A program made the translations under genes and the position numbers. A DNA stretch of 50,894 bases from Acidimicrobiales bacterium. GTDB lineage: Bacteria > Actinomycetota > Acidimicrobiia > Acidimicrobiales > UBA8190. Every line of letters begins with the position of its first letter. The stretch's first letter is position 1. Under the pieces are notes generated by a model, which made no database searches, was not told the DNA's origin, and was given only the letters and a program-made list of their open reading frames with translations. Of this stretch, positions 1 to 50,894 are shown piece after piece. The stretch is from contig DATKSK010000016.1 of the NCBI GenBank assembly GCA_035531755.1, positions 1-50,894 on the forward strand. The letters are read 5' to 3'.

Positions 1-1
1 C

Positions 2-289
2 CGACACTGGGCCGGCGACGACCCCCTGCGCCCCGTCAGGTCGATCGAGTCCGCGACGGCGACCGAGGTCGAGGTCGAGGTCGAGGCCACGCCGTCCCCG
101 GCGGCGACCGTCCCCGTCGACGCAGGCCCGGTCACCGACGATCGGCGCGCCCTCCGGGACGCCGCGGCCGGTCAGGCCGTGGGGCGCGCGGGCGCGTGGG
201 CGCAGAACGCACGCCTGGTGCTGACGGCGTCGGTGGCCGTGGCGGCCGGCGTCGTGGTGACCGTGCTCGGCATCCTCTTCACCACCTGA
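2..289 (+). CDS. C-terminal part of a membrane-anchored protein (truncated at window edge)
   Basis: An open frame enters from the left edge and stops at TGA 287-289, leaving 95 residues. It begins in a polar stretch, passes through a short acidic Val-Glu repeat (TEVEVEVEA, about residues 21-29) and a Pro/Ala linker, and ends with one hydrophobic segment of about 24 residues (LVLTASVAVAAGVVVTVLG...) that runs almost to the stop. This looks like a tail-anchored or single-pass protein whose bulk lies outside the window. The family cannot be named. It converges on the pilin-like operon. Confidence 0.55.
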   Translation, partial: RHWAGDDPLRPVRSIESATATEVEVEVEATPSPAATVPVDAGPVTDDRRALRDAAAGQAVGRAGAWAQNARLVLTASVAVAAGVVVTVLGILFTT

Positions 290-298
290 TCCGGGCGC

Positions 299-315
299 AG
301 GGCAGGGCCCGCCCT
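299..315. terminator. Hairpin between convergent genes
   Basis: AGGGC (299-303) pairs with GCCCT (311-315) around a 7-base loop, between the left-edge gene and the stop codon of the pilin-like gene at 314. There is no U-tract on either strand, so a terminator role is inferred from position only. Confidence 0.3.
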
Positions 316-1663
316 ACGGGATCGAGAAACCGGTCGACGTCGGCAGGTAGTTGGAGATCTGCCAGTTCGCCTGCTGGTCCTCACTCCCCACCCGCTCGTC
401 GAAGTTCAGGTTGAAGCTCGGGCTCCCGTTGGCCTTGATCCCGCCCAGGATGATCGATCCCGTCCAGTTGAGCGAGCTCGAGGTGCCGTCCATCGTGAGG
501 ATCATCCCCGGGGCCCAGAGTTCCGCATCGGCGAAGCCGCCACCCAGGTTGGCGTCACCACTGCCCCAGGCGTAGATCTTCAGGTCGGTCGGGTCGCCGA
601 CGAGGCCCCCCTTGCAGATCCCCGACCCCGATCCGATCGTCTCGCACTGGTTGACCGTCGCCGCGCTGAGATCGATGTTGGGGGACGTCGTGGACCCGAC
701 GGGCGGGAACACGAAGATCTGCACCTGACCGTTGTTCTGCTGGGGACTCTGGGCATAGTCCACGTTGACGGTGCCGGTCATGGTGAGCCCACCCCGGCAG
801 GAGTAGATCCCGGGCTCCAGGGTGGCCGGGCCCGTGACCGTGTAACCCGTCGCATCCGTTCCCGTGACCTGCGAGCTCATAGCGGTGCACGCCTGGGTCG
901 GCCCCGGGGGTGACGCGGTCGTGAGCGCCGGCATGCACGGGGTCGGGGGCTCGCCGTAGGGGTTCAGTGGCGCGGGGCAGGTCTGGGAGGGTTGCTGGGG
1001 CGCGTAGATGGGACCGAGGTTCTGGACCGGCGTGCACTTCGAGATCGAGCCTCCGTAGTTGACGTACGTGGCGTTGGGATCGGTGGGGCCGTTGCACGTC
1101 AGCGTGCCTCCGGGCCCGACGGCGATGGCGGCGGTGGCGCCCGGGACCGGGTTCCCGTAGGCGTCGGTGACCTGCAGGTCCGTGGTGGAGTTCCCGTCGA
1201 ACGTGACGAACGCCCCTCCGTAGACGGCATTGGTGATGACGGGGCTGTTCTTGATCGTGACCTGGACCGCGTAGGAGACACCGCGCGACGTCCCTTTGGA
1301 CAGGACCGTGTACGAGTTGCTCGCCGAGCTGTACCGGGCGGTGTAGACGGTCCCGGGTGCGCCGGGGATACCGCTCAGGGTGCAGGCGCCACCGCTGTTG
1401 GGCTCGTTGCAGAACGAGGCGGGTGACGCACCCTCCTGGTCGATCTGGAACAAGGCGTCGGCCACCCCGGACTGCGCCAATGCGCGGGCCTGGGCCATCT
1501 TGGTCTCGAGGTTGGCGTTGTCGAAGTCGCCGAGCACACGGGTGATCATCGCCGAGCTCAACAGCACCACGACGAAGATGATGGACATGACGACGGCGAG
1601 CGAACCGGCCTCGCGGTCTCGGCGGGCCGGGGGACGACGGAGCGGTGGCACGTTCATCAGCAT
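314..1663 (-). CDS. PilX/GspK-like surface protein of the pilin operon
   Basis: This 449-residue protein starts with a basic leader (about 18 residues), then REAG followed by a long hydrophobic helix (residues 21-45). That is the layout of type IV pilin or pseudopilin precursors. Glu at position +5 after the presumed cleavage Gly20 is absent, as in tip-type minor pseudopilins. The rest is a large Gly/Ser/Thr-rich extracellular domain with several cysteines. The ATG at 1663 follows a GGTGAG element; a second ATG at 1657 overlaps the upstream stop as TGATG. It is the last gene of the sigma/pilin operon. The family assignment is by architecture, not by clear sequence match. Confidence 0.7.
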   Translation of the reverse strand: MLMNVPPLRRPPARRDREAGSLAVVMSIIFVVVLLSSAMITRVLGDFDNANLETKMAQARALAQSGVADALFQIDQEGASPASFCNEPNSGGACTLSGIPGAPGTVYTARYSSASNSYTVLSKGTSRGVSYAVQVTIKNSPVITNAVYGGAFVTFDGNSTTDLQVTDAYGNPVPGATAAIAVGPGGTLTCNGPTDPNATYVNYGGSISKCTPVQNLGPIYAPQQPSQTCPAPLNPYGEPPTPCMPALTTASPPGPTQACTAMSSQVTGTDATGYTVTGPATLEPGIYSCRGGLTMTGTVNVDYAQSPQQNNGQVQIFVFPPVGSTTSPNIDLSAATVNQCETIGSGSGICKGGLVGDPTDLKIYAWGSGDANLGGGFADAELWAPGMILTMDGTSSSLNWTGSIILGGIKANGSPSFNLNFDERVGSEDQQANWQISNYLPTSTGFSIP

Positions 1664-2277
1664 CGGCTCACCCCCGGTGCCTGGTTCATGACGTGAACGG
1701 TGGTGGTGGACCCGTACGGCGCCGAGTTGACGTTGGCGACCGACAAGGTCACCTGCACGGCCGTCGTGGCGGCGCTGATGCTCGGAGCGGTCGCCTGGGC
1801 CTGGGTGACGAGGTTGATCGAGCAGTGGTCGTAGTAGCCGAACAGGGGGATCCCGCCGCTGGCCGGGTCGCCGTTGGTGACGTCGGTCAACTGCACGGTG
1901 GCGGTGCCGGAACCGATCTGGCGAGTGAGTTGCCTCGTCGCGTAGCTGTACTGCCAGGTGATGACCTGGTTGGACGGCTGGATCGTCAGCTGGAGCTCGT
2001 CGTTGTAGGCGGCCACGCTCCCGAGCGTTCCCACCGGGTTGGCGGACTGGATGTCGCTCTGCAGCTGCAGCAGCACCAGGCGGACGTTCGCCGCCGAGTT
2101 GGCGCTGTTGACGGTCGAGGCCTCCGCCTTGCTGAAGACCGTCACCATCGTGACCGTGAGCGTGAGCAGGATGATCGAGATGGTCATGGCCACCATCAAC
2201 TCGACCAGGGTGAAGCCCTGCTCGGTGCAAGACGGTGCCCGCCGGCGTTGCGGGCGCGAGCCCAGGGTCTTCAGCAT
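1657..2277 (-). CDS. Type IV prepilin-like protein (PilW/GspJ type)
   Basis: A 206-residue prepilin. The leader ends EQG and is followed by FTLVELMVAMTISIILL, a textbook prepilin peptidase site with cleavage after Gly21 and Glu at +5 (Glu26), and an N-terminal membrane helix at about 22-48. The globular part has the Gln/Asn/Thr-rich beta pattern of minor pilins. It belongs to a surface filament or secretion pseudopilus. ATG 2277 overlaps the end of the preceding prepilin gene by 7 bases, and its stop overlaps the start region of the next gene, so the three are probably translationally coupled. Confidence 0.85.
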   Translation of the reverse strand: MLKTLGSRPQRRRAPSCTEQGFTLVELMVAMTISIILLTLTVTMVTVFSKAEASTVNSANSAANVRLVLLQLQSDIQSANPVGTLGSVAAYNDELQLTIQPSNQVITWQYSYATRQLTRQIGSGTATVQLTDVTNGDPASGGIPLFGYYDHCSINLVTQAQATAPSISAATTAVQVTLSVANVNSAPYGSTTTVHVMNQAPGVSRC

Positions 2278-3608
2278 GCCGCCGACCCGTTGGTCGTGGC
2301 GAACGACACCTGGGCCCAGAGGCTCGTCGGCGAACCGTTGAGCGAGACCGTGTAGAGGTGCGTGCCCGTGGTGAACCCGGCGGCCGGGCACACCGTGTCG
2401 GCGTACTGGGTCGACCCCCACGTGAGGGTGTACGGCGACCCGGGATCGGCGCCGTTCGACGTGGCGGCCACCGTGACGGTGTCAGCGCCACTGGTGCACG
2501 ATCCCGAGTAGGTCACCGTCAGGGACATGGCGCTCGTCAGGTGGAAGTTGGTCTTCTTCACGGTGGCCTGCCCCGAAAGCTGACCGGGCTGGCTGACCGT
2601 CAGGGTGTTGAGGACACAGGACTGGACCGGGGGTGTGAGGGTCGTGGCACTCACCCAGGTCTGTGAGGTCGCCCACATCGTCCCGTCGGACGAGAAGCCC
2701 ACGACCTCGAACCAATACTTCGTGGACGGCGCCAGTCCCGTCACCGTGAAGCTGGTGGCGGTCCCCGCGATCGAGCCGCTCGCCGTCGATCCCGGCAGTT
2801 CCCACGCTCCCGACGTGCCCGATGTGTCCGGCGTCACCAGCGCCAATTGCCCGCCGGGGTCGGGCGCCCAGACCACGTCGTAGAACCCCGTCGGGTCCAC
2901 AGGAGCGGTCCAGACGAGGTTCACCGTCACCTCTCCGGCCGGGTCCACGGGGACGCACGGCGAGACGTCGGCGGGACCGCCGGGGCACGCCGACAGGCCC
3001 GCCACGTTGTCGGGAGCACCGGTCGTGCCCGACGGCGGGGTGTCCTGTGGGCCGGTGTACTTGCCCAGGCCCCCGGGGTACACGAGGATGTTCTGCGTCG
3101 CCGAGACGTTGTGGCCCCCCTCGGACCACGACACCACGGCGTACACCTGCTTGTAGGCGTAGGCGTTCCCGCCCGAGCCGTCCACCCACACGATGTGCGT
3201 CACCTCGGAGAAGACGACGGTGCCCACCTGCTTGAACTGGGTCCCGGTGGGCACCTGGGCCGTCGCCGGGGCCGTCGGGGTGGCGCCCAGGTCGACACCG
3301 GGTTGGCCGTTGTACCCGGGGACCGTCTGCGGTGGCGTGCCGAACTGGTTCTCGTAGAAGCCGAGGTTGGCGTAGCTGATGGCGTTCGCCTTGGCCAGGA
3401 AGCCGTTGGCGATGGCGATGGCGTCGCCGTACTCACGGTTGTAGGCGGAGTTGGTGGCCCCCCAGTAGAAGACGCTCGCCAACGGGAGCAGCACGATGCT
3501 GAGGACTCCCAGGGCCATGACGACCTCCAGGAGGCTCTGGCCCTCGTCGCCGCGCCGGCCGACGCGCCACGTCCGCCCCGGACGGCGGGTGGGCTGCCTA
3601 GCGCCCAC
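2271..3608 (-). CDS. Prepilin-like protein with a fibronectin type III domain
   Basis: 445 residues from a GTG start. Residues 21-23 (DEG) precede QSLLEVVMALGVLSIVLLPL, giving a prepilin cleavage site after Gly23 with Glu at +5 and a helix at about 24-50 (PilV/GspI-like). Residues about 225-323 form a fibronectin type III module: VTVNLVW..., TSFTVTGLAPSTKYWFEVVG and a closing ...WVSATTL. A second beta-rich, Cys-containing domain fills the C terminus. A Fn3 module fused to a pilin core suggests an adhesive or matrix-binding minor pilin. It overlaps the upstream 83-residue gene by 11 bases. Confidence 0.8.
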   Translation of the reverse strand: MGARQPTRRPGRTWRVGRRGDEGQSLLEVVMALGVLSIVLLPLASVFYWGATNSAYNREYGDAIAIANGFLAKANAISYANLGFYENQFGTPPQTVPGYNGQPGVDLGATPTAPATAQVPTGTQFKQVGTVVFSEVTHIVWVDGSGGNAYAYKQVYAVVSWSEGGHNVSATQNILVYPGGLGKYTGPQDTPPSGTTGAPDNVAGLSACPGGPADVSPCVPVDPAGEVTVNLVWTAPVDPTGFYDVVWAPDPGGQLALVTPDTSGTSGAWELPGSTASGSIAGTATSFTVTGLAPSTKYWFEVVGFSSDGTMWATSQTWVSATTLTPPVQSCVLNTLTVSQPGQLSGQATVKKTNFHLTSAMSLTVTYSGSCTSGADTVTVAATSNGADPGSPYTLTWGSTQYADTVCPAAGFTTGTHLYTVSLNGSPTSLWAQVSFATTNGSAAC

Positions 3609-3849
3609 CGGAGTGCCTCCTCGGGATCCCGGCCGCGCCCGCCCGGCGGACGTGCGTCCAGGCCGCCACCAGCCGGTGACCGATCGCCCGCTCGTCCGCG
3701 GTCGCCGGCATCCTGGCCGCCCGCACCAGCACGGCGACGTGCCCGAAGCCGTCAGGGGCGTCGGCCTCGCCGAGCCGGCCCTCGAGGAGGGCGTCGGCGA
3801 CGTCGGGGGCGAGCGCCACGTCGCGGTCGAGCGGGCACAGGGGCATCAT
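3598..3849 (-). CDS. Small hypothetical protein, possible anti-sigma partner
   Basis: This 83-residue protein lies directly after the ECF sigma gene (22-base gap) and overlaps the first prepilin gene. AGGAG immediately precedes the tandem ATG ATG start. The pattern ...DALLEGR...ADAPDGFGHVAVLVRAAR.PATADE resembles, from memory, the short N-terminal regions of actinobacterial anti-sigma factors encoded beside ECF sigma genes. No membrane helix or zinc motif is visible. An anti-sigma role is inferred from position and this resemblance; I cannot name a family with confidence. Confidence 0.55.
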   Translation of the reverse strand: MMPLCPLDRDVALAPDVADALLEGRLGEADAPDGFGHVAVLVRAARMPATADERAIGHRLVAAWTHVRRAGAAGIPRRHSGGR

Positions 3850-3871
3850 CTCCTGGTATCGCCCCCCGGCG

Positions 3872-4432
3872 TCAGGCCGTTACAGCGAGACGGAGCTCCC
3901 GGTGGTCGTGGCGTTCCCGCATGCGGCGCAGCGCCCGGTGCTGGGCCACCCGTACCCACCCCGGGGTGCGGCCCAGGATCCTCGCCACCTCGTCGACGTC
4001 GAGGCCGCCCACCACGCGCAGCACCACGACTTCGGCCTGGTCGGCAGGCAGGTCCCGGACCAGGATCTCGACCGCCCGCTCGGCCGACATCGCTCCCACC
4101 ACGTCGGCCTGGAAGTCGCCGCCCGGAGCTACCGCGTCGACGGCACCGAGGGCGACGGTCCTCGGCCGGCGGTGCTCACGCCGGAAGTGGTCCACGACGC
4201 GGCGGCGGGCGATGGAGAACAGCCAGGAGCGGAAGTCCCCGTCGTCCCCCGCGAACCGGTCGAACCCGTTGGCCACGGCCAACCACGTCTCGGCGGCGAG
4301 GTCCTCGGCCGCCGCGCCGGCGTGGTGGCGGAGGTAGCGCAGGATCTGGGGGTTCAACGCCCGGAACAGGCACGAGAACGCCTCCTCGCTGCCCTCCTGT
4401 GCAGCGCCCACCACGCTCGTCAGCGATTCCAC
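3872..4432 (-). CDS. ECF-type RNA polymerase sigma factor
   Basis: 186 residues, normal ECF length. Region 2 is recognisable at about residues 20-90 (ILRYLRHHAG, DLAAETWLAVANGFDRF, FRSWLFSIARRRVVDHFRR). Region 4 is at about 125-175 (LPADQAEVVVLRVVGGLDVDEVARILGRTPGWVRVAQHRALRRMR) and contains the helix-turn-helix for -35 recognition. It redirects RNA polymerase to a specific regulon, plausibly including its own operon of pilin-like genes. The start is GTG 4432 with no Shine-Dalgarno sequence upstream. The subgroup is not assigned. Confidence 0.92.
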   Translation of the reverse strand: MESLTSVVGAAQEGSEEAFSCLFRALNPQILRYLRHHAGAAAEDLAAETWLAVANGFDRFAGDDGDFRSWLFSIARRRVVDHFRREHRRPRTVALGAVDAVAPGGDFQADVVGAMSAERAVEILVRDLPADQAEVVVLRVVGGLDVDEVARILGRTPGWVRVAQHRALRRMRERHDHRELRLAVTA

Positions 4433-4509
4433 CGTGTAGTAATCGGCAGAGGGCGGCCATTGATGAAGCCCCGATGCCGGGCGGTCCTGCGAGCCGGGGC
4501 CCGGACCGG

Positions 4510-5508
4510 TCAGGCCGACTTGCCCCGTCGGAACGAGGCCAGGAGTTTGCCGCGCTTGCTCACCAGGGAGACGTCACTCGACTCGATGTGGATGTCGTCG
4601 TCGATGGCCCTCTCCCCGGCGTGCTCGGCGGTGCCCGGCAGTGAGTCGAGGGCGTCCATGACCTCGGCGGCGATCCCCGGAGAGGTGAAGGCGCCGCCGT
4701 CGAGGTCGGCGCCGCCGTCGTCGTCCCCGTCGTCGTCCCCGCCGATCGACCACAGGGGGAACACCGGCAGCGGCTCCATCGTCGTCAGGGTGAGGGCGTC
4801 CTCGACTGCCAGTGGAGGGGCGAAGAAGTACCCCTGGCCCACGTCGGCCCCCAGCTCCCGCAGGATCTTGACCTGCTTGGCGGTCTCGACGCTCTCCGCC
4901 ACCGTGCAGATGCCGAGCGAGTGGCTGACGTGCACGATGGTCTCCACCATGGCCCGGCTGACGCCGGTGGGGTCCGCCAGGCCCTCGATGAGGGTGCCGT
5001 CGATCTTCATGGTGTTGATGGAGAATTGCCCCATGCTCTCGATCGTCGACCAGTCCGACCCGATGTCGTCCACCGTCAGCTGGATCCCGAGGCGCGACAT
5101 GGCGTGCAAGTCGGCGGCCGCCCCGTCGTCGGTGACGCTGGTCTCGGTGATCTCGATGGTGAGCCGGTCGGGGTTGAGCCCCGACTCCTCGAGCGCGGCG
5201 GCCGCCGCGGAGGCCGCCTCGCGCTGGCGGAGCTGGAACACCGAGCAGTTCACGGCCAGCTGGAGGTCCGACTGCCAGGACGCCGCCGCCGCGCAGGCCT
5301 CGGACAACACCCAGGCGTTGAGCTCCACCATGTGGCCGTTGGACTCCGCCCACGGGATGAGGACGCTCGGGGGGATCGGCCCCAGGTCGGGGTCGTTCCA
5401 GCGGAGCAGGGCCTCGAAGCCGAGCAGGCGACCGGTGGCGAGGTCGACGGCGGGCTGGAAGACGAGCTCGGGCTCGCCGTCGAGGCCGAGTTCGGGTCGT
5501 GCCCTCAC
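4510..5508 (-). CDS. EAL-domain cyclic-di-GMP phosphodiesterase
   Basis: 332 residues from a GTG start. The protein is essentially a lone EAL domain (residues about 10-240) with a charged tail holding an Asp/Gly run. The domain would hydrolyse c-di-GMP to pGpG. The metal and catalytic residues are present: EAL at 32-34, Asn87, Glu119 in IEITE, Asp147-Asp148, Lys168, and Glu205/Glu208 in AESVET, plus QGYFF. Loop 6 reads DDIGSDWS instead of DDFGTGYS, so activity may be altered. There is no N-terminal sensor or membrane helix. It stands alone between complex I and the sigma/pilin operon. Confidence 0.88.
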   Translation of the reverse strand: MRARPELGLDGEPELVFQPAVDLATGRLLGFEALLRWNDPDLGPIPPSVLIPWAESNGHMVELNAWVLSEACAAAASWQSDLQLAVNCSVFQLRQREAASAAAAALEESGLNPDRLTIEITETSVTDDGAAADLHAMSRLGIQLTVDDIGSDWSTIESMGQFSINTMKIDGTLIEGLADPTGVSRAMVETIVHVSHSLGICTVAESVETAKQVKILRELGADVGQGYFFAPPLAVEDALTLTTMEPLPVFPLWSIGGDDDGDDDGGADLDGGAFTSPGIAAEVMDALDSLPGTAEHAGERAIDDDIHIESSDVSLVSKRGKLLASFRRGKSA

Positions 5509-5590
5509 GACGACTGCCCGGCGGTCCTTGTAGTCACAGGTATGGCATCGGCGGAGGGACCCCGGTCCTTGAGCGCGCCTCGGGACGGGA

Positions 5591-5624
5591 CCGGGCCGCC
5601 CGGGGGTGGTTCCGGGGGGCCCGG
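5591..5624 (-). terminator. Possible terminator hairpin after nuoN
   Basis: CCGGGCC (5591-5597) pairs with GGCCCGG (5618-5624), with further GC pairing inside, about 40 bases beyond the nuoN stop. There is no U-tract. This is the only strong inverted repeat in the nuoN-EAL gap. Confidence 0.35.
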
Positions 5625-5664
5625 GAGGTCGGGGGCCGCTGCGGGCCGGGAGCGCCCCGGCGCC

Positions 5665-7314
5665 CTACCGGAAGAGGAGCGTCGCCTTGTGGGCGAAGTC
5701 GACCAGGGGCGCGGGCCAGATGCCGAACAGCACCGTGACCGCCACGCACACGGCGATGGCAGCCGCCACCGTCACGGGCACGGCCGAGGCCTCGTCGTCG
5801 TCGGGCCCGACCAGCACCGAGACCGTCCCGGCGGACTCCGCCGCCAGGCCCGCCGGCACGCCGGCCTCGCCGGCCTCGCCGGCCTCGTCGGCCTCGTCGG
5901 CCTCGCCGGCGGCGGCCGACGGGGCCACCCGGGCGCCGTCGTGCCCGGCCGGGTGGGCCGCGGACGGGGCGGGTGAGTACATGAGGAGGATGACCCGCAG
6001 GTAGAAGAAGGCGGCGATGGCCGCCGACACCATGGCGATGACGGCCAGCGCCGTGGAGCGGCCGCCCACCGACGCCGAGATCACCTCGAGCTTGGCCAGG
6101 AACCCCGTGGTGAAGGGGATGCCGGCCTGCGCCATCAGGAGCACCGCCAGCGAGCCCGCCAGCCACGGGCGCCGGGCGGCGAGGCCCCGGTAGCGGTCGA
6201 GGTCGTGGCGGGTGTCACCGGGCCCGCCCACCACGGTCACGACCGCGAAGCTCCCGATCACCATGAACGTGTACACGAACAGGTAGTAGAGCGACCCCTC
6301 GATCCCGCGCGCCGTGGCCACCTGCAGGCCGAGGAGCACGAAGCCGGCGTGGTTGATCGACGAGTAGGCGAGCATGCGCTTGATGTCGCGCTGGGCCAGG
6401 GCCACCACCGCCCCGAAGAGCAGGGTGATGGCCGCCAGCACCCACACCGCGGGCTGCCAGTCGCTGCGCAGGAGCCCGAACGACGACACGAACACCCGCA
6501 GCAGGGCGGCGAACCCGCCGGCCTTGGCCACCGCCGCCATGAAGCCCGTCACGGGGCTCGGGGAGCCCTGGTAGACGTCGGGCGTCCACAGGTGGAAGGG
6601 CACGGCCGCCACCTTGAAGCCGAAGCCCACGAGCAGCATCGCCATCCCGGCGAGCAGCAGGCCGTTGTGCAGCATGACGTTGTTGGCCAGGTAGGAGGCG
6701 ATCTGGGGCAGGTTCGTCGACCCCGTGGCCCCGTAGACCAGGGCCACGCCGTAGAGGAACACCGCCGAGGAGAACGCGCCCAGGACGAAGTACTTGAGCG
6801 CCGCCTCGCCCGACTCGGCCCGGCGGGCGTTCATGGCCGCCAGGACGTAGAGGGCGATGGAGAGGATCTCGAGCCCGAGGAACACCACGATGAGGTCGTT
6901 GGCGGCGCCCATGATCATCGCCCCCGACGCCGACACCAGCATGAGCACGTGGAACTCGGGGCCCCAGGCGTGCTCGCGGCGCATCCAGCCGTCGCCGACC
7001 AGGGCGGCGAGGAACACCGCGCACGACACCAGCACGGCGACCAGGGCGCTGAAGCCGTCCTCGACGACGGCCGAGTCGATGGACACGTGCGCCCCGTGGT
7101 TGACGACGTCGAACCACTGCACCAGGGCGAGCGCCAGCGCGGCGAGGGACGTGGCCACGGTCATCCCCGTCACCGTGGTGGGGTCCATGGGCCGGCGCTG
7201 CAGCGACGCCGCCGCCAGGATCACGACGGCCCCGCCCAGGAGCACGAGCTCGGGGAGGATCGACAGGTAGGCGATCTTCGGGACGGCCAGGCCCGCCGCC
7301 AGCAGCGTGGTCAC
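5665..7314 (-). CDS. nuoN: NADH-quinone oxidoreductase subunit N
   Basis: 549 residues, a proton-pumping antiporter-like membrane subunit of complex I. It is a long multi-pass protein with the conserved core KVAAVPFHLWTPDVYQGSPSPVTGFMA (Lys and Pro of the broken helix) and QRDIKRMLAYSSINHAGF. GTG 7314 overlaps the nuoM stop as GTGA. The last cytoplasmic loop carries an unusual acidic GEADEADEAGEAGEAG repeat before the final helix. It is the terminal gene of the nuoA-N operon. Confidence 0.96.
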   Translation of the reverse strand: MTTLLAAGLAVPKIAYLSILPELVLLGGAVVILAAASLQRRPMDPTTVTGMTVATSLAALALALVQWFDVVNHGAHVSIDSAVVEDGFSALVAVLVSCAVFLAALVGDGWMRREHAWGPEFHVLMLVSASGAMIMGAANDLIVVFLGLEILSIALYVLAAMNARRAESGEAALKYFVLGAFSSAVFLYGVALVYGATGSTNLPQIASYLANNVMLHNGLLLAGMAMLLVGFGFKVAAVPFHLWTPDVYQGSPSPVTGFMAAVAKAGGFAALLRVFVSSFGLLRSDWQPAVWVLAAITLLFGAVVALAQRDIKRMLAYSSINHAGFVLLGLQVATARGIEGSLYYLFVYTFMVIGSFAVVTVVGGPGDTRHDLDRYRGLAARRPWLAGSLAVLLMAQAGIPFTTGFLAKLEVISASVGGRSTALAVIAMVSAAIAAFFYLRVILLMYSPAPSAAHPAGHDGARVAPSAAAGEADEADEAGEAGEAGVPAGLAAESAGTVSVLVGPDDDEASAVPVTVAAAIAVCVAVTVLFGIWPAPLVDFAHKATLLFR

Positions 7315-8897
7315 GGCACCCTCCCCGACGTCGCCGATCCGCTGACGCGCACCGGGGCCGGCCCGTTCGTGGCCACCGTCGGCTGGTGCGTGCCCGTGGA
7401 CCCCTCCACGTGGTGCACGAGGCGGTCGACCGAGGGGGTGATGCGGTCGAGCACGGGCTTCGGATAGACGCCCAGCACGAAGATGAGGGCGACGAGCGGC
7501 GCCACCACGGCGACCTCGCGCCACGACAGGTCCCGGACCGCGGCGTTGGCCTCGTCGGGCTCGTGGTGGAAGGCCTGCTGGTAGGCCCACAGCAGGTAGA
7601 GAGCCGCCAGCACGACCCCACCGGTGGCGGCCACCGCCCACCACCGGTGCGACAGGAACGTCCCCGTGAGCACCAGGAACTCGCCCACGAAGCCGTTGAG
7701 CCCGGGCAGCCCGATGGCGGCCAGCATGGCCACCGTGAACACCGCCGCCAGCACCGGCGCGGCCCGCTGGAGGCCGCGCAGCTCGTCGGCCTGCCACGTC
7801 TTGCGCCGCTCGTAGACCCACCCGATCACGATGAAGAGCACGGCGATCACGAGGCCGTGGTTGACCATCTGCAGGACGCCGCCGGTGACCCCCTGGGTCG
7901 TGAGCGCGAAGGTGCCGAGCACCACGAACCCGAGGTGGGCGAGCGACGAGTACGCCACCAGCCGCTTCAGATCACGGGTGACGCACGCCACGATGCCCCC
8001 GTAGAGGATGCCGACGACCCCGAGCGTGAGCAGCAGCGGCGCCAGGTCGACCACGGCCCGGGGGAACAGTGTCAGGTCGAAGCGGAGGATGCCGTAGGTG
8101 CCGAGCTTGGCCATGACCGCCGCCAGGATCACCGCGCCCCCGGTGGGCGCCTCGGCGTAGGCGTCGGGCGACCACGTGTGGAACGGGAAGATCGGGGCCT
8201 TCACGGCGAAGGCGGCGGTGAACGCCAGGAACAGCAGGACCTGCGAGGCCAGCCCCAGATGGGTGGTGCTGAGCGCCACGAGGTCGAACGTCAGGTGCCC
8301 CGTCTGGCGCTGGTGGACGAAGGCCACGGCCACGATCCCCACGAGGAGGAAGGCGGAGCCGAGGAAGGTGTACACGAAGAACTTGATGGCCGCGTAGGCG
8401 CGCCGGGCGAAGCCCCACCCGGCGATGACGAAGTAGACGGGGACCAGGGTCAGCTCGAAGAAGAGGAAGAACAGGATCAGGTCGAGCGAGACGAAGCTGC
8501 CGAGACACCCGGCCTCGAGCAGCAGGAGCCAGGCCACGAACGAGCGCGGGTGGCGGTCGATCTTCCCCGCCACGAGGGCCAGGGGGAACAGCAGGGCCGC
8601 CATGAGGACGAGGAACACCGAGATGCCGTCGACACCGAGGTGCCACGAGATGCCGAGCGTCGGCGCCCACACGTGCTGGCTGACGAGGCGGAACCCGCCG
8701 TCGCCGGCCCGGTAGCGCACGGCCACGGTGATGGCGAGGGCGAGGGTGGCGAGGGACCCGGCCAGGCCCACGGCCTGCACCGCCAGCCGCTGGCCGCGCT
8801 CGCCCAGCGAGGACGGCACGAGCGCGGCGACGAGGGCCGCGCCCGCGGGCAGCAGGATGAGCACGGTGAGGAAGGGGAAGGCGCCGTCGTGCGTCAT
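7311..8897 (-). CDS. nuoM: NADH-quinone oxidoreductase subunit M
   Basis: 528 residues, an antiporter-like proton-translocating subunit in the membrane arm. Recognisable stretches are WHLGVDGISVFLVLM, FFELTLVPVYFVIAGWG (with the conserved Glu of NuoM), KAPIFPFHTWSPDAYAEAPTGGAVILA and RDLKRLVAYSSLAHLGFV. ATG 8897 overlaps the nuoL stop as ATGA and its own stop overlaps nuoN. The C terminus has a short polar tail that is not conserved in the family. Confidence 0.97.
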   Translation of the reverse strand: MTHDGAFPFLTVLILLPAGAALVAALVPSSLGERGQRLAVQAVGLAGSLATLALAITVAVRYRAGDGGFRLVSQHVWAPTLGISWHLGVDGISVFLVLMAALLFPLALVAGKIDRHPRSFVAWLLLLEAGCLGSFVSLDLILFFLFFELTLVPVYFVIAGWGFARRAYAAIKFFVYTFLGSAFLLVGIVAVAFVHQRQTGHLTFDLVALSTTHLGLASQVLLFLAFTAAFAVKAPIFPFHTWSPDAYAEAPTGGAVILAAVMAKLGTYGILRFDLTLFPRAVVDLAPLLLTLGVVGILYGGIVACVTRDLKRLVAYSSLAHLGFVVLGTFALTTQGVTGGVLQMVNHGLVIAVLFIVIGWVYERRKTWQADELRGLQRAAPVLAAVFTVAMLAAIGLPGLNGFVGEFLVLTGTFLSHRWWAVAATGGVVLAALYLLWAYQQAFHHEPDEANAAVRDLSWREVAVVAPLVALIFVLGVYPKPVLDRITPSVDRLVHHVEGSTGTHQPTVATNGPAPVRVSGSATSGRVP

Positions 8898-10822
8898 GAC
8901 CACGCCCTCGATGCCATCCAGGCGAGCAGGACGACCAGGCCGAACACGATGCCCAGCGCGTACTGGCGGACGAAGCCGGTCTGCACCCGCCGCAGCCCGC
9001 CCCCCGTGGCCCGCGCCAGCCGGCCCACGCCGTTCACGGCGCCGTCGATGACCCTGGCCTCGACCACCGTGGCGCAGAAGGTGGCGAACGCCTGGCCCGG
9101 GCGGCCGATGAGCGCGTCGTAGACGTCGTCGAGGAAGTAGGCGCGCCGGAGCACGGCGGGCTCGAGCGCGGGCGCGTCGGGGCGGCGCGACCACAGCGGG
9201 AAGGACACCGCCAGCCCCGTCACGGCCACCACCGAGTCGACGATGCCGAGGGCCCACCGGGTGCCCGACGACTGGTGGGCGTCGAACAGGGCGGTGCCGA
9301 AGACCGGGCGCAACCACCCGAGCGGGTCCCAGCTCGGGTGCCACGGCAGGTGCAGCAGGCCGCCGACGAGGGCCAGCGCCGCCAGCACGACGAGCGGGAG
9401 CGCCATCACCGGCGGCGCCTCGTGGGGCACGGCGCCGCCGTGGTCGTGGGCGTCGGGTGCCGACGTCGACGCCGAGGGGCGGGCCCCCAGCACGGCGCGC
9501 CAGCGGTCGTCGCCCCAGAACGCCAGAGCCGCCAGCCGGGTCATGTAGTAGGCCGTCAGCGCGGCGGTGACGAGGCCCACGACCCACAGGACCGGGAACC
9601 GGGCGAAGGCGTTGTCGAGCACGTCCCCCTTGGCGAAGAAGCCCGACAGGGGCGGGATCCCGGCGATGGCCAGCCAGCCCACGGCGAAGGTGGCGAACGT
9701 GAGCGGCATGAACCGCCGCAGGTTCCCCATCTTCTTGAGGTCCTGCTCGTCGTGCAGCCCGTGGATCACCGATCCCGCCCCGAGGAAGAGCAGCGCCTTG
9801 AAGAAGGCGTGGGCGACCATGAGGAAGATGGCGGCCTCGTAGGCCCCGGTCCCCACGGCCAGGAACATGTACCCGAGCTGCGACACCGTCGAGTAGGCGA
9901 GCACCTTCTTGATGTCGCTCTGGGCGCAGCCGATGGTGGCGGCCACGAAGGCGGTGGTGGCCCCGATCGAGGCCACCACCAGCTGGGCGGTGTGCGACTG
10001 GGCGAGGACGGGGCTGATACGGCACATCAGGTAGACGCCCGCGGTGACCATGGTCGCCGCGTGGATCAGGGCCGACACCGGCGTGGGGCCCTCCATGGCG
10101 TCGGCCAGCCACGGGAACAGCGGCAGCTGGGCGGACTTCCCCGCCGCGGCCCCGAACAGCAGCAGGCACACCGCCGTGCCCGTCCCGCCGCCGATGGCGG
10201 ACAGGTGGGAGAAGATCCCGGTGTAGTCGAGGGTCCCGGTCTTGGAGAAGACGAGGAAGACGGCGATGAGGAACCCGACGTCGGCCAGGCGGTTGTAGAT
10301 GAAGGCCTTCTTCCCCGCGCTGGCCGCGCTGTCGCGCCCGAACCAGAAGCCAATCAGCCAGTAGGAGCACACCCCGACGCCCTCCCACCCCACGAAGGTG
10401 AACAGGAGGTTGTTGCCCAGCACGAGCAGCAGCATCGACGCCACGAAGAGGTTCAGGTAGAGGAAGAACTTCGGGTAGTCGGGATCGCCCTTCATGTAGC
10501 CGATGGAGTACAGGTGGATGAGCGCGCTCACACCCGTCACGAACAGCGCCATCGTCATCGACAGCGGGTCGACGAGCAGCGCCGCCTTCACCTGCAGCCC
10601 GCCCACCGGGATCCACGTGAACAGGTCCTGCGTGAACGACCGGAACGGGGCCGCCCGCGAGACGAGCCCGGCATAGACCACGCAGGCCACCACGAAGGAC
10701 CCCGCCACCGTGGCCGTGCCCAGCCAGCCGGCCCAGGGATCGCCCAGCCGGCGCCCGGCGGCCGCGAGCACGACGAAGCCGGCGAGCGGCAGCAGCGGCA
10801 GCAGGTAGGCGGCGTGGAGCAT
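8894..10822 (-). CDS. nuoL: NADH-quinone oxidoreductase subunit L
   Basis: 642 residues, the distal proton-pumping subunit with the lateral helix. Hallmarks are DPLSMTMALFVTGVSALIHLYSIGYM, FVGWEGVGVCSYWLIGFW, KSAQLPLFPWLADAMEGPTPVSALIHAATMVTAGVYL and SDIKKVLAYSTVSQLGYM. An Ala/His/Asp-rich cytoplasmic segment (GARPSASTSAPDAHDHGG) interrupts the C-terminal helices, which is common in actinobacterial NuoL. The ATG at 10822 has no strong ribosome-binding site. The 83-base gap to nuoK is the largest in the operon. Confidence 0.97.
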   Translation of the reverse strand: MLHAAYLLPLLPLAGFVVLAAAGRRLGDPWAGWLGTATVAGSFVVACVVYAGLVSRAAPFRSFTQDLFTWIPVGGLQVKAALLVDPLSMTMALFVTGVSALIHLYSIGYMKGDPDYPKFFLYLNLFVASMLLLVLGNNLLFTFVGWEGVGVCSYWLIGFWFGRDSAASAGKKAFIYNRLADVGFLIAVFLVFSKTGTLDYTGIFSHLSAIGGGTGTAVCLLLFGAAAGKSAQLPLFPWLADAMEGPTPVSALIHAATMVTAGVYLMCRISPVLAQSHTAQLVVASIGATTAFVAATIGCAQSDIKKVLAYSTVSQLGYMFLAVGTGAYEAAIFLMVAHAFFKALLFLGAGSVIHGLHDEQDLKKMGNLRRFMPLTFATFAVGWLAIAGIPPLSGFFAKGDVLDNAFARFPVLWVVGLVTAALTAYYMTRLAALAFWGDDRWRAVLGARPSASTSAPDAHDHGGAVPHEAPPVMALPLVVLAALALVGGLLHLPWHPSWDPLGWLRPVFGTALFDAHQSSGTRWALGIVDSVVAVTGLAVSFPLWSRRPDAPALEPAVLRRAYFLDDVYDALIGRPGQAFATFCATVVEARVIDGAVNGVGRLARATGGGLRRVQTGFVRQYALGIVFGLVVLLAWMASRAWS

Positions 10823-10844
10823 GGTGATCGGGTCCGGTTCGGTC

Positions 10845-10886
10845 GGGGGCTGGTGGTCGGGGGCTGGTGGTCGGGGACTGGTTGTC
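10845..10886. repeat. Three tandem 14-bp units in the nuoK-nuoL gap
   Basis: The unit gggggctggtggtc occurs at 10845-10858 and 10859-10872, with a third copy at 10873-10886 that differs at two positions. It lies in the leader between nuoK and nuoL, so the nuoL untranslated region contains it as GACCACCAGCCCCC. Confidence 0.85.
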
Positions 10887-10905
10887 GAAGTCGAATGGCG
10901 GGCGG

Positions 10906-11211
10906 TCAGCCCCGCATGATGTGGAGGTCGTCGGCGGTGGCGGTCCGGCGGCGGCGGAAGATGGCGACGACGATGCCGAGGCCGACGACCACCTCGGCCG
11001 CCGCCACCACCAGGGTGAAGAACACGAGCGCCTGGCCCCCGACGTCGTTCAGCATGCGGGCGAAGGTCACGAAGGTCAGGTTGGCGGCGTTCAGCATGAG
11101 CTCGACGCACATGAACATGACGAGGACGTTGCGCCGCACCAGCAGGCCGAGCGCGCCGATGCAGAACACCACCGCGGCCAACCCGAGGTACCAGCCACCG
11201 GCGAGGCTCAC
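10906..11211 (-). CDS. nuoK: NADH-quinone oxidoreductase subunit K
   Basis: 101 residues with three membrane helices, the standard NuoK size. Conserved Glu residues sit in helix 2 ([13 protein letters not shown]) and helix 3 ([20 protein letters not shown]). It forms part of the proton path at the junction of the antiporter subunits. GTG 11211 overlaps the nuoJ stop as GTGA. Confidence 0.96.
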
Positions 11212-11942
11212 GACGCCGGCTCCTCGGCGTCGGCGCCCGACGAGCCGCCCGCCACGAAGAGCTCCTCCGCCTGCGCCGGGGCCGGGGCCGCGCCGTCGGC
11301 GCCCGAGCCGGTGATGGGCGTGGGCACGGCCCCGACGACGTCGTCGGCCTCGTCCACGGGCGCGCCCGACGCCCCTCCGGGCCGGCGGGCCAGGACGACG
11401 GCGCCCACCACGGCGATCACCAGGAGCGCCGAGGTCACCTCGAAGGCGAACAGATAGGTCGTGAACACCGAGCGCCCCAGGGCGGCCACGTCCCCGCCGG
11501 CCTGGCCGCGGGCGGGGCCGGCCACCGACCGGGCGCCGACGGACCAGTGGGCGCCGATCCCCATGAGCAGCAGGCCGGCGAGGGCCAGCACCACGAGCCC
11601 CACGGCCAGGGGCCGCTGGGCCCGCAGGGGCTCCTCGGCCACGTTCTCCTCGCGGTCGACGCCGAGGAACATGATCACGAAGAGGAAGAGCACGACGATG
11701 GCGCCGGCGTACACGATCACCTGCACGGCCGCCAGGAAGTTGGCCTGCTGCTCGACGAAGAGCACGGCCACGCCGAAGAGGGTCATGACGAGCATCAGCG
11801 CGGCGTGCACCGGGTTGCGGGCCACCACCACGCCGACGGCGCCCGCCAGGACCACGGCGGCGGCCACGGCGAAGGTGAAGGCGTCCACCCTGGTGGCGGT
11901 GCCCAGCACGGTGACGAGGGTGGCCAGCGTGGCGGTGAGCAT
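11208..11942 (-). CDS. nuoJ: NADH-quinone oxidoreductase subunit J
   Basis: 244 residues with five predicted helices. The pi-bulge helix region [20 protein letters not shown] identifies NuoJ, as does [22 protein letters not shown]. The last 55 or so residues form an acidic Ala/Gly/Pro-rich tail beyond the family core. ATG 11942 shares one base with the nuoI stop (TGATG). Confidence 0.96.
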
Positions 11943-12730
11943 CAGCGGCCGTCGCTCCGGCGGCGCAGCGAGCCCGTCCGCAGCTGGACCCGGTCGCGCA
12001 GGCGGCTCATCACGCCGCGCGCCCCCTGCTGGTCGGGATTGCGGTCGATGTCGTCGAGGTGGGCCGAGAAGGTGTCGCGCAGCTGCCGGTTGCCGGTGGC
12101 GACGTCGTCACGGTTGGCGCTCTGGCCGCCCTCCGGGGCGCGCACGCCGTACCCCAGCTCCCCCGACCACTGCACGCGGCCCTCGTAGGCGGCCACGCCC
12201 GACGGCGACGTCGCCCGCATCCAGCCCGAAGTGTGCAGGTCGTCGCCTTCGCGCCAGTCCTCCCACGGCAGGCGGCGGGGCCGGCCGTCGTCGTCGACGA
12301 GCAGCTCGTCCTTCGTGTAGATGGCGTCCGCCCGGTTGGTGAAGGAGAACTCGAAGAGCTTGGTCTCGGTGATGGCCTCGGTGGGGCACGCCTCCACGCA
12401 CATGTCGCAGTGGATGCAGCGCAGATAGTTGATCTCGTACACGAAGCCGAAACGCTCGCCCGGCGAGACCGGGTCGGACGGCACGTTGTCGGCGCCGCGC
12501 ACGTAGATGCAGTCGGCCGGGCACACCCCGGCGCACAGCTCGCACCCGATGCACTTCTCCATACCGTCCTCGTAGCGGTTGAGGACGTGGCGCCCGTGCT
12601 GGCGGATCGGCTTCGGCTTCTTCTGGAGCGGGTACTGCCACGTGACGCGGGTGCGCGCCATCTGCTGGAGGGTCACCTTGAACCCGCCGAGGAAGCTCAG
12701 CTCGTCGCGCAGCCCGTCGAGGAACCCCAT
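11942..12730 (-). CDS. nuoI: NADH-quinone oxidoreductase subunit I (2x[4Fe-4S])
   Basis: 262 residues. Two ferredoxin motifs, [12 protein letters not shown] and [12 protein letters not shown], bind clusters N6a and N6b, which pass electrons from NuoG towards NuoB. The N-terminal amphipathic helix and [19 protein letters not shown] are typical. A C-terminal extension of about 80 residues, rich in Arg and Asp, follows the conserved core. ATG 12730 overlaps the nuoH stop (TGATG). Confidence 0.97.
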
Positions 12731-13920
12731 CAGGACACCACCTCGGGCGCGTCGATCTCCTCGGTGGTGCCGCCCGCGCCCGCCCCGACCACGATGGAGC
12801 GCAGCAGCAGGCCGCCGGCGACGACGAGCGCCACGATCACGCCCACCCCCCACCACCGTCCCACCAGGAACGCCGCCAGGACGAGGACCCACCCGAGCGA
12901 CAGCGGGATCAGGACCTTCCAGCCGAGGTCCATCAGCTGGTCGTAGCGCAGCCGCGGCAGGGCGGCGCGCAGCCACACGTAGACGAACAGGAAGATCAGG
13001 GTCTTGCCGAGGAACCAGGCCACCGGGATCAGCCACGACAGGATGAACACGTGGGCGGTGGGCCCGTCGGGGCCGCCGAGGAACAGCGTCACCACGATGG
13101 CGGACATGGTGATGACGTTCATGAACTCGGCCATGAAGAAGAGGGCGAAGCGGATGGACGAGTACTCGGTGTTGAAGCCACCCACGAGCTCCTGCTCCGC
13201 CTCCACCAGGTCGAACGGCGGGCGCGTGAGCTCGGCGGTGATGGCGATCATGAAAAGGAAGAAGGGAAGGATGCCGGTGCGGATCAGGTACCAGCTCCCG
13301 ATGAACGTGTGGGACTGGGCGTCCACGATGGCCCGGGTCGACAGCGACCCCGCCAGCAGCACCACCATCGTCACCGTCATCCCCAGGGCGGCCTCGTAGG
13401 AGATCATCTGCGCCGAGGCGCGCACCGATCCGAGCAGCGGGTACTTCGAGCCCGACGACCAGCCCGCCAGCATGACGCCGTAGACCGAGACCGACGACAT
13501 CGCCAGCAGGAACAGGATCCCGATGGGCGGGTCGGCGACCTGCAGCTCGAACGTGTGCCCGAACACCGTCACGAGGCCCCCGACCGGCACGATGGCGAAC
13601 GCCAGGAAGGCGGGCAGGATCGACAGGTAGGGGGCCAGCTTGAACACGAACTTGTCGGCGCGCTCGGGGAGGAGGTCCTCCTTGAAGAACAGCTTGATGC
13701 CGTCGGCGAGCGTCTGCAGCAGGCCCCACGGGCCGGCGCGGTTCGGGCCGATGCGGGCCTGCATGTCCGAGATGATCTTGCGCTCGAACCAGATCATGAG
13801 CATGACCGAGACGAGCAGGGCACCGAAGGCGACCAGCACCTTGATGACGACGATGAGCAGCTCGACCCAGTGCACGCCGTGCGCGAACAGCGGGTCGCCG
13901 AGGGCGAGGAGGTGTCCCAT
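12730..13920 (-). CDS. nuoH: NADH-quinone oxidoreductase subunit H
   Basis: 396 residues, about eight membrane helices. It forms most of the quinone entry chamber. Signature segments are [59 protein letters not shown] and the charged loop preceding [15 protein letters not shown] 13920 is preceded by GGGAG at a normal distance. A polar C-terminal tail ends [10 protein letters not shown]. Confidence 0.97.
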
Positions 13921-13936
13921 CACCGGCTCCCGGCCG

Positions 13937-16774
13937 TCACAGCGTCTCCAGCCGGACGTCGACGACGGGGTCACCGGCGTCGATCAGCGCCGACGCGCCC
14001 GCAAAGACGGTCGCCGCAGCCTCCCCGGCGGTGCCGGCGGTGGCGCCGTCCCCGTCCGATGCGGCCGCGGTGGCGGCCAGGTTGAAGCCGATCGAGGCCA
14101 CCCCGCGCGGGACGCCGTCGTCGGCGACCGCCCGCAGGACGAGGGCGCCACGGGCCGAGCGCACGCGCACGCGCTCACCGGTGGTGACACCGAGGCGGTC
14201 GAGGTCGTACGGGTTCGCCTGCACCGTGGCCGGCGGCGCCAGGGCGGCGAGCGAGGCGCACGCCTCCACGAACACGCCCCCGTCGTAGAGGTGGCGCGGC
14301 GCCACGAGGCGCAGCGAGTAGCTGTCGGGCGCGGGCACGTGCGGGGCGTCCACGGGCTGGGGCCACTGCAAGGGCCGGGGGCGGGCGGCGGCGCTGCCGG
14401 CGCCGTTGCCGTCGCCATGGCCGGCGCCGTTGCCGTCGTCGTTGCCGGCGCCGTTGCCGTCGTCGCCGCCGAGGGGCTCGGCCAACCCGGCGCGCGGCGG
14501 AGCCCCCTGGATCTCGACGGCCTCGATGCCGGGCGTGGCCACGGGGTCGAAGGGGGCCAGCGAGGCCCTGGAGGAGATGCGCACGGGTGACGACGCCAGC
14601 GGGGCGACGATGCCGTCGCGCCCGCCGGGCGCGTCGAGGGCGGCTCGGGTGATCCCGGCGTGCGAGGGGGCCAGGCGCTCGACCTCGTCCCAGATCTCGG
14701 CGACGCTGGCGAAACCGAGGTCCGCGCTCAGCCGCTCGGCCAGCTCGACGGCCACCATCCAGTCCGGCCAGCACTGGCCGGGTGCCACCAGCTTCTGGGC
14801 CACGCGGGTCACGCGGCCCTCGATGTTGGTCGTCGTCCCGGCGCGCTCGTGGGCCGAGGCGGTCGGCAGCACGACGTCGGCGAGCGCCGACGACGACGAC
14901 AGGAAGGCGTCGACGGCCACCACCAGCCCGGCGCGGCGCAGGGCCTCCTCGGCCAGGGCCCGGTCGGGGAAGTCGCCGACCGGGTCGGCCCCCACGAGCA
15001 CGAGCGCGTGCATGGTCCCGTCCGCCAGCGCCCGCAGGATGCCGGTGGTGTCGCGGCCGCGCGCCGGGGGGACCGAGCCCCACGCCGCGGTGTACCAGTG
15101 GCGGCCCTCGTCGAGACCCACACGGCCCGGCAGGAGGCCCGGTGCGAGGCCCATGTCGATCGCACCCATGACGTTGCCCCGGCGCAGTGCCGGAAGAAAG
15201 CGCGCCGCGGGCCACGCCTCGGCCAGGGCGGCGGCGGCGGCGGCCACCAGCTCGGCGTGCTCCGCCATCGAGGGCCGGCCGAGCACGACCACCACGCCCT
15301 CGCCCCCGTCGCCGGCGCGCCCCAGCGCACCGCGTGCGGCCTCCCACGCGCCCTCGTCGACCGACTCCGGGCGCTCCCCGCCGGCGGCGACGGCGCGGGC
15401 CAGGGCGGCGGCCTCGCCGGGCCGGTAGGCGAGCGACGCCGTGGCGAACTCGCCCAGGGCGCCCGAGCGCGCCGCCAGCTCGACCACGGGCACCCCGCCG
15501 TCGACGGCGGCGCCCCGCAGGCGGAGGAAGAGCACCGGCAGCTCCTCGCGCAGGTCGCCGGCGAGGACGACCACGCACCGGGCGCGACAGGCGTCGTCGA
15601 CGGTGGCCCGGGGCAGGCCCAGCACCACCTCGGCGGGCAGGCCGTCGGCGAGCTGGGCGTCGACGGAGTCCGTGCCGAGCACCGACTTGGCGAGCTTGGC
15701 CCACGCGTAGGCGTCCTCGTTGGACAACCGGGCCCCCCCGATCACGCCGATGGACTCGGGGCCGTGCTCGGCCCGGACCTGCGCCAGGCGCGCTGCCGCG
15801 GTCGACAGCGCCTCGGCCCACGACGCCGGCACCAGCGCGGCGCCGGCCGCGTCGCGCTCCCCGGTGCCGCGCACGAGCGGCACCGTCAGGCGGTCCTCGG
15901 CGTTCACGGCCTCGTAGCCGAACCGGCCCTTGTCGCACAGCCAGCTGTGGTTGAGGGGATCGCTGTCGATGCCGAGCAGGCGCGTCACCCGGTTGGCAGA
16001 CGACTGCACCGCGGCGCGGCAGCCGAAGGCGCACAGCGTGCACGTCGACTCCACCTGGTCGAGGTCCCAGGGACGGGCCGTGAACCGGTACGGCGAGGCC
16101 GTGAGGGCACCGACGGGGCAGATCTGCACGGTGTTGCCGCTGAAGTACGACGTGAAGGCGTGGTCCTCGAAGACGCTCACCTCGACGGTGTCGCCGCGCC
16201 CGAGGAAGTCGATCTGCGCCTCGCCGGCCACCTCGGCGGCGAAGCGCACGCAGCGGCCGCACTGGATGCAGCGTTCGCGGTCGAGCAGCACGAGCTCGGA
16301 GATGGGGATCGGCTTCGCCCAGTGGCGCTTCTCCTCGAGGAAGCGGCTCTCGCCCGGGCCGTACCCGAGGGTCTGGTCCTGCAGGGGGCACTCCCCGCCC
16401 TTGTCGCACACGGGGCAGTCCAGGGGGTGGTTGACGAGGAGGAGCTCGAGCACGCCCACCTGGGCTTTCTTCGTCTTCTCCGAGGTCGTGTCCACCTCCA
16501 TGCCCTCGGCCACGGTGACGTAACAAGCCGGCTGGAGCGTCGCCCCACGGGGCCCGGACACCTCGACCAGGCACATCCGGCACATGCCGACGGGCTTCAT
16601 GCGCGGGTGGTAGCAGAACCGCGGGATGAACGTCCCCGCCCGCTCGGCCGCGGCGATGAGGAACTCGCCCGCCGGGGCCGTGACCTCGCGCCCGTCGAGC
16701 GAGAAGGTGACCGTGGCGTCGGGGTCGGCCGGTTGCGAGATGGCGTGGTGCGAGGTGGCGACGGGGTCAGCCAT
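13937..16774 (-). CDS. nuoG: NADH-quinone oxidoreductase subunit G
   Basis: 945 residues. The N-terminal [2Fe-2S] ferredoxin domain has CYHPRMKPVGMCRMC...C. It is followed by HPLDCPVCDKGGECPLQ and CIQCGRCVRF for the [4Fe-4S] clusters. The molybdopterin-oxidoreductase-like domain keeps CTLCAFGC followed 27 residues later by C (WLCDKGRFGYE), the CxxCxxxCx27C motif of the extra cluster N7. Near residue 780 lies a linker with three copies of DGNGAG-type repeats. ATG 16774 overlaps the end of nuoF by 8 bases. The peripheral arm lies in the cytoplasm. Confidence 0.96.
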   Translation of the reverse strand: MADPVATSHHAISQPADPDATVTFSLDGREVTAPAGEFLIAAAERAGTFIPRFCYHPRMKPVGMCRMCLVEVSGPRGATLQPACYVTVAEGMEVDTTSEKTKKAQVGVLELLLVNHPLDCPVCDKGGECPLQDQTLGYGPGESRFLEEKRHWAKPIPISELVLLDRERCIQCGRCVRFAAEVAGEAQIDFLGRGDTVEVSVFEDHAFTSYFSGNTVQICPVGALTASPYRFTARPWDLDQVESTCTLCAFGCRAAVQSSANRVTRLLGIDSDPLNHSWLCDKGRFGYEAVNAEDRLTVPLVRGTGERDAAGAALVPASWAEALSTAAARLAQVRAEHGPESIGVIGGARLSNEDAYAWAKLAKSVLGTDSVDAQLADGLPAEVVLGLPRATVDDACRARCVVVLAGDLREELPVLFLRLRGAAVDGGVPVVELAARSGALGEFATASLAYRPGEAAALARAVAAGGERPESVDEGAWEAARGALGRAGDGGEGVVVVLGRPSMAEHAELVAAAAAALAEAWPAARFLPALRRGNVMGAIDMGLAPGLLPGRVGLDEGRHWYTAAWGSVPPARGRDTTGILRALADGTMHALVLVGADPVGDFPDRALAEEALRRAGLVVAVDAFLSSSSALADVVLPTASAHERAGTTTNIEGRVTRVAQKLVAPGQCWPDWMVAVELAERLSADLGFASVAEIWDEVERLAPSHAGITRAALDAPGGRDGIVAPLASSPVRISSRASLAPFDPVATPGIEAVEIQGAPPRAGLAEPLGGDDGNGAGNDDGNGAGHGDGNGAGSAAARPRPLQWPQPVDAPHVPAPDSYSLRLVAPRHLYDGGVFVEACASLAALAPPATVQANPYDLDRLGVTTGERVRVRSARGALVLRAVADDGVPRGVASIGFNLAATAAASDGDGATAGTAGEAAATVFAGASALIDAGDPVVDVRLETL

Positions 16775-18071
16775 GGGGGCAGCCCCCCTCCTTGACGTGC
16801 ACGAGGAACTCGTCACGGAACATCCGGATGGCCGACGCGATGGAGGAGGGGATGGAGGAGCCGAGCACGCAGATGGTGGTCTGCTGGGGCGGCCAGGACA
16901 CGCCGGGCGCCAGGTTGTCGCAGACGTCCATGAGCAGATCGACGTCGGACTCGCGGCCCGCGCCGTCCTCGATGCGCCGCAGGATCTTCTCGAGCCAACC
17001 GCTGCCCTCGCGGCACGGCGTGCACTGCCCGCAGGACTCGCGCCAGAAGAAGCGCGTGATGCGCCAGGCGGCCCGCACCACGCAGGTGGAGTCGTCCATC
17101 ACCACGATCGACCCCGACCCGAGCATCGAGCCGGCCTCCCCCACCTCGTCCTGGCCGAGGGGGAGGTCGAGCTGGCCCGGCCCGAACCACGGGGCCGACA
17201 CCCCGCCGGGGATGATGGCCTTCAGCTGGCGGCCGCCGGGGATCCCGCCGCCCAGGCCGGGGTCGTACACGAGGTCGCGGAAGGTGGTCTTCACCATCTC
17301 CACCTCGTAGACGCCGGGGTTGTGCACGTGCCCGGCGAGGGCGAAGAGGCGGGTGCCCGTGGAGCGGCCGGCCCCGAGCGCGGTGAACGCCTCCGAGCCG
17401 TTGACCATGACCCACGGCAGGTTGGACAGCGTCTCCACGTTGTTGACGACGGTGGGCTCGCCGTAGAGCCCGATGGCGGCGGGGAAGTAGGGCGGCTTGA
17501 TGCGGGGGAAGCCCCGCTTGCCCTCGAGGCTCTCCAGCAGGGCGGTCTCCTCGCCGCAGATGTAGGCGCCCGCACCGGGGTGGACCACCACGTCGACGGA
17601 GAACCCCGACCCGAAGATGTCCGCACCCACGGCGCCGTGCTCGTAGGCCTCGTTGAGCGCCGCCTGCACGCGCTCGAGGCCGAGGGCGAACTCGCCGCGC
17701 ACGTAGACGAAGGCACGCGACGCCTGGATGGCGTAGGCGGCGATGACCACCCCTTCGATGAGCTGGTGCGGGTCGCGCTCGACGAGCATGTGGTCCTTGA
17801 AGGTGGCGGGCTCGCTCTCGTCGCCGTTCACCACGAGGTAGGTGGTGGGCGCCTGGCGCAGCATCGACCACTTCCGCCCGGCCGGGAAGCCGGCCCCGCC
17901 CCGGCCGAGGAGGCTGACGGCGTCGACCTCGCTCGCCACGGCCGCGGGCGTCATGGTCAGCGCCTTGCGCAGGCCCTCGTAGCCGCCGGTGGCGAGGTAG
18001 CGCTCCAGGGTGTGCGAGTCCTCGTGCCCGAGGCGCGACGTGACGATCCGGGGTGCCTCGGTCACCGCCAT
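16767..18071 (-). CDS. nuoF: NADH-quinone oxidoreductase subunit F (NADH/FMN subunit)
   Basis: 434 residues. LLGRGGAGFPAGRKW is the NADH/FMN-binding glycine loop, GAGAYICGEETALLESLEG lies at the FMN site, and ESCGQCTPCREG plus a distal Cys (TTICVLG) bind cluster N3. It oxidises NADH and passes electrons to NuoE/NuoG. ATG 18071 overlaps the nuoE stop as TGATG. Confidence 0.97.
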   Translation of the reverse strand: MAVTEAPRIVTSRLGHEDSHTLERYLATGGYEGLRKALTMTPAAVASEVDAVSLLGRGGAGFPAGRKWSMLRQAPTTYLVVNGDESEPATFKDHMLVERDPHQLIEGVVIAAYAIQASRAFVYVRGEFALGLERVQAALNEAYEHGAVGADIFGSGFSVDVVVHPGAGAYICGEETALLESLEGKRGFPRIKPPYFPAAIGLYGEPTVVNNVETLSNLPWVMVNGSEAFTALGAGRSTGTRLFALAGHVHNPGVYEVEMVKTTFRDLVYDPGLGGGIPGGRQLKAIIPGGVSAPWFGPGQLDLPLGQDEVGEAGSMLGSGSIVVMDDSTCVVRAAWRITRFFWRESCGQCTPCREGSGWLEKILRRIEDGAGRESDVDLLMDVCDNLAPGVSWPPQQTTICVLGSSIPSSIASAIRMFRDEFLVHVKEGGCPHG

Positions 18072-18703
18072 CAGGACCCCTCCGCCCCGGCCCCGGCGCG
18101 CGCCGCGGCGGCGGCGCGCTCGGCCCGGATGGTGGCGTCGTCGACGCGCAGGCCCCCGGCCCGGCGCACCCGCACCAGGGTCCCGTGCGGGGGGATCTCG
18201 TCCGCCAGGCGCCCGGCGCGCAGGTCGTCGACCAGCCGGTCGAAGGACGCCGGGGTGACGTCGCCGACGAAGCGGTGGTTCACCTGGAGGCACGGGGCGC
18301 GCCCGCAGTCGGCGATGCACTCGGCGTCCTCGAGGGTGAACATCCCGTCGGCCGTGGTGGCGCCGGGGCGCACCCCGAGCGACGTCTCCACGTGCTCGAG
18401 CAGGTCGTAGGCGCCGCGCAGCATGCAGGCGATGTTGGTGCACAGCGAGATGACGTAGGTCCCGACCGGCTCGGTGTGCAGCATCTCGTAGAACGACGCC
18501 GTCCCCAGCACCTCCGCCGGTTCGAGGCCGAGCAGCCCGGCGATCTCCTCGATGGCCTCGGGGCACAGCCAGCCGTCCTGCTCCTGGGCCAGGTGGCAGA
18601 TGGGGATCAGCGCGGAACGGGGGTGCGGGTACAGGCCGATCAGCGCCCGCGCCCGCGCCACGACCTCGGCGGAGAGGTGGCCGCCCGCGGCGGGGGACGT
18701 CAT
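18071..18703 (-). CDS. nuoE: NADH-quinone oxidoreductase subunit E ([2Fe-2S])
   Basis: 210 residues. The thioredoxin-like [2Fe-2S] domain has the four cysteines in the expected spacing: CTNIAC and CIADC, followed by GRAPCLQVN. The cluster is N1a. A C-terminal extension of about 50 residues, rich in Arg and Ala, follows the core. ATG 18703 overlaps the nuoD stop as ATGA. Confidence 0.96.
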   Translation of the reverse strand: MTSPAAGGHLSAEVVARARALIGLYPHPRSALIPICHLAQEQDGWLCPEAIEEIAGLLGLEPAEVLGTASFYEMLHTEPVGTYVISLCTNIACMLRGAYDLLEHVETSLGVRPGATTADGMFTLEDAECIADCGRAPCLQVNHRFVGDVTPASFDRLVDDLRAGRLADEIPPHGTLVRVRRAGGLRVDDATIRAERAAAAARAGAGAEGS

Positions 18704-20037
18704 CGGTCGACCTCCCCCATGACGGGGTCCACCGACGAGATGGTGGCGACGGCGTCGGCGACGAGGCCGCCGTGCATCATCACGGGGAGGCTCTGCAGGT
18801 TCACGAACGACGGGGCCCGGATGTGGAGCCGATGGGGCTTGGCCGAGCCGTCGGAGACCATGTAGCAGCCGAGCTCCCCGCGCGGGGACTCGACCGCCAC
18901 GTAGACCTCGCCCTCGGGGACCTTGAACCCTTCGGTGAAGATCTTGAAGTGGTGGATGAGCGCCTCCATCGACTCGTCGATGCGGGCGCGCGGTGGCGGC
19001 GTCACCTTTTTGTCCTGGACCCGGTAGTCGCCGGCGGGCATCTTGTCGAGCACCTGGCGGAGGATCCGGACCGACTCCCGGATCTCGTTGAGGCGGATGG
19101 CGTAGCGGTCGAAGTTGTCGCCATAGGTGCCGATGATGACGTCGAAGACGACCTCGTCGTAGGCCAGGTACGGCATCGCCCGGCGCAGGTCCCAGGCCAC
19201 GCCGGTGGAGCGGAGGATGGGGCCCGTGGCCGACAGCGCCAGCGCCTCCTCGGCGCTCAGCGCGCCGACGCCCTCCATGCGCTCGCGGAAGATGGGCTGC
19301 CCCGTGAGCAGCTCGTCGTAGACGGCGAGGCGCGCCGTGACGTTGTCGAGGATGGTCTCCACGTCGTCCTCCCACCCGTCGGGCAGGTCGGCGGCGGTCC
19401 CCCCGGGGCGGATGAAGTTGTGGTTCATGCGCAGCCCGGTCGTCTTCTCGAAGAAGGCCAGCACGAGCTCGCGCTCGCGGAAGCCGAAGATCATCATGGT
19501 GGTCGAGCCCACGTCCATGCCGTTGGTGGCGAGCCACATGAGGTGCGACGACACCCGCTGGAGCTCCGACAGCAGCATGCGGATCCACACGGCGCGCGGC
19601 GGGATCTCGATCCCGAGCAGCTTCTCGGTGGCGAGCGAGAAGACGAGCTCGTTGTTGAGGGGCGACAGGTAGTCCATGCGCGTGACGTTGGTGGCGCCCT
19701 GCTGGTAGGTGAGCCCCTCCCCCGTCTTCTCCATGCCGGTGTGGAGGTAGCCGATGATCGGCTTCGTGCGCAGCACCGTCTCGCCGTCGAGCTCCATCAT
19801 GAGGCGCAGCACGCCGTGGGTGGACGGGTGCTGCGGGCCCATGTTGATGATCATGGTCTCGTCGTCGGGGTACTCCACGTCGAGGTCCGAGACGTCGACC
19901 CCGGTGCCCTCGGGGAGCCGCAACACCGACCCGGCCTCGCGCCCGAGCTCCGCCGGCGATGTGGCGCCGCGGTCCCCGAGCTCCTGGGAGCCCTCGAAGG
20001 TCTCCGACGACAGGGAGGACCCGGTGTGCGGCGTCAT
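18700..20037 (-). CDS. nuoD: NADH-quinone oxidoreductase subunit D
   Basis: 445 residues, the 49-kDa-type subunit that shapes the quinone site with NuoB. Conserved segments include INMGPQHPSTHGVLRL, PIIGYLHTGMEKTGE, RMDYLSPLNNE, SRGELG-type VESPRGELGCYMVSDG and HRLHIRAPSFVNLQSL. NuoC is a separate gene, unlike the fused NuoCD of E. coli. ATG 20037 overlaps the nuoC stop as ATGA. The N terminus has about 55 extra residues before the core. Confidence 0.97.
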   Translation of the reverse strand: MTPHTGSSLSSETFEGSQELGDRGATSPAELGREAGSVLRLPEGTGVDVSDLDVEYPDDETMIINMGPQHPSTHGVLRLMMELDGETVLRTKPIIGYLHTGMEKTGEGLTYQQGATNVTRMDYLSPLNNELVFSLATEKLLGIEIPPRAVWIRMLLSELQRVSSHLMWLATNGMDVGSTTMMIFGFRERELVLAFFEKTTGLRMNHNFIRPGGTAADLPDGWEDDVETILDNVTARLAVYDELLTGQPIFRERMEGVGALSAEEALALSATGPILRSTGVAWDLRRAMPYLAYDEVVFDVIIGTYGDNFDRYAIRLNEIRESVRILRQVLDKMPAGDYRVQDKKVTPPPRARIDESMEALIHHFKIFTEGFKVPEGEVYVAVESPRGELGCYMVSDGSAKPHRLHIRAPSFVNLQSLPVMMHGGLVADAVATISSVDPVMGEVDR

Positions 20038-20600
20038 CGGGGGCCCGGGGCCTGCTTGAACTGCACCGGCACCCGCCCCACGCCGAAGTCCTTGCGCAGC
20101 GGGTGCCCCTCCCAGTCCTCGGGCATGAGGATCCGGGTGAGGTCGGGGTGCCCGGTGAACCAGATGCCGAACATGTCGAAGGCCTCGCGCTCCATGGCCT
20201 CGGCGCCGCGGTAGAGGTCCCACAGCGACGCCACCACGGCGTCGTCCTCGGGCACCTGCACCCGCACGCGCACCCGCCTTGGCTGCGACACCGACAGCAG
20301 CGCCACCACCAGCTCGAAGCGCTCGGCGGCCACGCCGTCGGGCAGGGCCCGCCCCGGGTGCCCGAGGTAGTCGACGGCGGTGAGGTCGGCGAGCATCTCG
20401 AACCCGGCCGCCCGGTGGGCCGCCACCGCGTCGTGGTACCCGGCACGCGACGGGAACACGATGTCGTGCCCGTCGGGCGACGTGGCGCGGGCCACGCCCG
20501 GCAGCGCCGGCTCCTGCGGCCCGGCGGACTCCGACGGCCCGGCGGGCCCGGACGGCCCGGCGGACCCGGCCTGCTCCTGCGCCGCGGTCGGCGCGCTCAC
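20034..20600 (-). CDS. nuoC: NADH-quinone oxidoreductase subunit C
   Basis: 188 residues from a GTG that overlaps the nuoB stop as GTGA. The 30-kDa-subunit signature ...[35 protein letters not shown] is intact. A Gly/Ser/Pro-rich tract ([18 protein letters not shown]) occupies residues about 11-28 before the conserved domain. Confidence 0.95.
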
Positions 20601-21151
20601 CGCGGCGTCCCCAGCCGGACGGCGTCGGGGCGCTCGGGGACCCAGCCGGCGAGCTCCTCGGGGCTCTGCGCGGACGGGGGCCGGCGCGTGATCTCCCCGG
20701 TGCGGATCTTCTCGTGGAGGGTGAGGATGGCATGCAGGAGCATCTCGGGGCTCGGAGGGCAGCCCGGCGCGTACACGTCCACGGGAACGATCTGGTCGAC
20801 GCCCTGGACGATGGCGTAGTTGTTGAACATGCCGCCCGTCGAGGCGCACACGCCCATCGAGATGACCCACTTGGGCTCCATCATCTGGTCGTAGACCTGC
20901 CGGAGCACCGGGGCCATCTTCTGCGAGACCCTCCCGGCCACGATCATGAGGTCGGCCTGGCGGGGCGAGGCGCGGAACACCTCCATGCCGAACCGGCTGA
21001 TGTCGAAGTCCGCGGCGCCGACGGCCATCATCTCGATGGCACAGCACGCCAGCCCGAAGGTCACGGGCCACACGCTGTTGCGGCGCGCCCACTTGACCAG
21101 GTCCTCGACCCGGCCGGTCAGGAAATTGTGCTGGAGGTCCTCGAGTCCCAT
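20597..21151 (-). CDS. nuoB: NADH-quinone oxidoreductase subunit B (cluster N2)
   Basis: 184 residues. Cluster N2 ligands are the tandem Cys36-Cys37 ([11 protein letters not shown]), the Cys in [10 protein letters not shown] and the Cys in [10 protein letters not shown]. It carries the last Fe-S cluster before the quinone. ATG 21151 follows GTGAGGG at normal spacing, 17 bases after nuoA. Confidence 0.97.
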
Positions 21152-21168
21152 GCCGCCCTCACGCCCGC

Positions 21169-21624
21169 TTACGCGGCCCGGCCGGCGTCCGGGCCCGGGC
21201 CCGGGCCCACGCGGGCGATCGTCGATGCGGTGGTGCGCTCCGGCATGGCCGGACGGAGCCGCTTGGCCGGTCCCCAGTTCAGGGCGCCGTTGCTCACGAG
21301 GTAGAGGAACGACACGAACACGACGCCGGCGAAGACGAGGACCTCGATCAGGCCGAACGTGCGCAGCTGCCGGAAGATCACCGCCCACGGGTAGAGGAAC
21401 ACGATCTCGATGTCGAAGATGATGAAGATCATGGCCACGAGGTAGAAGCGCACGGGGAAACGCTGCGGTGGCTCGCGGTCGGGGATGATCCCGCACTCGT
21501 AGGGCGCGAGCTTGGCCGCGGTGGGTCGTTTCCGGGGGGCCAGGAGGCCCGACGCCAGGAACGACATGCCGGCGAAGAGCACGCCCAGGACGAAGAGCAG
21601 AAAGATCGGCAGGTAGGCGCTCAT
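21169..21624 (-). CDS. nuoA: NADH-quinone oxidoreductase subunit A
   Basis: 151 residues, three membrane helices. [43 protein letters not shown] is covered by the conserved ECG loop and the FDIEI helix. The C terminus carries a non-conserved Gly/Pro tail. It is the first gene of the 14-gene operon. Upstream on the minus strand lies a weak -10-like TAGAAC, 11 bases before the ATG. Confidence 0.95.
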
Positions 21625-21737
21625 GACCGCTTGCGGTTCTACCACGGCACCCTGCGCACGGGCACATTGGCAATCGGCGCGCCGGGAGGCCTCGGCGCCG
21701 CCCCGGCGAGCGGGTGTCGGGGCGACCCGCGGGCACC

Positions 21738-21743
21738 TACGAT
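21738..21743 (+). promoter_or_regulatory. -10 box TACGAT, leaderless promoter of the reductase gene
   Basis: TACGAT ends 7 bases before the GTG at 21751, so transcription should begin at or next to the start codon. No Shine-Dalgarno sequence is present. The -35 position (TGTCGG, 17-bp spacer) matches consensus weakly. Confidence 0.6.
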
Positions 21744-21750
21744 CTAGCCG

Positions 21751-23103
21751 GTGACACCCTCCGCGACCCCCGCCACGAGGAGCGCTCCGGCTCGCCCGGT
21801 GACCGTCGACGACGGCCACCTCCACGACGTGGTCGTCGTCGGGGGCGGACCCTCGGGCGCGGCGTGCGCCTACTGGCTGGCCGACGCCGGCTGGGACGTG
21901 GCGCTGGTCGAGAAGAAGCACTTCCCGCGGGAGAAGACCTGCGGCGACGGCCTCACGCCGCGGTCGGTGCGCCAGCTCAACGACATGGGCCTGGCCGGCG
22001 CCCTGGCCGGGGCACACCGCTACGAGGGCCTGCGCGCCTGCGCCTACGGGCGTTCGCTCGAGCTGTCGTGGCCCGATCACCCCTCGTTCCCCCCCTACGG
22101 GTACGTGATCACCCGCCACGACCTCGACCAGCTCGTCGCCGAGCGGGCCGCCAAGGCCGGGGCCACCGTGTGGGAGGGCGCCGAGGCCATCGGGCCGATC
22201 CTCGACCCGGCCACGGCGGGCACCGTCGGCGGGGTGGGGACGAGCTCGGAGGTGCTGCCCAGCTGCGCCGGGGCCAACGTGCTCGACCGCGACTCGGGAC
22301 GGACCCAGGCCGTGCGGGGCCGCTACGTCGTGGTCGCCGACGGCGCCAACTCGCGCTTCGGCCGCGCCCTCGGGACGTCACGCGACCGCCAGTACCCCCT
22401 GGGGATGGCCCTGCGGGGCTACTTCCGCTCCCCGCGCCACGACGACGCCTTCATCGAGTCCCATCTCGACATCCGGGACGCCTCGGGTGCCGTGGTGCCG
22501 GGATACGGCTGGGTCTTCCCCCTCGGCGACGGGCGGGTGAACGCCGGCGTCGGCATCCTGACCGTCGACGGCCGGTGGAAGGGGATCAACACCACCCACC
22601 TGATGGACGCCTTCATCGACTGGGCACCCGCCTCGTGGGGGTTGTCGACGGCGACGCTGTGCGGGCCGCCGACCGGCGGGAAGCTCCCGATGGGCCTGTC
22701 GGTGCGGCCCCGCATCGGCCCCAACGTGCTCGTCACCGGCGACGCCGCCGGCACCATCAACCCGTTCAACGGCGAGGGCATCGCCTACGCCTACGAGACC
22801 GGCCGGCTGGCGGCGGCCTGCGTGGCCAGGGCGCTGTCGGGCGAGGGGGTCCACGCCCTCGTCGACTACGAGTCCCAGCTCCAGGCCGCCTACGGCCTCT
22901 ACTTCAAGATCGCCCGGGAGTTCGTGAAGGTGATCAGCAGGCCCGAGCTCATGCGGGTGTGCGTGGGCGCCGGCATGCACTCCACCAGCCTCATGGGCTG
23001 GCTCATGCGCATCATGGCCAACCTGCTGCACCCCGACGAGCTCGGCCCGGCCGAGATCGCCTACCAGGCGCTCCTCGCCGTCGCCCGGTCGACGCCCGGC
23101 TGA
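21751..23103 (+). CDS. Geranylgeranyl reductase family FAD-dependent oxidoreductase
   Basis: 450 residues. The FAD-binding GGGPSGAACAYWLADAGW, the motif CGDGLTPRSV, DGANSRFGRAL and GDAAGTINPFNGEGIAYAYETGRLAA identify the geranylgeranyl-reductase/GR2 flavoprotein family. In actinobacteria a member next to nuo saturates one isoprene unit of menaquinone (MenJ-type). The divergent complex I operon, whose electron acceptor would be menaquinone, supports that role here by inference. Start GTG 21751 was chosen from the leaderless -10 box. Confidence 0.85.
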   Translation: MTPSATPATRSAPARPVTVDDGHLHDVVVVGGGPSGAACAYWLADAGWDVALVEKKHFPREKTCGDGLTPRSVRQLNDMGLAGALAGAHRYEGLRACAYGRSLELSWPDHPSFPPYGYVITRHDLDQLVAERAAKAGATVWEGAEAIGPILDPATAGTVGGVGTSSEVLPSCAGANVLDRDSGRTQAVRGRYVVVADGANSRFGRALGTSRDRQYPLGMALRGYFRSPRHDDAFIESHLDIRDASGAVVPGYGWVFPLGDGRVNAGVGILTVDGRWKGINTTHLMDAFIDWAPASWGLSTATLCGPPTGGKLPMGLSVRPRIGPNVLVTGDAAGTINPFNGEGIAYAYETGRLAAACVARALSGEGVHALVDYESQLQAAYGLYFKIAREFVKVISRPELMRVCVGAGMHSTSLMGWLMRIMANLLHPDELGPAEIAYQALLAVARSTPG

Positions 23104-23105
23104 AC

Positions 23106-23121
23106 CGCCCCGGGCGGGGCG
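23106..23121. terminator. Hairpin between convergent genes
   Basis: CGCCCC (23106-23111) pairs with GGGGCG (23116-23121) around GGGC. It fills nearly the whole 18-base space between the two stop codons. It has no U-tract on either strand. Confidence 0.45.
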
Positions 23122-24939
23122 TCACAGCAGGTCCACACCCACCACCCTCGCCTCGATGTCCCGGAGGACGGTGGTCTGCGCGTCGATGGGGAAGACGAAG
23201 TTGCTGACGGATGCCATCGTCGCCTGCACCCGGCCGCCGAACACGGCCATCGCCGTGGTGACGGTCGTCACGGTCTGGCCGTTCACGTTGCCGATCCGGG
23301 CGATCTGGAACGCGGCGACCTGCACACCCGAGTCGGCCAAGGGCACCGGGACCACGAGCGGCTGCACCGTGGCGGTGACGAAGGTGCCCGACCCCGGCCC
23401 GCGGCGCGGCACGTAGGGCAGCATCGCCTGGACGAAGGGCTGGTAGCAGGTGGCGAAGAGCCCGGGGTCCTGGAACACCCGGGCGTCGGCCTGCTGGACC
23501 TGCACCGAGGCGACGACGTCGACCAGCGAGCTGACGGCGCCGCCGTTGCCGGCGGGATCGTTGTACGTGCGGGAGCCGACCTCCGCGGTGCGGCCGTCGG
23601 CGCCGCCCGTGCCGAGCGCGCCGTCGAGCGCCGACACCGGCACGCGCAGGCAGCGGGCGAGCACGGTGGAGGCCTGCGCGGCCGTGTGCTGGGCGGCGGC
23701 CCCCTGGGTGGTGGCCCCGGCGGCGAATACGTTGCCCGTCCGAACCATCTCGGACGTCCACCCGGGAAGGTCGCCGCGCTGGATGCCCACCCGGGCGGCC
23801 AGCGCGGCATCGGACTTGGGCGCGCCCGCGGCGTGTGGTGTGGTGCCCCCCACGTGGAGGTACCAGACGCCCGCGGCGATGGGGAGCAGGCCGACGAGGA
23901 TCGTGACGAGGGCCACCCGGAACACGCGCCGCCCCCGTGTCAGGGGTTGGCGGCGGGCCGCACCGGGCCGGCGGTAGGGCACGCCGCGTGCCGTGCGGGA
24001 CGCCGGCGTCCAGTCGTCGTCCTCGCCGTCGACGGCGTCGGCTTCCTCGACCTCGCCGACCTCGCCGACCTCGCCGACCTCGCCGACCGCGCCGACCGGG
24101 CCGACCGCGCCGACCGCGCCGACCGGGCCGACCGGGCCGACCTCCACGCCATGGGCCTCCCCGGCGGCCTCCCGGACCTCCCCGGCGGCCTCCCGGACCT
24201 CGTCGACGACGTCCACGGGGCCCGCCGACACAGCGGGGACGACCTCCGGATCGGGCTCGGCGACGACGTCCGCCTCGGAGGGCTCGACGACCGGCCCGGG
24301 GGCGAAGGGCGCGGCCGGGGCGAGCCCGACGACGGCGTCCGACCGGCCCGACAGGGTCGTGCCCAGGAGGGTGACGGCCTCCATGTTGGGATCGGCCATG
24401 TCGACAGCGACGACGGGCGCGGCCCCGGGGACGGCCGGCACCGGCGCGACGGGTACCGGGGCGGTGACCGGCTCGGCGACGGCGACGGGCTCGGCGGGGA
24501 CGGCCACCGGCTCGGCGACGGCGACGGGCTCGGCGAAGGCAGCGGGTGCGGCAGGGACGGGGGCAGCGCTGTCCTCGGGAACCGGGGCCGGTGCGGGCGG
24601 GACGACGGTGTCGTCCTCCACCGGAGGTGGCGCGGCGACAGAGGCGTCACCGAGCCCGGAAGGAAGCAGGAGGCGCAGCGGCCGCCCGTCGAGGACGAAC
24701 CGCAACGAGCTCACCGGCCGCTCTCCCGGGAGCGTCGCCGCGGGACCGAGCTCGATGGAGGACATCCGGTCCCACCCCACCGTGCGCCGTGCGCCCGGGG
24801 CCGGACCCAACACGGTGATCCCGCCGGCGTCGACGATCACGGAAAGGTGGCCGACGACTGCCGTCCCCTCCGGCGTCTCACCCTCCAGAGCGACGTCGTC
24901 CAACCGAAGGCCCCCGCTCCCCCCGCCGAAAGGTCCCAT
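23122..24939 (-). CDS. Single-pass membrane protein with repetitive linker, function unknown
   Basis: 605 residues. Residues 1-95 form a compact domain (possibly PH-like) that should lie in the cytoplasm. Residues 100-300 are a Pro/Ala/Val/Glu linker with AEPVAVAEPV repeats, then GPVGAVGEV triplet repeats at 264-297. One membrane helix lies at 340-361 (RVALVTILVGLLPIAAGVWYL), and about 240 residues form an extracellular domain with three cysteines. GGAGGAG precedes ATG 24939. I do not recognise a family. The layout resembles actinobacterial sensor or anchor proteins that couple the cell interior to the envelope. Confidence 0.8.
   Translation of the reverse strand: MGPFGGGSGGLRLDDVALEGETPEGTAVVGHLSVIVDAGGITVLGPAPGARRTVGWDRMSSIELGPAATLPGERPVSSLRFVLDGRPLRLLLPSGLGDASVAAPPPVEDDTVVPPAPAPVPEDSAAPVPAAPAAFAEPVAVAEPVAVPAEPVAVAEPVTAPVPVAPVPAVPGAAPVVAVDMADPNMEAVTLLGTTLSGRSDAVVGLAPAAPFAPGPVVEPSEADVVAEPDPEVVPAVSAGPVDVVDEVREAAGEVREAAGEAHGVEVGPVGPVGAVGAVGPVGAVGEVGEVGEVGEVEEADAVDGEDDDWTPASRTARGVPYRRPGAARRQPLTRGRRVFRVALVTILVGLLPIAAGVWYLHVGGTTPHAAGAPKSDAALAARVGIQRGDLPGWTSEMVRTGNVFAAGATTQGAAAQHTAAQASTVLARCLRVPVSALDGALGTGGADGRTAEVGSRTYNDPAGNGGAVSSLVDVVASVQVQQADARVFQDPGLFATCYQPFVQAMLPYVPRRGPGSGTFVTATVQPLVVPVPLADSGVQVAAFQIARIGNVNGQTVTTVTTAMAVFGGRVQATMASVSNFVFPIDAQTTVLRDIEARVVGVDLL
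24040..24150 (-). repeat. In-frame Gly-x-Val 9-bp repeat tract
   Basis: Nonanucleotide-type repeats (gccgacctc and variants) encode (G-P/A/E-V)n at residues 264-297 of the membrane protein. The DNA is locally low-complexity and could vary in copy number between strains. Confidence 0.75.
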
Positions 24940-24963
24940 CGCGCTCCTCCGTTCGGCGCGCCG

Positions 24964-25461
24964 TCAGCTGTTGGCGGCTACGCCCGTGACAGGCGCGTTC
25001 AGCGCCAGGTTCCCTGCTGACCCCCGGAAGAAGGCGTCACCGAAGTTGAAGACGCCGCCGTCGGAGGCGACCATCCAGTACCCGCGGCCCGTGGTCGTCG
25101 GCGAGATGCCCACCACCGGCTGGTTGAGGTGCGACCCGCCCATCGACCCGAAGAACCCGGCGTCGCCGAAGGCGAACAGCCCGCCGTCCGACGCCACCTC
25201 CCAGTACCCGCCGCCGGCGGGGGTCGTGGCGATCCCCACCACGGGCTGGTTGAGGCGCGTGCCGCCCATGGAGCCGTGGAAGGCGGCGTCGCCGAAGGCG
25301 AACACGCCGCCGTCCGACGCCACCTCCCAGTACCCGCCGTGATCGGACGTCGGGGCGATGCCGACGACGGGTCGCGACAGGGCACGGCCGCCCATGGAGC
25401 CGAAGAACGGGGCGTTGCCGTAGGCGAACAGACCCCCGTCGGTCGCCGTCATCCAGTACCC
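24964..25461 (-). repeat. Four 42-residue GYW repeats (126-bp units)
   Basis: Each unit begins GYW and contains DGG, FGDA or YGNA, and GSMGG. The last unit is degenerate (GSAGN). The same unit occurs six times in the secreted protein at 46008-47627. Confidence 0.85.
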
Positions 25462-27066
25462 CTGGGTGGAGCAGGGCGGGACGTCGGGGCTGCAGGTGCC
25501 GGGGGCGGGGGCCGGGGCGATGGCCGAACCCGTCAGCTGCGGGTCGTGATGGTACTGCGGCCAGGCCCCGCTCCCGAGCGAGTGGTTGGACCCGTTCGTG
25601 ACCTTGTAGACGGCGATGAACCCCTGGGTGTTGTCGTTGTTCACGCCGCCGTAGGTGCCCGCCACCACGATGTCGTCCCCGACGCCCGAGGGGTCGGGCA
25701 CCACCAGCGGAGAGTTCTGCATGTTGAGGTTGGCGGCGTTCGTGTCGCCCCCGAAGTTGCCCGACGGGCTGTTCAGGTTGAGGCCCTGCGAGCTCACGAG
25801 GCCGCCGGTCCGCCCGTCGAGGATGTCGAAGCCGAGGCCCGAGGCCACGACCACGTCCTGGTAGCCCTCTCCGAAGTCGGCCGTGGCCACGCCGCCCGCG
25901 ATGGTGTTGGTGTTGGTGGTCTGCCCGGGCGGCAGCGGCAGCTGCACGGCCCACAGCTGGTTGCCGTTGGGGTCGACGGCGAACACGAGGCCGCCGATCG
26001 TCTGGCCGTCCGCCGTCCACGTCGGCTCCACCACGTCGAGCCGGCCGTTGCCCTGGAGGTCGGCGAGCGCCGGCGTCGCCCGCGTGTAGCCGCCGAGGTG
26101 GCGCTCCCAGCGCAGCGCGCCCGTGGCGGCGTCGACGGCCGTCAGCCCGTCACCGTCGCTGCCGCCCCAGTACCGCCCGTGCCCGTAGACGGCGACGGGC
26201 CCCGAGCCGTCCAGGTTGCCCACGACCGGCGACGACGTCACCACCTCGTTGCTGGCGTCGGTCCACACCGTGCCGCCGCGCGCGCTCATCAGCCGCGAGG
26301 CGCCGCCATTCCAGTTGTCGAGCGCGCCCGGCCCCGCCGTGGAGTCGCTCGACGCCACGATCTGCTGGGAGTTGTCGACGTTGGCGATGGCGGCGGTGGC
26401 GAAGGTGGTGTCGGCCGTCTTCTGCGGCCACCCCGGGATGGTCCCGCCGGTTGCGGGGTCGAGGGAGTACAGGCTCAGGCTCACGCCCCCCACGACGATG
26501 CGGGCCTGACCGGTGCCCGTGTCACCGATGGCCGGCGACGCCGGCACGGCGGGGTCGCCGCCGAGCGTGCCGTAGACATCGGGCAGCGTGCGGGCCCACT
26601 GGGTGTTGCCGCCGGGCCCGTACTCGATGACCGACCCGTGACCGGCGTTGCGCGCCGCGGGGTTCATGCCCCCCACGTCGCCGGTGCTGACCACGACGTC
26701 GTCGAGGCCTCCCCCGACCGGCAGCACGGCCGGTGTGGAGTCCACCGCGTTGCCGTTGCACTGCTGCGGCCAGCCCGGCGTCGTGCTCCCGTCGGACAGG
26801 TGGACGGCGTAGACGCAGCCGTTGACGCGCGATCCCACCACGATCGACTGGCCTCCCCCGTCGAGCGTGGCGAGGTTGGGCGACGACAGATCGATCTGGG
26901 AGTTGGGGCCGAGCATGTCGGCCCACTTCAGGCTCACGCTCAGGCCCGTCCGGGGGGCGGCCGCCTCGACGGTTCCGGGCAGGGCGATCCCCGCTCCCAC
27001 CGTCATCGCGATCGTGGCCAGAGCCGCCGCCACCCTGAGGTGCCGACGCGACCGCGCCAGAGCCAT
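24964..27066 (-). CDS. Secreted beta-propeller protein with four GYW repeats
   Basis: 700 residues. A signal peptide (basic MALARSRRHLR, hydrophobic core, cleavage near VEAAA) is followed by a long FG-GAP/PQQ-like propeller region: SSPVVGNLDGSG, ALADLQGNGRLDVVEPTW, TADFGEGYQDVVVASG. The last 165 or so residues are four 42-residue repeats of the form GYWxVASDGGvFaFGDAxFxGSMGGxxLxxPVVGIA. GGAGGAGGT sits 4 bases before ATG 27066. It is probably an exported surface or extracellular protein. No catalytic motif is seen. Confidence 0.82.
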   Translation of the reverse strand: MALARSRRHLRVAAALATIAMTVGAGIALPGTVEAAAPRTGLSVSLKWADMLGPNSQIDLSSPNLATLDGGGQSIVVGSRVNGCVYAVHLSDGSTTPGWPQQCNGNAVDSTPAVLPVGGGLDDVVVSTGDVGGMNPAARNAGHGSVIEYGPGGNTQWARTLPDVYGTLGGDPAVPASPAIGDTGTGQARIVVGGVSLSLYSLDPATGGTIPGWPQKTADTTFATAAIANVDNSQQIVASSDSTAGPGALDNWNGGASRLMSARGGTVWTDASNEVVTSSPVVGNLDGSGPVAVYGHGRYWGGSDGDGLTAVDAATGALRWERHLGGYTRATPALADLQGNGRLDVVEPTWTADGQTIGGLVFAVDPNGNQLWAVQLPLPPGQTTNTNTIAGGVATADFGEGYQDVVVASGLGFDILDGRTGGLVSSQGLNLNSPSGNFGGDTNAANLNMQNSPLVVPDPSGVGDDIVVAGTYGGVNNDNTQGFIAVYKVTNGSNHSLGSGAWPQYHHDPQLTGSAIAPAPAPGTCSPDVPPCSTQGYWMTATDGGLFAYGNAPFFGSMGGRALSRPVVGIAPTSDHGGYWEVASDGGVFAFGDAAFHGSMGGTRLNQPVVGIATTPAGGGYWEVASDGGLFAFGDAGFFGSMGGSHLNQPVVGISPTTTGRGYWMVASDGGVFNFGDAFFRGSAGNLALNAPVTGVAANS

Positions 27067-27215
27067 GCTGACCTCCTCCGTCACCGACGTCCCGGCGCGG
27101 AACCGCTTCCTGGTCATGTGTCGGCACGAAAGGCCCACAACCTGAGCGCCCGGCCACGTGCCCGCGGGACGAGCGGCGGTCCGGCGGGACGGCCGTGGCG
27201 GCGGGCCCGCTCCCG

Positions 27216-28946
27216 CTACCTGCCGATGTGGACGAAGCGGACCAGCTCCATGTTCTCGTAGGTGATCCACGAGTCGGTGACCTGGCGGTAGGGGAACATC
27301 TCGTGGGCGCCCAGGGACCGGTCGGCGAGGAGGTCGGTCTCGAGGGTCTCGCACTTCGTCCCGAACGTCTGGTACCCCGGGGCCCACACCAGCCAGATCT
27401 GGTGGACGGGGGCACTCAGCTGCTCGAGGCGCGCCGCGAAGGTGCCGGAGTGCCCGGCGCGCGAGGCGGCCGAGTAGTCGACCCAGTTCACGAAGGCCGG
27501 CCCCGTGCCGCGCGGGAAGGTGATCTCGCGGTACCTCCCGGCGGGCAGGAGGCGGTGGACGGCGGGGCCGAGCTGGTCGGGGCAGTACGCCACGACGTCG
27601 CCGGGGCGGCCCAGCCGGGCGAGCGTGGCAGCCACCTCCCCCGCCTGGGTCCGGCTCGTCCAGATGTTGGGCACGCTCCCCGCCACCCCGAAGGCCACTG
27701 CGGCCACCAGGACGCCGGCGCGGATCCGGCGGTCGCCGAAGGTGGCCAGGCCCAGGGCCACCAGCAGGACGAGCGGGACGAACACGACCGACGCGTACCT
27801 CGCCTGGAACGCGCTGCGGCTGGCGTAGCCGCCGACGATGGCGACGGCGAGCGTGCCACCCAGCACGAGCGCCAGGGCCCGGCTGCGCGGGCGGGTGCGC
27901 AGGTCGAGGTCGACGTGGACGGCGCCGCGGGCCACGCCGAACAACCCCAGGCCGGCGAGGGCGAAGTAGACGAGGGCGAGCGCACGGCCCTGGCTGGTGG
28001 CCCCGCCCGCGAACGACGCGACGGCGTTGACCATGGCGGCGAAGTTCGCGGGCTTGGCCCACGGGGTCCCGGTGTGGTGCGCCTGGTACAGGAAGGTCGG
28101 CACCCACGGCACGAACGCCAGGCACCCGACGACGACGGCGGCGAGAGCGGCGCGCGCGCCGCGGCGACGGTCGTCGGGGCCCCGCCATGCCTGCCACGCC
28201 AGCCACAGGGCCGTCACGCCCACCAGGTAGAGCGCCCAGTAGTGCGCGTAGAGCAGCGACGCCGTCAGGACCGCGAGGGCGAGGACGTTGGCCGCGGTGC
28301 GCCGGCGCAGGATCTGCTGCAGCGCCACCACGCCCGCGGCGGAGAGGAAGCCCACGAGCGCGTACATCCGGTTCTCGGTGGCGTACCGGACGGCGAAGGG
28401 GGACGTCGCCACGATGACCAGGGCGCCGGCGGCCACCGTCCGGCCGCCGAGGCGACGCCCGGCCACCCACATGAACGGCAGGGTGGCGCAGCTGAGCAGG
28501 CCGGACAGCGATCGCACGGCGGTGTCGGAGGTCCCGAACGCACCCGTCCAGAAGTGGAGCAGGACGTAGTACAGCGGGGGGGCGCCGTCGCGGCGCAGGG
28601 CACCGTGGATCTGCCCGAGGGGGAGCCGCGCGATGTTGAGGGTGAGCGCCTCGTCGAGCCACATGTCCGACCGCGCCACGAAGCGCAAGGCCACCCCGAG
28701 GGCGATGACCGCCACGGCGCCGACCACCATGACCCCGAACAACGCCGGGTGCAGCCCGTCCGTGGCGTCGGGCGCGGGCCCGTCGAGCACCGCCGCGGGC
28801 CCGTCGGGCACGACGACCGGGGAGCCGTCGGGCACCTCCGGGAAGGCGTCGGCGTCCGGGGCGTCGGCGGGTGCGACGCCGGGTGCGACGCCGGGTGCGA
28901 CGCCGGGCCCCGCCGGCGGCGCCTGCACCCCGTCCATCCACGGCAT
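27216..28946 (-). CDS. GT-C family membrane glycosyltransferase (PMT/ArnT-like)
   Basis: 576 residues, about 10-12 membrane helices. The first luminal loop holds SDMWLDEALTLN with the Asp-Glu pair, and further on RRDGAPPLYYVLLHFWTGAFG, both typical of family 39-like (GT-C) transferases that use polyprenyl-phosphate sugars. A C-terminal soluble domain of about 150 residues follows. Residues about 12-28 contain a tandem PGVA repeat. It is likely to glycosylate an envelope protein or polymer. ATG 28946 has no ribosome-binding site. Confidence 0.82.
   Translation of the reverse strand: MPWMDGVQAPPAGPGVAPGVAPGVAPADAPDADAFPEVPDGSPVVVPDGPAAVLDGPAPDATDGLHPALFGVMVVGAVAVIALGVALRFVARSDMWLDEALTLNIARLPLGQIHGALRRDGAPPLYYVLLHFWTGAFGTSDTAVRSLSGLLSCATLPFMWVAGRRLGGRTVAAGALVIVATSPFAVRYATENRMYALVGFLSAAGVVALQQILRRRTAANVLALAVLTASLLYAHYWALYLVGVTALWLAWQAWRGPDDRRRGARAALAAVVVGCLAFVPWVPTFLYQAHHTGTPWAKPANFAAMVNAVASFAGGATSQGRALALVYFALAGLGLFGVARGAVHVDLDLRTRPRSRALALVLGGTLAVAIVGGYASRSAFQARYASVVFVPLVLLVALGLATFGDRRIRAGVLVAAVAFGVAGSVPNIWTSRTQAGEVAATLARLGRPGDVVAYCPDQLGPAVHRLLPAGRYREITFPRGTGPAFVNWVDYSAASRAGHSGTFAARLEQLSAPVHQIWLVWAPGYQTFGTKCETLETDLLADRSLGAHEMFPYRQVTDSWITYENMELVRFVHIGR
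28869..28908 (-). repeat. 12-bp tandem repeat in the glycosyltransferase N terminus
   Basis: Three copies of gggtgcgacgcc with a partial fourth encode PGVA-type repeats in the cytoplasmic N-terminal tail, outside the conserved domain. Confidence 0.8.
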
Positions 28947-29076
28947 GGTAACGAAACGACGGACCGGTTCCGTGGCACGGCCCCAGCATCAGCCGGGCCG
29001 CCTGCGACCCTCCGCCCCGACGGGAGGCGCCACCGGACCGGCGGTGGGCCGTTCGCAGCGACCGGGCCGACGGCGC

Positions 29077-29096
29077 GCCGGCCGACGGAGGCCGGC
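29077..29096 (-). terminator. Terminator-like hairpin after hemL
   Basis: GCCGGCC (29077-29083) pairs with GGCCGGC (29090-29096) around a 6-base loop, immediately after the hemL stop at 29097. It lacks a U-tract. Its position at the end of the heme operon supports a terminator role. Confidence 0.45.
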
Positions 29097-30392
29097 TCAG
29101 CCGGCCGTCGGGACGGCGGCCGCCGACGCCGCCGCGCCGGCCGCCGCCTCGACCACGGCGTCGATGTCGGCGTCGGTGTGCGCCAGGCCCGGGAACATCA
29201 CCTCGTAGGGACCGGGCGCCAGGGCCACACCCCGCTCGAGCATGGCCGAGAAGAACGGGGCGTACCCGCCCCCCGCCACCGATGCCCGGGCCGACTCGTA
29301 GTCGGTGACGGGGGCGTCGCCGAAGAAGAGCCCGACCAGCGGCCCCACGACCGGCACCTGCACGGCCACGCCCGCACCGGCGATGGCGCCCTCGAGACCG
29401 GAGGCCAGGCGACCGGCGCGGGCACACAGGTCGTCGTAGTCCGCAGCCGTGACGGCCCCCAGCACGGCGAGCCCGGCGGCGGTGGCGAGCGGGTTCCCCG
29501 ACAGCGTGCCCGCCTGGTACACGGGACCGCCCGGCGCCAGCACGGCGAGCACGTCGCGCCGTCCGCCGAACGCCCCGAGGGGCAGCCCGCCGCCCATGAC
29601 CTTGCCGAAGCACCACAGGTCGGGCGTCACCCCCGACAGCGCCGACGCCCCGCCGGGGCCCAGGCGGAACCCGGTGATGACCTCGTCGAACACGAGCAGG
29701 GCACCGGCGTCGTCACACGCCGTGCGCAGCGCCTGCAGGAAGCCGGGGGCGGGCCCGACCAGGCCCATGTTGGCGGCGACCGGCTCGACGATCACGCACG
29801 CCACGCGCTCGTCGAGCTCGGGGACCCTGTTGTAGGGCACGACCACGGTGTCGGCCACGGCCGACGACGGGACACCGGCGGAGCCGGGCAGGCCCAGCGT
29901 GGCCACCCCGCTGCCCCCGCCGGCCAGCAGCGTGTCGGCGTGGCCGTGGTAGCACCCGTCGAACTTCACGACCCGGTCGCGTCCGGTGAATCCCCGCGCC
30001 ACGCGCACCGCGCTCATGGCCGCCTCGGTCCCCGACGACACCATGCGCACCTGGTCGCACCCGGGCACGCGGCCGCAGACGGCCTCGGCCAGCAGTACCT
30101 CGCCCGGGGTGGGCGCGCCGAAGCTCGTGCCGAGCGCTGCGGCGCGCGCCACGGCCTCGGTGACCACCGGGTGGGCGTGACCGAGCAGGACGGCGCCGTA
30201 GGACTGGACCATGTCGACGTAGCGCCGGCCCTCGACGTCCCAGACGTGGGCGCCCTGGCCACGCACCACCGTGTAGGGCACGCCACCGACCGCCGCGAAC
30301 GACCGGACCGGCGAATCGACGCCGCCCGGGATCACGTGTCGGGCGCGCTCGAACCACCCCGCGTTGGTGGGCGGCCCCGACGGGTCAGCCAT
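29097..30392 (-). CDS. hemL: Glutamate-1-semialdehyde 2,1-aminomutase
   Basis: 431 residues. It converts glutamate-1-semialdehyde to 5-aminolevulinate, the second step of the C5 route. The PLP lysine is in CFGKVMGGGLPLGAFGG. Other family motifs are PGGVDSPVRSF, SYGAVLLGHAHP, SSGTEAAMSAVRVARG, KFDGCYHGHADTLL and GTLSGNPLA. ATG 30392 overlaps the hemB end by 8 bases. It is the last gene of the heme operon. Confidence 0.95.
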   Translation of the reverse strand: MADPSGPPTNAGWFERARHVIPGGVDSPVRSFAAVGGVPYTVVRGQGAHVWDVEGRRYVDMVQSYGAVLLGHAHPVVTEAVARAAALGTSFGAPTPGEVLLAEAVCGRVPGCDQVRMVSSGTEAAMSAVRVARGFTGRDRVVKFDGCYHGHADTLLAGGGSGVATLGLPGSAGVPSSAVADTVVVPYNRVPELDERVACVIVEPVAANMGLVGPAPGFLQALRTACDDAGALLVFDEVITGFRLGPGGASALSGVTPDLWCFGKVMGGGLPLGAFGGRRDVLAVLAPGGPVYQAGTLSGNPLATAAGLAVLGAVTAADYDDLCARAGRLASGLEGAIAGAGVAVQVPVVGPLVGLFFGDAPVTDYESARASVAGGGYAPFFSAMLERGVALAPGPYEVMFPGLAHTDADIDAVVEAAAGAAASAAAVPTAG

Positions 30393-31392
30393 GCAGGGCC
30401 TCGGCGACCTCACCGGCGAAGTACGTCAGGATCATGCCCGCCCCGGCGCGCTTCAGCGCGGTGAGGTGCTCGAGCGCCACGGCGTCGCCGTCGATCCAGC
30501 CCCGCTCGGCGGCCGCCTTCACCATGGAGTACTCGCCGCTCACGTGGTAGGCGGCGACGGGCACGTCCACGCGCGCCGCCACCGCCGCGATCACGTCGAG
30601 GTACGCCATGGCCGGCTTGACCATGACGATGTCGGCGCCCTCGGCCACGTCCAGCGCGACCTCGGCGAGCGCCTCGCGGCCGTTGCGGAAGTCCTGCTGG
30701 TAGCCGCGTCGGTCCCCCCCGCCGGCGATGCTCACGTCGACGGCGTCGCGGAACGGCCCGTACAGCGCCGACGCGAACTTGGCCGCGTAGGCGAGCACCG
30801 CCACCTCGGCGCGCCCCGCCTCGTCGAGCGCGGCGCGGATGGCGGCGACCTGGCCGTCCATCATGCCGCTCGGCGCCACCACGTCGGCGCCCGCGGCGGC
30901 CTGCGCCCGGGCCACGCGTCGGTAGCGCTCGAGGGTGGCGTCGTTGTCGACGCTGCCGTCGGCGGCGAGGACGCCGCAGTGCCCGTGGTCGGTGTACTCG
31001 TCCAGGCACAGGTCGGCGATGAGCACCATGGTGTCGCCGAGCGAGCTGCGCAGCTCCGCCAGCGCCACCTGCACGACGCCGTCGGTGTCCCAGGCACCGG
31101 ACCCTTCCGCGTCCTTGGCCGACGGGATGCCGAACAGGACGATCCCGGGGATCCCGAGCGACGCCAGCCGCTTCGCCTCGCGCACCAGCGACGCCGGGGA
31201 GTGCTGCACATGACCCGGCATCGACGCGATGGGCACCGGCTCGGCGACGCCGGCCCGCACGAAGAGCGGGGCGATGAGGTCGTCGACCCCCACGGTCGTC
31301 TCGGCCACCAGCCGGCGCATGGCGGGCGTGCGCCGGAGGCGGCGCATCCGGCGCACCGGGAATGCTGCAGGCCGCATCGGCCTCGGTGACAT
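30385..31392 (-). CDS. hemB: Delta-aminolevulinic acid dehydratase (porphobilinogen synthase)
   Basis: 335 residues. It condenses two 5-aminolevulinate molecules to porphobilinogen. Schiff-base lysines are in AYAAKFASALYGPFR and MVKPAMAYLD. The metal site reads DLCLDEYTDHGHCG, in which Asp replaces the middle Cys of the classical zinc triad. RLRRTPAMRRLVAET at the N terminus is typical. GTGGAGGG precedes ATG 31392; the gap to the upstream gene is 20 bases. Confidence 0.95.
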   Translation of the reverse strand: MSPRPMRPAAFPVRRMRRLRRTPAMRRLVAETTVGVDDLIAPLFVRAGVAEPVPIASMPGHVQHSPASLVREAKRLASLGIPGIVLFGIPSAKDAEGSGAWDTDGVVQVALAELRSSLGDTMVLIADLCLDEYTDHGHCGVLAADGSVDNDATLERYRRVARAQAAAGADVVAPSGMMDGQVAAIRAALDEAGRAEVAVLAYAAKFASALYGPFRDAVDVSIAGGGDRRGYQQDFRNGREALAEVALDVAEGADIVMVKPAMAYLDVIAAVAARVDVPVAAYHVSGEYSMVKAAAERGWIDGDAVALEHLTALKRAGAGMILTYFAGEVAEALHG

Positions 31393-31412
31393 GCCCTCCA
31401 CGGTGCGCGAGC

Positions 31413-32960
31413 CTACGTGGACGGCGGCGTGTCGACCCCCCGCGGCGCCCCGCCCCCGCCGACGTGCGCCGACAACGCGGCGACCAGTCCGGCGGCACTG
31501 TGGTCGGCGGCCACCACGTCGACGGTGAACCCCTCCCCCCGGGCCGCCTCGGCCGTCACGGGCCCGATGCAGGCCACCACCGCCGGCCGGGGCCGGCCGG
31601 CGGCCAGCGCGGCGTACGCCGTCACCGTGGACGGGGAGGTGAACGTGATGGCGTGCGCCGCCGAGGCGGCGTCGAGGGCATCGTCGGTGGCGCCGTCGGC
31701 GGCGGTGGCGGGGACGGTGCGGTACGCCTCGACCTCGATGACGTCCCACCCCTTCTCCCGGAGCCCGGCCGCCACCACCGGGCGGGCCTCCACCGCCCGA
31801 GGGAAGAGGACCGTGCCCGAGGCCGGGCCCGAGGCCGTGCCCGCGCCCGGGGGCGCGGCTGCGGGCATGGCGGCCACGAGCCCTTCGGCCGTCTCGACCT
31901 CGGGCACGAGGTCCGCGACCAGGTGGCGGGCGGCCAGCGCCCGCGCCGTCACGGCCCCCACGACGGCCAGCCGGGCCTGCCCGAGCGACCGCCCGTCACG
32001 CAGCAGCGGCACGAACCGCTCGACAGCGTTGGCCGACGTGAACACGACCCAGTCGAACGACGCGACGCGGGCCGCGGCGGCGCGCAACGCCTCGCCGCCG
32101 TCGGGGGGGTCGACGATGGCGACCACCGGGAGCGCCACCACCGTGGCCCCGGCGCCCGCCAGGGCGGCCTCGAGCACCGCCGCCTGGGCCGGGGCCCGGG
32201 TCACGACCACGCGCATCCCCGCCAGGGGGCCACCGCCGGGGCCGGCACGGGGCGGGCGGAGGTCGAGGGCGGCAACGGGCCCGATGACGATCGCGCACGG
32301 CGGCCCGAGCGCCACGTCGGCGAGGCCCGCCAGGGTCGTGCGCACGCTGGACTGTGCCGGGGTGGTGCCGCCGTGCACCACGAGCACGGGGGTGTCGCCG
32401 CTGCGCCCGCCGGCGACGAGGCGCCGGGCGATCTCGCCGCGGGCCGCCATGCCCATCAGGACCACGATCGTGCCGCCCACACGGGCGAGCGACTCCCAGT
32501 CCACCGCCCCGGGGGCGTCGGGCGGGCCGACGTGCCCGGTGACCACCGTGACCGACGACGACAGTCCCCGGTGCGTCACCGGTGTGCCCGCCGCCGCCGG
32601 CGCGGCGAAGGCGGAGGTGACGCCGGGCACGACCTCGAACGCGATGCCCTCGGCCAGCAGCGCTTCGGCTTCCTCCCCGCCGCGCCCGAAGACGAAGGGG
32701 TCCCCGCCCTTCAGGCGGACGACGGTCCTGCCCCGGCGGGCATGCTCCAGGACGAGGGCGGTCACGTCGTCCTGGTGGCCCTGCTCACCGGGACGCTTGC
32801 CGACGTCGACGCGCCGTGCGGCCGCGGGCGCCAGGTCGAGCAGGGCCGGGGCGACGAGCCGGTCGAAGAGGACCACGTCGGCGAGCGCCAGCACCTCGGC
32901 GCCCCGGCGGGTCAACAACCCCGGGTCGCCGGGCCCGGCCCCCACCAGGTAGACGGTCAC
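31413..32960 (-). CDS. cobA-hemD: Fused uroporphyrinogen-III C-methyltransferase / uroporphyrinogen-III synthase
   Basis: 515 residues from a GTG that overlaps the hemC stop (GTGA). Residues 1 to about 250 are SUMT: VYLVGAGPGDPGLLTRRG, VRLKGGDPFVFGRGGEEAEAL, PVTHRG and the SAM-binding VVLMGMA. Residues about 265-515 are HemD: GMRVVVTRAPAQAAVLEAAL, DWVVFTSANAVERF and ITFTSPSTVTAYA. The fusion both closes the tetrapyrrole ring and methylates part of the product towards siroheme or corrinoids. This bifunctional form is common in actinobacterial heme operons. Confidence 0.93.
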   Translation of the reverse strand: MTVYLVGAGPGDPGLLTRRGAEVLALADVVLFDRLVAPALLDLAPAAARRVDVGKRPGEQGHQDDVTALVLEHARRGRTVVRLKGGDPFVFGRGGEEAEALLAEGIAFEVVPGVTSAFAAPAAAGTPVTHRGLSSSVTVVTGHVGPPDAPGAVDWESLARVGGTIVVLMGMAARGEIARRLVAGGRSGDTPVLVVHGGTTPAQSSVRTTLAGLADVALGPPCAIVIGPVAALDLRPPRAGPGGGPLAGMRVVVTRAPAQAAVLEAALAGAGATVVALPVVAIVDPPDGGEALRAAAARVASFDWVVFTSANAVERFVPLLRDGRSLGQARLAVVGAVTARALAARHLVADLVPEVETAEGLVAAMPAAAPPGAGTASGPASGTVLFPRAVEARPVVAAGLREKGWDVIEVEAYRTVPATAADGATDDALDAASAAHAITFTSPSTVTAYAALAAGRPRPAVVACIGPVTAEAARGEGFTVDVVAADHSAAGLVAALSAHVGGGGAPRGVDTPPST

Positions 32961-33919
32961 CGCCCCTCCGCCCCGACGCCCCCCTCGGTGCGCTGCGACC
33001 AGTCCTCGAGCGACGAGCCTCCACAGTCGTCGAGCAGCTCGAGCGCCAGTTGGCGGCCCAGCTTCTGGGGCGACTGCCCGGACAGGCGCCGCCGCACCAT
33101 GACCCCGCCGCCGCGGCTGGCCAGCATGCCCTCGACGACCATCTCCGCGCCCACGCCGCTGTGAACCGCCAGGGCCCCGAGCGGCAGCGTGCACCCGCCG
33201 CCCACGGCGGCCAGGAAGGCCCGCTCGGCGTCCACGTCGTCGTGCAGGGCGGGATCGTCCACGGCGCGCAGGAGCTCCAGCACGTGGTGGTCGTCCTCGC
33301 GGCACTCGACCGCCAGGGCGCCCTGCCCCACCTGCGGCAGCAGCGTGCCGGGATCGAGCACCTCGGCGACGTGCGACGCCAGGCCCAGGCGCTGCAGCGC
33401 CGCCAGCGCCAGCACGCCCGCGTCGACCTGGCGCGCCCGCTCGAGCCGGGTGGCCATGTTCCCCCGCAGGTCGCAGAAGGTCAGGTCGGGACGGAGCCAC
33501 GCCAGCTGGGCGCGGCGACGCACGGAACCGGTGGCCACGGTGGCTCCGGTCTTCAGGTCCTGGAGCGGTGACCCGACGAGGGCGTCGCGGGGATCGGCCC
33601 GCTCCGGCACGCACGCCAGGACCAACCCGAGCGGCGTGGCCGAGGGCAGGTCCTTGGCCGAGTGCACCGCCAGGTCGGCGCGACCGTCGAGCACCGCCGC
33701 CTGCACCTCCTTCACGAACGCGCCCTGGCCGCCGAGCTGGGCCACGGGGACGTCGGCCAGCGCGTCCCCCGTCGTCCGCACCACCAACGGTTCGCACCGC
33801 GGCGCCCCCGGCACGGCCGCCACCAGCGCCACGACGCGGCGCGCCTGCCACAGTGCCAGGGGCGACCCCCGGGTGGCCACGCGCAGGGCGCGCCGGCTCG
33901 CTCGACTGTTCGGGGTCAC
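32957..33919 (-). CDS. hemC: Porphobilinogen deaminase (hydroxymethylbilane synthase)
   Basis: 320 residues. It polymerises four porphobilinogens to hydroxymethylbilane. LRVATRGSPLALWQA, FVKEVQAAVLDGRADLAVHSAKDLP and GSVRRRAQL are hallmark segments. The dipyrromethane cofactor cysteine is in GGGCTLPLGALA. It starts at GTG 33919, 79 bases after hemA. I see no clear promoter in that gap. Confidence 0.95.
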   Translation of the reverse strand: MTPNSRASRRALRVATRGSPLALWQARRVVALVAAVPGAPRCEPLVVRTTGDALADVPVAQLGGQGAFVKEVQAAVLDGRADLAVHSAKDLPSATPLGLVLACVPERADPRDALVGSPLQDLKTGATVATGSVRRRAQLAWLRPDLTFCDLRGNMATRLERARQVDAGVLALAALQRLGLASHVAEVLDPGTLLPQVGQGALAVECREDDHHVLELLRAVDDPALHDDVDAERAFLAAVGGGCTLPLGALAVHSGVGAEMVVEGMLASRGGGVMVRRRLSGQSPQKLGRQLALELLDDCGGSSLEDWSQRTEGGVGAEGR

Positions 33920-33998
33920 GATGACGTGGGACCGGGGTCGGGTGCGGACGGCGTCGGTGGCTGTCGAGGTCCGGACGTGCGGGGACCGGGCGTGGCGC

Positions 33999-35276
33999 TC
34001 AGAGGTCGAACAGCGTGCGCAGCGCCTCGACCAGCCGCTCGCCGCGTGGGGTGCCCGCGGCGTCCTTCACGGCCACGGTCGGGTTGTGCAGCAGCTTGGC
34101 GAGCACGTCGCGCACGACGGCGCCCACCTCCTGCCACTGCCGGTCGTCGAGGTCGGCCAACCGGCCGCGATGGCGCTCGAGCTCGGCGAGGCGCAGCTCC
34201 TCCATGCGGCCCCGTAGCGCCGACACCACCGGGGCCGCGCCCCGCGCCCGCTCCTCGGCGCGGTAGCGCTCCACCTCCTGTCGCACGATCTCGCGGGCAC
34301 CCGACAGCTCCGCCCGTCGTCCGGCCAGGGCGCGCTCGGCGTGCTCGGTGAGGTCGTCCATGTCCAGCAGCTCGACACCGGGCACCTCGCGCACCGCGGG
34401 GTCGACGTTGCGCGGCACACTCAGGTCGACGACCACGAGCGGCGAGCGCCCCGGTGTGGCGGCGCGCGCCTCGCACGCCGGGGCCAGCACGTCGGGCCCG
34501 AGGACGGGCAGCGCGGCGCCGGTCGACACGAGGACCACGTCGGTGGCGGCCAACGCCTCGGGCAGCCCGGCGAGGCCGACCCCGGTGCCCCCGACGCGCG
34601 CGGCCAGGATCGAGGCGCGACGCGCCGTGCGATTCGCCACCACCACCTGGGCGAGGTCCCCGTGGCCCCCGAGCGCGTCGACCATGCCCTCGCCCATCTC
34701 CCCGGCCCCCACGACGAGCACGTGCCGCCCGGCCAGCGAGCCCCCGAGGCGCGAGGCGGCGAGCTCCACCGCCACATGGGAGAGCGATGTCGCGCCCTGG
34801 GCGATGGCGGTGGTCGTGCGCACATGGCGCCCGGCCTGCACGGCGTGGCGGAAGAGCCCCGACAGCACCGGCCCGCTGGCGCGCTCGGCGTCGGCGCGCT
34901 CGAGCGCCCGGCGCACCTGACCGAGGACCTCGGTCTCACCGAGCACGCTGGAGCGCAGCCCGGCCGCCACCTCGAAGAGATGCGTCGTCACGGCGTCGTC
35001 GAAGAGCACCGTCCAGTGGTCCTGCAGCGCGCCGAGGGGTGCGCCCGCCACCCCGGCGAGGTACTCCTGGAGGTCGGTGACCCCCTCGTGGAAGCGCTCC
35101 ACCACGGCGTACAGCTCCGTGCGCATGCACGTGGACAGGACCACCACCTCGGCCAGGTTGGCCCGGTCCCGCAGGCTCGCGACGGTCTTGCCGAGATCCT
35201 CCTCGGGGATGGTCACACGCTCGAGCACGTCGAGCGGGACCTGGTGCTGCTCGAGTCCAACGACGATGACGGACAA
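33999..35276 (-). CDS. hemA: Glutamyl-tRNA reductase
   Basis: 425 residues. It reduces glutamyl-tRNA(Glu) to glutamate-1-semialdehyde, committing carbon to the C5 heme pathway. The catalytic cysteine is in LSTCMRTELYAV. SSVLGETEVLGQVRRALERA, the NADPH fold VLVVGAGEMGEGMV and a C-terminal dimerisation helix (EELRLAELERHRGRL) are present. The only credible start is TTG 35276; an AGGAG lies 13 bases before it, rather far. It follows rex after a 173-base gap. Confidence 0.94.
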   Translation of the reverse strand: MSVIVVGLEQHQVPLDVLERVTIPEEDLGKTVASLRDRANLAEVVVLSTCMRTELYAVVERFHEGVTDLQEYLAGVAGAPLGALQDHWTVLFDDAVTTHLFEVAAGLRSSVLGETEVLGQVRRALERADAERASGPVLSGLFRHAVQAGRHVRTTTAIAQGATSLSHVAVELAASRLGGSLAGRHVLVVGAGEMGEGMVDALGGHGDLAQVVVANRTARRASILAARVGGTGVGLAGLPEALAATDVVLVSTGAALPVLGPDVLAPACEARAATPGRSPLVVVDLSVPRNVDPAVREVPGVELLDMDDLTEHAERALAGRRAELSGAREIVRQEVERYRAEERARGAAPVVSALRGRMEELRLAELERHRGRLADLDDRQWQEVGAVVRDVLAKLLHNPTVAVKDAAGTPRGERLVEALRTLFDL

Positions 35277-35449
35277 GCGTCTCGCAGAGCTCCTTGCACG
35301 TGTCGACGGTCCGCGACGGGCCGGCCGGCCCGATGTCTGCCCGGCTCCCTCCTACCAGGATGCCGGGCGGCGGGGCCCCGTGCCAGACCGGGGGGCCCGG
35401 TGGGGGCCGGGTCCCAGGTCGGAGGCGGTGGGGCGCGGGCGGCGGGAGC

Positions 35450-36157
35450 TCAACCGGGCTCGGCCGAGGTGAGGCCCACGGCGTGGGGCAGCGGCGACCA
35501 GGCCGGGCCCTCTCCCGGGACCAGGCGGTGCGACAGGTAGAAGCTCATCACCTGGAGCTCGATCGACAGGTCGACGTAGCGGAGCAGGACCTCGGCCGGG
35601 ACCGTGAGGACGCGCGGGGCGAAGTTGAGCACCGAGCCCACCCCGGCGCGCACCATGCGGTCGGCGACCTCCTGGGCGGCCGAGGCCGGGGTGGCGATGA
35701 CGCCGATGGCGGGCGGGTCTGCCTCCGACACGCGCTCGTAGTCGTCGACGTGGTGGACCGTCACCCCGCTGATCTCGCTGCCGAGCAGCGACGGCTCGAC
35801 GTCGAACAGGCCCGCCACGCGAAATCCCCGGGAGGAGAACCCCTGGGAGTTGGCCAGGGCCCGGCCCAGATTGCCGAGCCCGACGATGGACACGGGCCAG
35901 TCCCCGTGCAGGCCCAGCTCCCGGTCGATCTGCGCCAGGAGGAACTCGGCCTCGTAGCCCGAGCCCCGCGTCCCGAACGACCCCAGGAACGACAGGTCCT
36001 TGCGCACCTTGGACGCGTTGACCCGCGCCATGTCGGCCAGCTGGTCGGAGGACACCGTCGTCGTCCCGGCCCGCACCAGCTCCATCAGGATCCGCTGGTA
36101 CACGGGCAGGCGTGCGACCGTGGCCTCGGGGATGCGACGCGCGCTCGGTTCGGGCAT
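35450..36157 (-). CDS. rex: Redox-sensing transcriptional repressor Rex
   Basis: 235 residues. The N-terminal winged helix (RLPVYQRILMEL, SSDQLADMARVNASKVRKDLSFLGSFGTRGSGYE) is followed by a Rossmann domain (VSIVGLGNLGRALANSQGF) that binds NADH/NAD+. Rex represses respiratory genes when the NADH/NAD+ ratio is low and is released by NADH. Its position before hemA fits control of heme and respiratory chain synthesis. I found no convincing Rex operator upstream of it or of nuoA. ATG 36157 follows a leaderless -10 box. Confidence 0.95.
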   Translation of the reverse strand: MPEPSARRIPEATVARLPVYQRILMELVRAGTTTVSSDQLADMARVNASKVRKDLSFLGSFGTRGSGYEAEFLLAQIDRELGLHGDWPVSIVGLGNLGRALANSQGFSSRGFRVAGLFDVEPSLLGSEISGVTVHHVDDYERVSEADPPAIGVIATPASAAQEVADRMVRAGVGSVLNFAPRVLTVPAEVLLRYVDLSIELQVMSFYLSHRLVPGEGPAWSPLPHAVGLTSAEPG

Positions 36158-36165
36158 CGCGGCGG

Positions 36166-36171
36166 ATCGTA
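36166..36171 (-). promoter_or_regulatory. -10 box TACGAT, leaderless promoter of rex
   Basis: TACGAT on the minus strand ends 8 bases before the rex ATG at 36157. TTGGTG lies 19 bases upstream and could be a weak -35. No ribosome-binding site lies between. Confidence 0.55.
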
Positions 36172-36242
36172 CCGACACCGGGACCGCTCGCACCAAGCGA
36201 GCCACCCGGTCGACGGCGTGCCGGGAGCCCGGGCCCTGGGCG

Positions 36243-37784
36243 TCAGGCGGGTCGGTCCCGCACCGCCCGCCGCAACGCCTTGCCCGCCAGGCCCCGGGGG
36301 AGCTCGGGGACGAACCGCACCGACGTCGGGCACTTGTAGCGCGCCAGGTGGGCGGCACAGTGGGCGCGCACCAGCTCCTCGGTCACCGTCGCCCCCGGGG
36401 CCGCCACCACCACGGCCTCGACGGCCTCCCCCGTGGTGGGGTCGGGTCGGCCGATCACCACCGCCTCGGCCACGCCCGGCACCGCCTGCAGCACCCGCTC
36501 GACCTCGGCCGGGAACACGTTGAACCCCGAGACGATCACGAGGTCCTTGGAGCGGTCGACCACGAACAGGTCGCCCTCCTCGCCGATGACCCCGATGTCA
36601 CCGGTGCACAACCAGCCGTCGCCGGTCAGGACCTCGGCCGTGGCCACGGGGTCGCGCCAGTAGCCCGCGAACACGTTGGCCCCGCGGACCCGGATCTCCC
36701 CCGGGTCGCCCGCCAGGGCGGGCTCGCCCGCCTCGTCCACCAGCATGACCTCCACCCCCGGCAGCGGGCGACCGACCGAGCCGGGCCGGTTGCGCCCCGT
36801 GCCGAGGGACGTCGACACCGCCGGGGAGGCCTCGGTGAGCCCGTAGCCCTGCCACAGTGCGATGCCGTAGCGGCGCTCGAACCGCACGGCGACGTCGGCG
36901 TCGAGGGCGGCCGCCCCCGAGATGGCCCGGCGCACGCCGGCGAGCGGCGACGCGCCGTCGGACTCCTCGCCGGGAGCGTCGGCCCACGCCGAGAACATGG
37001 TCGGCACCCCGAGGAGCGTGGTCACGCCCAGGTCGTGCACGAGCTGGAGCGAGGCCTGCGTGTCGAAGCGTGTCTCGAGGACCAGCGCCGCGCCGGTCGC
37101 CAGGCCCAGGCCGAGCGCCACGTTCAGGCCGAAGACGTGGAACAGCGGGAGGGCCACGAGCCCGACGTCGTCGGCGCGCAGGATCTCGGGGATGCCGAGC
37201 ATCTGGCGGAGGTTGGCGAGCAGGTTGCCGTGAGTGAGCATGGCCGCCTTGGGGTCACCGGCGGTGCCCGAGGTGAAGAGCAGCACGGCGATGTCGGCGT
37301 CCTGGCGCGCCACGGGGGCGAGGGGCCGCGACTCGCCGGTCCCGGTCGCCGCCGACAGCTCCTCCCAGGTGACCGGCGCCACCGCCGACACTGCGGCGTC
37401 GCACGCCGCCGCCGGCAGCACCACGGACCGGGCGACGTCGCCGCCGTCACCGTCGCCGGCCGGCGCCGTCACGGCGGCGGCGGCCAGCAGGACAGCCGGC
37501 TCCACCACCTCGAGCTCGCGCCGCACCTCGTTGGCCGGGCTGTTGGGGTTGAGGGGCACGGCCACGGCGCCGGCGGCGAGCACACCGAGATAGGCGACCA
37601 CGAAGTCGACCGACGTCGGCCAGGCGATGGCCACGCGGTCCCCGGGCCCGACTCCGAGCTCGACGAGCCCGGCCGCCACCGCGCCGGCGCGCCGGCGCAC
37701 GTCGCCCCAGCTGTGCCAGTGCCCGTCCTCCCACAGGGCGCGGGCGGCGGCGGGGTGCTCGTCGACGAGCGAGGCGAGGTTCAC
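36243..37784 (-). CDS. AMP-forming acyl-CoA synthetase / long-chain fatty acid ligase
   Basis: 513 residues. ANL-family motifs are all present: LLFTSGTAGDPKAAMLTH (phosphate loop), QGYGLTEASP, GWLCTGDIG with the hinge region DRSKDLVIVSGFNVFPAEVE, and the C-terminal catalytic Lys in GLAGKALRR. It activates a carboxylic acid as the acyl-adenylate and then CoA thioester; the substrate is not predictable. GTG 37784 overlaps the stop of the upstream SAM-hydrolase-family gene (GTGA), so the two are co-translated. Confidence 0.88.
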   Translation of the reverse strand: MNLASLVDEHPAAARALWEDGHWHSWGDVRRRAGAVAAGLVELGVGPGDRVAIAWPTSVDFVVAYLGVLAAGAVAVPLNPNSPANEVRRELEVVEPAVLLAAAAVTAPAGDGDGGDVARSVVLPAAACDAAVSAVAPVTWEELSAATGTGESRPLAPVARQDADIAVLLFTSGTAGDPKAAMLTHGNLLANLRQMLGIPEILRADDVGLVALPLFHVFGLNVALGLGLATGAALVLETRFDTQASLQLVHDLGVTTLLGVPTMFSAWADAPGEESDGASPLAGVRRAISGAAALDADVAVRFERRYGIALWQGYGLTEASPAVSTSLGTGRNRPGSVGRPLPGVEVMLVDEAGEPALAGDPGEIRVRGANVFAGYWRDPVATAEVLTGDGWLCTGDIGVIGEEGDLFVVDRSKDLVIVSGFNVFPAEVERVLQAVPGVAEAVVIGRPDPTTGEAVEAVVVAAPGATVTEELVRAHCAAHLARYKCPTSVRFVPELPRGLAGKALRRAVRDRPA

Positions 37785-38662
37785 GGCGCGGCGTCCTCGT
37801 CCGCCCTCACCGCTGTGCCGCCCGCTGACCCGCTGTCCCCGGCCGCCGACCCGCTGTCCCCGGCCGCCTGCACTGTGACGATGTCGCCCGGCCGCACCGC
37901 CAGCACGGTAGCGGCGGACCGCCGGTCGCACACCAGGGCCAGGTGACCGTTGGCGTCGACCACGAGGCCGAGGCCGCCGTCGGGGAGCAAGGCGAACGTG
38001 GTGGCGGCGCGCGCCCGGTGGGCCGAGCCCCCCGCCGTCACGCCGACCTCGGCGCCCAGGCCGGCGCGCGCCGCGTCGCCGGGGCGGGCCGCCAGCTGGA
38101 CGTTGCCGAAGCGGTCCACCCACTGCACCTCGGCCTCGAGCATGCCGGGCGACACCGCCAGCCGCGGGGGCGCCAGGCGTTCCAGGCCCGCCGGGTCGAT
38201 GTCGTCGCCGAGCTCGGCCAGCGGGGCTCCCCGCCACAGGCGCGCCGCGGCGGGGGCGAAGACGTCGCGCCCGTCGAAGGTGGAGGCCGCCTGGCCGGCG
38301 GGTGGGCCCGGCAGGGCGACGGCCTGCCGGGGACCGCCGACGGCGTCGAGCGCCCAGGGGAGCAGCCCGTTGTCGGGGCCGACGAACCGGAGGCTGCCGG
38401 CCAGCACGGCCACGGCGCGCCGGGGCGTGCCCACCCCGGGATCGACCACCGCCACCACGACCCCGGCGCCGAGATGCGGGGCGGCCCGGCTCAGGGCCAG
38501 CGCCCCCGCCCTGACGTCGAACGGCGCGACCTCGTGGGTGAGGTCGATGACCGGGGCCCCGGGCGCGTCGCGTTGGACGACGGCCCGCACCACACCGGCG
38601 AACTCGTCCGCGGTCCCGTAATCGGTCAACAAGAAGACCGCACCGACGGCGCGGCGGGTCAC
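37781..38662 (-). CDS. S-adenosyl-L-methionine hydrolase family protein (DUF62 / SAM hydroxide adenosyltransferase)
   Basis: 293 residues. Motifs of the DUF62/fluorinase-like family are clear: FLLTDYGTADEFAGVV, VIDLTHEVAPFDVRAGA, VVDPGVGTPRRAVAV, FVGPDNGLL and TFDGRDVFAPAAARL. Characterised members hydrolyse SAM to adenosine and methionine using water or hydroxide. The C-terminal 25 or so residues are a repetitive AGDSGSA tail. It starts at GTG 38662, 34 bases after the small helix-turn-helix gene. Confidence 0.85.
   Translation of the reverse strand: MTRRAVGAVFLLTDYGTADEFAGVVRAVVQRDAPGAPVIDLTHEVAPFDVRAGALALSRAAPHLGAGVVVAVVDPGVGTPRRAVAVLAGSLRFVGPDNGLLPWALDAVGGPRQAVALPGPPAGQAASTFDGRDVFAPAAARLWRGAPLAELGDDIDPAGLERLAPPRLAVSPGMLEAEVQWVDRFGNVQLAARPGDAARAGLGAEVGVTAGGSAHRARAATTFALLPDGGLGLVVDANGHLALVCDRRSAATVLAVRPGDIVTVQAAGDSGSAAGDSGSAGGTAVRADEDAAP
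37827..37868. repeat. Perfect 21-bp tandem duplication
   Basis: Two identical, adjacent 21-bp units (37827-37847 and 37848-37868) encode the AGDSGSA repeat near the C terminus of the SAM-hydrolase-family protein. The duplication is in frame. Confidence 0.85.
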
Positions 38663-38696
38663 CCGCCCCCCCTCGTCACCGAGGCGGCCGGCAGGG

Positions 38697-38903
38697 TCAG
38701 CCGGCCTGCGTGTACCGGTCGGCCAGGTAGCGGTTGACGTCGTCCTCGCGGAGGCGGAACGACTTGCCGACTCGAACCGCAGGCAGCTCGCCTGCGTTGA
38801 TCAGTCGGTACACGGTCATATTTGACACTCGGAGCGTGCTCGCCACCTCGCGTACTGTCAGGAAGCGAGTGCTCGTGACGTCATCTGCACTCAGTGGAAT
38901 CAC
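38697..38903 (-). CDS. Small excisionase-type helix-turn-helix DNA-binding protein
   Basis: 68 residues with a MerR/excisionase-type winged HTH: FLTVREVASTLRVSNMTVYRLINAGELPAVRVGKSFRLREDDVNRYL. It belongs to the BldC-like group of small actinobacterial regulators. GTG 38903 is preferred because GGAG precedes it and a TACAGT promoter box lies upstream; an in-frame GTG at 38933 would add ten residues. It lies next to proC, an arrangement that I recall from mycobacteria (Rv0500-Rv0500A). Targets are unknown. Confidence 0.85.
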   Translation of the reverse strand: MIPLSADDVTSTRFLTVREVASTLRVSNMTVYRLINAGELPAVRVGKSFRLREDDVNRYLADRYTQAG

Positions 38904-38921
38904 CCCTCTCCGCCTGAGGCG

Positions 38922-38927
38922 ACTGTA
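38922..38927 (-). promoter_or_regulatory. Possible -10 box TACAGT upstream of the small HTH gene
   Basis: TACAGT lies 18 bases before GTG 38903 with TTTCCT 17 bases further upstream. This would give a short leader containing GGAG. Confidence 0.4.
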
Positions 38928-39022
38928 CGCCACTGTGGTGAATGAGGAAAGAGCGAGCGCCAGAAAATGGCTGCTCAGCCACCCGGCCGCCGGCCGGGCT
39001 CCCCGGCGGCGGGGCGCCGGGA

Positions 39023-39811
39023 CTAGGCCCCGAGCTCACGGGAGCGCTCGGTGGCCGCCACCACCGCCGCGGCCAGCGCCTCGCGCAGCCCCCGCTCCTC
39101 GAGCACCCGAAGGCCGGCCTCGGTGGTACCCCCCGGAGAGGTGACCTGTGCCCGGAGGCGCTCGGGCGGCTCGCCCGACTCCGCCAGCAGCCGCCCCGCG
39201 CCGGCCACGGTGCCCACGGCGAGGCGCCGGCTCACCTCCGGGGACAGGCCGGCGGACTGGCCCGCGGCCACCAGCGCCTCGGTCACCAGGAAGACGTAGG
39301 CGGGGCCCGACCCCGACAGCCCGGTGACGGCGTCGAGCGACTCCTCGGGGACCCGGACCACGTCGCCGACGGCGCCGAGTACCTCTTCGGCCCAGGCGAT
39401 GTCGGGGCCCGACGCCGTCGAGCCGGCCGCCAGCGCCGACACGCCGGCCCCCACCGTGGCGGGCGTGTTCGGCATGGCCCGCAGCACGGCACTCGACGGT
39501 GCGAGCCACGACTCCAGCCGGGTGACGGTGACCCCCGCCATGATCGACAGGACGCGGCGACACCGCGTGGCGGCCACGGACCGGCAGGCGGCCTCGGCGT
39601 CGACGGGCTTCACGGCGAGGACCGCACCGTCGGCGTCACGCGGCTCGGTTTCGACGACGACCCCGGGGAACAGCGCCGCCAACGCCGTCCGACGGTCGGG
39701 GGACGGCTCGACGATCACGATGTCGGCGGGACGCCAGTGCGCGGCCAGCAGCCCGCGCGCCAGCGCGCCCCCCATGCTGCCCCCACCGACGACGAGCACC
39801 TTCGGCTGCAC
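39023..39811 (-). CDS. proC: Pyrroline-5-carboxylate reductase
   Basis: 262 residues. It reduces 1-pyrroline-5-carboxylate to proline. The Rossmann loop VLVVGGGSMGGALARGLL, LRAMPNTPATVGAGVSAL, GLSGSGPAYVFLVTEALV and QVTSPGGTTEAGL are standard ProC signatures. GTG 39811 is chosen since TAGCGT ends 7 bases before it; GTG 39820 (three residues longer) is also possible. It lies 119 bases upstream of the small HTH gene. Confidence 0.93.
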   Translation of the reverse strand: MQPKVLVVGGGSMGGALARGLLAAHWRPADIVIVEPSPDRRTALAALFPGVVVETEPRDADGAVLAVKPVDAEAACRSVAATRCRRVLSIMAGVTVTRLESWLAPSSAVLRAMPNTPATVGAGVSALAAGSTASGPDIAWAEEVLGAVGDVVRVPEESLDAVTGLSGSGPAYVFLVTEALVAAGQSAGLSPEVSRRLAVGTVAGAGRLLAESGEPPERLRAQVTSPGGTTEAGLRVLEERGLREALAAAVVAATERSRELGA

Positions 39812-39818
39812 CGGCGTC

Positions 39819-39824
39819 ACGCTA
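39819..39824 (-). promoter_or_regulatory. Possible leaderless -10 box TAGCGT of proC
   Basis: TAGCGT ends 7 bases before GTG 39811, the same geometry as other genes here. It overlaps the alternative GTG start at 39820, which lowers certainty. Confidence 0.4.
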
Positions 39825-40105
39825 CCGTCACCGCCGCGGCGACAGTGTCGGTGCCCGGACGCGGCGCGGCCCGAGGAACCCTGGACGCCGGCCGCACTTC
39901 CCCGATCGACCGGCATCACCAGCCCCTCGGGCCGTGCGCCTGGCGCACCCTAGCCGGTGGACGAGCGACGCGCGCAGGCCCGATGCGCGCGCGCCGTGCG
40001 CGCGGTCACGACGTGCGGCGCGTCATCGTGCCGACGGCGTGCACCCGGCGTGCGGACTGCCGGTGCGGTGTCGTGACACGCACGCCACGCGTACGACGCC
40101 ACCGG
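39825..40105. other. 281-base intergenic region, no gene seen
   Basis: Between proC and the YbjN-domain gene I see no credible ORF or RNA gene. It contains the 12-base palindrome GTGTCGTGACAC at 40068-40079 and a GC alternation near 39980-40005, neither of which I can assign. Confidence 0.6.
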
Positions 40106-40579
40106 TCAGGCCGGGCGGCGGCGGCGGTAGCGGCCGGCGAACCCGATGCTCATCGCCGTCGGGAAGTACGCGTCCACGTAGGCGAGGCTCGACCCGACGA
40201 TCCGGTCGAGCTCCTCCTCGGAGACGGCGCTCACGGGGACTTCGCCCACGAGGTACACGGCGTCCTCGGCGCCGAGCGCGAAACGCATCTGGTGCAGGTC
40301 GGCGTTTCGGCGCAACAGGTATTCGAACGTCTGCTCGACGTTCACCTCGGGCGCCGGCATCACCTGGGCCTCGTGGTGGAGCGTGCGTTGGCGCACGGTG
40401 AGCCACACCGTGACGAAGTCCTTTTCGTCGCCCTGCAGGCGTAGGTACCACCGACCCAGCTCGGGCTGGTGGTCGACGGCGACCACGGCGCCGTCCTCGG
40501 CGAGGCGCGCCGCCGCCCACCGCTCGATGGCCGCGTCACACGCGGCGTGCTCCTCCGGTGACGCGATGTCAGCAGGCAT
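40106..40579 (-). CDS. YbjN domain-containing protein
   Basis: 157 residues with the YbjN/T3SS-chaperone-like fold pattern: residue block GRWYLRLQGDEKDFVTVWLTVRQRTLHHEAQVMPAPE and YLLRRNADLHQMRFALGAEDAVYLVGEVP. From memory, a YbjN gene follows mshA in mycobacteria and many other actinobacteria, as it does here. The molecular role is unknown; a link to mycothiol synthesis or sugar transferase stability is only inferred from this neighbourhood. ATG 40579 has no obvious ribosome-binding site. Confidence 0.85.
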   Translation of the reverse strand: MPADIASPEEHAACDAAIERWAAARLAEDGAVVAVDHQPELGRWYLRLQGDEKDFVTVWLTVRQRTLHHEAQVMPAPEVNVEQTFEYLLRRNADLHQMRFALGAEDAVYLVGEVPVSAVSEEELDRIVGSSLAYVDAYFPTAMSIGFAGRYRRRRPA

Positions 40580-40642
40580 GGGTAGGCAGGCTCAGAAGCG
40601 GGCCTTCAGGGAGCGCGCCGGTCATCGGCGGGCACGGTCAGC

Positions 40643-40678
40643 GGCGCCACGAGCACGCAGCCCGGTCGTGGGAGCGCC
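40643..40678 (-). terminator. Hairpin after mshA
   Basis: GGCGC-CACGA (40643-40652) pairs with TCGTG-gga-GCGCC (40666-40678), ten base pairs with a three-base bulge, just downstream of the mshA stop. There is no U-tract. Confidence 0.4.
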
Positions 40679-40684
40679 CGCCCG

Positions 40685-41950
40685 TCAACGGCACGCGACG
40701 AGGCGCTCGGCCGCGAGCTCCTCGTACGTGGCCCGCAACAGCGAAGCGGCCCCGGCCCAGGTGTAGCGGCGGGCGCGGAGCACGGCCTTGGTGGCGAGGC
40801 GTTCCGCCAGCAAGGGGTCGGAGAGCACCCCGGAGACCGCGTCCGCGAACGCCGCCGGCGTCGAGGGCTCGACGAGATAGCCGGTGTGGCCGTTCTCCAC
40901 CAGTGTCGTGAGCCCGCCCACGGACGCCGCCACCACCGGCGTCCCACACGCGGCGGCCTCGAGCGCGACGAGGCCGAACGACTCGGAGCGGCTGGGGACG
41001 ACGCACACGTCGGCGGCCCGGTAATAGGTGGAGAGCAGCTCGTGCGGTTGCGGCTCCTCGAACCGGACCCGGTCGGCCAGCCCGAGCTCGGCCACCAGCG
41101 CCTGGAGCGCGGCCAGGTGCTCTTCGCCCCGCGGCCCGCTGGGCCCGCCGACGATGACGAGACGGGCCCCGGGGTGGTCGTCCAGCGCGGCGAGCGCCCG
41201 GACGGCCACGTCGGCGCCCTTGAGCGGCTGGATCCTCCCGACGAACAACAGGAGCGGCGCGTCGGCGGGCAGGTCGAGGGCGCGGCGCGCCTGGGGCCGG
41301 TGACCGGGCCCGAAGAAGGCGTGGTCGACCCCGGGGGGCACCACCCGGATACGGGCGGGGTCCCCGTCGTAGAGCTGGGCCAGCTGGGTGGCCTCCACCG
41401 AGCACGAGGCCAGGACCACCTCGGAGCAGCGCATCACGGCGGCCTCGGCCTCCGCCCGCCGGTGGGGCTCGTCGCTCGACACCTCCTCGGGGCTCGCCTC
41501 CGCCTTGACCCGGGCCAGGGTGTGGAAGGTCGACACCAGCGGCAGGTCGAGCTCGTGCTTGATCCGGTGGCCGGCGATGCCCGACAGCCAGTAGTTGGCG
41601 TGGACGGCGTCGAACCCCGTCTCGGCGTGCAGGGCGGGGGTGACGCCCGCGCCGGAGGTCATCAGGGACAGCACGTTGTCGGCGAACTCGTCCACGACCG
41701 CCGGGAGCGCTTCCTTCACCACCGGGCCGAGGGGGCCCGCCGGCACGTGGTGGACGCGGAGCCCGGGCTCGATGGTGACCGTGGCAGGGAGGTCCTCCGA
41801 CCAGGCCCGCGTATAGACGTCGCACTCCACGCCCGCCCGCGCCAGGGCCGAGGACAGCTGGCGCACATAGACGTTCATCCCCCCACCGTCACCGGTCCCG
41901 GGCTGGGCGAGGGGTGACGTGTGCAGCGAGAGCACAGAGAGTCGTCGCAC
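40685..41950 (-). CDS. mshA: D-inositol-3-phosphate glycosyltransferase (mycothiol biosynthesis)
   Basis: 421 residues, GT4 family. MshA-type features are SPLAQPGTGDGGGMNVYVRQLS at the acceptor site, HANYWLSGIAG, STFHTLARVK, the donor-site GRIQPLKGADVAVRAL and SRSESFGLVALEAAACGTPVVAASVGG. It transfers GlcNAc from UDP-GlcNAc to inositol-3-phosphate, the first step to mycothiol. The remaining msh genes are not in this window. GTG 41950 is set by a leaderless -10 box. Confidence 0.88.
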   Translation of the reverse strand: MRRLSVLSLHTSPLAQPGTGDGGGMNVYVRQLSSALARAGVECDVYTRAWSEDLPATVTIEPGLRVHHVPAGPLGPVVKEALPAVVDEFADNVLSLMTSGAGVTPALHAETGFDAVHANYWLSGIAGHRIKHELDLPLVSTFHTLARVKAEASPEEVSSDEPHRRAEAEAAVMRCSEVVLASCSVEATQLAQLYDGDPARIRVVPPGVDHAFFGPGHRPQARRALDLPADAPLLLFVGRIQPLKGADVAVRALAALDDHPGARLVIVGGPSGPRGEEHLAALQALVAELGLADRVRFEEPQPHELLSTYYRAADVCVVPSRSESFGLVALEAAACGTPVVAASVGGLTTLVENGHTGYLVEPSTPAAFADAVSGVLSDPLLAERLATKAVLRARRYTWAGAASLLRATYEELAAERLVACR

Positions 41951-41958
41951 CGGCGGTG

Positions 41959-41964
41959 AGCCTA
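41959..41964 (-). promoter_or_regulatory. -10 box TAGGCT, leaderless promoter of mshA
   Basis: TAGGCT ends 8 bases before GTG 41950. No Shine-Dalgarno sequence lies between. Confidence 0.5.
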
Positions 41965-42005
41965 CCTGGACGGTCCCGGACCCGATCTCGGGGCGGGGGC
42001 TCCCG

Positions 42006-42515
42006 CTACACCTCCGCCGTCTTGCCCCGGGCGCCCCCCGAGCCGTTCCCGGCGGGGTGGGCTCGGGCGACCGCCCCGGCCGTCCCGGCCGCCCCGGCCG
42101 TCCCGGCCGCCCCCGCCGCCCCCGCCGTCCCGGCCGCCTCGTCGTCGGCGACGGGCTCGGGCTGGACGTCGTTCTCGTGGCGGAACGACAGGTAGATGCG
42201 GATCAGCGCCTGCTTCTGCTCCTCGGTGAGGTGGGGGTCGGCGAGGATCTCGCGCCCCAGGTCCGTCTCACCGTTGCCGGGCTCGAGGATCCCGGCCTGG
42301 ACGTAGAGGGTCTCAGCCGAGATGCGCAGGGCCTTGGCGATCTGTTGGAGGATCTCCGCCGAGGGTCGGCGCAACCCGCGCTCGATCTGGCTGAGGTAGG
42401 GGTTGGAGATGCCCGCCAGCTCCGACAGGCGCCGCAGCGACAGCCGCGCCGTCGAGCGCTGCTCCCGGATGAACGACCCCAGGTCCCGCCAGCGGTCCGG
42501 GAGCTGCTTGGGCAC
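42006..42515 (-). CDS. XRE-family helix-turn-helix regulator with repetitive tail
   Basis: 169 residues. Residues about 12-66 are an XRE HTH: LGSFIREQRSTARLSLRRLSELAGISNPYLSQIERGLRRPSAEILQQIAKAL. A middle helical region (GREILADPHLTEEQKQALIRIYLSFR) resembles the actinobacterial regulators of about 140 residues that I associate with the Rv0474 group. The tail holds AGTAGAAGAAGTAGAAG repeats. GAGGAGG precedes GTG 42515. It lies 42 bases after rsiG and is probably in the same operon. Confidence 0.88.
   Translation of the reverse strand: MPKQLPDRWRDLGSFIREQRSTARLSLRRLSELAGISNPYLSQIERGLRRPSAEILQQIAKALRISAETLYVQAGILEPGNGETDLGREILADPHLTEEQKQALIRIYLSFRHENDVQPEPVADDEAAGTAGAAGAAGTAGAAGTAGAVARAHPAGNGSGGARGKTAEV
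42072..42134 (-). repeat. In-frame Ala-Gly-Thr/Ala 9-bp repeat tract
   Basis: Repeats of GCCGGG-type codons encode (A-G-T/A)n at residues 128-148 of the XRE regulator, after its conserved domains. Confidence 0.75.
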
Positions 42516-42557
42516 GGTCCTCCTCGTCCTCGGATGCGGGGGCGGGGGCGGCGTTGC

Positions 42558-43097
42558 TCAGGCCAGCAGGCCGTCGACGGACGCCTCGCCCGTCTTGTAG
42601 CGGCTCACGATCTCGGCCTGGAGCGTGTCGATGCGCTCGTGCAGGGCCCGGCGCTGGTCCGAGATGCGCGTCTCGATCTCCGTGAGGCGGTCGCCCACGG
42701 CCCGCAGCTCGTCGTCGCCCATGGTCGGCAGCGCCCCGATGTGGTCGGCGTCGAGCACGCCGTCGATCTCCTCGGTGAGGTCGGTGCTGTCGAGGTCCGG
42801 GGACATCTGCGACGGCAGCCGGCCGTACCCCGACGGGCGGGCCGGCCCCGAGCCGATGATGGACGGCAGCCGCTCCACGAGGGAGTCGAGCCCGCCGCTC
42901 TCCCCCTCGGCACGGTCGAGGCAGGCGTGCACGAGGTCGAGCCGGCCCTGGGCCAGCCGCCGCAGGAACGACACCGCCGTCTCGGCCGCCTGGCACTCGG
43001 CGCGCATGGCGCGCACCTCCTCGAGGGAACGGGTATTCACCCCGTCGAGGTAGTGGGGGGCGAGCAACCGGTCGAGCTCGGTGTCCAGCGACGCCAT
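42558..43097 (-). CDS. rsiG: RsiG-type cyclic-di-GMP-binding anti-sigma factor
   Basis: 179 residues. The N terminus LDRLLAPHYLDGV..RSLEEVRAMRAECQAAETAVSFLRRLAQGRLDLV matches the RsiG family. The c-di-GMP signature E(x3)S(x2)R(x3)Q(x3)D is complete at Glu39, Ser43, Arg46, Gln50 and Asp54. A second copy lies at Glu142, Ser146, Arg149, His153 and Asp157, with His in place of Gln. In Streptomyces, RsiG bound to c-di-GMP holds the sporulation/flagellar-type sigma factor WhiG. No WhiG-type gene is in this window. ATG 43097 follows a TACGAT leaderless box. Confidence 0.87.
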   Translation of the reverse strand: MASLDTELDRLLAPHYLDGVNTRSLEEVRAMRAECQAAETAVSFLRRLAQGRLDLVHACLDRAEGESGGLDSLVERLPSIIGSGPARPSGYGRLPSQMSPDLDSTDLTEEIDGVLDADHIGALPTMGDDELRAVGDRLTEIETRISDQRRALHERIDTLQAEIVSRYKTGEASVDGLLA

Positions 43098-43104
43098 CAG
43101 GGCG

Positions 43105-43110
43105 ATCGTA
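43105..43110 (-). promoter_or_regulatory. -10 box TACGAT, leaderless promoter of rsiG
   Basis: TACGAT ends 7 bases before ATG 43097 with no ribosome-binding site. No consensus -35 is visible. Confidence 0.55.
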
Positions 43111-43152
43111 CTCCGCCGGGTGGCGCTCCCCGCACCCCGGCCGCACACCCCC

Positions 43153-43557
43153 TCACCGCACCGGCCCGGCCCGCCACGGCGGTGCGTAGCAGCGGACCAC
43201 CCTCCCCAGGACGGCACCCGACGGCACCGCCCCGAAATGCCGGCTGTCGGTGCTCGCAGCGGGGTTGTCCCCGCGCAGCGCCACCTCGTCGGCGAGCACG
43301 GCGGCGATGCGCTTGACGAGGACCCGCCCCCGGTCGCGCGGGTCACGCACCGCCACGACGTCGCCGACGCGCAGGCGGGCGGCCCGGGTGACCAGGAGCC
43401 GGTCGCCCGGCGCCAGCGTGGGCTCCATGCTCCCGCCCTCGACCACGACCCGGCGCGGGCGCACCCATGCGAACGCGGCGACGCCGGTGAGGGCGACCGC
43501 CGCTGCCGCCACCAGCACGGGCCGGCCTCGCCCCGGGCGGGAGCGCCCCGGGGTCAC
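43153..43557 (-). CDS. sodX: Nickel-type superoxide dismutase maturation protease
   Basis: 134 residues, a small S26-type signal peptidase. One N-terminal membrane helix (VLVAAAAVALTGVAAFAWV) precedes VVEGGSMEPTLAPGDRLLV with the catalytic Ser43, and the general base Lys82 is in GRVLVKRIAAV. The box LRGDNPAASTDSRHFG is standard for the family. It diverges from the Ni-SOD gene, so it should remove the Ni-SOD leader to expose the nickel-binding N terminus. The GTG start at 43557 is inferred from domain content. Confidence 0.88.
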   Translation of the reverse strand: MTPGRSRPGRGRPVLVAAAAVALTGVAAFAWVRPRRVVVEGGSMEPTLAPGDRLLVTRAARLRVGDVVAVRDPRDRGRVLVKRIAAVLADEVALRGDNPAASTDSRHFGAVPSGAVLGRVVRCYAPPWRAGPVR

Positions 43558-43574
43558 CGTCGGCCGTCTCTGGG

Positions 43575-43580
43575 TAAGGT
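43575..43580 (+). promoter_or_regulatory. Possible -10 box TAAGGT upstream of sodN
   Basis: TAAGGT lies 46 bases before ATG 43627, which would give a leader of about 40 bases that includes the ribosome-binding site GAAGGAGA. The -35 region is not recognisable. Confidence 0.4.
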
Positions 43581-43626
43581 GGGCACGAGCCCCATCGACT
43601 GCACTCTGCACGAAGGAGACCCGCAC

Positions 43627-44046
43627 ATGCGCATCGTCGACCGCCTGCTGTCGACCCTCGACCGGATCAGCCCCGCGTCGGCCGCCCACGCCCACTGCGA
43701 CCTTCCGTGCGGCGTCTACGACCCCGCCCAGGCGAGGATCGAGGCCGAGTCGGTCAAGGCGTGCATGGAGAAGTTCAACGGGTCCGACGACGCCGTGTTC
43801 AAGGAGCGTGCCGTCTCCATCAAGGAGCAGCGGGCGGAGCTCGTCAAGCACCACCTGTGGGTGCTGTGGACCGACTACTTCAAGCCCGAGCACCTGGCGA
43901 AGCACCCCCAGCTCCACGAGCTGTTCTGGAAGGCCACGAAGGCGGCGGGCGAAACGAAGAAGACCAACGACCCCGGCGTGGCCCAGGGCCTCCTCGACCA
44001 GATCGCGGAGATCGACACCATCTTCTGGGCGACCAAGAAGGGGTAG
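43627..44046 (+). CDS. sodN: Nickel superoxide dismutase
   Basis: 139 residues. After a 22-residue leader the mature protein begins HCDLPCGVYDPAQARIEAESV, the nickel hook, in which His1, Cys2 and Cys6 (here His23, Cys24 and Cys28) bind nickel. KEQRAELVKHHLWVLWTDYFKPEHL and the end IDTIFWATKKG are conserved. It disproportionates superoxide in the cytoplasm. GAAGGAGA lies 7 bases before ATG 43627. The leader must be cut off by the divergently encoded SodX. Confidence 0.97.
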   Translation: MRIVDRLLSTLDRISPASAAHAHCDLPCGVYDPAQARIEAESVKACMEKFNGSDDAVFKERAVSIKEQRAELVKHHLWVLWTDYFKPEHLAKHPQLHELFWKATKAAGETKKTNDPGVAQGLLDQIAEIDTIFWATKKG

Positions 44047-44062
44047 CCCGGCGGGGCCGGGC
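44046..44062. terminator. Bidirectional hairpin between sodN and the DksA-like gene
   Basis: GCCCGGC (44046-44052) pairs with GCCGGGC (44056-44062) around GGG, directly at the sodN stop codon. It would serve both convergent transcripts. U-tracts are absent. Confidence 0.5.
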
Positions 44063-44064
44063 CG

Positions 44065-44448
44065 TCAGCGAAGCGTGAGCGGCAGGTGGTCCGGGCAGAA
44101 CCTGGTGGCGGGTGCCGTCGACAGGTCGGCGTCGTCGATGGCGTTCCCGCACACGTCGCAGTGCCCGTAGGTGCCGTCGTCGATCATGGCGAGGGCCCGC
44201 TCGACGTCGGCCAGGTCCTGCTCGATGGAGTCCAGCAAGGACTCGTCGATCTCGACCTCGACCTCCACCTCGAGCTCGGCCTCCACCTCGGCCTCCACCT
44301 CGAGGCCGGCCTCCACCTCGACCCCGAGCTCGGCGACGGCCTCCACCTCGAACGCCGGGGCGGCCCCGGGCCGGACCTCGGGATCGGTGTCCCCGGCGGT
44401 GGGGCCCCCGTAGGTTCGGGGACCGAAGCCGGCGTCGTCGTGCTCCAC
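44065..44448 (-). CDS. DksA/TraR-like zinc-finger protein with acidic Val-Glu repeat
   Basis: 127 residues. The C-terminal half has the DksA/TraR pattern: a short helix (LLDSIEQDLADVERALAMIDDGTYG) then CDVCGNAIDDADL...RFCPDH, giving Cys, Cys, Cys, His as likely zinc ligands instead of four Cys. The first half is an acidic VEVEAEVEAELEVEVEVE tract. DksA relatives bind RNA polymerase in its secondary channel; here that role is inferred. GTG 44448 follows a TACGAT box at 7 bases. Confidence 0.8.
   Translation of the reverse strand: MEHDDAGFGPRTYGGPTAGDTDPEVRPGAAPAFEVEAVAELGVEVEAGLEVEAEVEAELEVEVEVEIDESLLDSIEQDLADVERALAMIDDGTYGHCDVCGNAIDDADLSTAPATRFCPDHLPLTLR
44247..44355 (-). repeat. Low-complexity Val-Glu coding tract
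   Basis: Hexanucleotide-type repeats (GAGGTC/GAGGCC on the coding strand) give alternating Val/Ala-Glu residues in the DksA-like protein. A shorter version occurs in the truncated gene at 65-88. Confidence 0.75.
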
Positions 44449-44455
44449 GCCTGCG

Positions 44456-44461
44456 ATCGTA
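44456..44461 (-). promoter_or_regulatory. -10 box TACGAT, leaderless promoter of the DksA-like gene
   Basis: TACGAT ends 7 bases before GTG 44448. It lies back to back with the TAGACT box of the divergent gene, 37 bases away. Confidence 0.55.
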
Positions 44462-44498
44462 CCGGCCGGCACCGCCCCGGGGCGCGACGGTGCACCCG

Positions 44499-44504
44499 TA
44501 GACT
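44499..44504 (+). promoter_or_regulatory. -10 box TAGACT, leaderless promoter of the cysteine-desulfurase-family gene
   Basis: TAGACT ends 6 bases before GTG 44511. No Shine-Dalgarno sequence is present. Confidence 0.5.
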
Positions 44505-44510
44505 CCGCCC

Positions 44511-45917
44511 GTGGCGCACACCGCGGACCCACCGTCTCGGCTGGTGGGCGACGACGTGGTCGTGCCGTGCGTGGACGGGAGCGACCGGCGGTACGTGAGC
44601 CTCGACGCGGCGGCGTCGACCGGCGCGCTGCCCGCCGTCATGGCGGCCGTCGAGCAATTCGTCCCCGTGTACTCCAGCGTCCACCGGGGCGCGGGATACA
44701 AGTCGCGGCTCGCCACCACCGCCTACGAGTCGGCCCGGGCCACCGCCCTCGCCTTCGCCCGGGGCGGCGGGCCGGGCACCGCGGACGTCGCCATCCTGTG
44801 CCGGAACACCACCGAGGCCCTCAACCATCTGGCGTTCCGGATGCCCTTCGAGCCCGAGGACGTGGTCCTCACCACCGTCGTCGAGCACCACGCCAACCTC
44901 CTGCCGTGGGGGCGCGTGGCGCGGCGGCGCTACGTCGAGTGCGGGGTCGACGGCACCTTCGACGTCGACGCCGTCGTGGCGGGTCTCGACGAACGGCCGC
45001 GACCGCGCCTGCTCGCGCTCACCGGCGCCTCGAACGTGACGGGGTGGCTGCCGCCGGTCTCCGCCATCGCCGCCGTCGCCCACGAACGCGGTGTCCCGGT
45101 GGCGCTCGACGCCGCCCAGCTCGCACCGCACCGTCGGATCCCGCCCGAGGTCGACTACGTCGCCTTCAGCGGCCACAAGCTCTACGCGCCGTTCGGCGCC
45201 GGCGTCCTGGTGGGCCCGGCCGCCACCTTCGCCGAGGGTGAGCCGTTCCTCGCCGGCGGCGGGGCCGTTGACCTCGTCGACCTGGACGAGGTGTGGTGGA
45301 CCGAGCCCCCCGAGCGCGAGGAGGCGGGCTCGCCCAACGTGGTGGGCGCGGTGGCGCTCGAGGCGGCCCTGCGCGAGCTCGGCCGCATCGGCTGGGAGGC
45401 CATCGAAGCCCACGAGCGGACCTTGGCGCAGCGGCTGCGCCGCGGCCTGGCCGGCATCGAGGGCGTGCGCCTGCTCGGCCCGCCCCTCGACGCCGACACG
45501 CTCGCCATCGGGAGCTTCGTCGTCGAGGGCGTGCACCACGCCCTGGTGGCGGCCCGGCTGAGCGCCGAGTGGGGCATCGGGGTGCGCCACGGCTGCTTCT
45601 GCGCGCACCCCTACCTGATCCGCCTCCTCGGCCTGTCGGCCCGTGACGTCGACACGTACCGGCAGCAGGTGCAGGCCGGCGACCACCGCCTCATGCCCGG
45701 GGCGGTGCGCGCCAGCTGCGGGATCTCGAACACCGAGGCCGACGTGGACACCCTGCTGGCCGCGGTCGCTGCCATCGCCGCCGGCGCCGGGGCGGGCGAG
45801 CCTCCCCCGGTCCCCTATGTCCAGGACGTCGGCACCGGTGACTACTGGCCCGAGACCGACGCCCCGGGATGGCTCGGCCACGAGCGCGAGACCGGCACCT
45901 CCTGCGCCCGGGGTTGA
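44511..45917 (+). CDS. Class V aminotransferase, cysteine desulfurase family
   Basis: 468 residues. PLP-enzyme features are NTTEALNHLAFR, TTVVEHHANLLPW (His stacking on PLP), LTGASNVTGWLPPV, VPVALDAAQLAPHRR, the PLP lysine in AFSGHKLYAPFGAG, and a C-terminal Cys-rich loop GVRHGCFCAHPYL. The desulfurase-type active Cys would lie in or near that loop. No Fe-S assembly genes adjoin it, so sulfur delivery to SUF-type machinery is not shown. The last 40 residues extend past the family core. GTG 44511 is set by the leaderless box. Confidence 0.85.
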   Translation: MAHTADPPSRLVGDDVVVPCVDGSDRRYVSLDAAASTGALPAVMAAVEQFVPVYSSVHRGAGYKSRLATTAYESARATALAFARGGGPGTADVAILCRNTTEALNHLAFRMPFEPEDVVLTTVVEHHANLLPWGRVARRRYVECGVDGTFDVDAVVAGLDERPRPRLLALTGASNVTGWLPPVSAIAAVAHERGVPVALDAAQLAPHRRIPPEVDYVAFSGHKLYAPFGAGVLVGPAATFAEGEPFLAGGGAVDLVDLDEVWWTEPPEREEAGSPNVVGAVALEAALRELGRIGWEAIEAHERTLAQRLRRGLAGIEGVRLLGPPLDADTLAIGSFVVEGVHHALVAARLSAEWGIGVRHGCFCAHPYLIRLLGLSARDVDTYRQQVQAGDHRLMPGAVRASCGISNTEADVDTLLAAVAAIAAGAGAGEPPPVPYVQDVGTGDYWPETDAPGWLGHERETGTSCARG

Positions 45918-45924
45918 ACGACAC

Positions 45925-45941
45925 CGCCGACCGAGTCGGCG
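45925..45941. terminator. Hairpin after the aminotransferase
   Basis: CGCCGAC (45925-45931) pairs with GTCGGCG (45935-45941) around CGA, 7 bases past the stop at 45917, within the convergent gap to the secreted-protein gene. There is no U-tract. Confidence 0.4.
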
Positions 45942-46007
45942 ACGGCCGTTGCGACCGGCGGGGGTGCGGGCGACGGGAGCCGAGACGGCGGCCGAGCGCG
46001 GGAGCGC

Positions 46008-46706
46008 TCAGCCCATGGAGCCGTGGAAGGGCACACCGAAGCTGAAGATCCCGCCGTCCGAGGCGGCCAGCCAGTAGCCGGCGCTCGACGGCGCGCTCAT
46101 CGAGACGACCGGGGCGTTGAGCACGTGCCCGCCCGTCGACCCCCGGAAGGGGGCGTCGCCGAAGGCGAAGATCCCGCCGTCCGACGCCGTGAGCCAGTAG
46201 CCGCGGCCGTCGGGTGTCGACGACATGCTCACGACCGGCCGGAACAGGGTGGTGCCGCCCATCGACCCGAGGAAGGGCGCGTCGCCGAAGGCGAACAGCC
46301 CGCCGTCGGAGGCGACCTCCCAGTAGCCGCGCCCGTCGCGTGTCGGTGCCATGCCCACCACGGCGCGCGCCAGGGGACGGCCGCCCATCGACCCGTAGAA
46401 CGCGGCGTCGCCGAAGGCGAACAGCCCGCCGTCGGAGGCGACCTCCCAGTAGCCGCGCCCGTCGCCTGTCGGCGCCACGCCGACCACCGGGCGAGCGAGG
46501 GCGTGGCCTCCCATCGACCCGTAGTACCCGGCGTCGCCGAAGGCGAACAGCCCACCGTCGGAGGCCACCAACCAGTACCCGCGACCGTCGGGCGTCGACG
46601 CGATGCCGACGACCGGCGCGGCGAGGGGCAGGCCTCCCATGGAGCTGTAGAACGGGGCGGTGCCGAAGTTGTAGACGCCGCCGTCGGCGGTGACGAGCCA
46701 GTAGCC
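46008..46706 (-). repeat. Six GYW repeats (126-bp units)
   Basis: The unit GYWLVASDGGLFAFGDAxFxGSMGG.. recurs at 42-residue spacing. Neighbouring units (for example EVASDGGLFAFGDA in repeats 3 and 4) are near-identical at protein and DNA level, which suggests recent duplication. Confidence 0.87.
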
Positions 46707-47627
46707 CTGGCCGTCGGGCGTGGAGGCGATGCCGACGGCGGGGGCGACGAGCCCCGAGCCGCCCGGTGAGCCGGGCAGGTACGTCACGACCTGGCTCCAC
46801 ACGAAGTCGAGGTGCGGCGACCCCGACGAGTCGACGAGGAGCTCGGTCCAGCTCGGGTACCCCTGCCACCCGGTGGCGTCGAAGCCCACGCCCATCACGC
46901 ACGTCTGGCACGTCAGCGACAGCAGGATGTTGTCGCGGTGCCCCCAGCACCCGGACGTGTTCGACGGGGTGCAGTCGATGTTGGACGAGCCGAGCCCGTC
47001 GTCGTACATCCAGAAGTAGATGGCCTCGAGCGGGTTGCCCATGGCGCCGGCCCAGTTGCCGCCCCAGGTCGTCCAGGGGAAGCCGCGCGGCGGCGAGGGA
47101 TCGGTGCTCTGGACGGCGGCCGACTCCGCCACCTGGTCGAGGGCGGTCGCCATGGCCGTCAACGGGGGCAGGCCCCGAACGGTGCGCTCGAGGTTGGTCG
47201 CCGTGTACAGCTGCTGCTCGGGGGAGAGCTGGGCCCAGTCGGTGGGGAGCACCATGCCGGGGAGGCCCTCGGTCTCGCGGGCGTTGTCGATGGCCTGGAG
47301 CGCGGTGGCGAGACACTGCTGGGAGTCGTCGTAGCGCGTCCCGACACAGCTCGACAGGAAGTTCGGGGACGGGGCGATGTTGCCCGCCGGCTCGGCCGGG
47401 GGCAGCGTGCCCTGGCCGGAGGCCCGGGTGACCGGGACGGGGGCGGCGGGCCCGCGCGGCGTCGCCTGCGCCACGCTGCCGGGCGTGGCGCCGAAGGGCG
47501 CCAAGGCCACGGTCGGGGCCACCAGGAGCACGGCCGTGGCCAGCAGGAGGCTGCGGGCCCGGCGGGCCACCGCCCGGCTCGCCGCGGGAAGGACGCCACG
47601 CCTCGTGCAAGGGGGAACTGCTTCCAC
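46008..47627 (-). CDS. Secreted CAP-domain protein with six GYW repeats
   Basis: 539 residues from GTG 47627. A signal peptide or anchor helix (RSLLLATAVLLVAPTVAL) is followed by a CAP/SCP domain at about 80-295: NLERTVRGLPPLTAMATALDQVAESAA and GCWGHRDNILLSL with four Cys nearby. Residues about 305-539 are GYW repeats: five complete 42-residue units and a truncated sixth that ends ...FHGSMG. It is an exported protein, probably in the envelope. It is related to the other GYW-repeat protein by the repeat domain only. Confidence 0.82.
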   Translation of the reverse strand: MEAVPPCTRRGVLPAASRAVARRARSLLLATAVLLVAPTVALAPFGATPGSVAQATPRGPAAPVPVTRASGQGTLPPAEPAGNIAPSPNFLSSCVGTRYDDSQQCLATALQAIDNARETEGLPGMVLPTDWAQLSPEQQLYTATNLERTVRGLPPLTAMATALDQVAESAAVQSTDPSPPRGFPWTTWGGNWAGAMGNPLEAIYFWMYDDGLGSSNIDCTPSNTSGCWGHRDNILLSLTCQTCVMGVGFDATGWQGYPSWTELLVDSSGSPHLDFVWSQVVTYLPGSPGGSGLVAPAVGIASTPDGQGYWLVTADGGVYNFGTAPFYSSMGGLPLAAPVVGIASTPDGRGYWLVASDGGLFAFGDAGYYGSMGGHALARPVVGVAPTGDGRGYWEVASDGGLFAFGDAAFYGSMGGRPLARAVVGMAPTRDGRGYWEVASDGGLFAFGDAPFLGSMGGTTLFRPVVSMSSTPDGRGYWLTASDGGIFAFGDAPFRGSTGGHVLNAPVVSMSAPSSAGYWLAASDGGIFSFGVPFHGSMG

Positions 47628-47658
47628 GATCCGTGGTATCGGAGCACTGAGAGCGTCG

Positions 47659-47664
47659 ATTAAA
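47659..47664 (-). promoter_or_regulatory. Possible -10 box TTTAAT for the CAP/GYW gene
   Basis: TTTAAT matches the -10 consensus at 5 of 6 positions, 31 bases before GTG 47627, in the only AT-enriched patch of this gap. The -35 is weak. Confidence 0.4.
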
Positions 47665-47961
47665 CCACGCAGAGAGAAACCCTCACGTTGTTCGTTTGTT
47701 GTTCGGACACGTGCCGACCCGGCCTCGTCCGGGGCCCGTCAGGCGCGTCGGACCGGTCCGAGCCGCCGCGGCGGCCCGGTTGCACGGCCGGGACGCCAGA
47801 CCTCGGCCGCACGTCCGGCACACGCCGGCCGTTCGCCGACGGTGCACGGCGCCCTCGCGCCGGCGCGGCCCGGCCCGCGCCGCTCGTCCGCCCGAACGGG
47901 ACGAGTTTCCGTCGCCGCCCGCGGCGAGGCGCATGGCGTCCGGGCGCGGCAGTCGGCATGC

Positions 47962-47986
47962 CGTCGCCGCCCGCGGCGCGGCGACG
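47962..47986. repeat. 9-bp-stem inverted repeat in the intergenic region
   Basis: CGTCGCCGC (47962-47970) and GCGGCGACG (47978-47986) flank CCGCGGC. The structure lies about 105 bases before the aminotransferase ATG. It could be a regulatory stem or an operator. Confidence 0.6.
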
Positions 47987-48090
47987 GCGTGGCGCGCCGC
48001 CTCCGCGGACGCGCCGGGCGCGACGGCGACGTTCGGCGTCGTCAGGGGCGCTGTTAGCCTGAAACGCGTCGGGCACAGTGGGAGTCGTCG

Positions 48091-49476
48091 ATGCCGTTCG
48101 AGTTGACAGAGGTGCTGCAGGCGCGGCAGGGAGAGAACTTCCGCCTGCAGGCCCGGTACATGAACCCGCAGATGGGCCGCGTCCTGAAGACGATCGGGTT
48201 CGACCGCTACTACGTGCGCGGCGAGGGCTGTTACCTCTTCGACGCCGACGGGCGGCGGTACCTCGACTTCCTGTCCGGGTTCGGCGTGTTCGCGCTCGGC
48301 CGCGGCCATCCCGCCGTCACCCGGGCGCTGCACGAGGCCATCGACGCCGATCTTCCCAACCTCGTCCAGATGGACTGCTCGCTGCTCCCCGGCCTGCTGG
48401 CCGAGGCGCTCGTGGAGCGTTCGCACCCCGGCATCGAGCGGGCCTTCTTCACCAACTCGGGCGCCGAGGCCATCGAGTCGGCCATCAAGTTCGCCCGGGC
48501 CGCCACCAAGCGGGACCGGATCGTCTACTGCGACCACGGGTTCCACGGGCTCACCACCGGGGCGTTGTCGCTCAACGGGGGCAAGGAATTCCGCGAAGGG
48601 TTCGGGAAGCTCCTGCCGACAGGCTGCGTGCCGTTCGGCGACATCGGCGCGCTGGCCAAGGAACTGCGGCGCGGCGACGTGGCCGCCTTCGTCGTCGAGC
48701 CCATCCAGGGCAAGGGCGTCAACATGGCGCCCGACGACTACTGGCCGGCGGTGCAGGAGCTGTGCCGTCGCCACAAGACGCTGTTCGTCATGGACGAGGT
48801 GCAGGCCGGCCTGGGGCGCACCGGGAAGTTCTTCTGCCACGAGCACTGGGGTGTCCGGCCCGACGTCATCACCGTCTCCAAGGCCCTCTCCGGCGGCTAC
48901 GTCCCCGTGGGGGCCATGCTGTCGTCGGCCAAGGTGTTCGACAGCGTCTACAGCTCGATGGACCGCGCCGTCGTGCACTCGTCCACGTTCAGCACGAACC
49001 AGCTCGCCATGGTGGCGGGGCTGGCGACGCTGCAGGCGTTCGACGAGGAGGACATCGTCGACCGTGCCCGGCGCACGGGCGAGGCCTTCACCAAGGCCCT
49101 CGACCCACTGGTCGAGCGCTACGAGTTGCTCCACGAGGTGCGCGGCAAGGGGCTCATGATCGGGCTCGTGTTCGGCCCGCCCGAGTCCGGGCCGCTGCGG
49201 CGCCGGTGGCGGGTCGTCGAGGCCATGCGTACCGCGCTGTTCTCGCAGCTCGTGGTCCTGCCCCTGTACCACCGCCACGGCATCCTCACCCAGGTCGCGG
49301 CCGACAACACCAACGTCGTGAAGCTCCTCCCGCCGCTCGTCGCCGGCGAGGAGGAGGTAGAGCGCTTCGTCGACGCGCTCGACGACGTGCTCGGGGACGC
49401 CAGCCGGGGGTCGGGCCTGTTCTGGGAGGTCGGCAGGACCATGCTCAGGGGCGCGCTGCGGCGCACTCCCGGTTGA
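48091..49476 (+). CDS. Class III PLP-dependent aminotransferase, possible hopanoid aminotransferase
   Basis: 461 residues. FFTNSGAEAIESAIKFARAAT, DHGFHGLTTGALSLNG, FVVEPIQGKGVNM, LFVMDEVQAGLGRTGK and the PLP lysine in TVSKALSGGYVPVGA place it in the ornithine/acetylornithine aminotransferase group. Its TTGA coupling to an HpnA-type epimerase suggests HpnO (35-aminobacteriohopanetriol synthase), but general ornithine or amino-sugar roles remain possible. GGGAG precedes ATG 48091. The hpnO name is an inference, so no symbol is given. Confidence 0.85.
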   Translation: MPFELTEVLQARQGENFRLQARYMNPQMGRVLKTIGFDRYYVRGEGCYLFDADGRRYLDFLSGFGVFALGRGHPAVTRALHEAIDADLPNLVQMDCSLLPGLLAEALVERSHPGIERAFFTNSGAEAIESAIKFARAATKRDRIVYCDHGFHGLTTGALSLNGGKEFREGFGKLLPTGCVPFGDIGALAKELRRGDVAAFVVEPIQGKGVNMAPDDYWPAVQELCRRHKTLFVMDEVQAGLGRTGKFFCHEHWGVRPDVITVSKALSGGYVPVGAMLSSAKVFDSVYSSMDRAVVHSSTFSTNQLAMVAGLATLQAFDEEDIVDRARRTGEAFTKALDPLVERYELLHEVRGKGLMIGLVFGPPESGPLRRRWRVVEAMRTALFSQLVVLPLYHRHGILTQVAADNTNVVKLLPPLVAGEEEVERFVDALDDVLGDASRGSGLFWEVGRTMLRGALRRTPG

Positions 49477-50543
49477 CCGGCGACGCCGGGCCCGGCTACG
49501 GGCACGGGGACAGGGTCGCCGTCACGGGAGCGAGCGGGTTCATCGGCTCGGCCGTCACCCGGGCGCTGCTCGCCCGCGGGGCGTCGGTCCGGGGGCTCGT
49601 GGAGCCCGGGGCCGACCTGGCCAACCTGGCCGACGTCGACGTCGAGCGGGTCGACGTCGACGTGCGCGACGCCGAGGGGGTCCGGCGGGCGCTGCGGGAC
49701 TGCCGGGCGGTGCTCCACGTCGCCGCCCTGTACCGCTTCTGGGCGCGCGACCCCCGGCAGTTCTACGACGTCAACGTGGGCGGGACGCTGAACGTCATGG
49801 AGGCGGCGCGCGCTGCGGGCGTCGAGCGCATGGTCTACACGAGCACCGTCGGGACCCTCGGCCTCGACGCCGCCCGCCGGGGGGTGGCGGCCGACGAGCA
49901 CAGCTTCCCCGACGTGAGCCACCTGTTCGGCTCCTACAAGCGCTCCAAGTACGTCGCCGAGCACGAGGTGCTGCGGGCGGCCGCGCAAGGGCTGCCCGTG
50001 AGCATCGTCATGCCGACGTTCCCCCTGGGGCCGCGCGACCGGGTGCCCACACCCACCGGGCGCCTGGTGCTCGACTACCTGAACGGGCGTGTGCCGGGTT
50101 ACGTCGACACCACCTTGAACGTGGCGCACGTCGACGACGTCGCCGCCGGCCACGTGCTCGCCCTCGAGCGCGGGGAGACCGGGCGCAGCTACATCCTCGG
50201 CGGTGAGAACTACTCGCTGCAGGGCCTGCTGGGGGTGCTGGCGGCGGCGACCGGCCTACCCGAGGCGAGGCTGCGCGTGCCCCGTGCCGTCTCGCTCGGC
50301 GTGGCGCACGTCTCCGAGTTCGTCGAGGGGCGGCTGCTGCGCCGCCACCCGTCGGTCCCGCTCGAGGCCGCCCGCATGTCGACGACCCACATGGCCTTCG
50401 ACGACTCCCGGGCCCGCAAGGAGCTCGGGTACTCGCCGCGGCCGGCATCCGAGGCCATCGAGAGCTCGGCCCGGTGGTTCGTGGACAACGGCTACGTCAC
50501 CGCCGGCCGGCAGGCGAAGATCACGTGGGGCGCCCCGTCCTGA
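49473..50543 (+). CDS. hpnA: HpnA-type NAD-dependent epimerase/dehydratase
   Basis: 356 residues from TTG 49473, overlapping the upstream stop as TTGA; no ATG or GTG is available before the fold begins. The Rossmann motif VTGASGFIGSAVTRALL, the catalytic YKRSK (with a Thr/Ser before it in YTSTVGTL), PRDRVPTPTGRLVLDYLNGRVPGY and LNVAHVDDVAAGHVLALERG match the hopanoid-associated sugar epimerase family. It would act on the ribosyl/sugar part of hopanoid side chains. Squalene-hopene cyclase is not in this window. Confidence 0.8.
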   Translation: MTGDAGPGYGHGDRVAVTGASGFIGSAVTRALLARGASVRGLVEPGADLANLADVDVERVDVDVRDAEGVRRALRDCRAVLHVAALYRFWARDPRQFYDVNVGGTLNVMEAARAAGVERMVYTSTVGTLGLDAARRGVAADEHSFPDVSHLFGSYKRSKYVAEHEVLRAAAQGLPVSIVMPTFPLGPRDRVPTPTGRLVLDYLNGRVPGYVDTTLNVAHVDDVAAGHVLALERGETGRSYILGGENYSLQGLLGVLAAATGLPEARLRVPRAVSLGVAHVSEFVEGRLLRRHPSVPLEAARMSTTHMAFDDSRARKELGYSPRPASEAIESSARWFVDNGYVTAGRQAKITWGAPS

Positions 50544-50568
50544 GTGGTCGGCCCTGAGTGGTCGGCCC
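50541..50568 (+). repeat. 14-bp tandem duplication spanning the hpnA stop codon
   Basis: tgagtggtcggccc occurs at 50541-50554 and 50555-50568. The first copy begins with the hpnA stop codon TGA. Confidence 0.85.
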
Positions 50569-50575
50569 TGGCCAC
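50558..50575 (+). terminator. Hairpin after hpnA
   Basis: GTGGTC (50558-50563) pairs with GGCCAC (50570-50575, one G-T pair) around a 6-base loop, 14 bases past the stop. It lacks a U-tract. Confidence 0.35.
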
Positions 50576-50701
50576 CCGGTCCCCGCATGCGTCCGGAGGC
50601 TCGTCGATACCTTCAGACAACCCCGTGACGCGCCGATACCCAGAAGGGGTGGACGCCATCCCCGCACGGTCCGGGTCGGGCACCCAGCAGCGGGAGACGC
50701 G

Positions 50702-50894
50702 ATGACAGAGCCTCGACGCACGGTGGACATCGCGACCGCAGCAGCGATGGTGCGCCGACTGCAGGCCGTGGGGCTCGGACTGCGGCACGTTCGTGCCGAG
50801 GTTCTCGGTACACGTACCCGGCGCCGGGTGGCGGCCGCGATCGACGACGTCGACCACTCCCTCAGGATGCTCCGCCTCGACGCCCTCGGTTTCG
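50702..50894 (+). CDS. Start of an unknown protein, cut by the window edge
   Basis: ATG 50702 follows GGGAG at 5 bases and opens a frame without a stop to the window end (64 residues). The protein begins MTEPRRTVDIATAAAMVRRLQ and then has an Arg/Leu-rich helical pattern (LRHVRAEVLGTRTRRRVAAAIDDVDHSLRMLRLDALGF). No domain is recognised. The ribosome-binding site and codon pattern support a real gene. Confidence 0.5.
   Translation, partial: MTEPRRTVDIATAAAMVRRLQAVGLGLRHVRAEVLGTRTRRRVAAAIDDVDHSLRMLRLDALGF

What the first reader, a model, noticed from the sequence alone, without database searches (positions are those of the whole stretch)
42558..43097. RsiG-like anti-sigma factor with two c-di-GMP motifs, second one altered (Gln to His)
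The E(x3)S(x2)R(x3)Q(x3)D motif is complete at residues 39-54, and a second copy at 142-157 has His153 instead of Gln. Published work on Streptomyces RsiG shows this motif on both helices of a coiled coil that binds two c-di-GMP molecules and then WhiG. The substitution could change ligand affinity or stoichiometry. The co-transcribed XRE regulator (42006-42515) may be a further component.
Basis: partly seen in the sequence, partly recalled or inferred. Interest (0 to 1): 0.6.

Follow-up and report, generated by a model that had tools for sequence, protein, structure and literature searches.

The report
Acidimicrobial c-di-GMP-controlled anti-sigma factor RsiG
This gene encodes an ordinary member of a known switch protein (RsiG) that, when the signal molecule c-di-GMP is plentiful, should lock away the sigma factor WhiG; the 'altered' histidine is normal in this bacterial class, and sequence evidence suggests that here the switch governs flagella, pili and c-di-GMP enzymes.

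Summary
In detail: 42558-43097(-) encodes 179 aa with E-S-R-Q-D at 39-54 and E-S-R-H-D at 142-157. It is a genuine twin-motif RsiG (Pfam PF22802, 2e-26; only confident fold matches are the four S. venezuelae RsiG chains). The genome encodes one WhiG orthologue and 24 GGDEF domains. His153 is not a special alteration: in 80 class RsiGs this position is His 53, Phe 17, Gln 9, Tyr 1, and the 2021 RsiG paper already reports Gln/His exchange (in helix 1) and c-di-GMP binding by a His-type RsiG. The XRE gene is next to rsiG in 47/78 class loci but is separable and absent beside Streptomyces-like rsiG, so it is no obligate component. New here: RsiG and WhiG co-occur across 296 class genomes (176 both, 99 neither), and WhiG-type sites TMAA-N16-GCCGATA are 8.2-fold above a mirrored control where both occur, not where neither does. 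In this genome they precede pilA, pilM, a pilus ATPase, flgB, flhA, seven GGDEF genes and, in the window, an EAL gene followed by an ECF sigma and minor-pilin genes. Most likely a c-di-GMP-gated switch for motility genes; binding and regulation are inferred, not shown.

The parts
42558..43097 (-). rsiG: twin-motif RsiG-family anti-sigma factor, 179 aa
42936..42983 (-). c-di-GMP motif 1, residues 39-54, E(x3)S(x2)R(x3)Q(x3)D, helix 25-63
42627..42674 (-). c-di-GMP motif 2, residues 142-157, E(x3)S(x2)R(x3)H(x3)D, helix 128-169; His153 codon at 42639-42641
42006..42515 (-). XRE-type helix-turn-helix regulator, 169 aa, 42 nt downstream of rsiG; frequent neighbour in the class, not an obligate part of the switch
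5546..5572 (-). predicted WhiG-type promoter site TCAA-N16-GCCGATG (one mismatch to TMAA-N16-GCCGATA), 37 nt before the EAL gene
4510..5508 (-). EAL-domain gene (candidate c-di-GMP phosphodiesterase), predicted WhiG target
   Evidence: (PF00563, 2.7e-56)
3872..4432 (-). ECF-type sigma factor gene downstream of the EAL gene on the same strand; possible member of the same transcript
   Evidence: (PF04542, 6e-14)
1657..3608 (-). minor-pilin-like genes (ORF 2271-3608 with an N-terminal pilin-like segment and an fn3 domain; ORF 1657-2421 with N_methyl); possible members of the same transcript, start codons uncertain

Best explanation
The gene encodes the RsiG anti-sigma factor of an Acidimicrobiia-class actinobacterium. 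By homology, one polypeptide folds into an antiparallel two-helix coiled coil; the motif on each helix holds one side of a c-di-GMP dimer, and only the loaded protein binds and inactivates the sigma factor WhiG encoded elsewhere in the genome (C3:68331-69008). His153 takes the guanine-stacking role of the S. venezuelae Gln. When c-di-GMP falls, WhiG is released and transcribes from TMAA-N16-GCCGATA promoters that lead type IV pilus genes, flagellar operons and c-di-GMP enzymes, giving a sessile/motile switch with feedback. Shown: family, predicted fold, WhiG presence, co-occurrence, motif enrichment and target positions. Inferred: c-di-GMP binding, WhiG binding, promoter activity and direction of regulation.
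For: Pfam RsiG 2.2e-26, two stretches; phmmer to 6pfj/6pfv RsiG 1.4e-14. AlphaFold2 model pLDDT 88, pTM 0.80, helices 25-63 and 128-169; the only PDB fold matches below E 1e-3 are the four S. venezuelae RsiG chains, TM 0.61-0.66. One sigma over the FliA/WhiG cut-off, 268 bits, 321 bits to S. venezuelae WhiG, lying between a tyrosine-recombinase-like ORF and an rpsB-like ORF. 24 GGDEF domains. RsiG/WhiG co-occurrence 176 both, 7 and 14 single, 99 neither, Fisher about 1e-53 (about 3e-35 without one reduced-genome family; shared ancestry not corrected). Sites: 36 vs 1 mirrored control in this genome; over the class, exact sites 696 vs 85 control with both proteins, 62 vs 72 with neither. Downstream: pilin, PilM, MshEN-type ATPase, FlhA, FlgB, GGDEF and EAL genes; 7 of 36 sites lead GGDEF genes, hypergeometric about 4e-9.
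Against: No binding or expression data. Two of the three c-di-GMP-contacting WhiG residues are kept (Lys, Arg), but Gly61 of S. venezuelae is Ala here, whereas 19 of 20 class WhiGs have Gly. The site consensus was refined on this genome before being tested on others; the C spelling of the -35 element is my own finding. Sites in other families precede varied genes, so the target list may hold for this genome only. Some one-mismatch sites lie inside or far from genes.
Confidence: 0.8

Rival explanations
1. His153 changes the ligand affinity or stoichiometry, so this RsiG works differently from the Streptomyces protein.
For: Gln is kept at this place in all 11 Streptomyces-like loci examined; in PMC8325347 the single-motif His-type RsiG bound probe with Kd 25 uM against 12 uM for a Gln-type one.
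Against: His is the commonest residue there in the class (53/80) and Phe is common too (17/80), while Ser and Arg never change; the paper regards His as able to make the same stacking contact. The Kd difference compares proteins of two different species.
Confidence: 0.1
2. The downstream XRE regulator is a further component of the switch.
For: Next gene on the same strand in 47 of 78 class loci, 42 nt away here.
Against: 31 of 78 loci lack it there; none of 11 Streptomyces-like loci has it adjacent; it occurs in genomes without RsiG, and RsiG occurs in genomes without a hit at this threshold or with the XRE gene on another contig. It looks like conserved gene order.
Confidence: 0.12
3. The TMAA-N16-GCCGATA sites serve another sigma factor or are chance matches.
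For: Several one-mismatch sites lie inside genes or lead genes with no link to motility.
Against: The -10 part equals the published flagellar/WhiG consensus; enrichment disappears in genomes with neither protein and persists in the 14 with WhiG only, 27 sites against 2 control; targets match known WhiG target types.
Confidence: 0.1

Closest known systems
Streptomyces venezuelae RsiG (PDB 6pfj, 6pfv)
   Same: Twin-motif single chain, antiparallel coiled coil, sequence match over residues 23-179, WhiG partner
   Different: His instead of Gln at the stacking place of the second helix; predicted targets are motility and c-di-GMP genes rather than sporulation genes
Rubrobacter radiotolerans RsiG (PDB 7lq2, 7lq3, 7lq4)
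   Same: Same motif and WhiG partner; predicted targets likewise include type IV pilus and DGC/PDE genes (PMC8325347)
   Different: Rubrobacter RsiG is a small one-motif homodimer; here one chain has two motifs, and flagellar operons are also predicted targets
WhiG-like flagellar sigma factors of Actinoplanes zoospores
   Same: WhiG-like sigma factors direct both flagellar and type IV pilus genes (as summarised in PMC8325347)
   Different: Actinoplanes lacks RsiG according to the same paper

Membership tests
RsiG | Sequence family match | tested here: met
   PF22802, 91.7 bits against a cut-off of 27
RsiG | E(x3)S(x2)R(x3)[Q/H](x3)D motif on each of two helices | tested here: met
   Residues 39-54 (Q) and 142-157 (H), both inside long predicted helices
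RsiG | Antiparallel two-helix coiled-coil fold | tested here: met
   Predicted model pLDDT 88, best matches 6pfv and 6pfj; prediction only
RsiG | Cognate WhiG sigma factor in the genome | tested here: met
   L002, 268 bits to FliA_WhiG, 3.2e-95 to S. venezuelae WhiG
RsiG | WhiG residues that contact c-di-GMP (K57, G61, R62 in S. venezuelae) conserved | tested here: inconclusive
   Lys and Arg kept, Gly replaced by Ala in this genome; 19 of 20 class WhiGs keep all three
RsiG | Binds a c-di-GMP dimer and then WhiG | not testable with these tools
   Needs protein biochemistry

The most novel reading that the evidence does not exclude
Probability: 0.6. Interest if true: 0.5.

Novelty: new member of a known kind. 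Interest (0 to 1): 0.35.

Why it matters
RsiG-WhiG is described as the only known sigma/anti-sigma pair targeted by c-di-GMP (PMC8325347), with targets examined in Streptomyces and Rubrobacter. If the predicted targets hold, a class of mostly uncultured actinobacteria uses the two-motif form for motility, which would suggest that sporulation control in Streptomyces was a later use of a motility switch. It also gives a promoter motif that can be searched in metagenome-assembled genomes.

Tried and rejected
N15 spacing for the promoter pattern: 12 hits against 7 in the mirrored control, no clear enrichment. His153 as a distinguishing substitution: rejected by class frequencies. XRE as an obligate partner: rejected by separability. 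A named chromosome record was not in the collections. NCBIfam gave no useful name for either protein. A first extraction of target proteins was in the wrong orientation and was redone. Literature search for RsiG in Acidimicrobiia gave only the 2021 paper as relevant; the combined search for flagella, type IV pili and c-di-GMP gave the same paper.

Full report
Observation. The ORF at 42558-43097(-) encodes 179 aa. An XRE-type helix-turn-helix gene starts 42 nt after the rsiG stop.

Family and fold. Pfam RsiG (PF22802) matches in two stretches at 2.2e-26. phmmer against PDB sequences finds S. venezuelae RsiG (6pfj, 6pfv) at 1.4e-14 over residues 23-179, then the Rubrobacter RsiG chains more weakly. 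An AlphaFold2 model from 78 class sequences has mean pLDDT 88 and pTM 0.80, with long helices 25-63 and 128-169 that carry the two motifs. Foldseek against the PDB gives only four matches below E 1e-3, all S. venezuelae RsiG chains. The protein is therefore a twin-motif RsiG. Relatives at 49-80% identity are in MAGs labelled Acidimicrobiales, Acidimicrobiaceae and, in two cases, Actinomycetes, so I place the genome in the class Acidimicrobiia.

The histidine. In 80 class RsiGs the stacking position is Gln 61 / His 19 in helix 1 and His 53 / Phe 17 / Gln 9 / Tyr 1 in helix 2; the pair Gln/His, as here, is the commonest (43). Ser and Arg of both motifs are invariant. PMC8325347 reports that the helix 1 Gln is often His, that His is suitable for the same stacking, and that the His-type single-motif RsiG of Conexibacter woesei binds c-di-GMP. 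His153 is thus a clade feature, not a lesion. Phe at this place in 17 sequences is not mentioned in the parts of that paper I read.

The partner. This genome has one sigma factor over the FliA/WhiG cut-off, which aligns to S. venezuelae WhiG at 3.2e-95 and lies between a tyrosine-recombinase-like ORF and an rpsB-like ORF (these two named by eye). Of the three WhiG residues that touch c-di-GMP in S. venezuelae, Lys and Arg are kept and Gly is Ala here; 19 of 20 class WhiGs have Gly. The genome has 24 GGDEF domains, so c-di-GMP is expected to be made.

Co-occurrence. Of 296 class genomes, 176 have both RsiG and WhiG, 7 only RsiG, 14 only WhiG, 99 neither. Without one family of reduced genomes the counts are 176, 7, 14, 57. 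The p-values ignore shared ancestry.

Promoter sites. The published flagellar consensus is TAAA and GCCGATAA. With N16 spacing and two mismatches this genome has 24 matches against 6 for the mirrored pattern. Many read TCAA-N16-GCCGATA. The refined pattern TMAA-N16-GCCGATA with one mismatch gives 36 against 1. Tested over the class with no mismatch, the pattern occurs 696 times against 85 control in genomes with both proteins, 27 against 2 with WhiG only, and 62 against 72 in genomes with neither. The refinement used this genome only, so the other 295 genomes are an independent test.

Targets in this genome. Sites lie before a type IV pilin (N_methyl), PilM, an MshEN-domain ATPase, FlhA (FHIPEP), a FlgB-like rod protein, an ice-binding-like protein, and an EAL gene inside the window. 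The pilus sites lie on C5 among pilC-, pilT- and prepilin-peptidase-like genes, and the flagellar sites on C41 among fliE-, fliF- and fliG-like genes (several of these names are by eye from the translation). Seven of the 36 sites lead genes with GGDEF domains, by matching coordinates; hypergeometric about 4e-9 for a genome of 2,900-3,500 genes. In the window the EAL gene is followed on the same strand by an ECF sigma gene and minor-pilin-like genes. At 40 fetched sites from other genomes the downstream genes are more varied, with GGDEF-like, CheY-like, pilin-like, glycosyltransferase and, in one genome, rsiG itself (named by eye). The target set therefore differs between families.

The XRE gene. 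It is next to rsiG in 47 of 78 class loci, not next to rsiG in the Streptomyces-like loci, present in class genomes without RsiG and often on another contig where both exist. I read this as gene order, not function.

Mechanism. The most likely mechanism is the published one: c-di-GMP loads RsiG, which then holds WhiG; falling c-di-GMP frees WhiG. Here the freed sigma would switch on pili, flagella and c-di-GMP enzymes. Binding, promoter use and direction are inferred.

Verdict. A real and correctly spotted gene, an ordinary member of a known family, with a histidine that is normal for its class. The added value is the predicted regulon, which is an extension of the Rubrobacter result to a twin-motif RsiG and to flagellar genes, and which is directly testable.

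Noticed in passing
window 1657-5572(-): A WhiG-type site, an EAL gene, an ECF sigma gene and minor-pilin-like genes follow one another on one strand; a possible pilus operon with its own c-di-GMP enzyme.
   Followed up: partly
L002 1501-2178: This WhiG has Ala where S. venezuelae Gly61 and 19 of 20 class WhiGs have Gly, at a c-di-GMP contact; more unusual in the class than His153.
   Followed up: partly
alignment A1, column of residue 153 (window 42639-42641): Phe replaces Gln/His at the helix 2 stacking place in 17 of 80 class RsiGs.
   Followed up: no
L238 (G161:C25:71400-74300), site at 829: An exact WhiG-type site lies 71 nt before rsiG itself, suggesting feedback on the anti-sigma gene in that genome.
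   Followed up: no
L136: The pilus ATPase-like gene behind a WhiG-type site has two MshEN matches, a domain family known to bind c-di-GMP (own knowledge), so c-di-GMP may act on pili at two levels.
   Followed up: no
window 42006-42170(-): The XRE protein ends in a low-complexity Gly-Ala-Thr repeat tail of about 30 residues.
   Followed up: no
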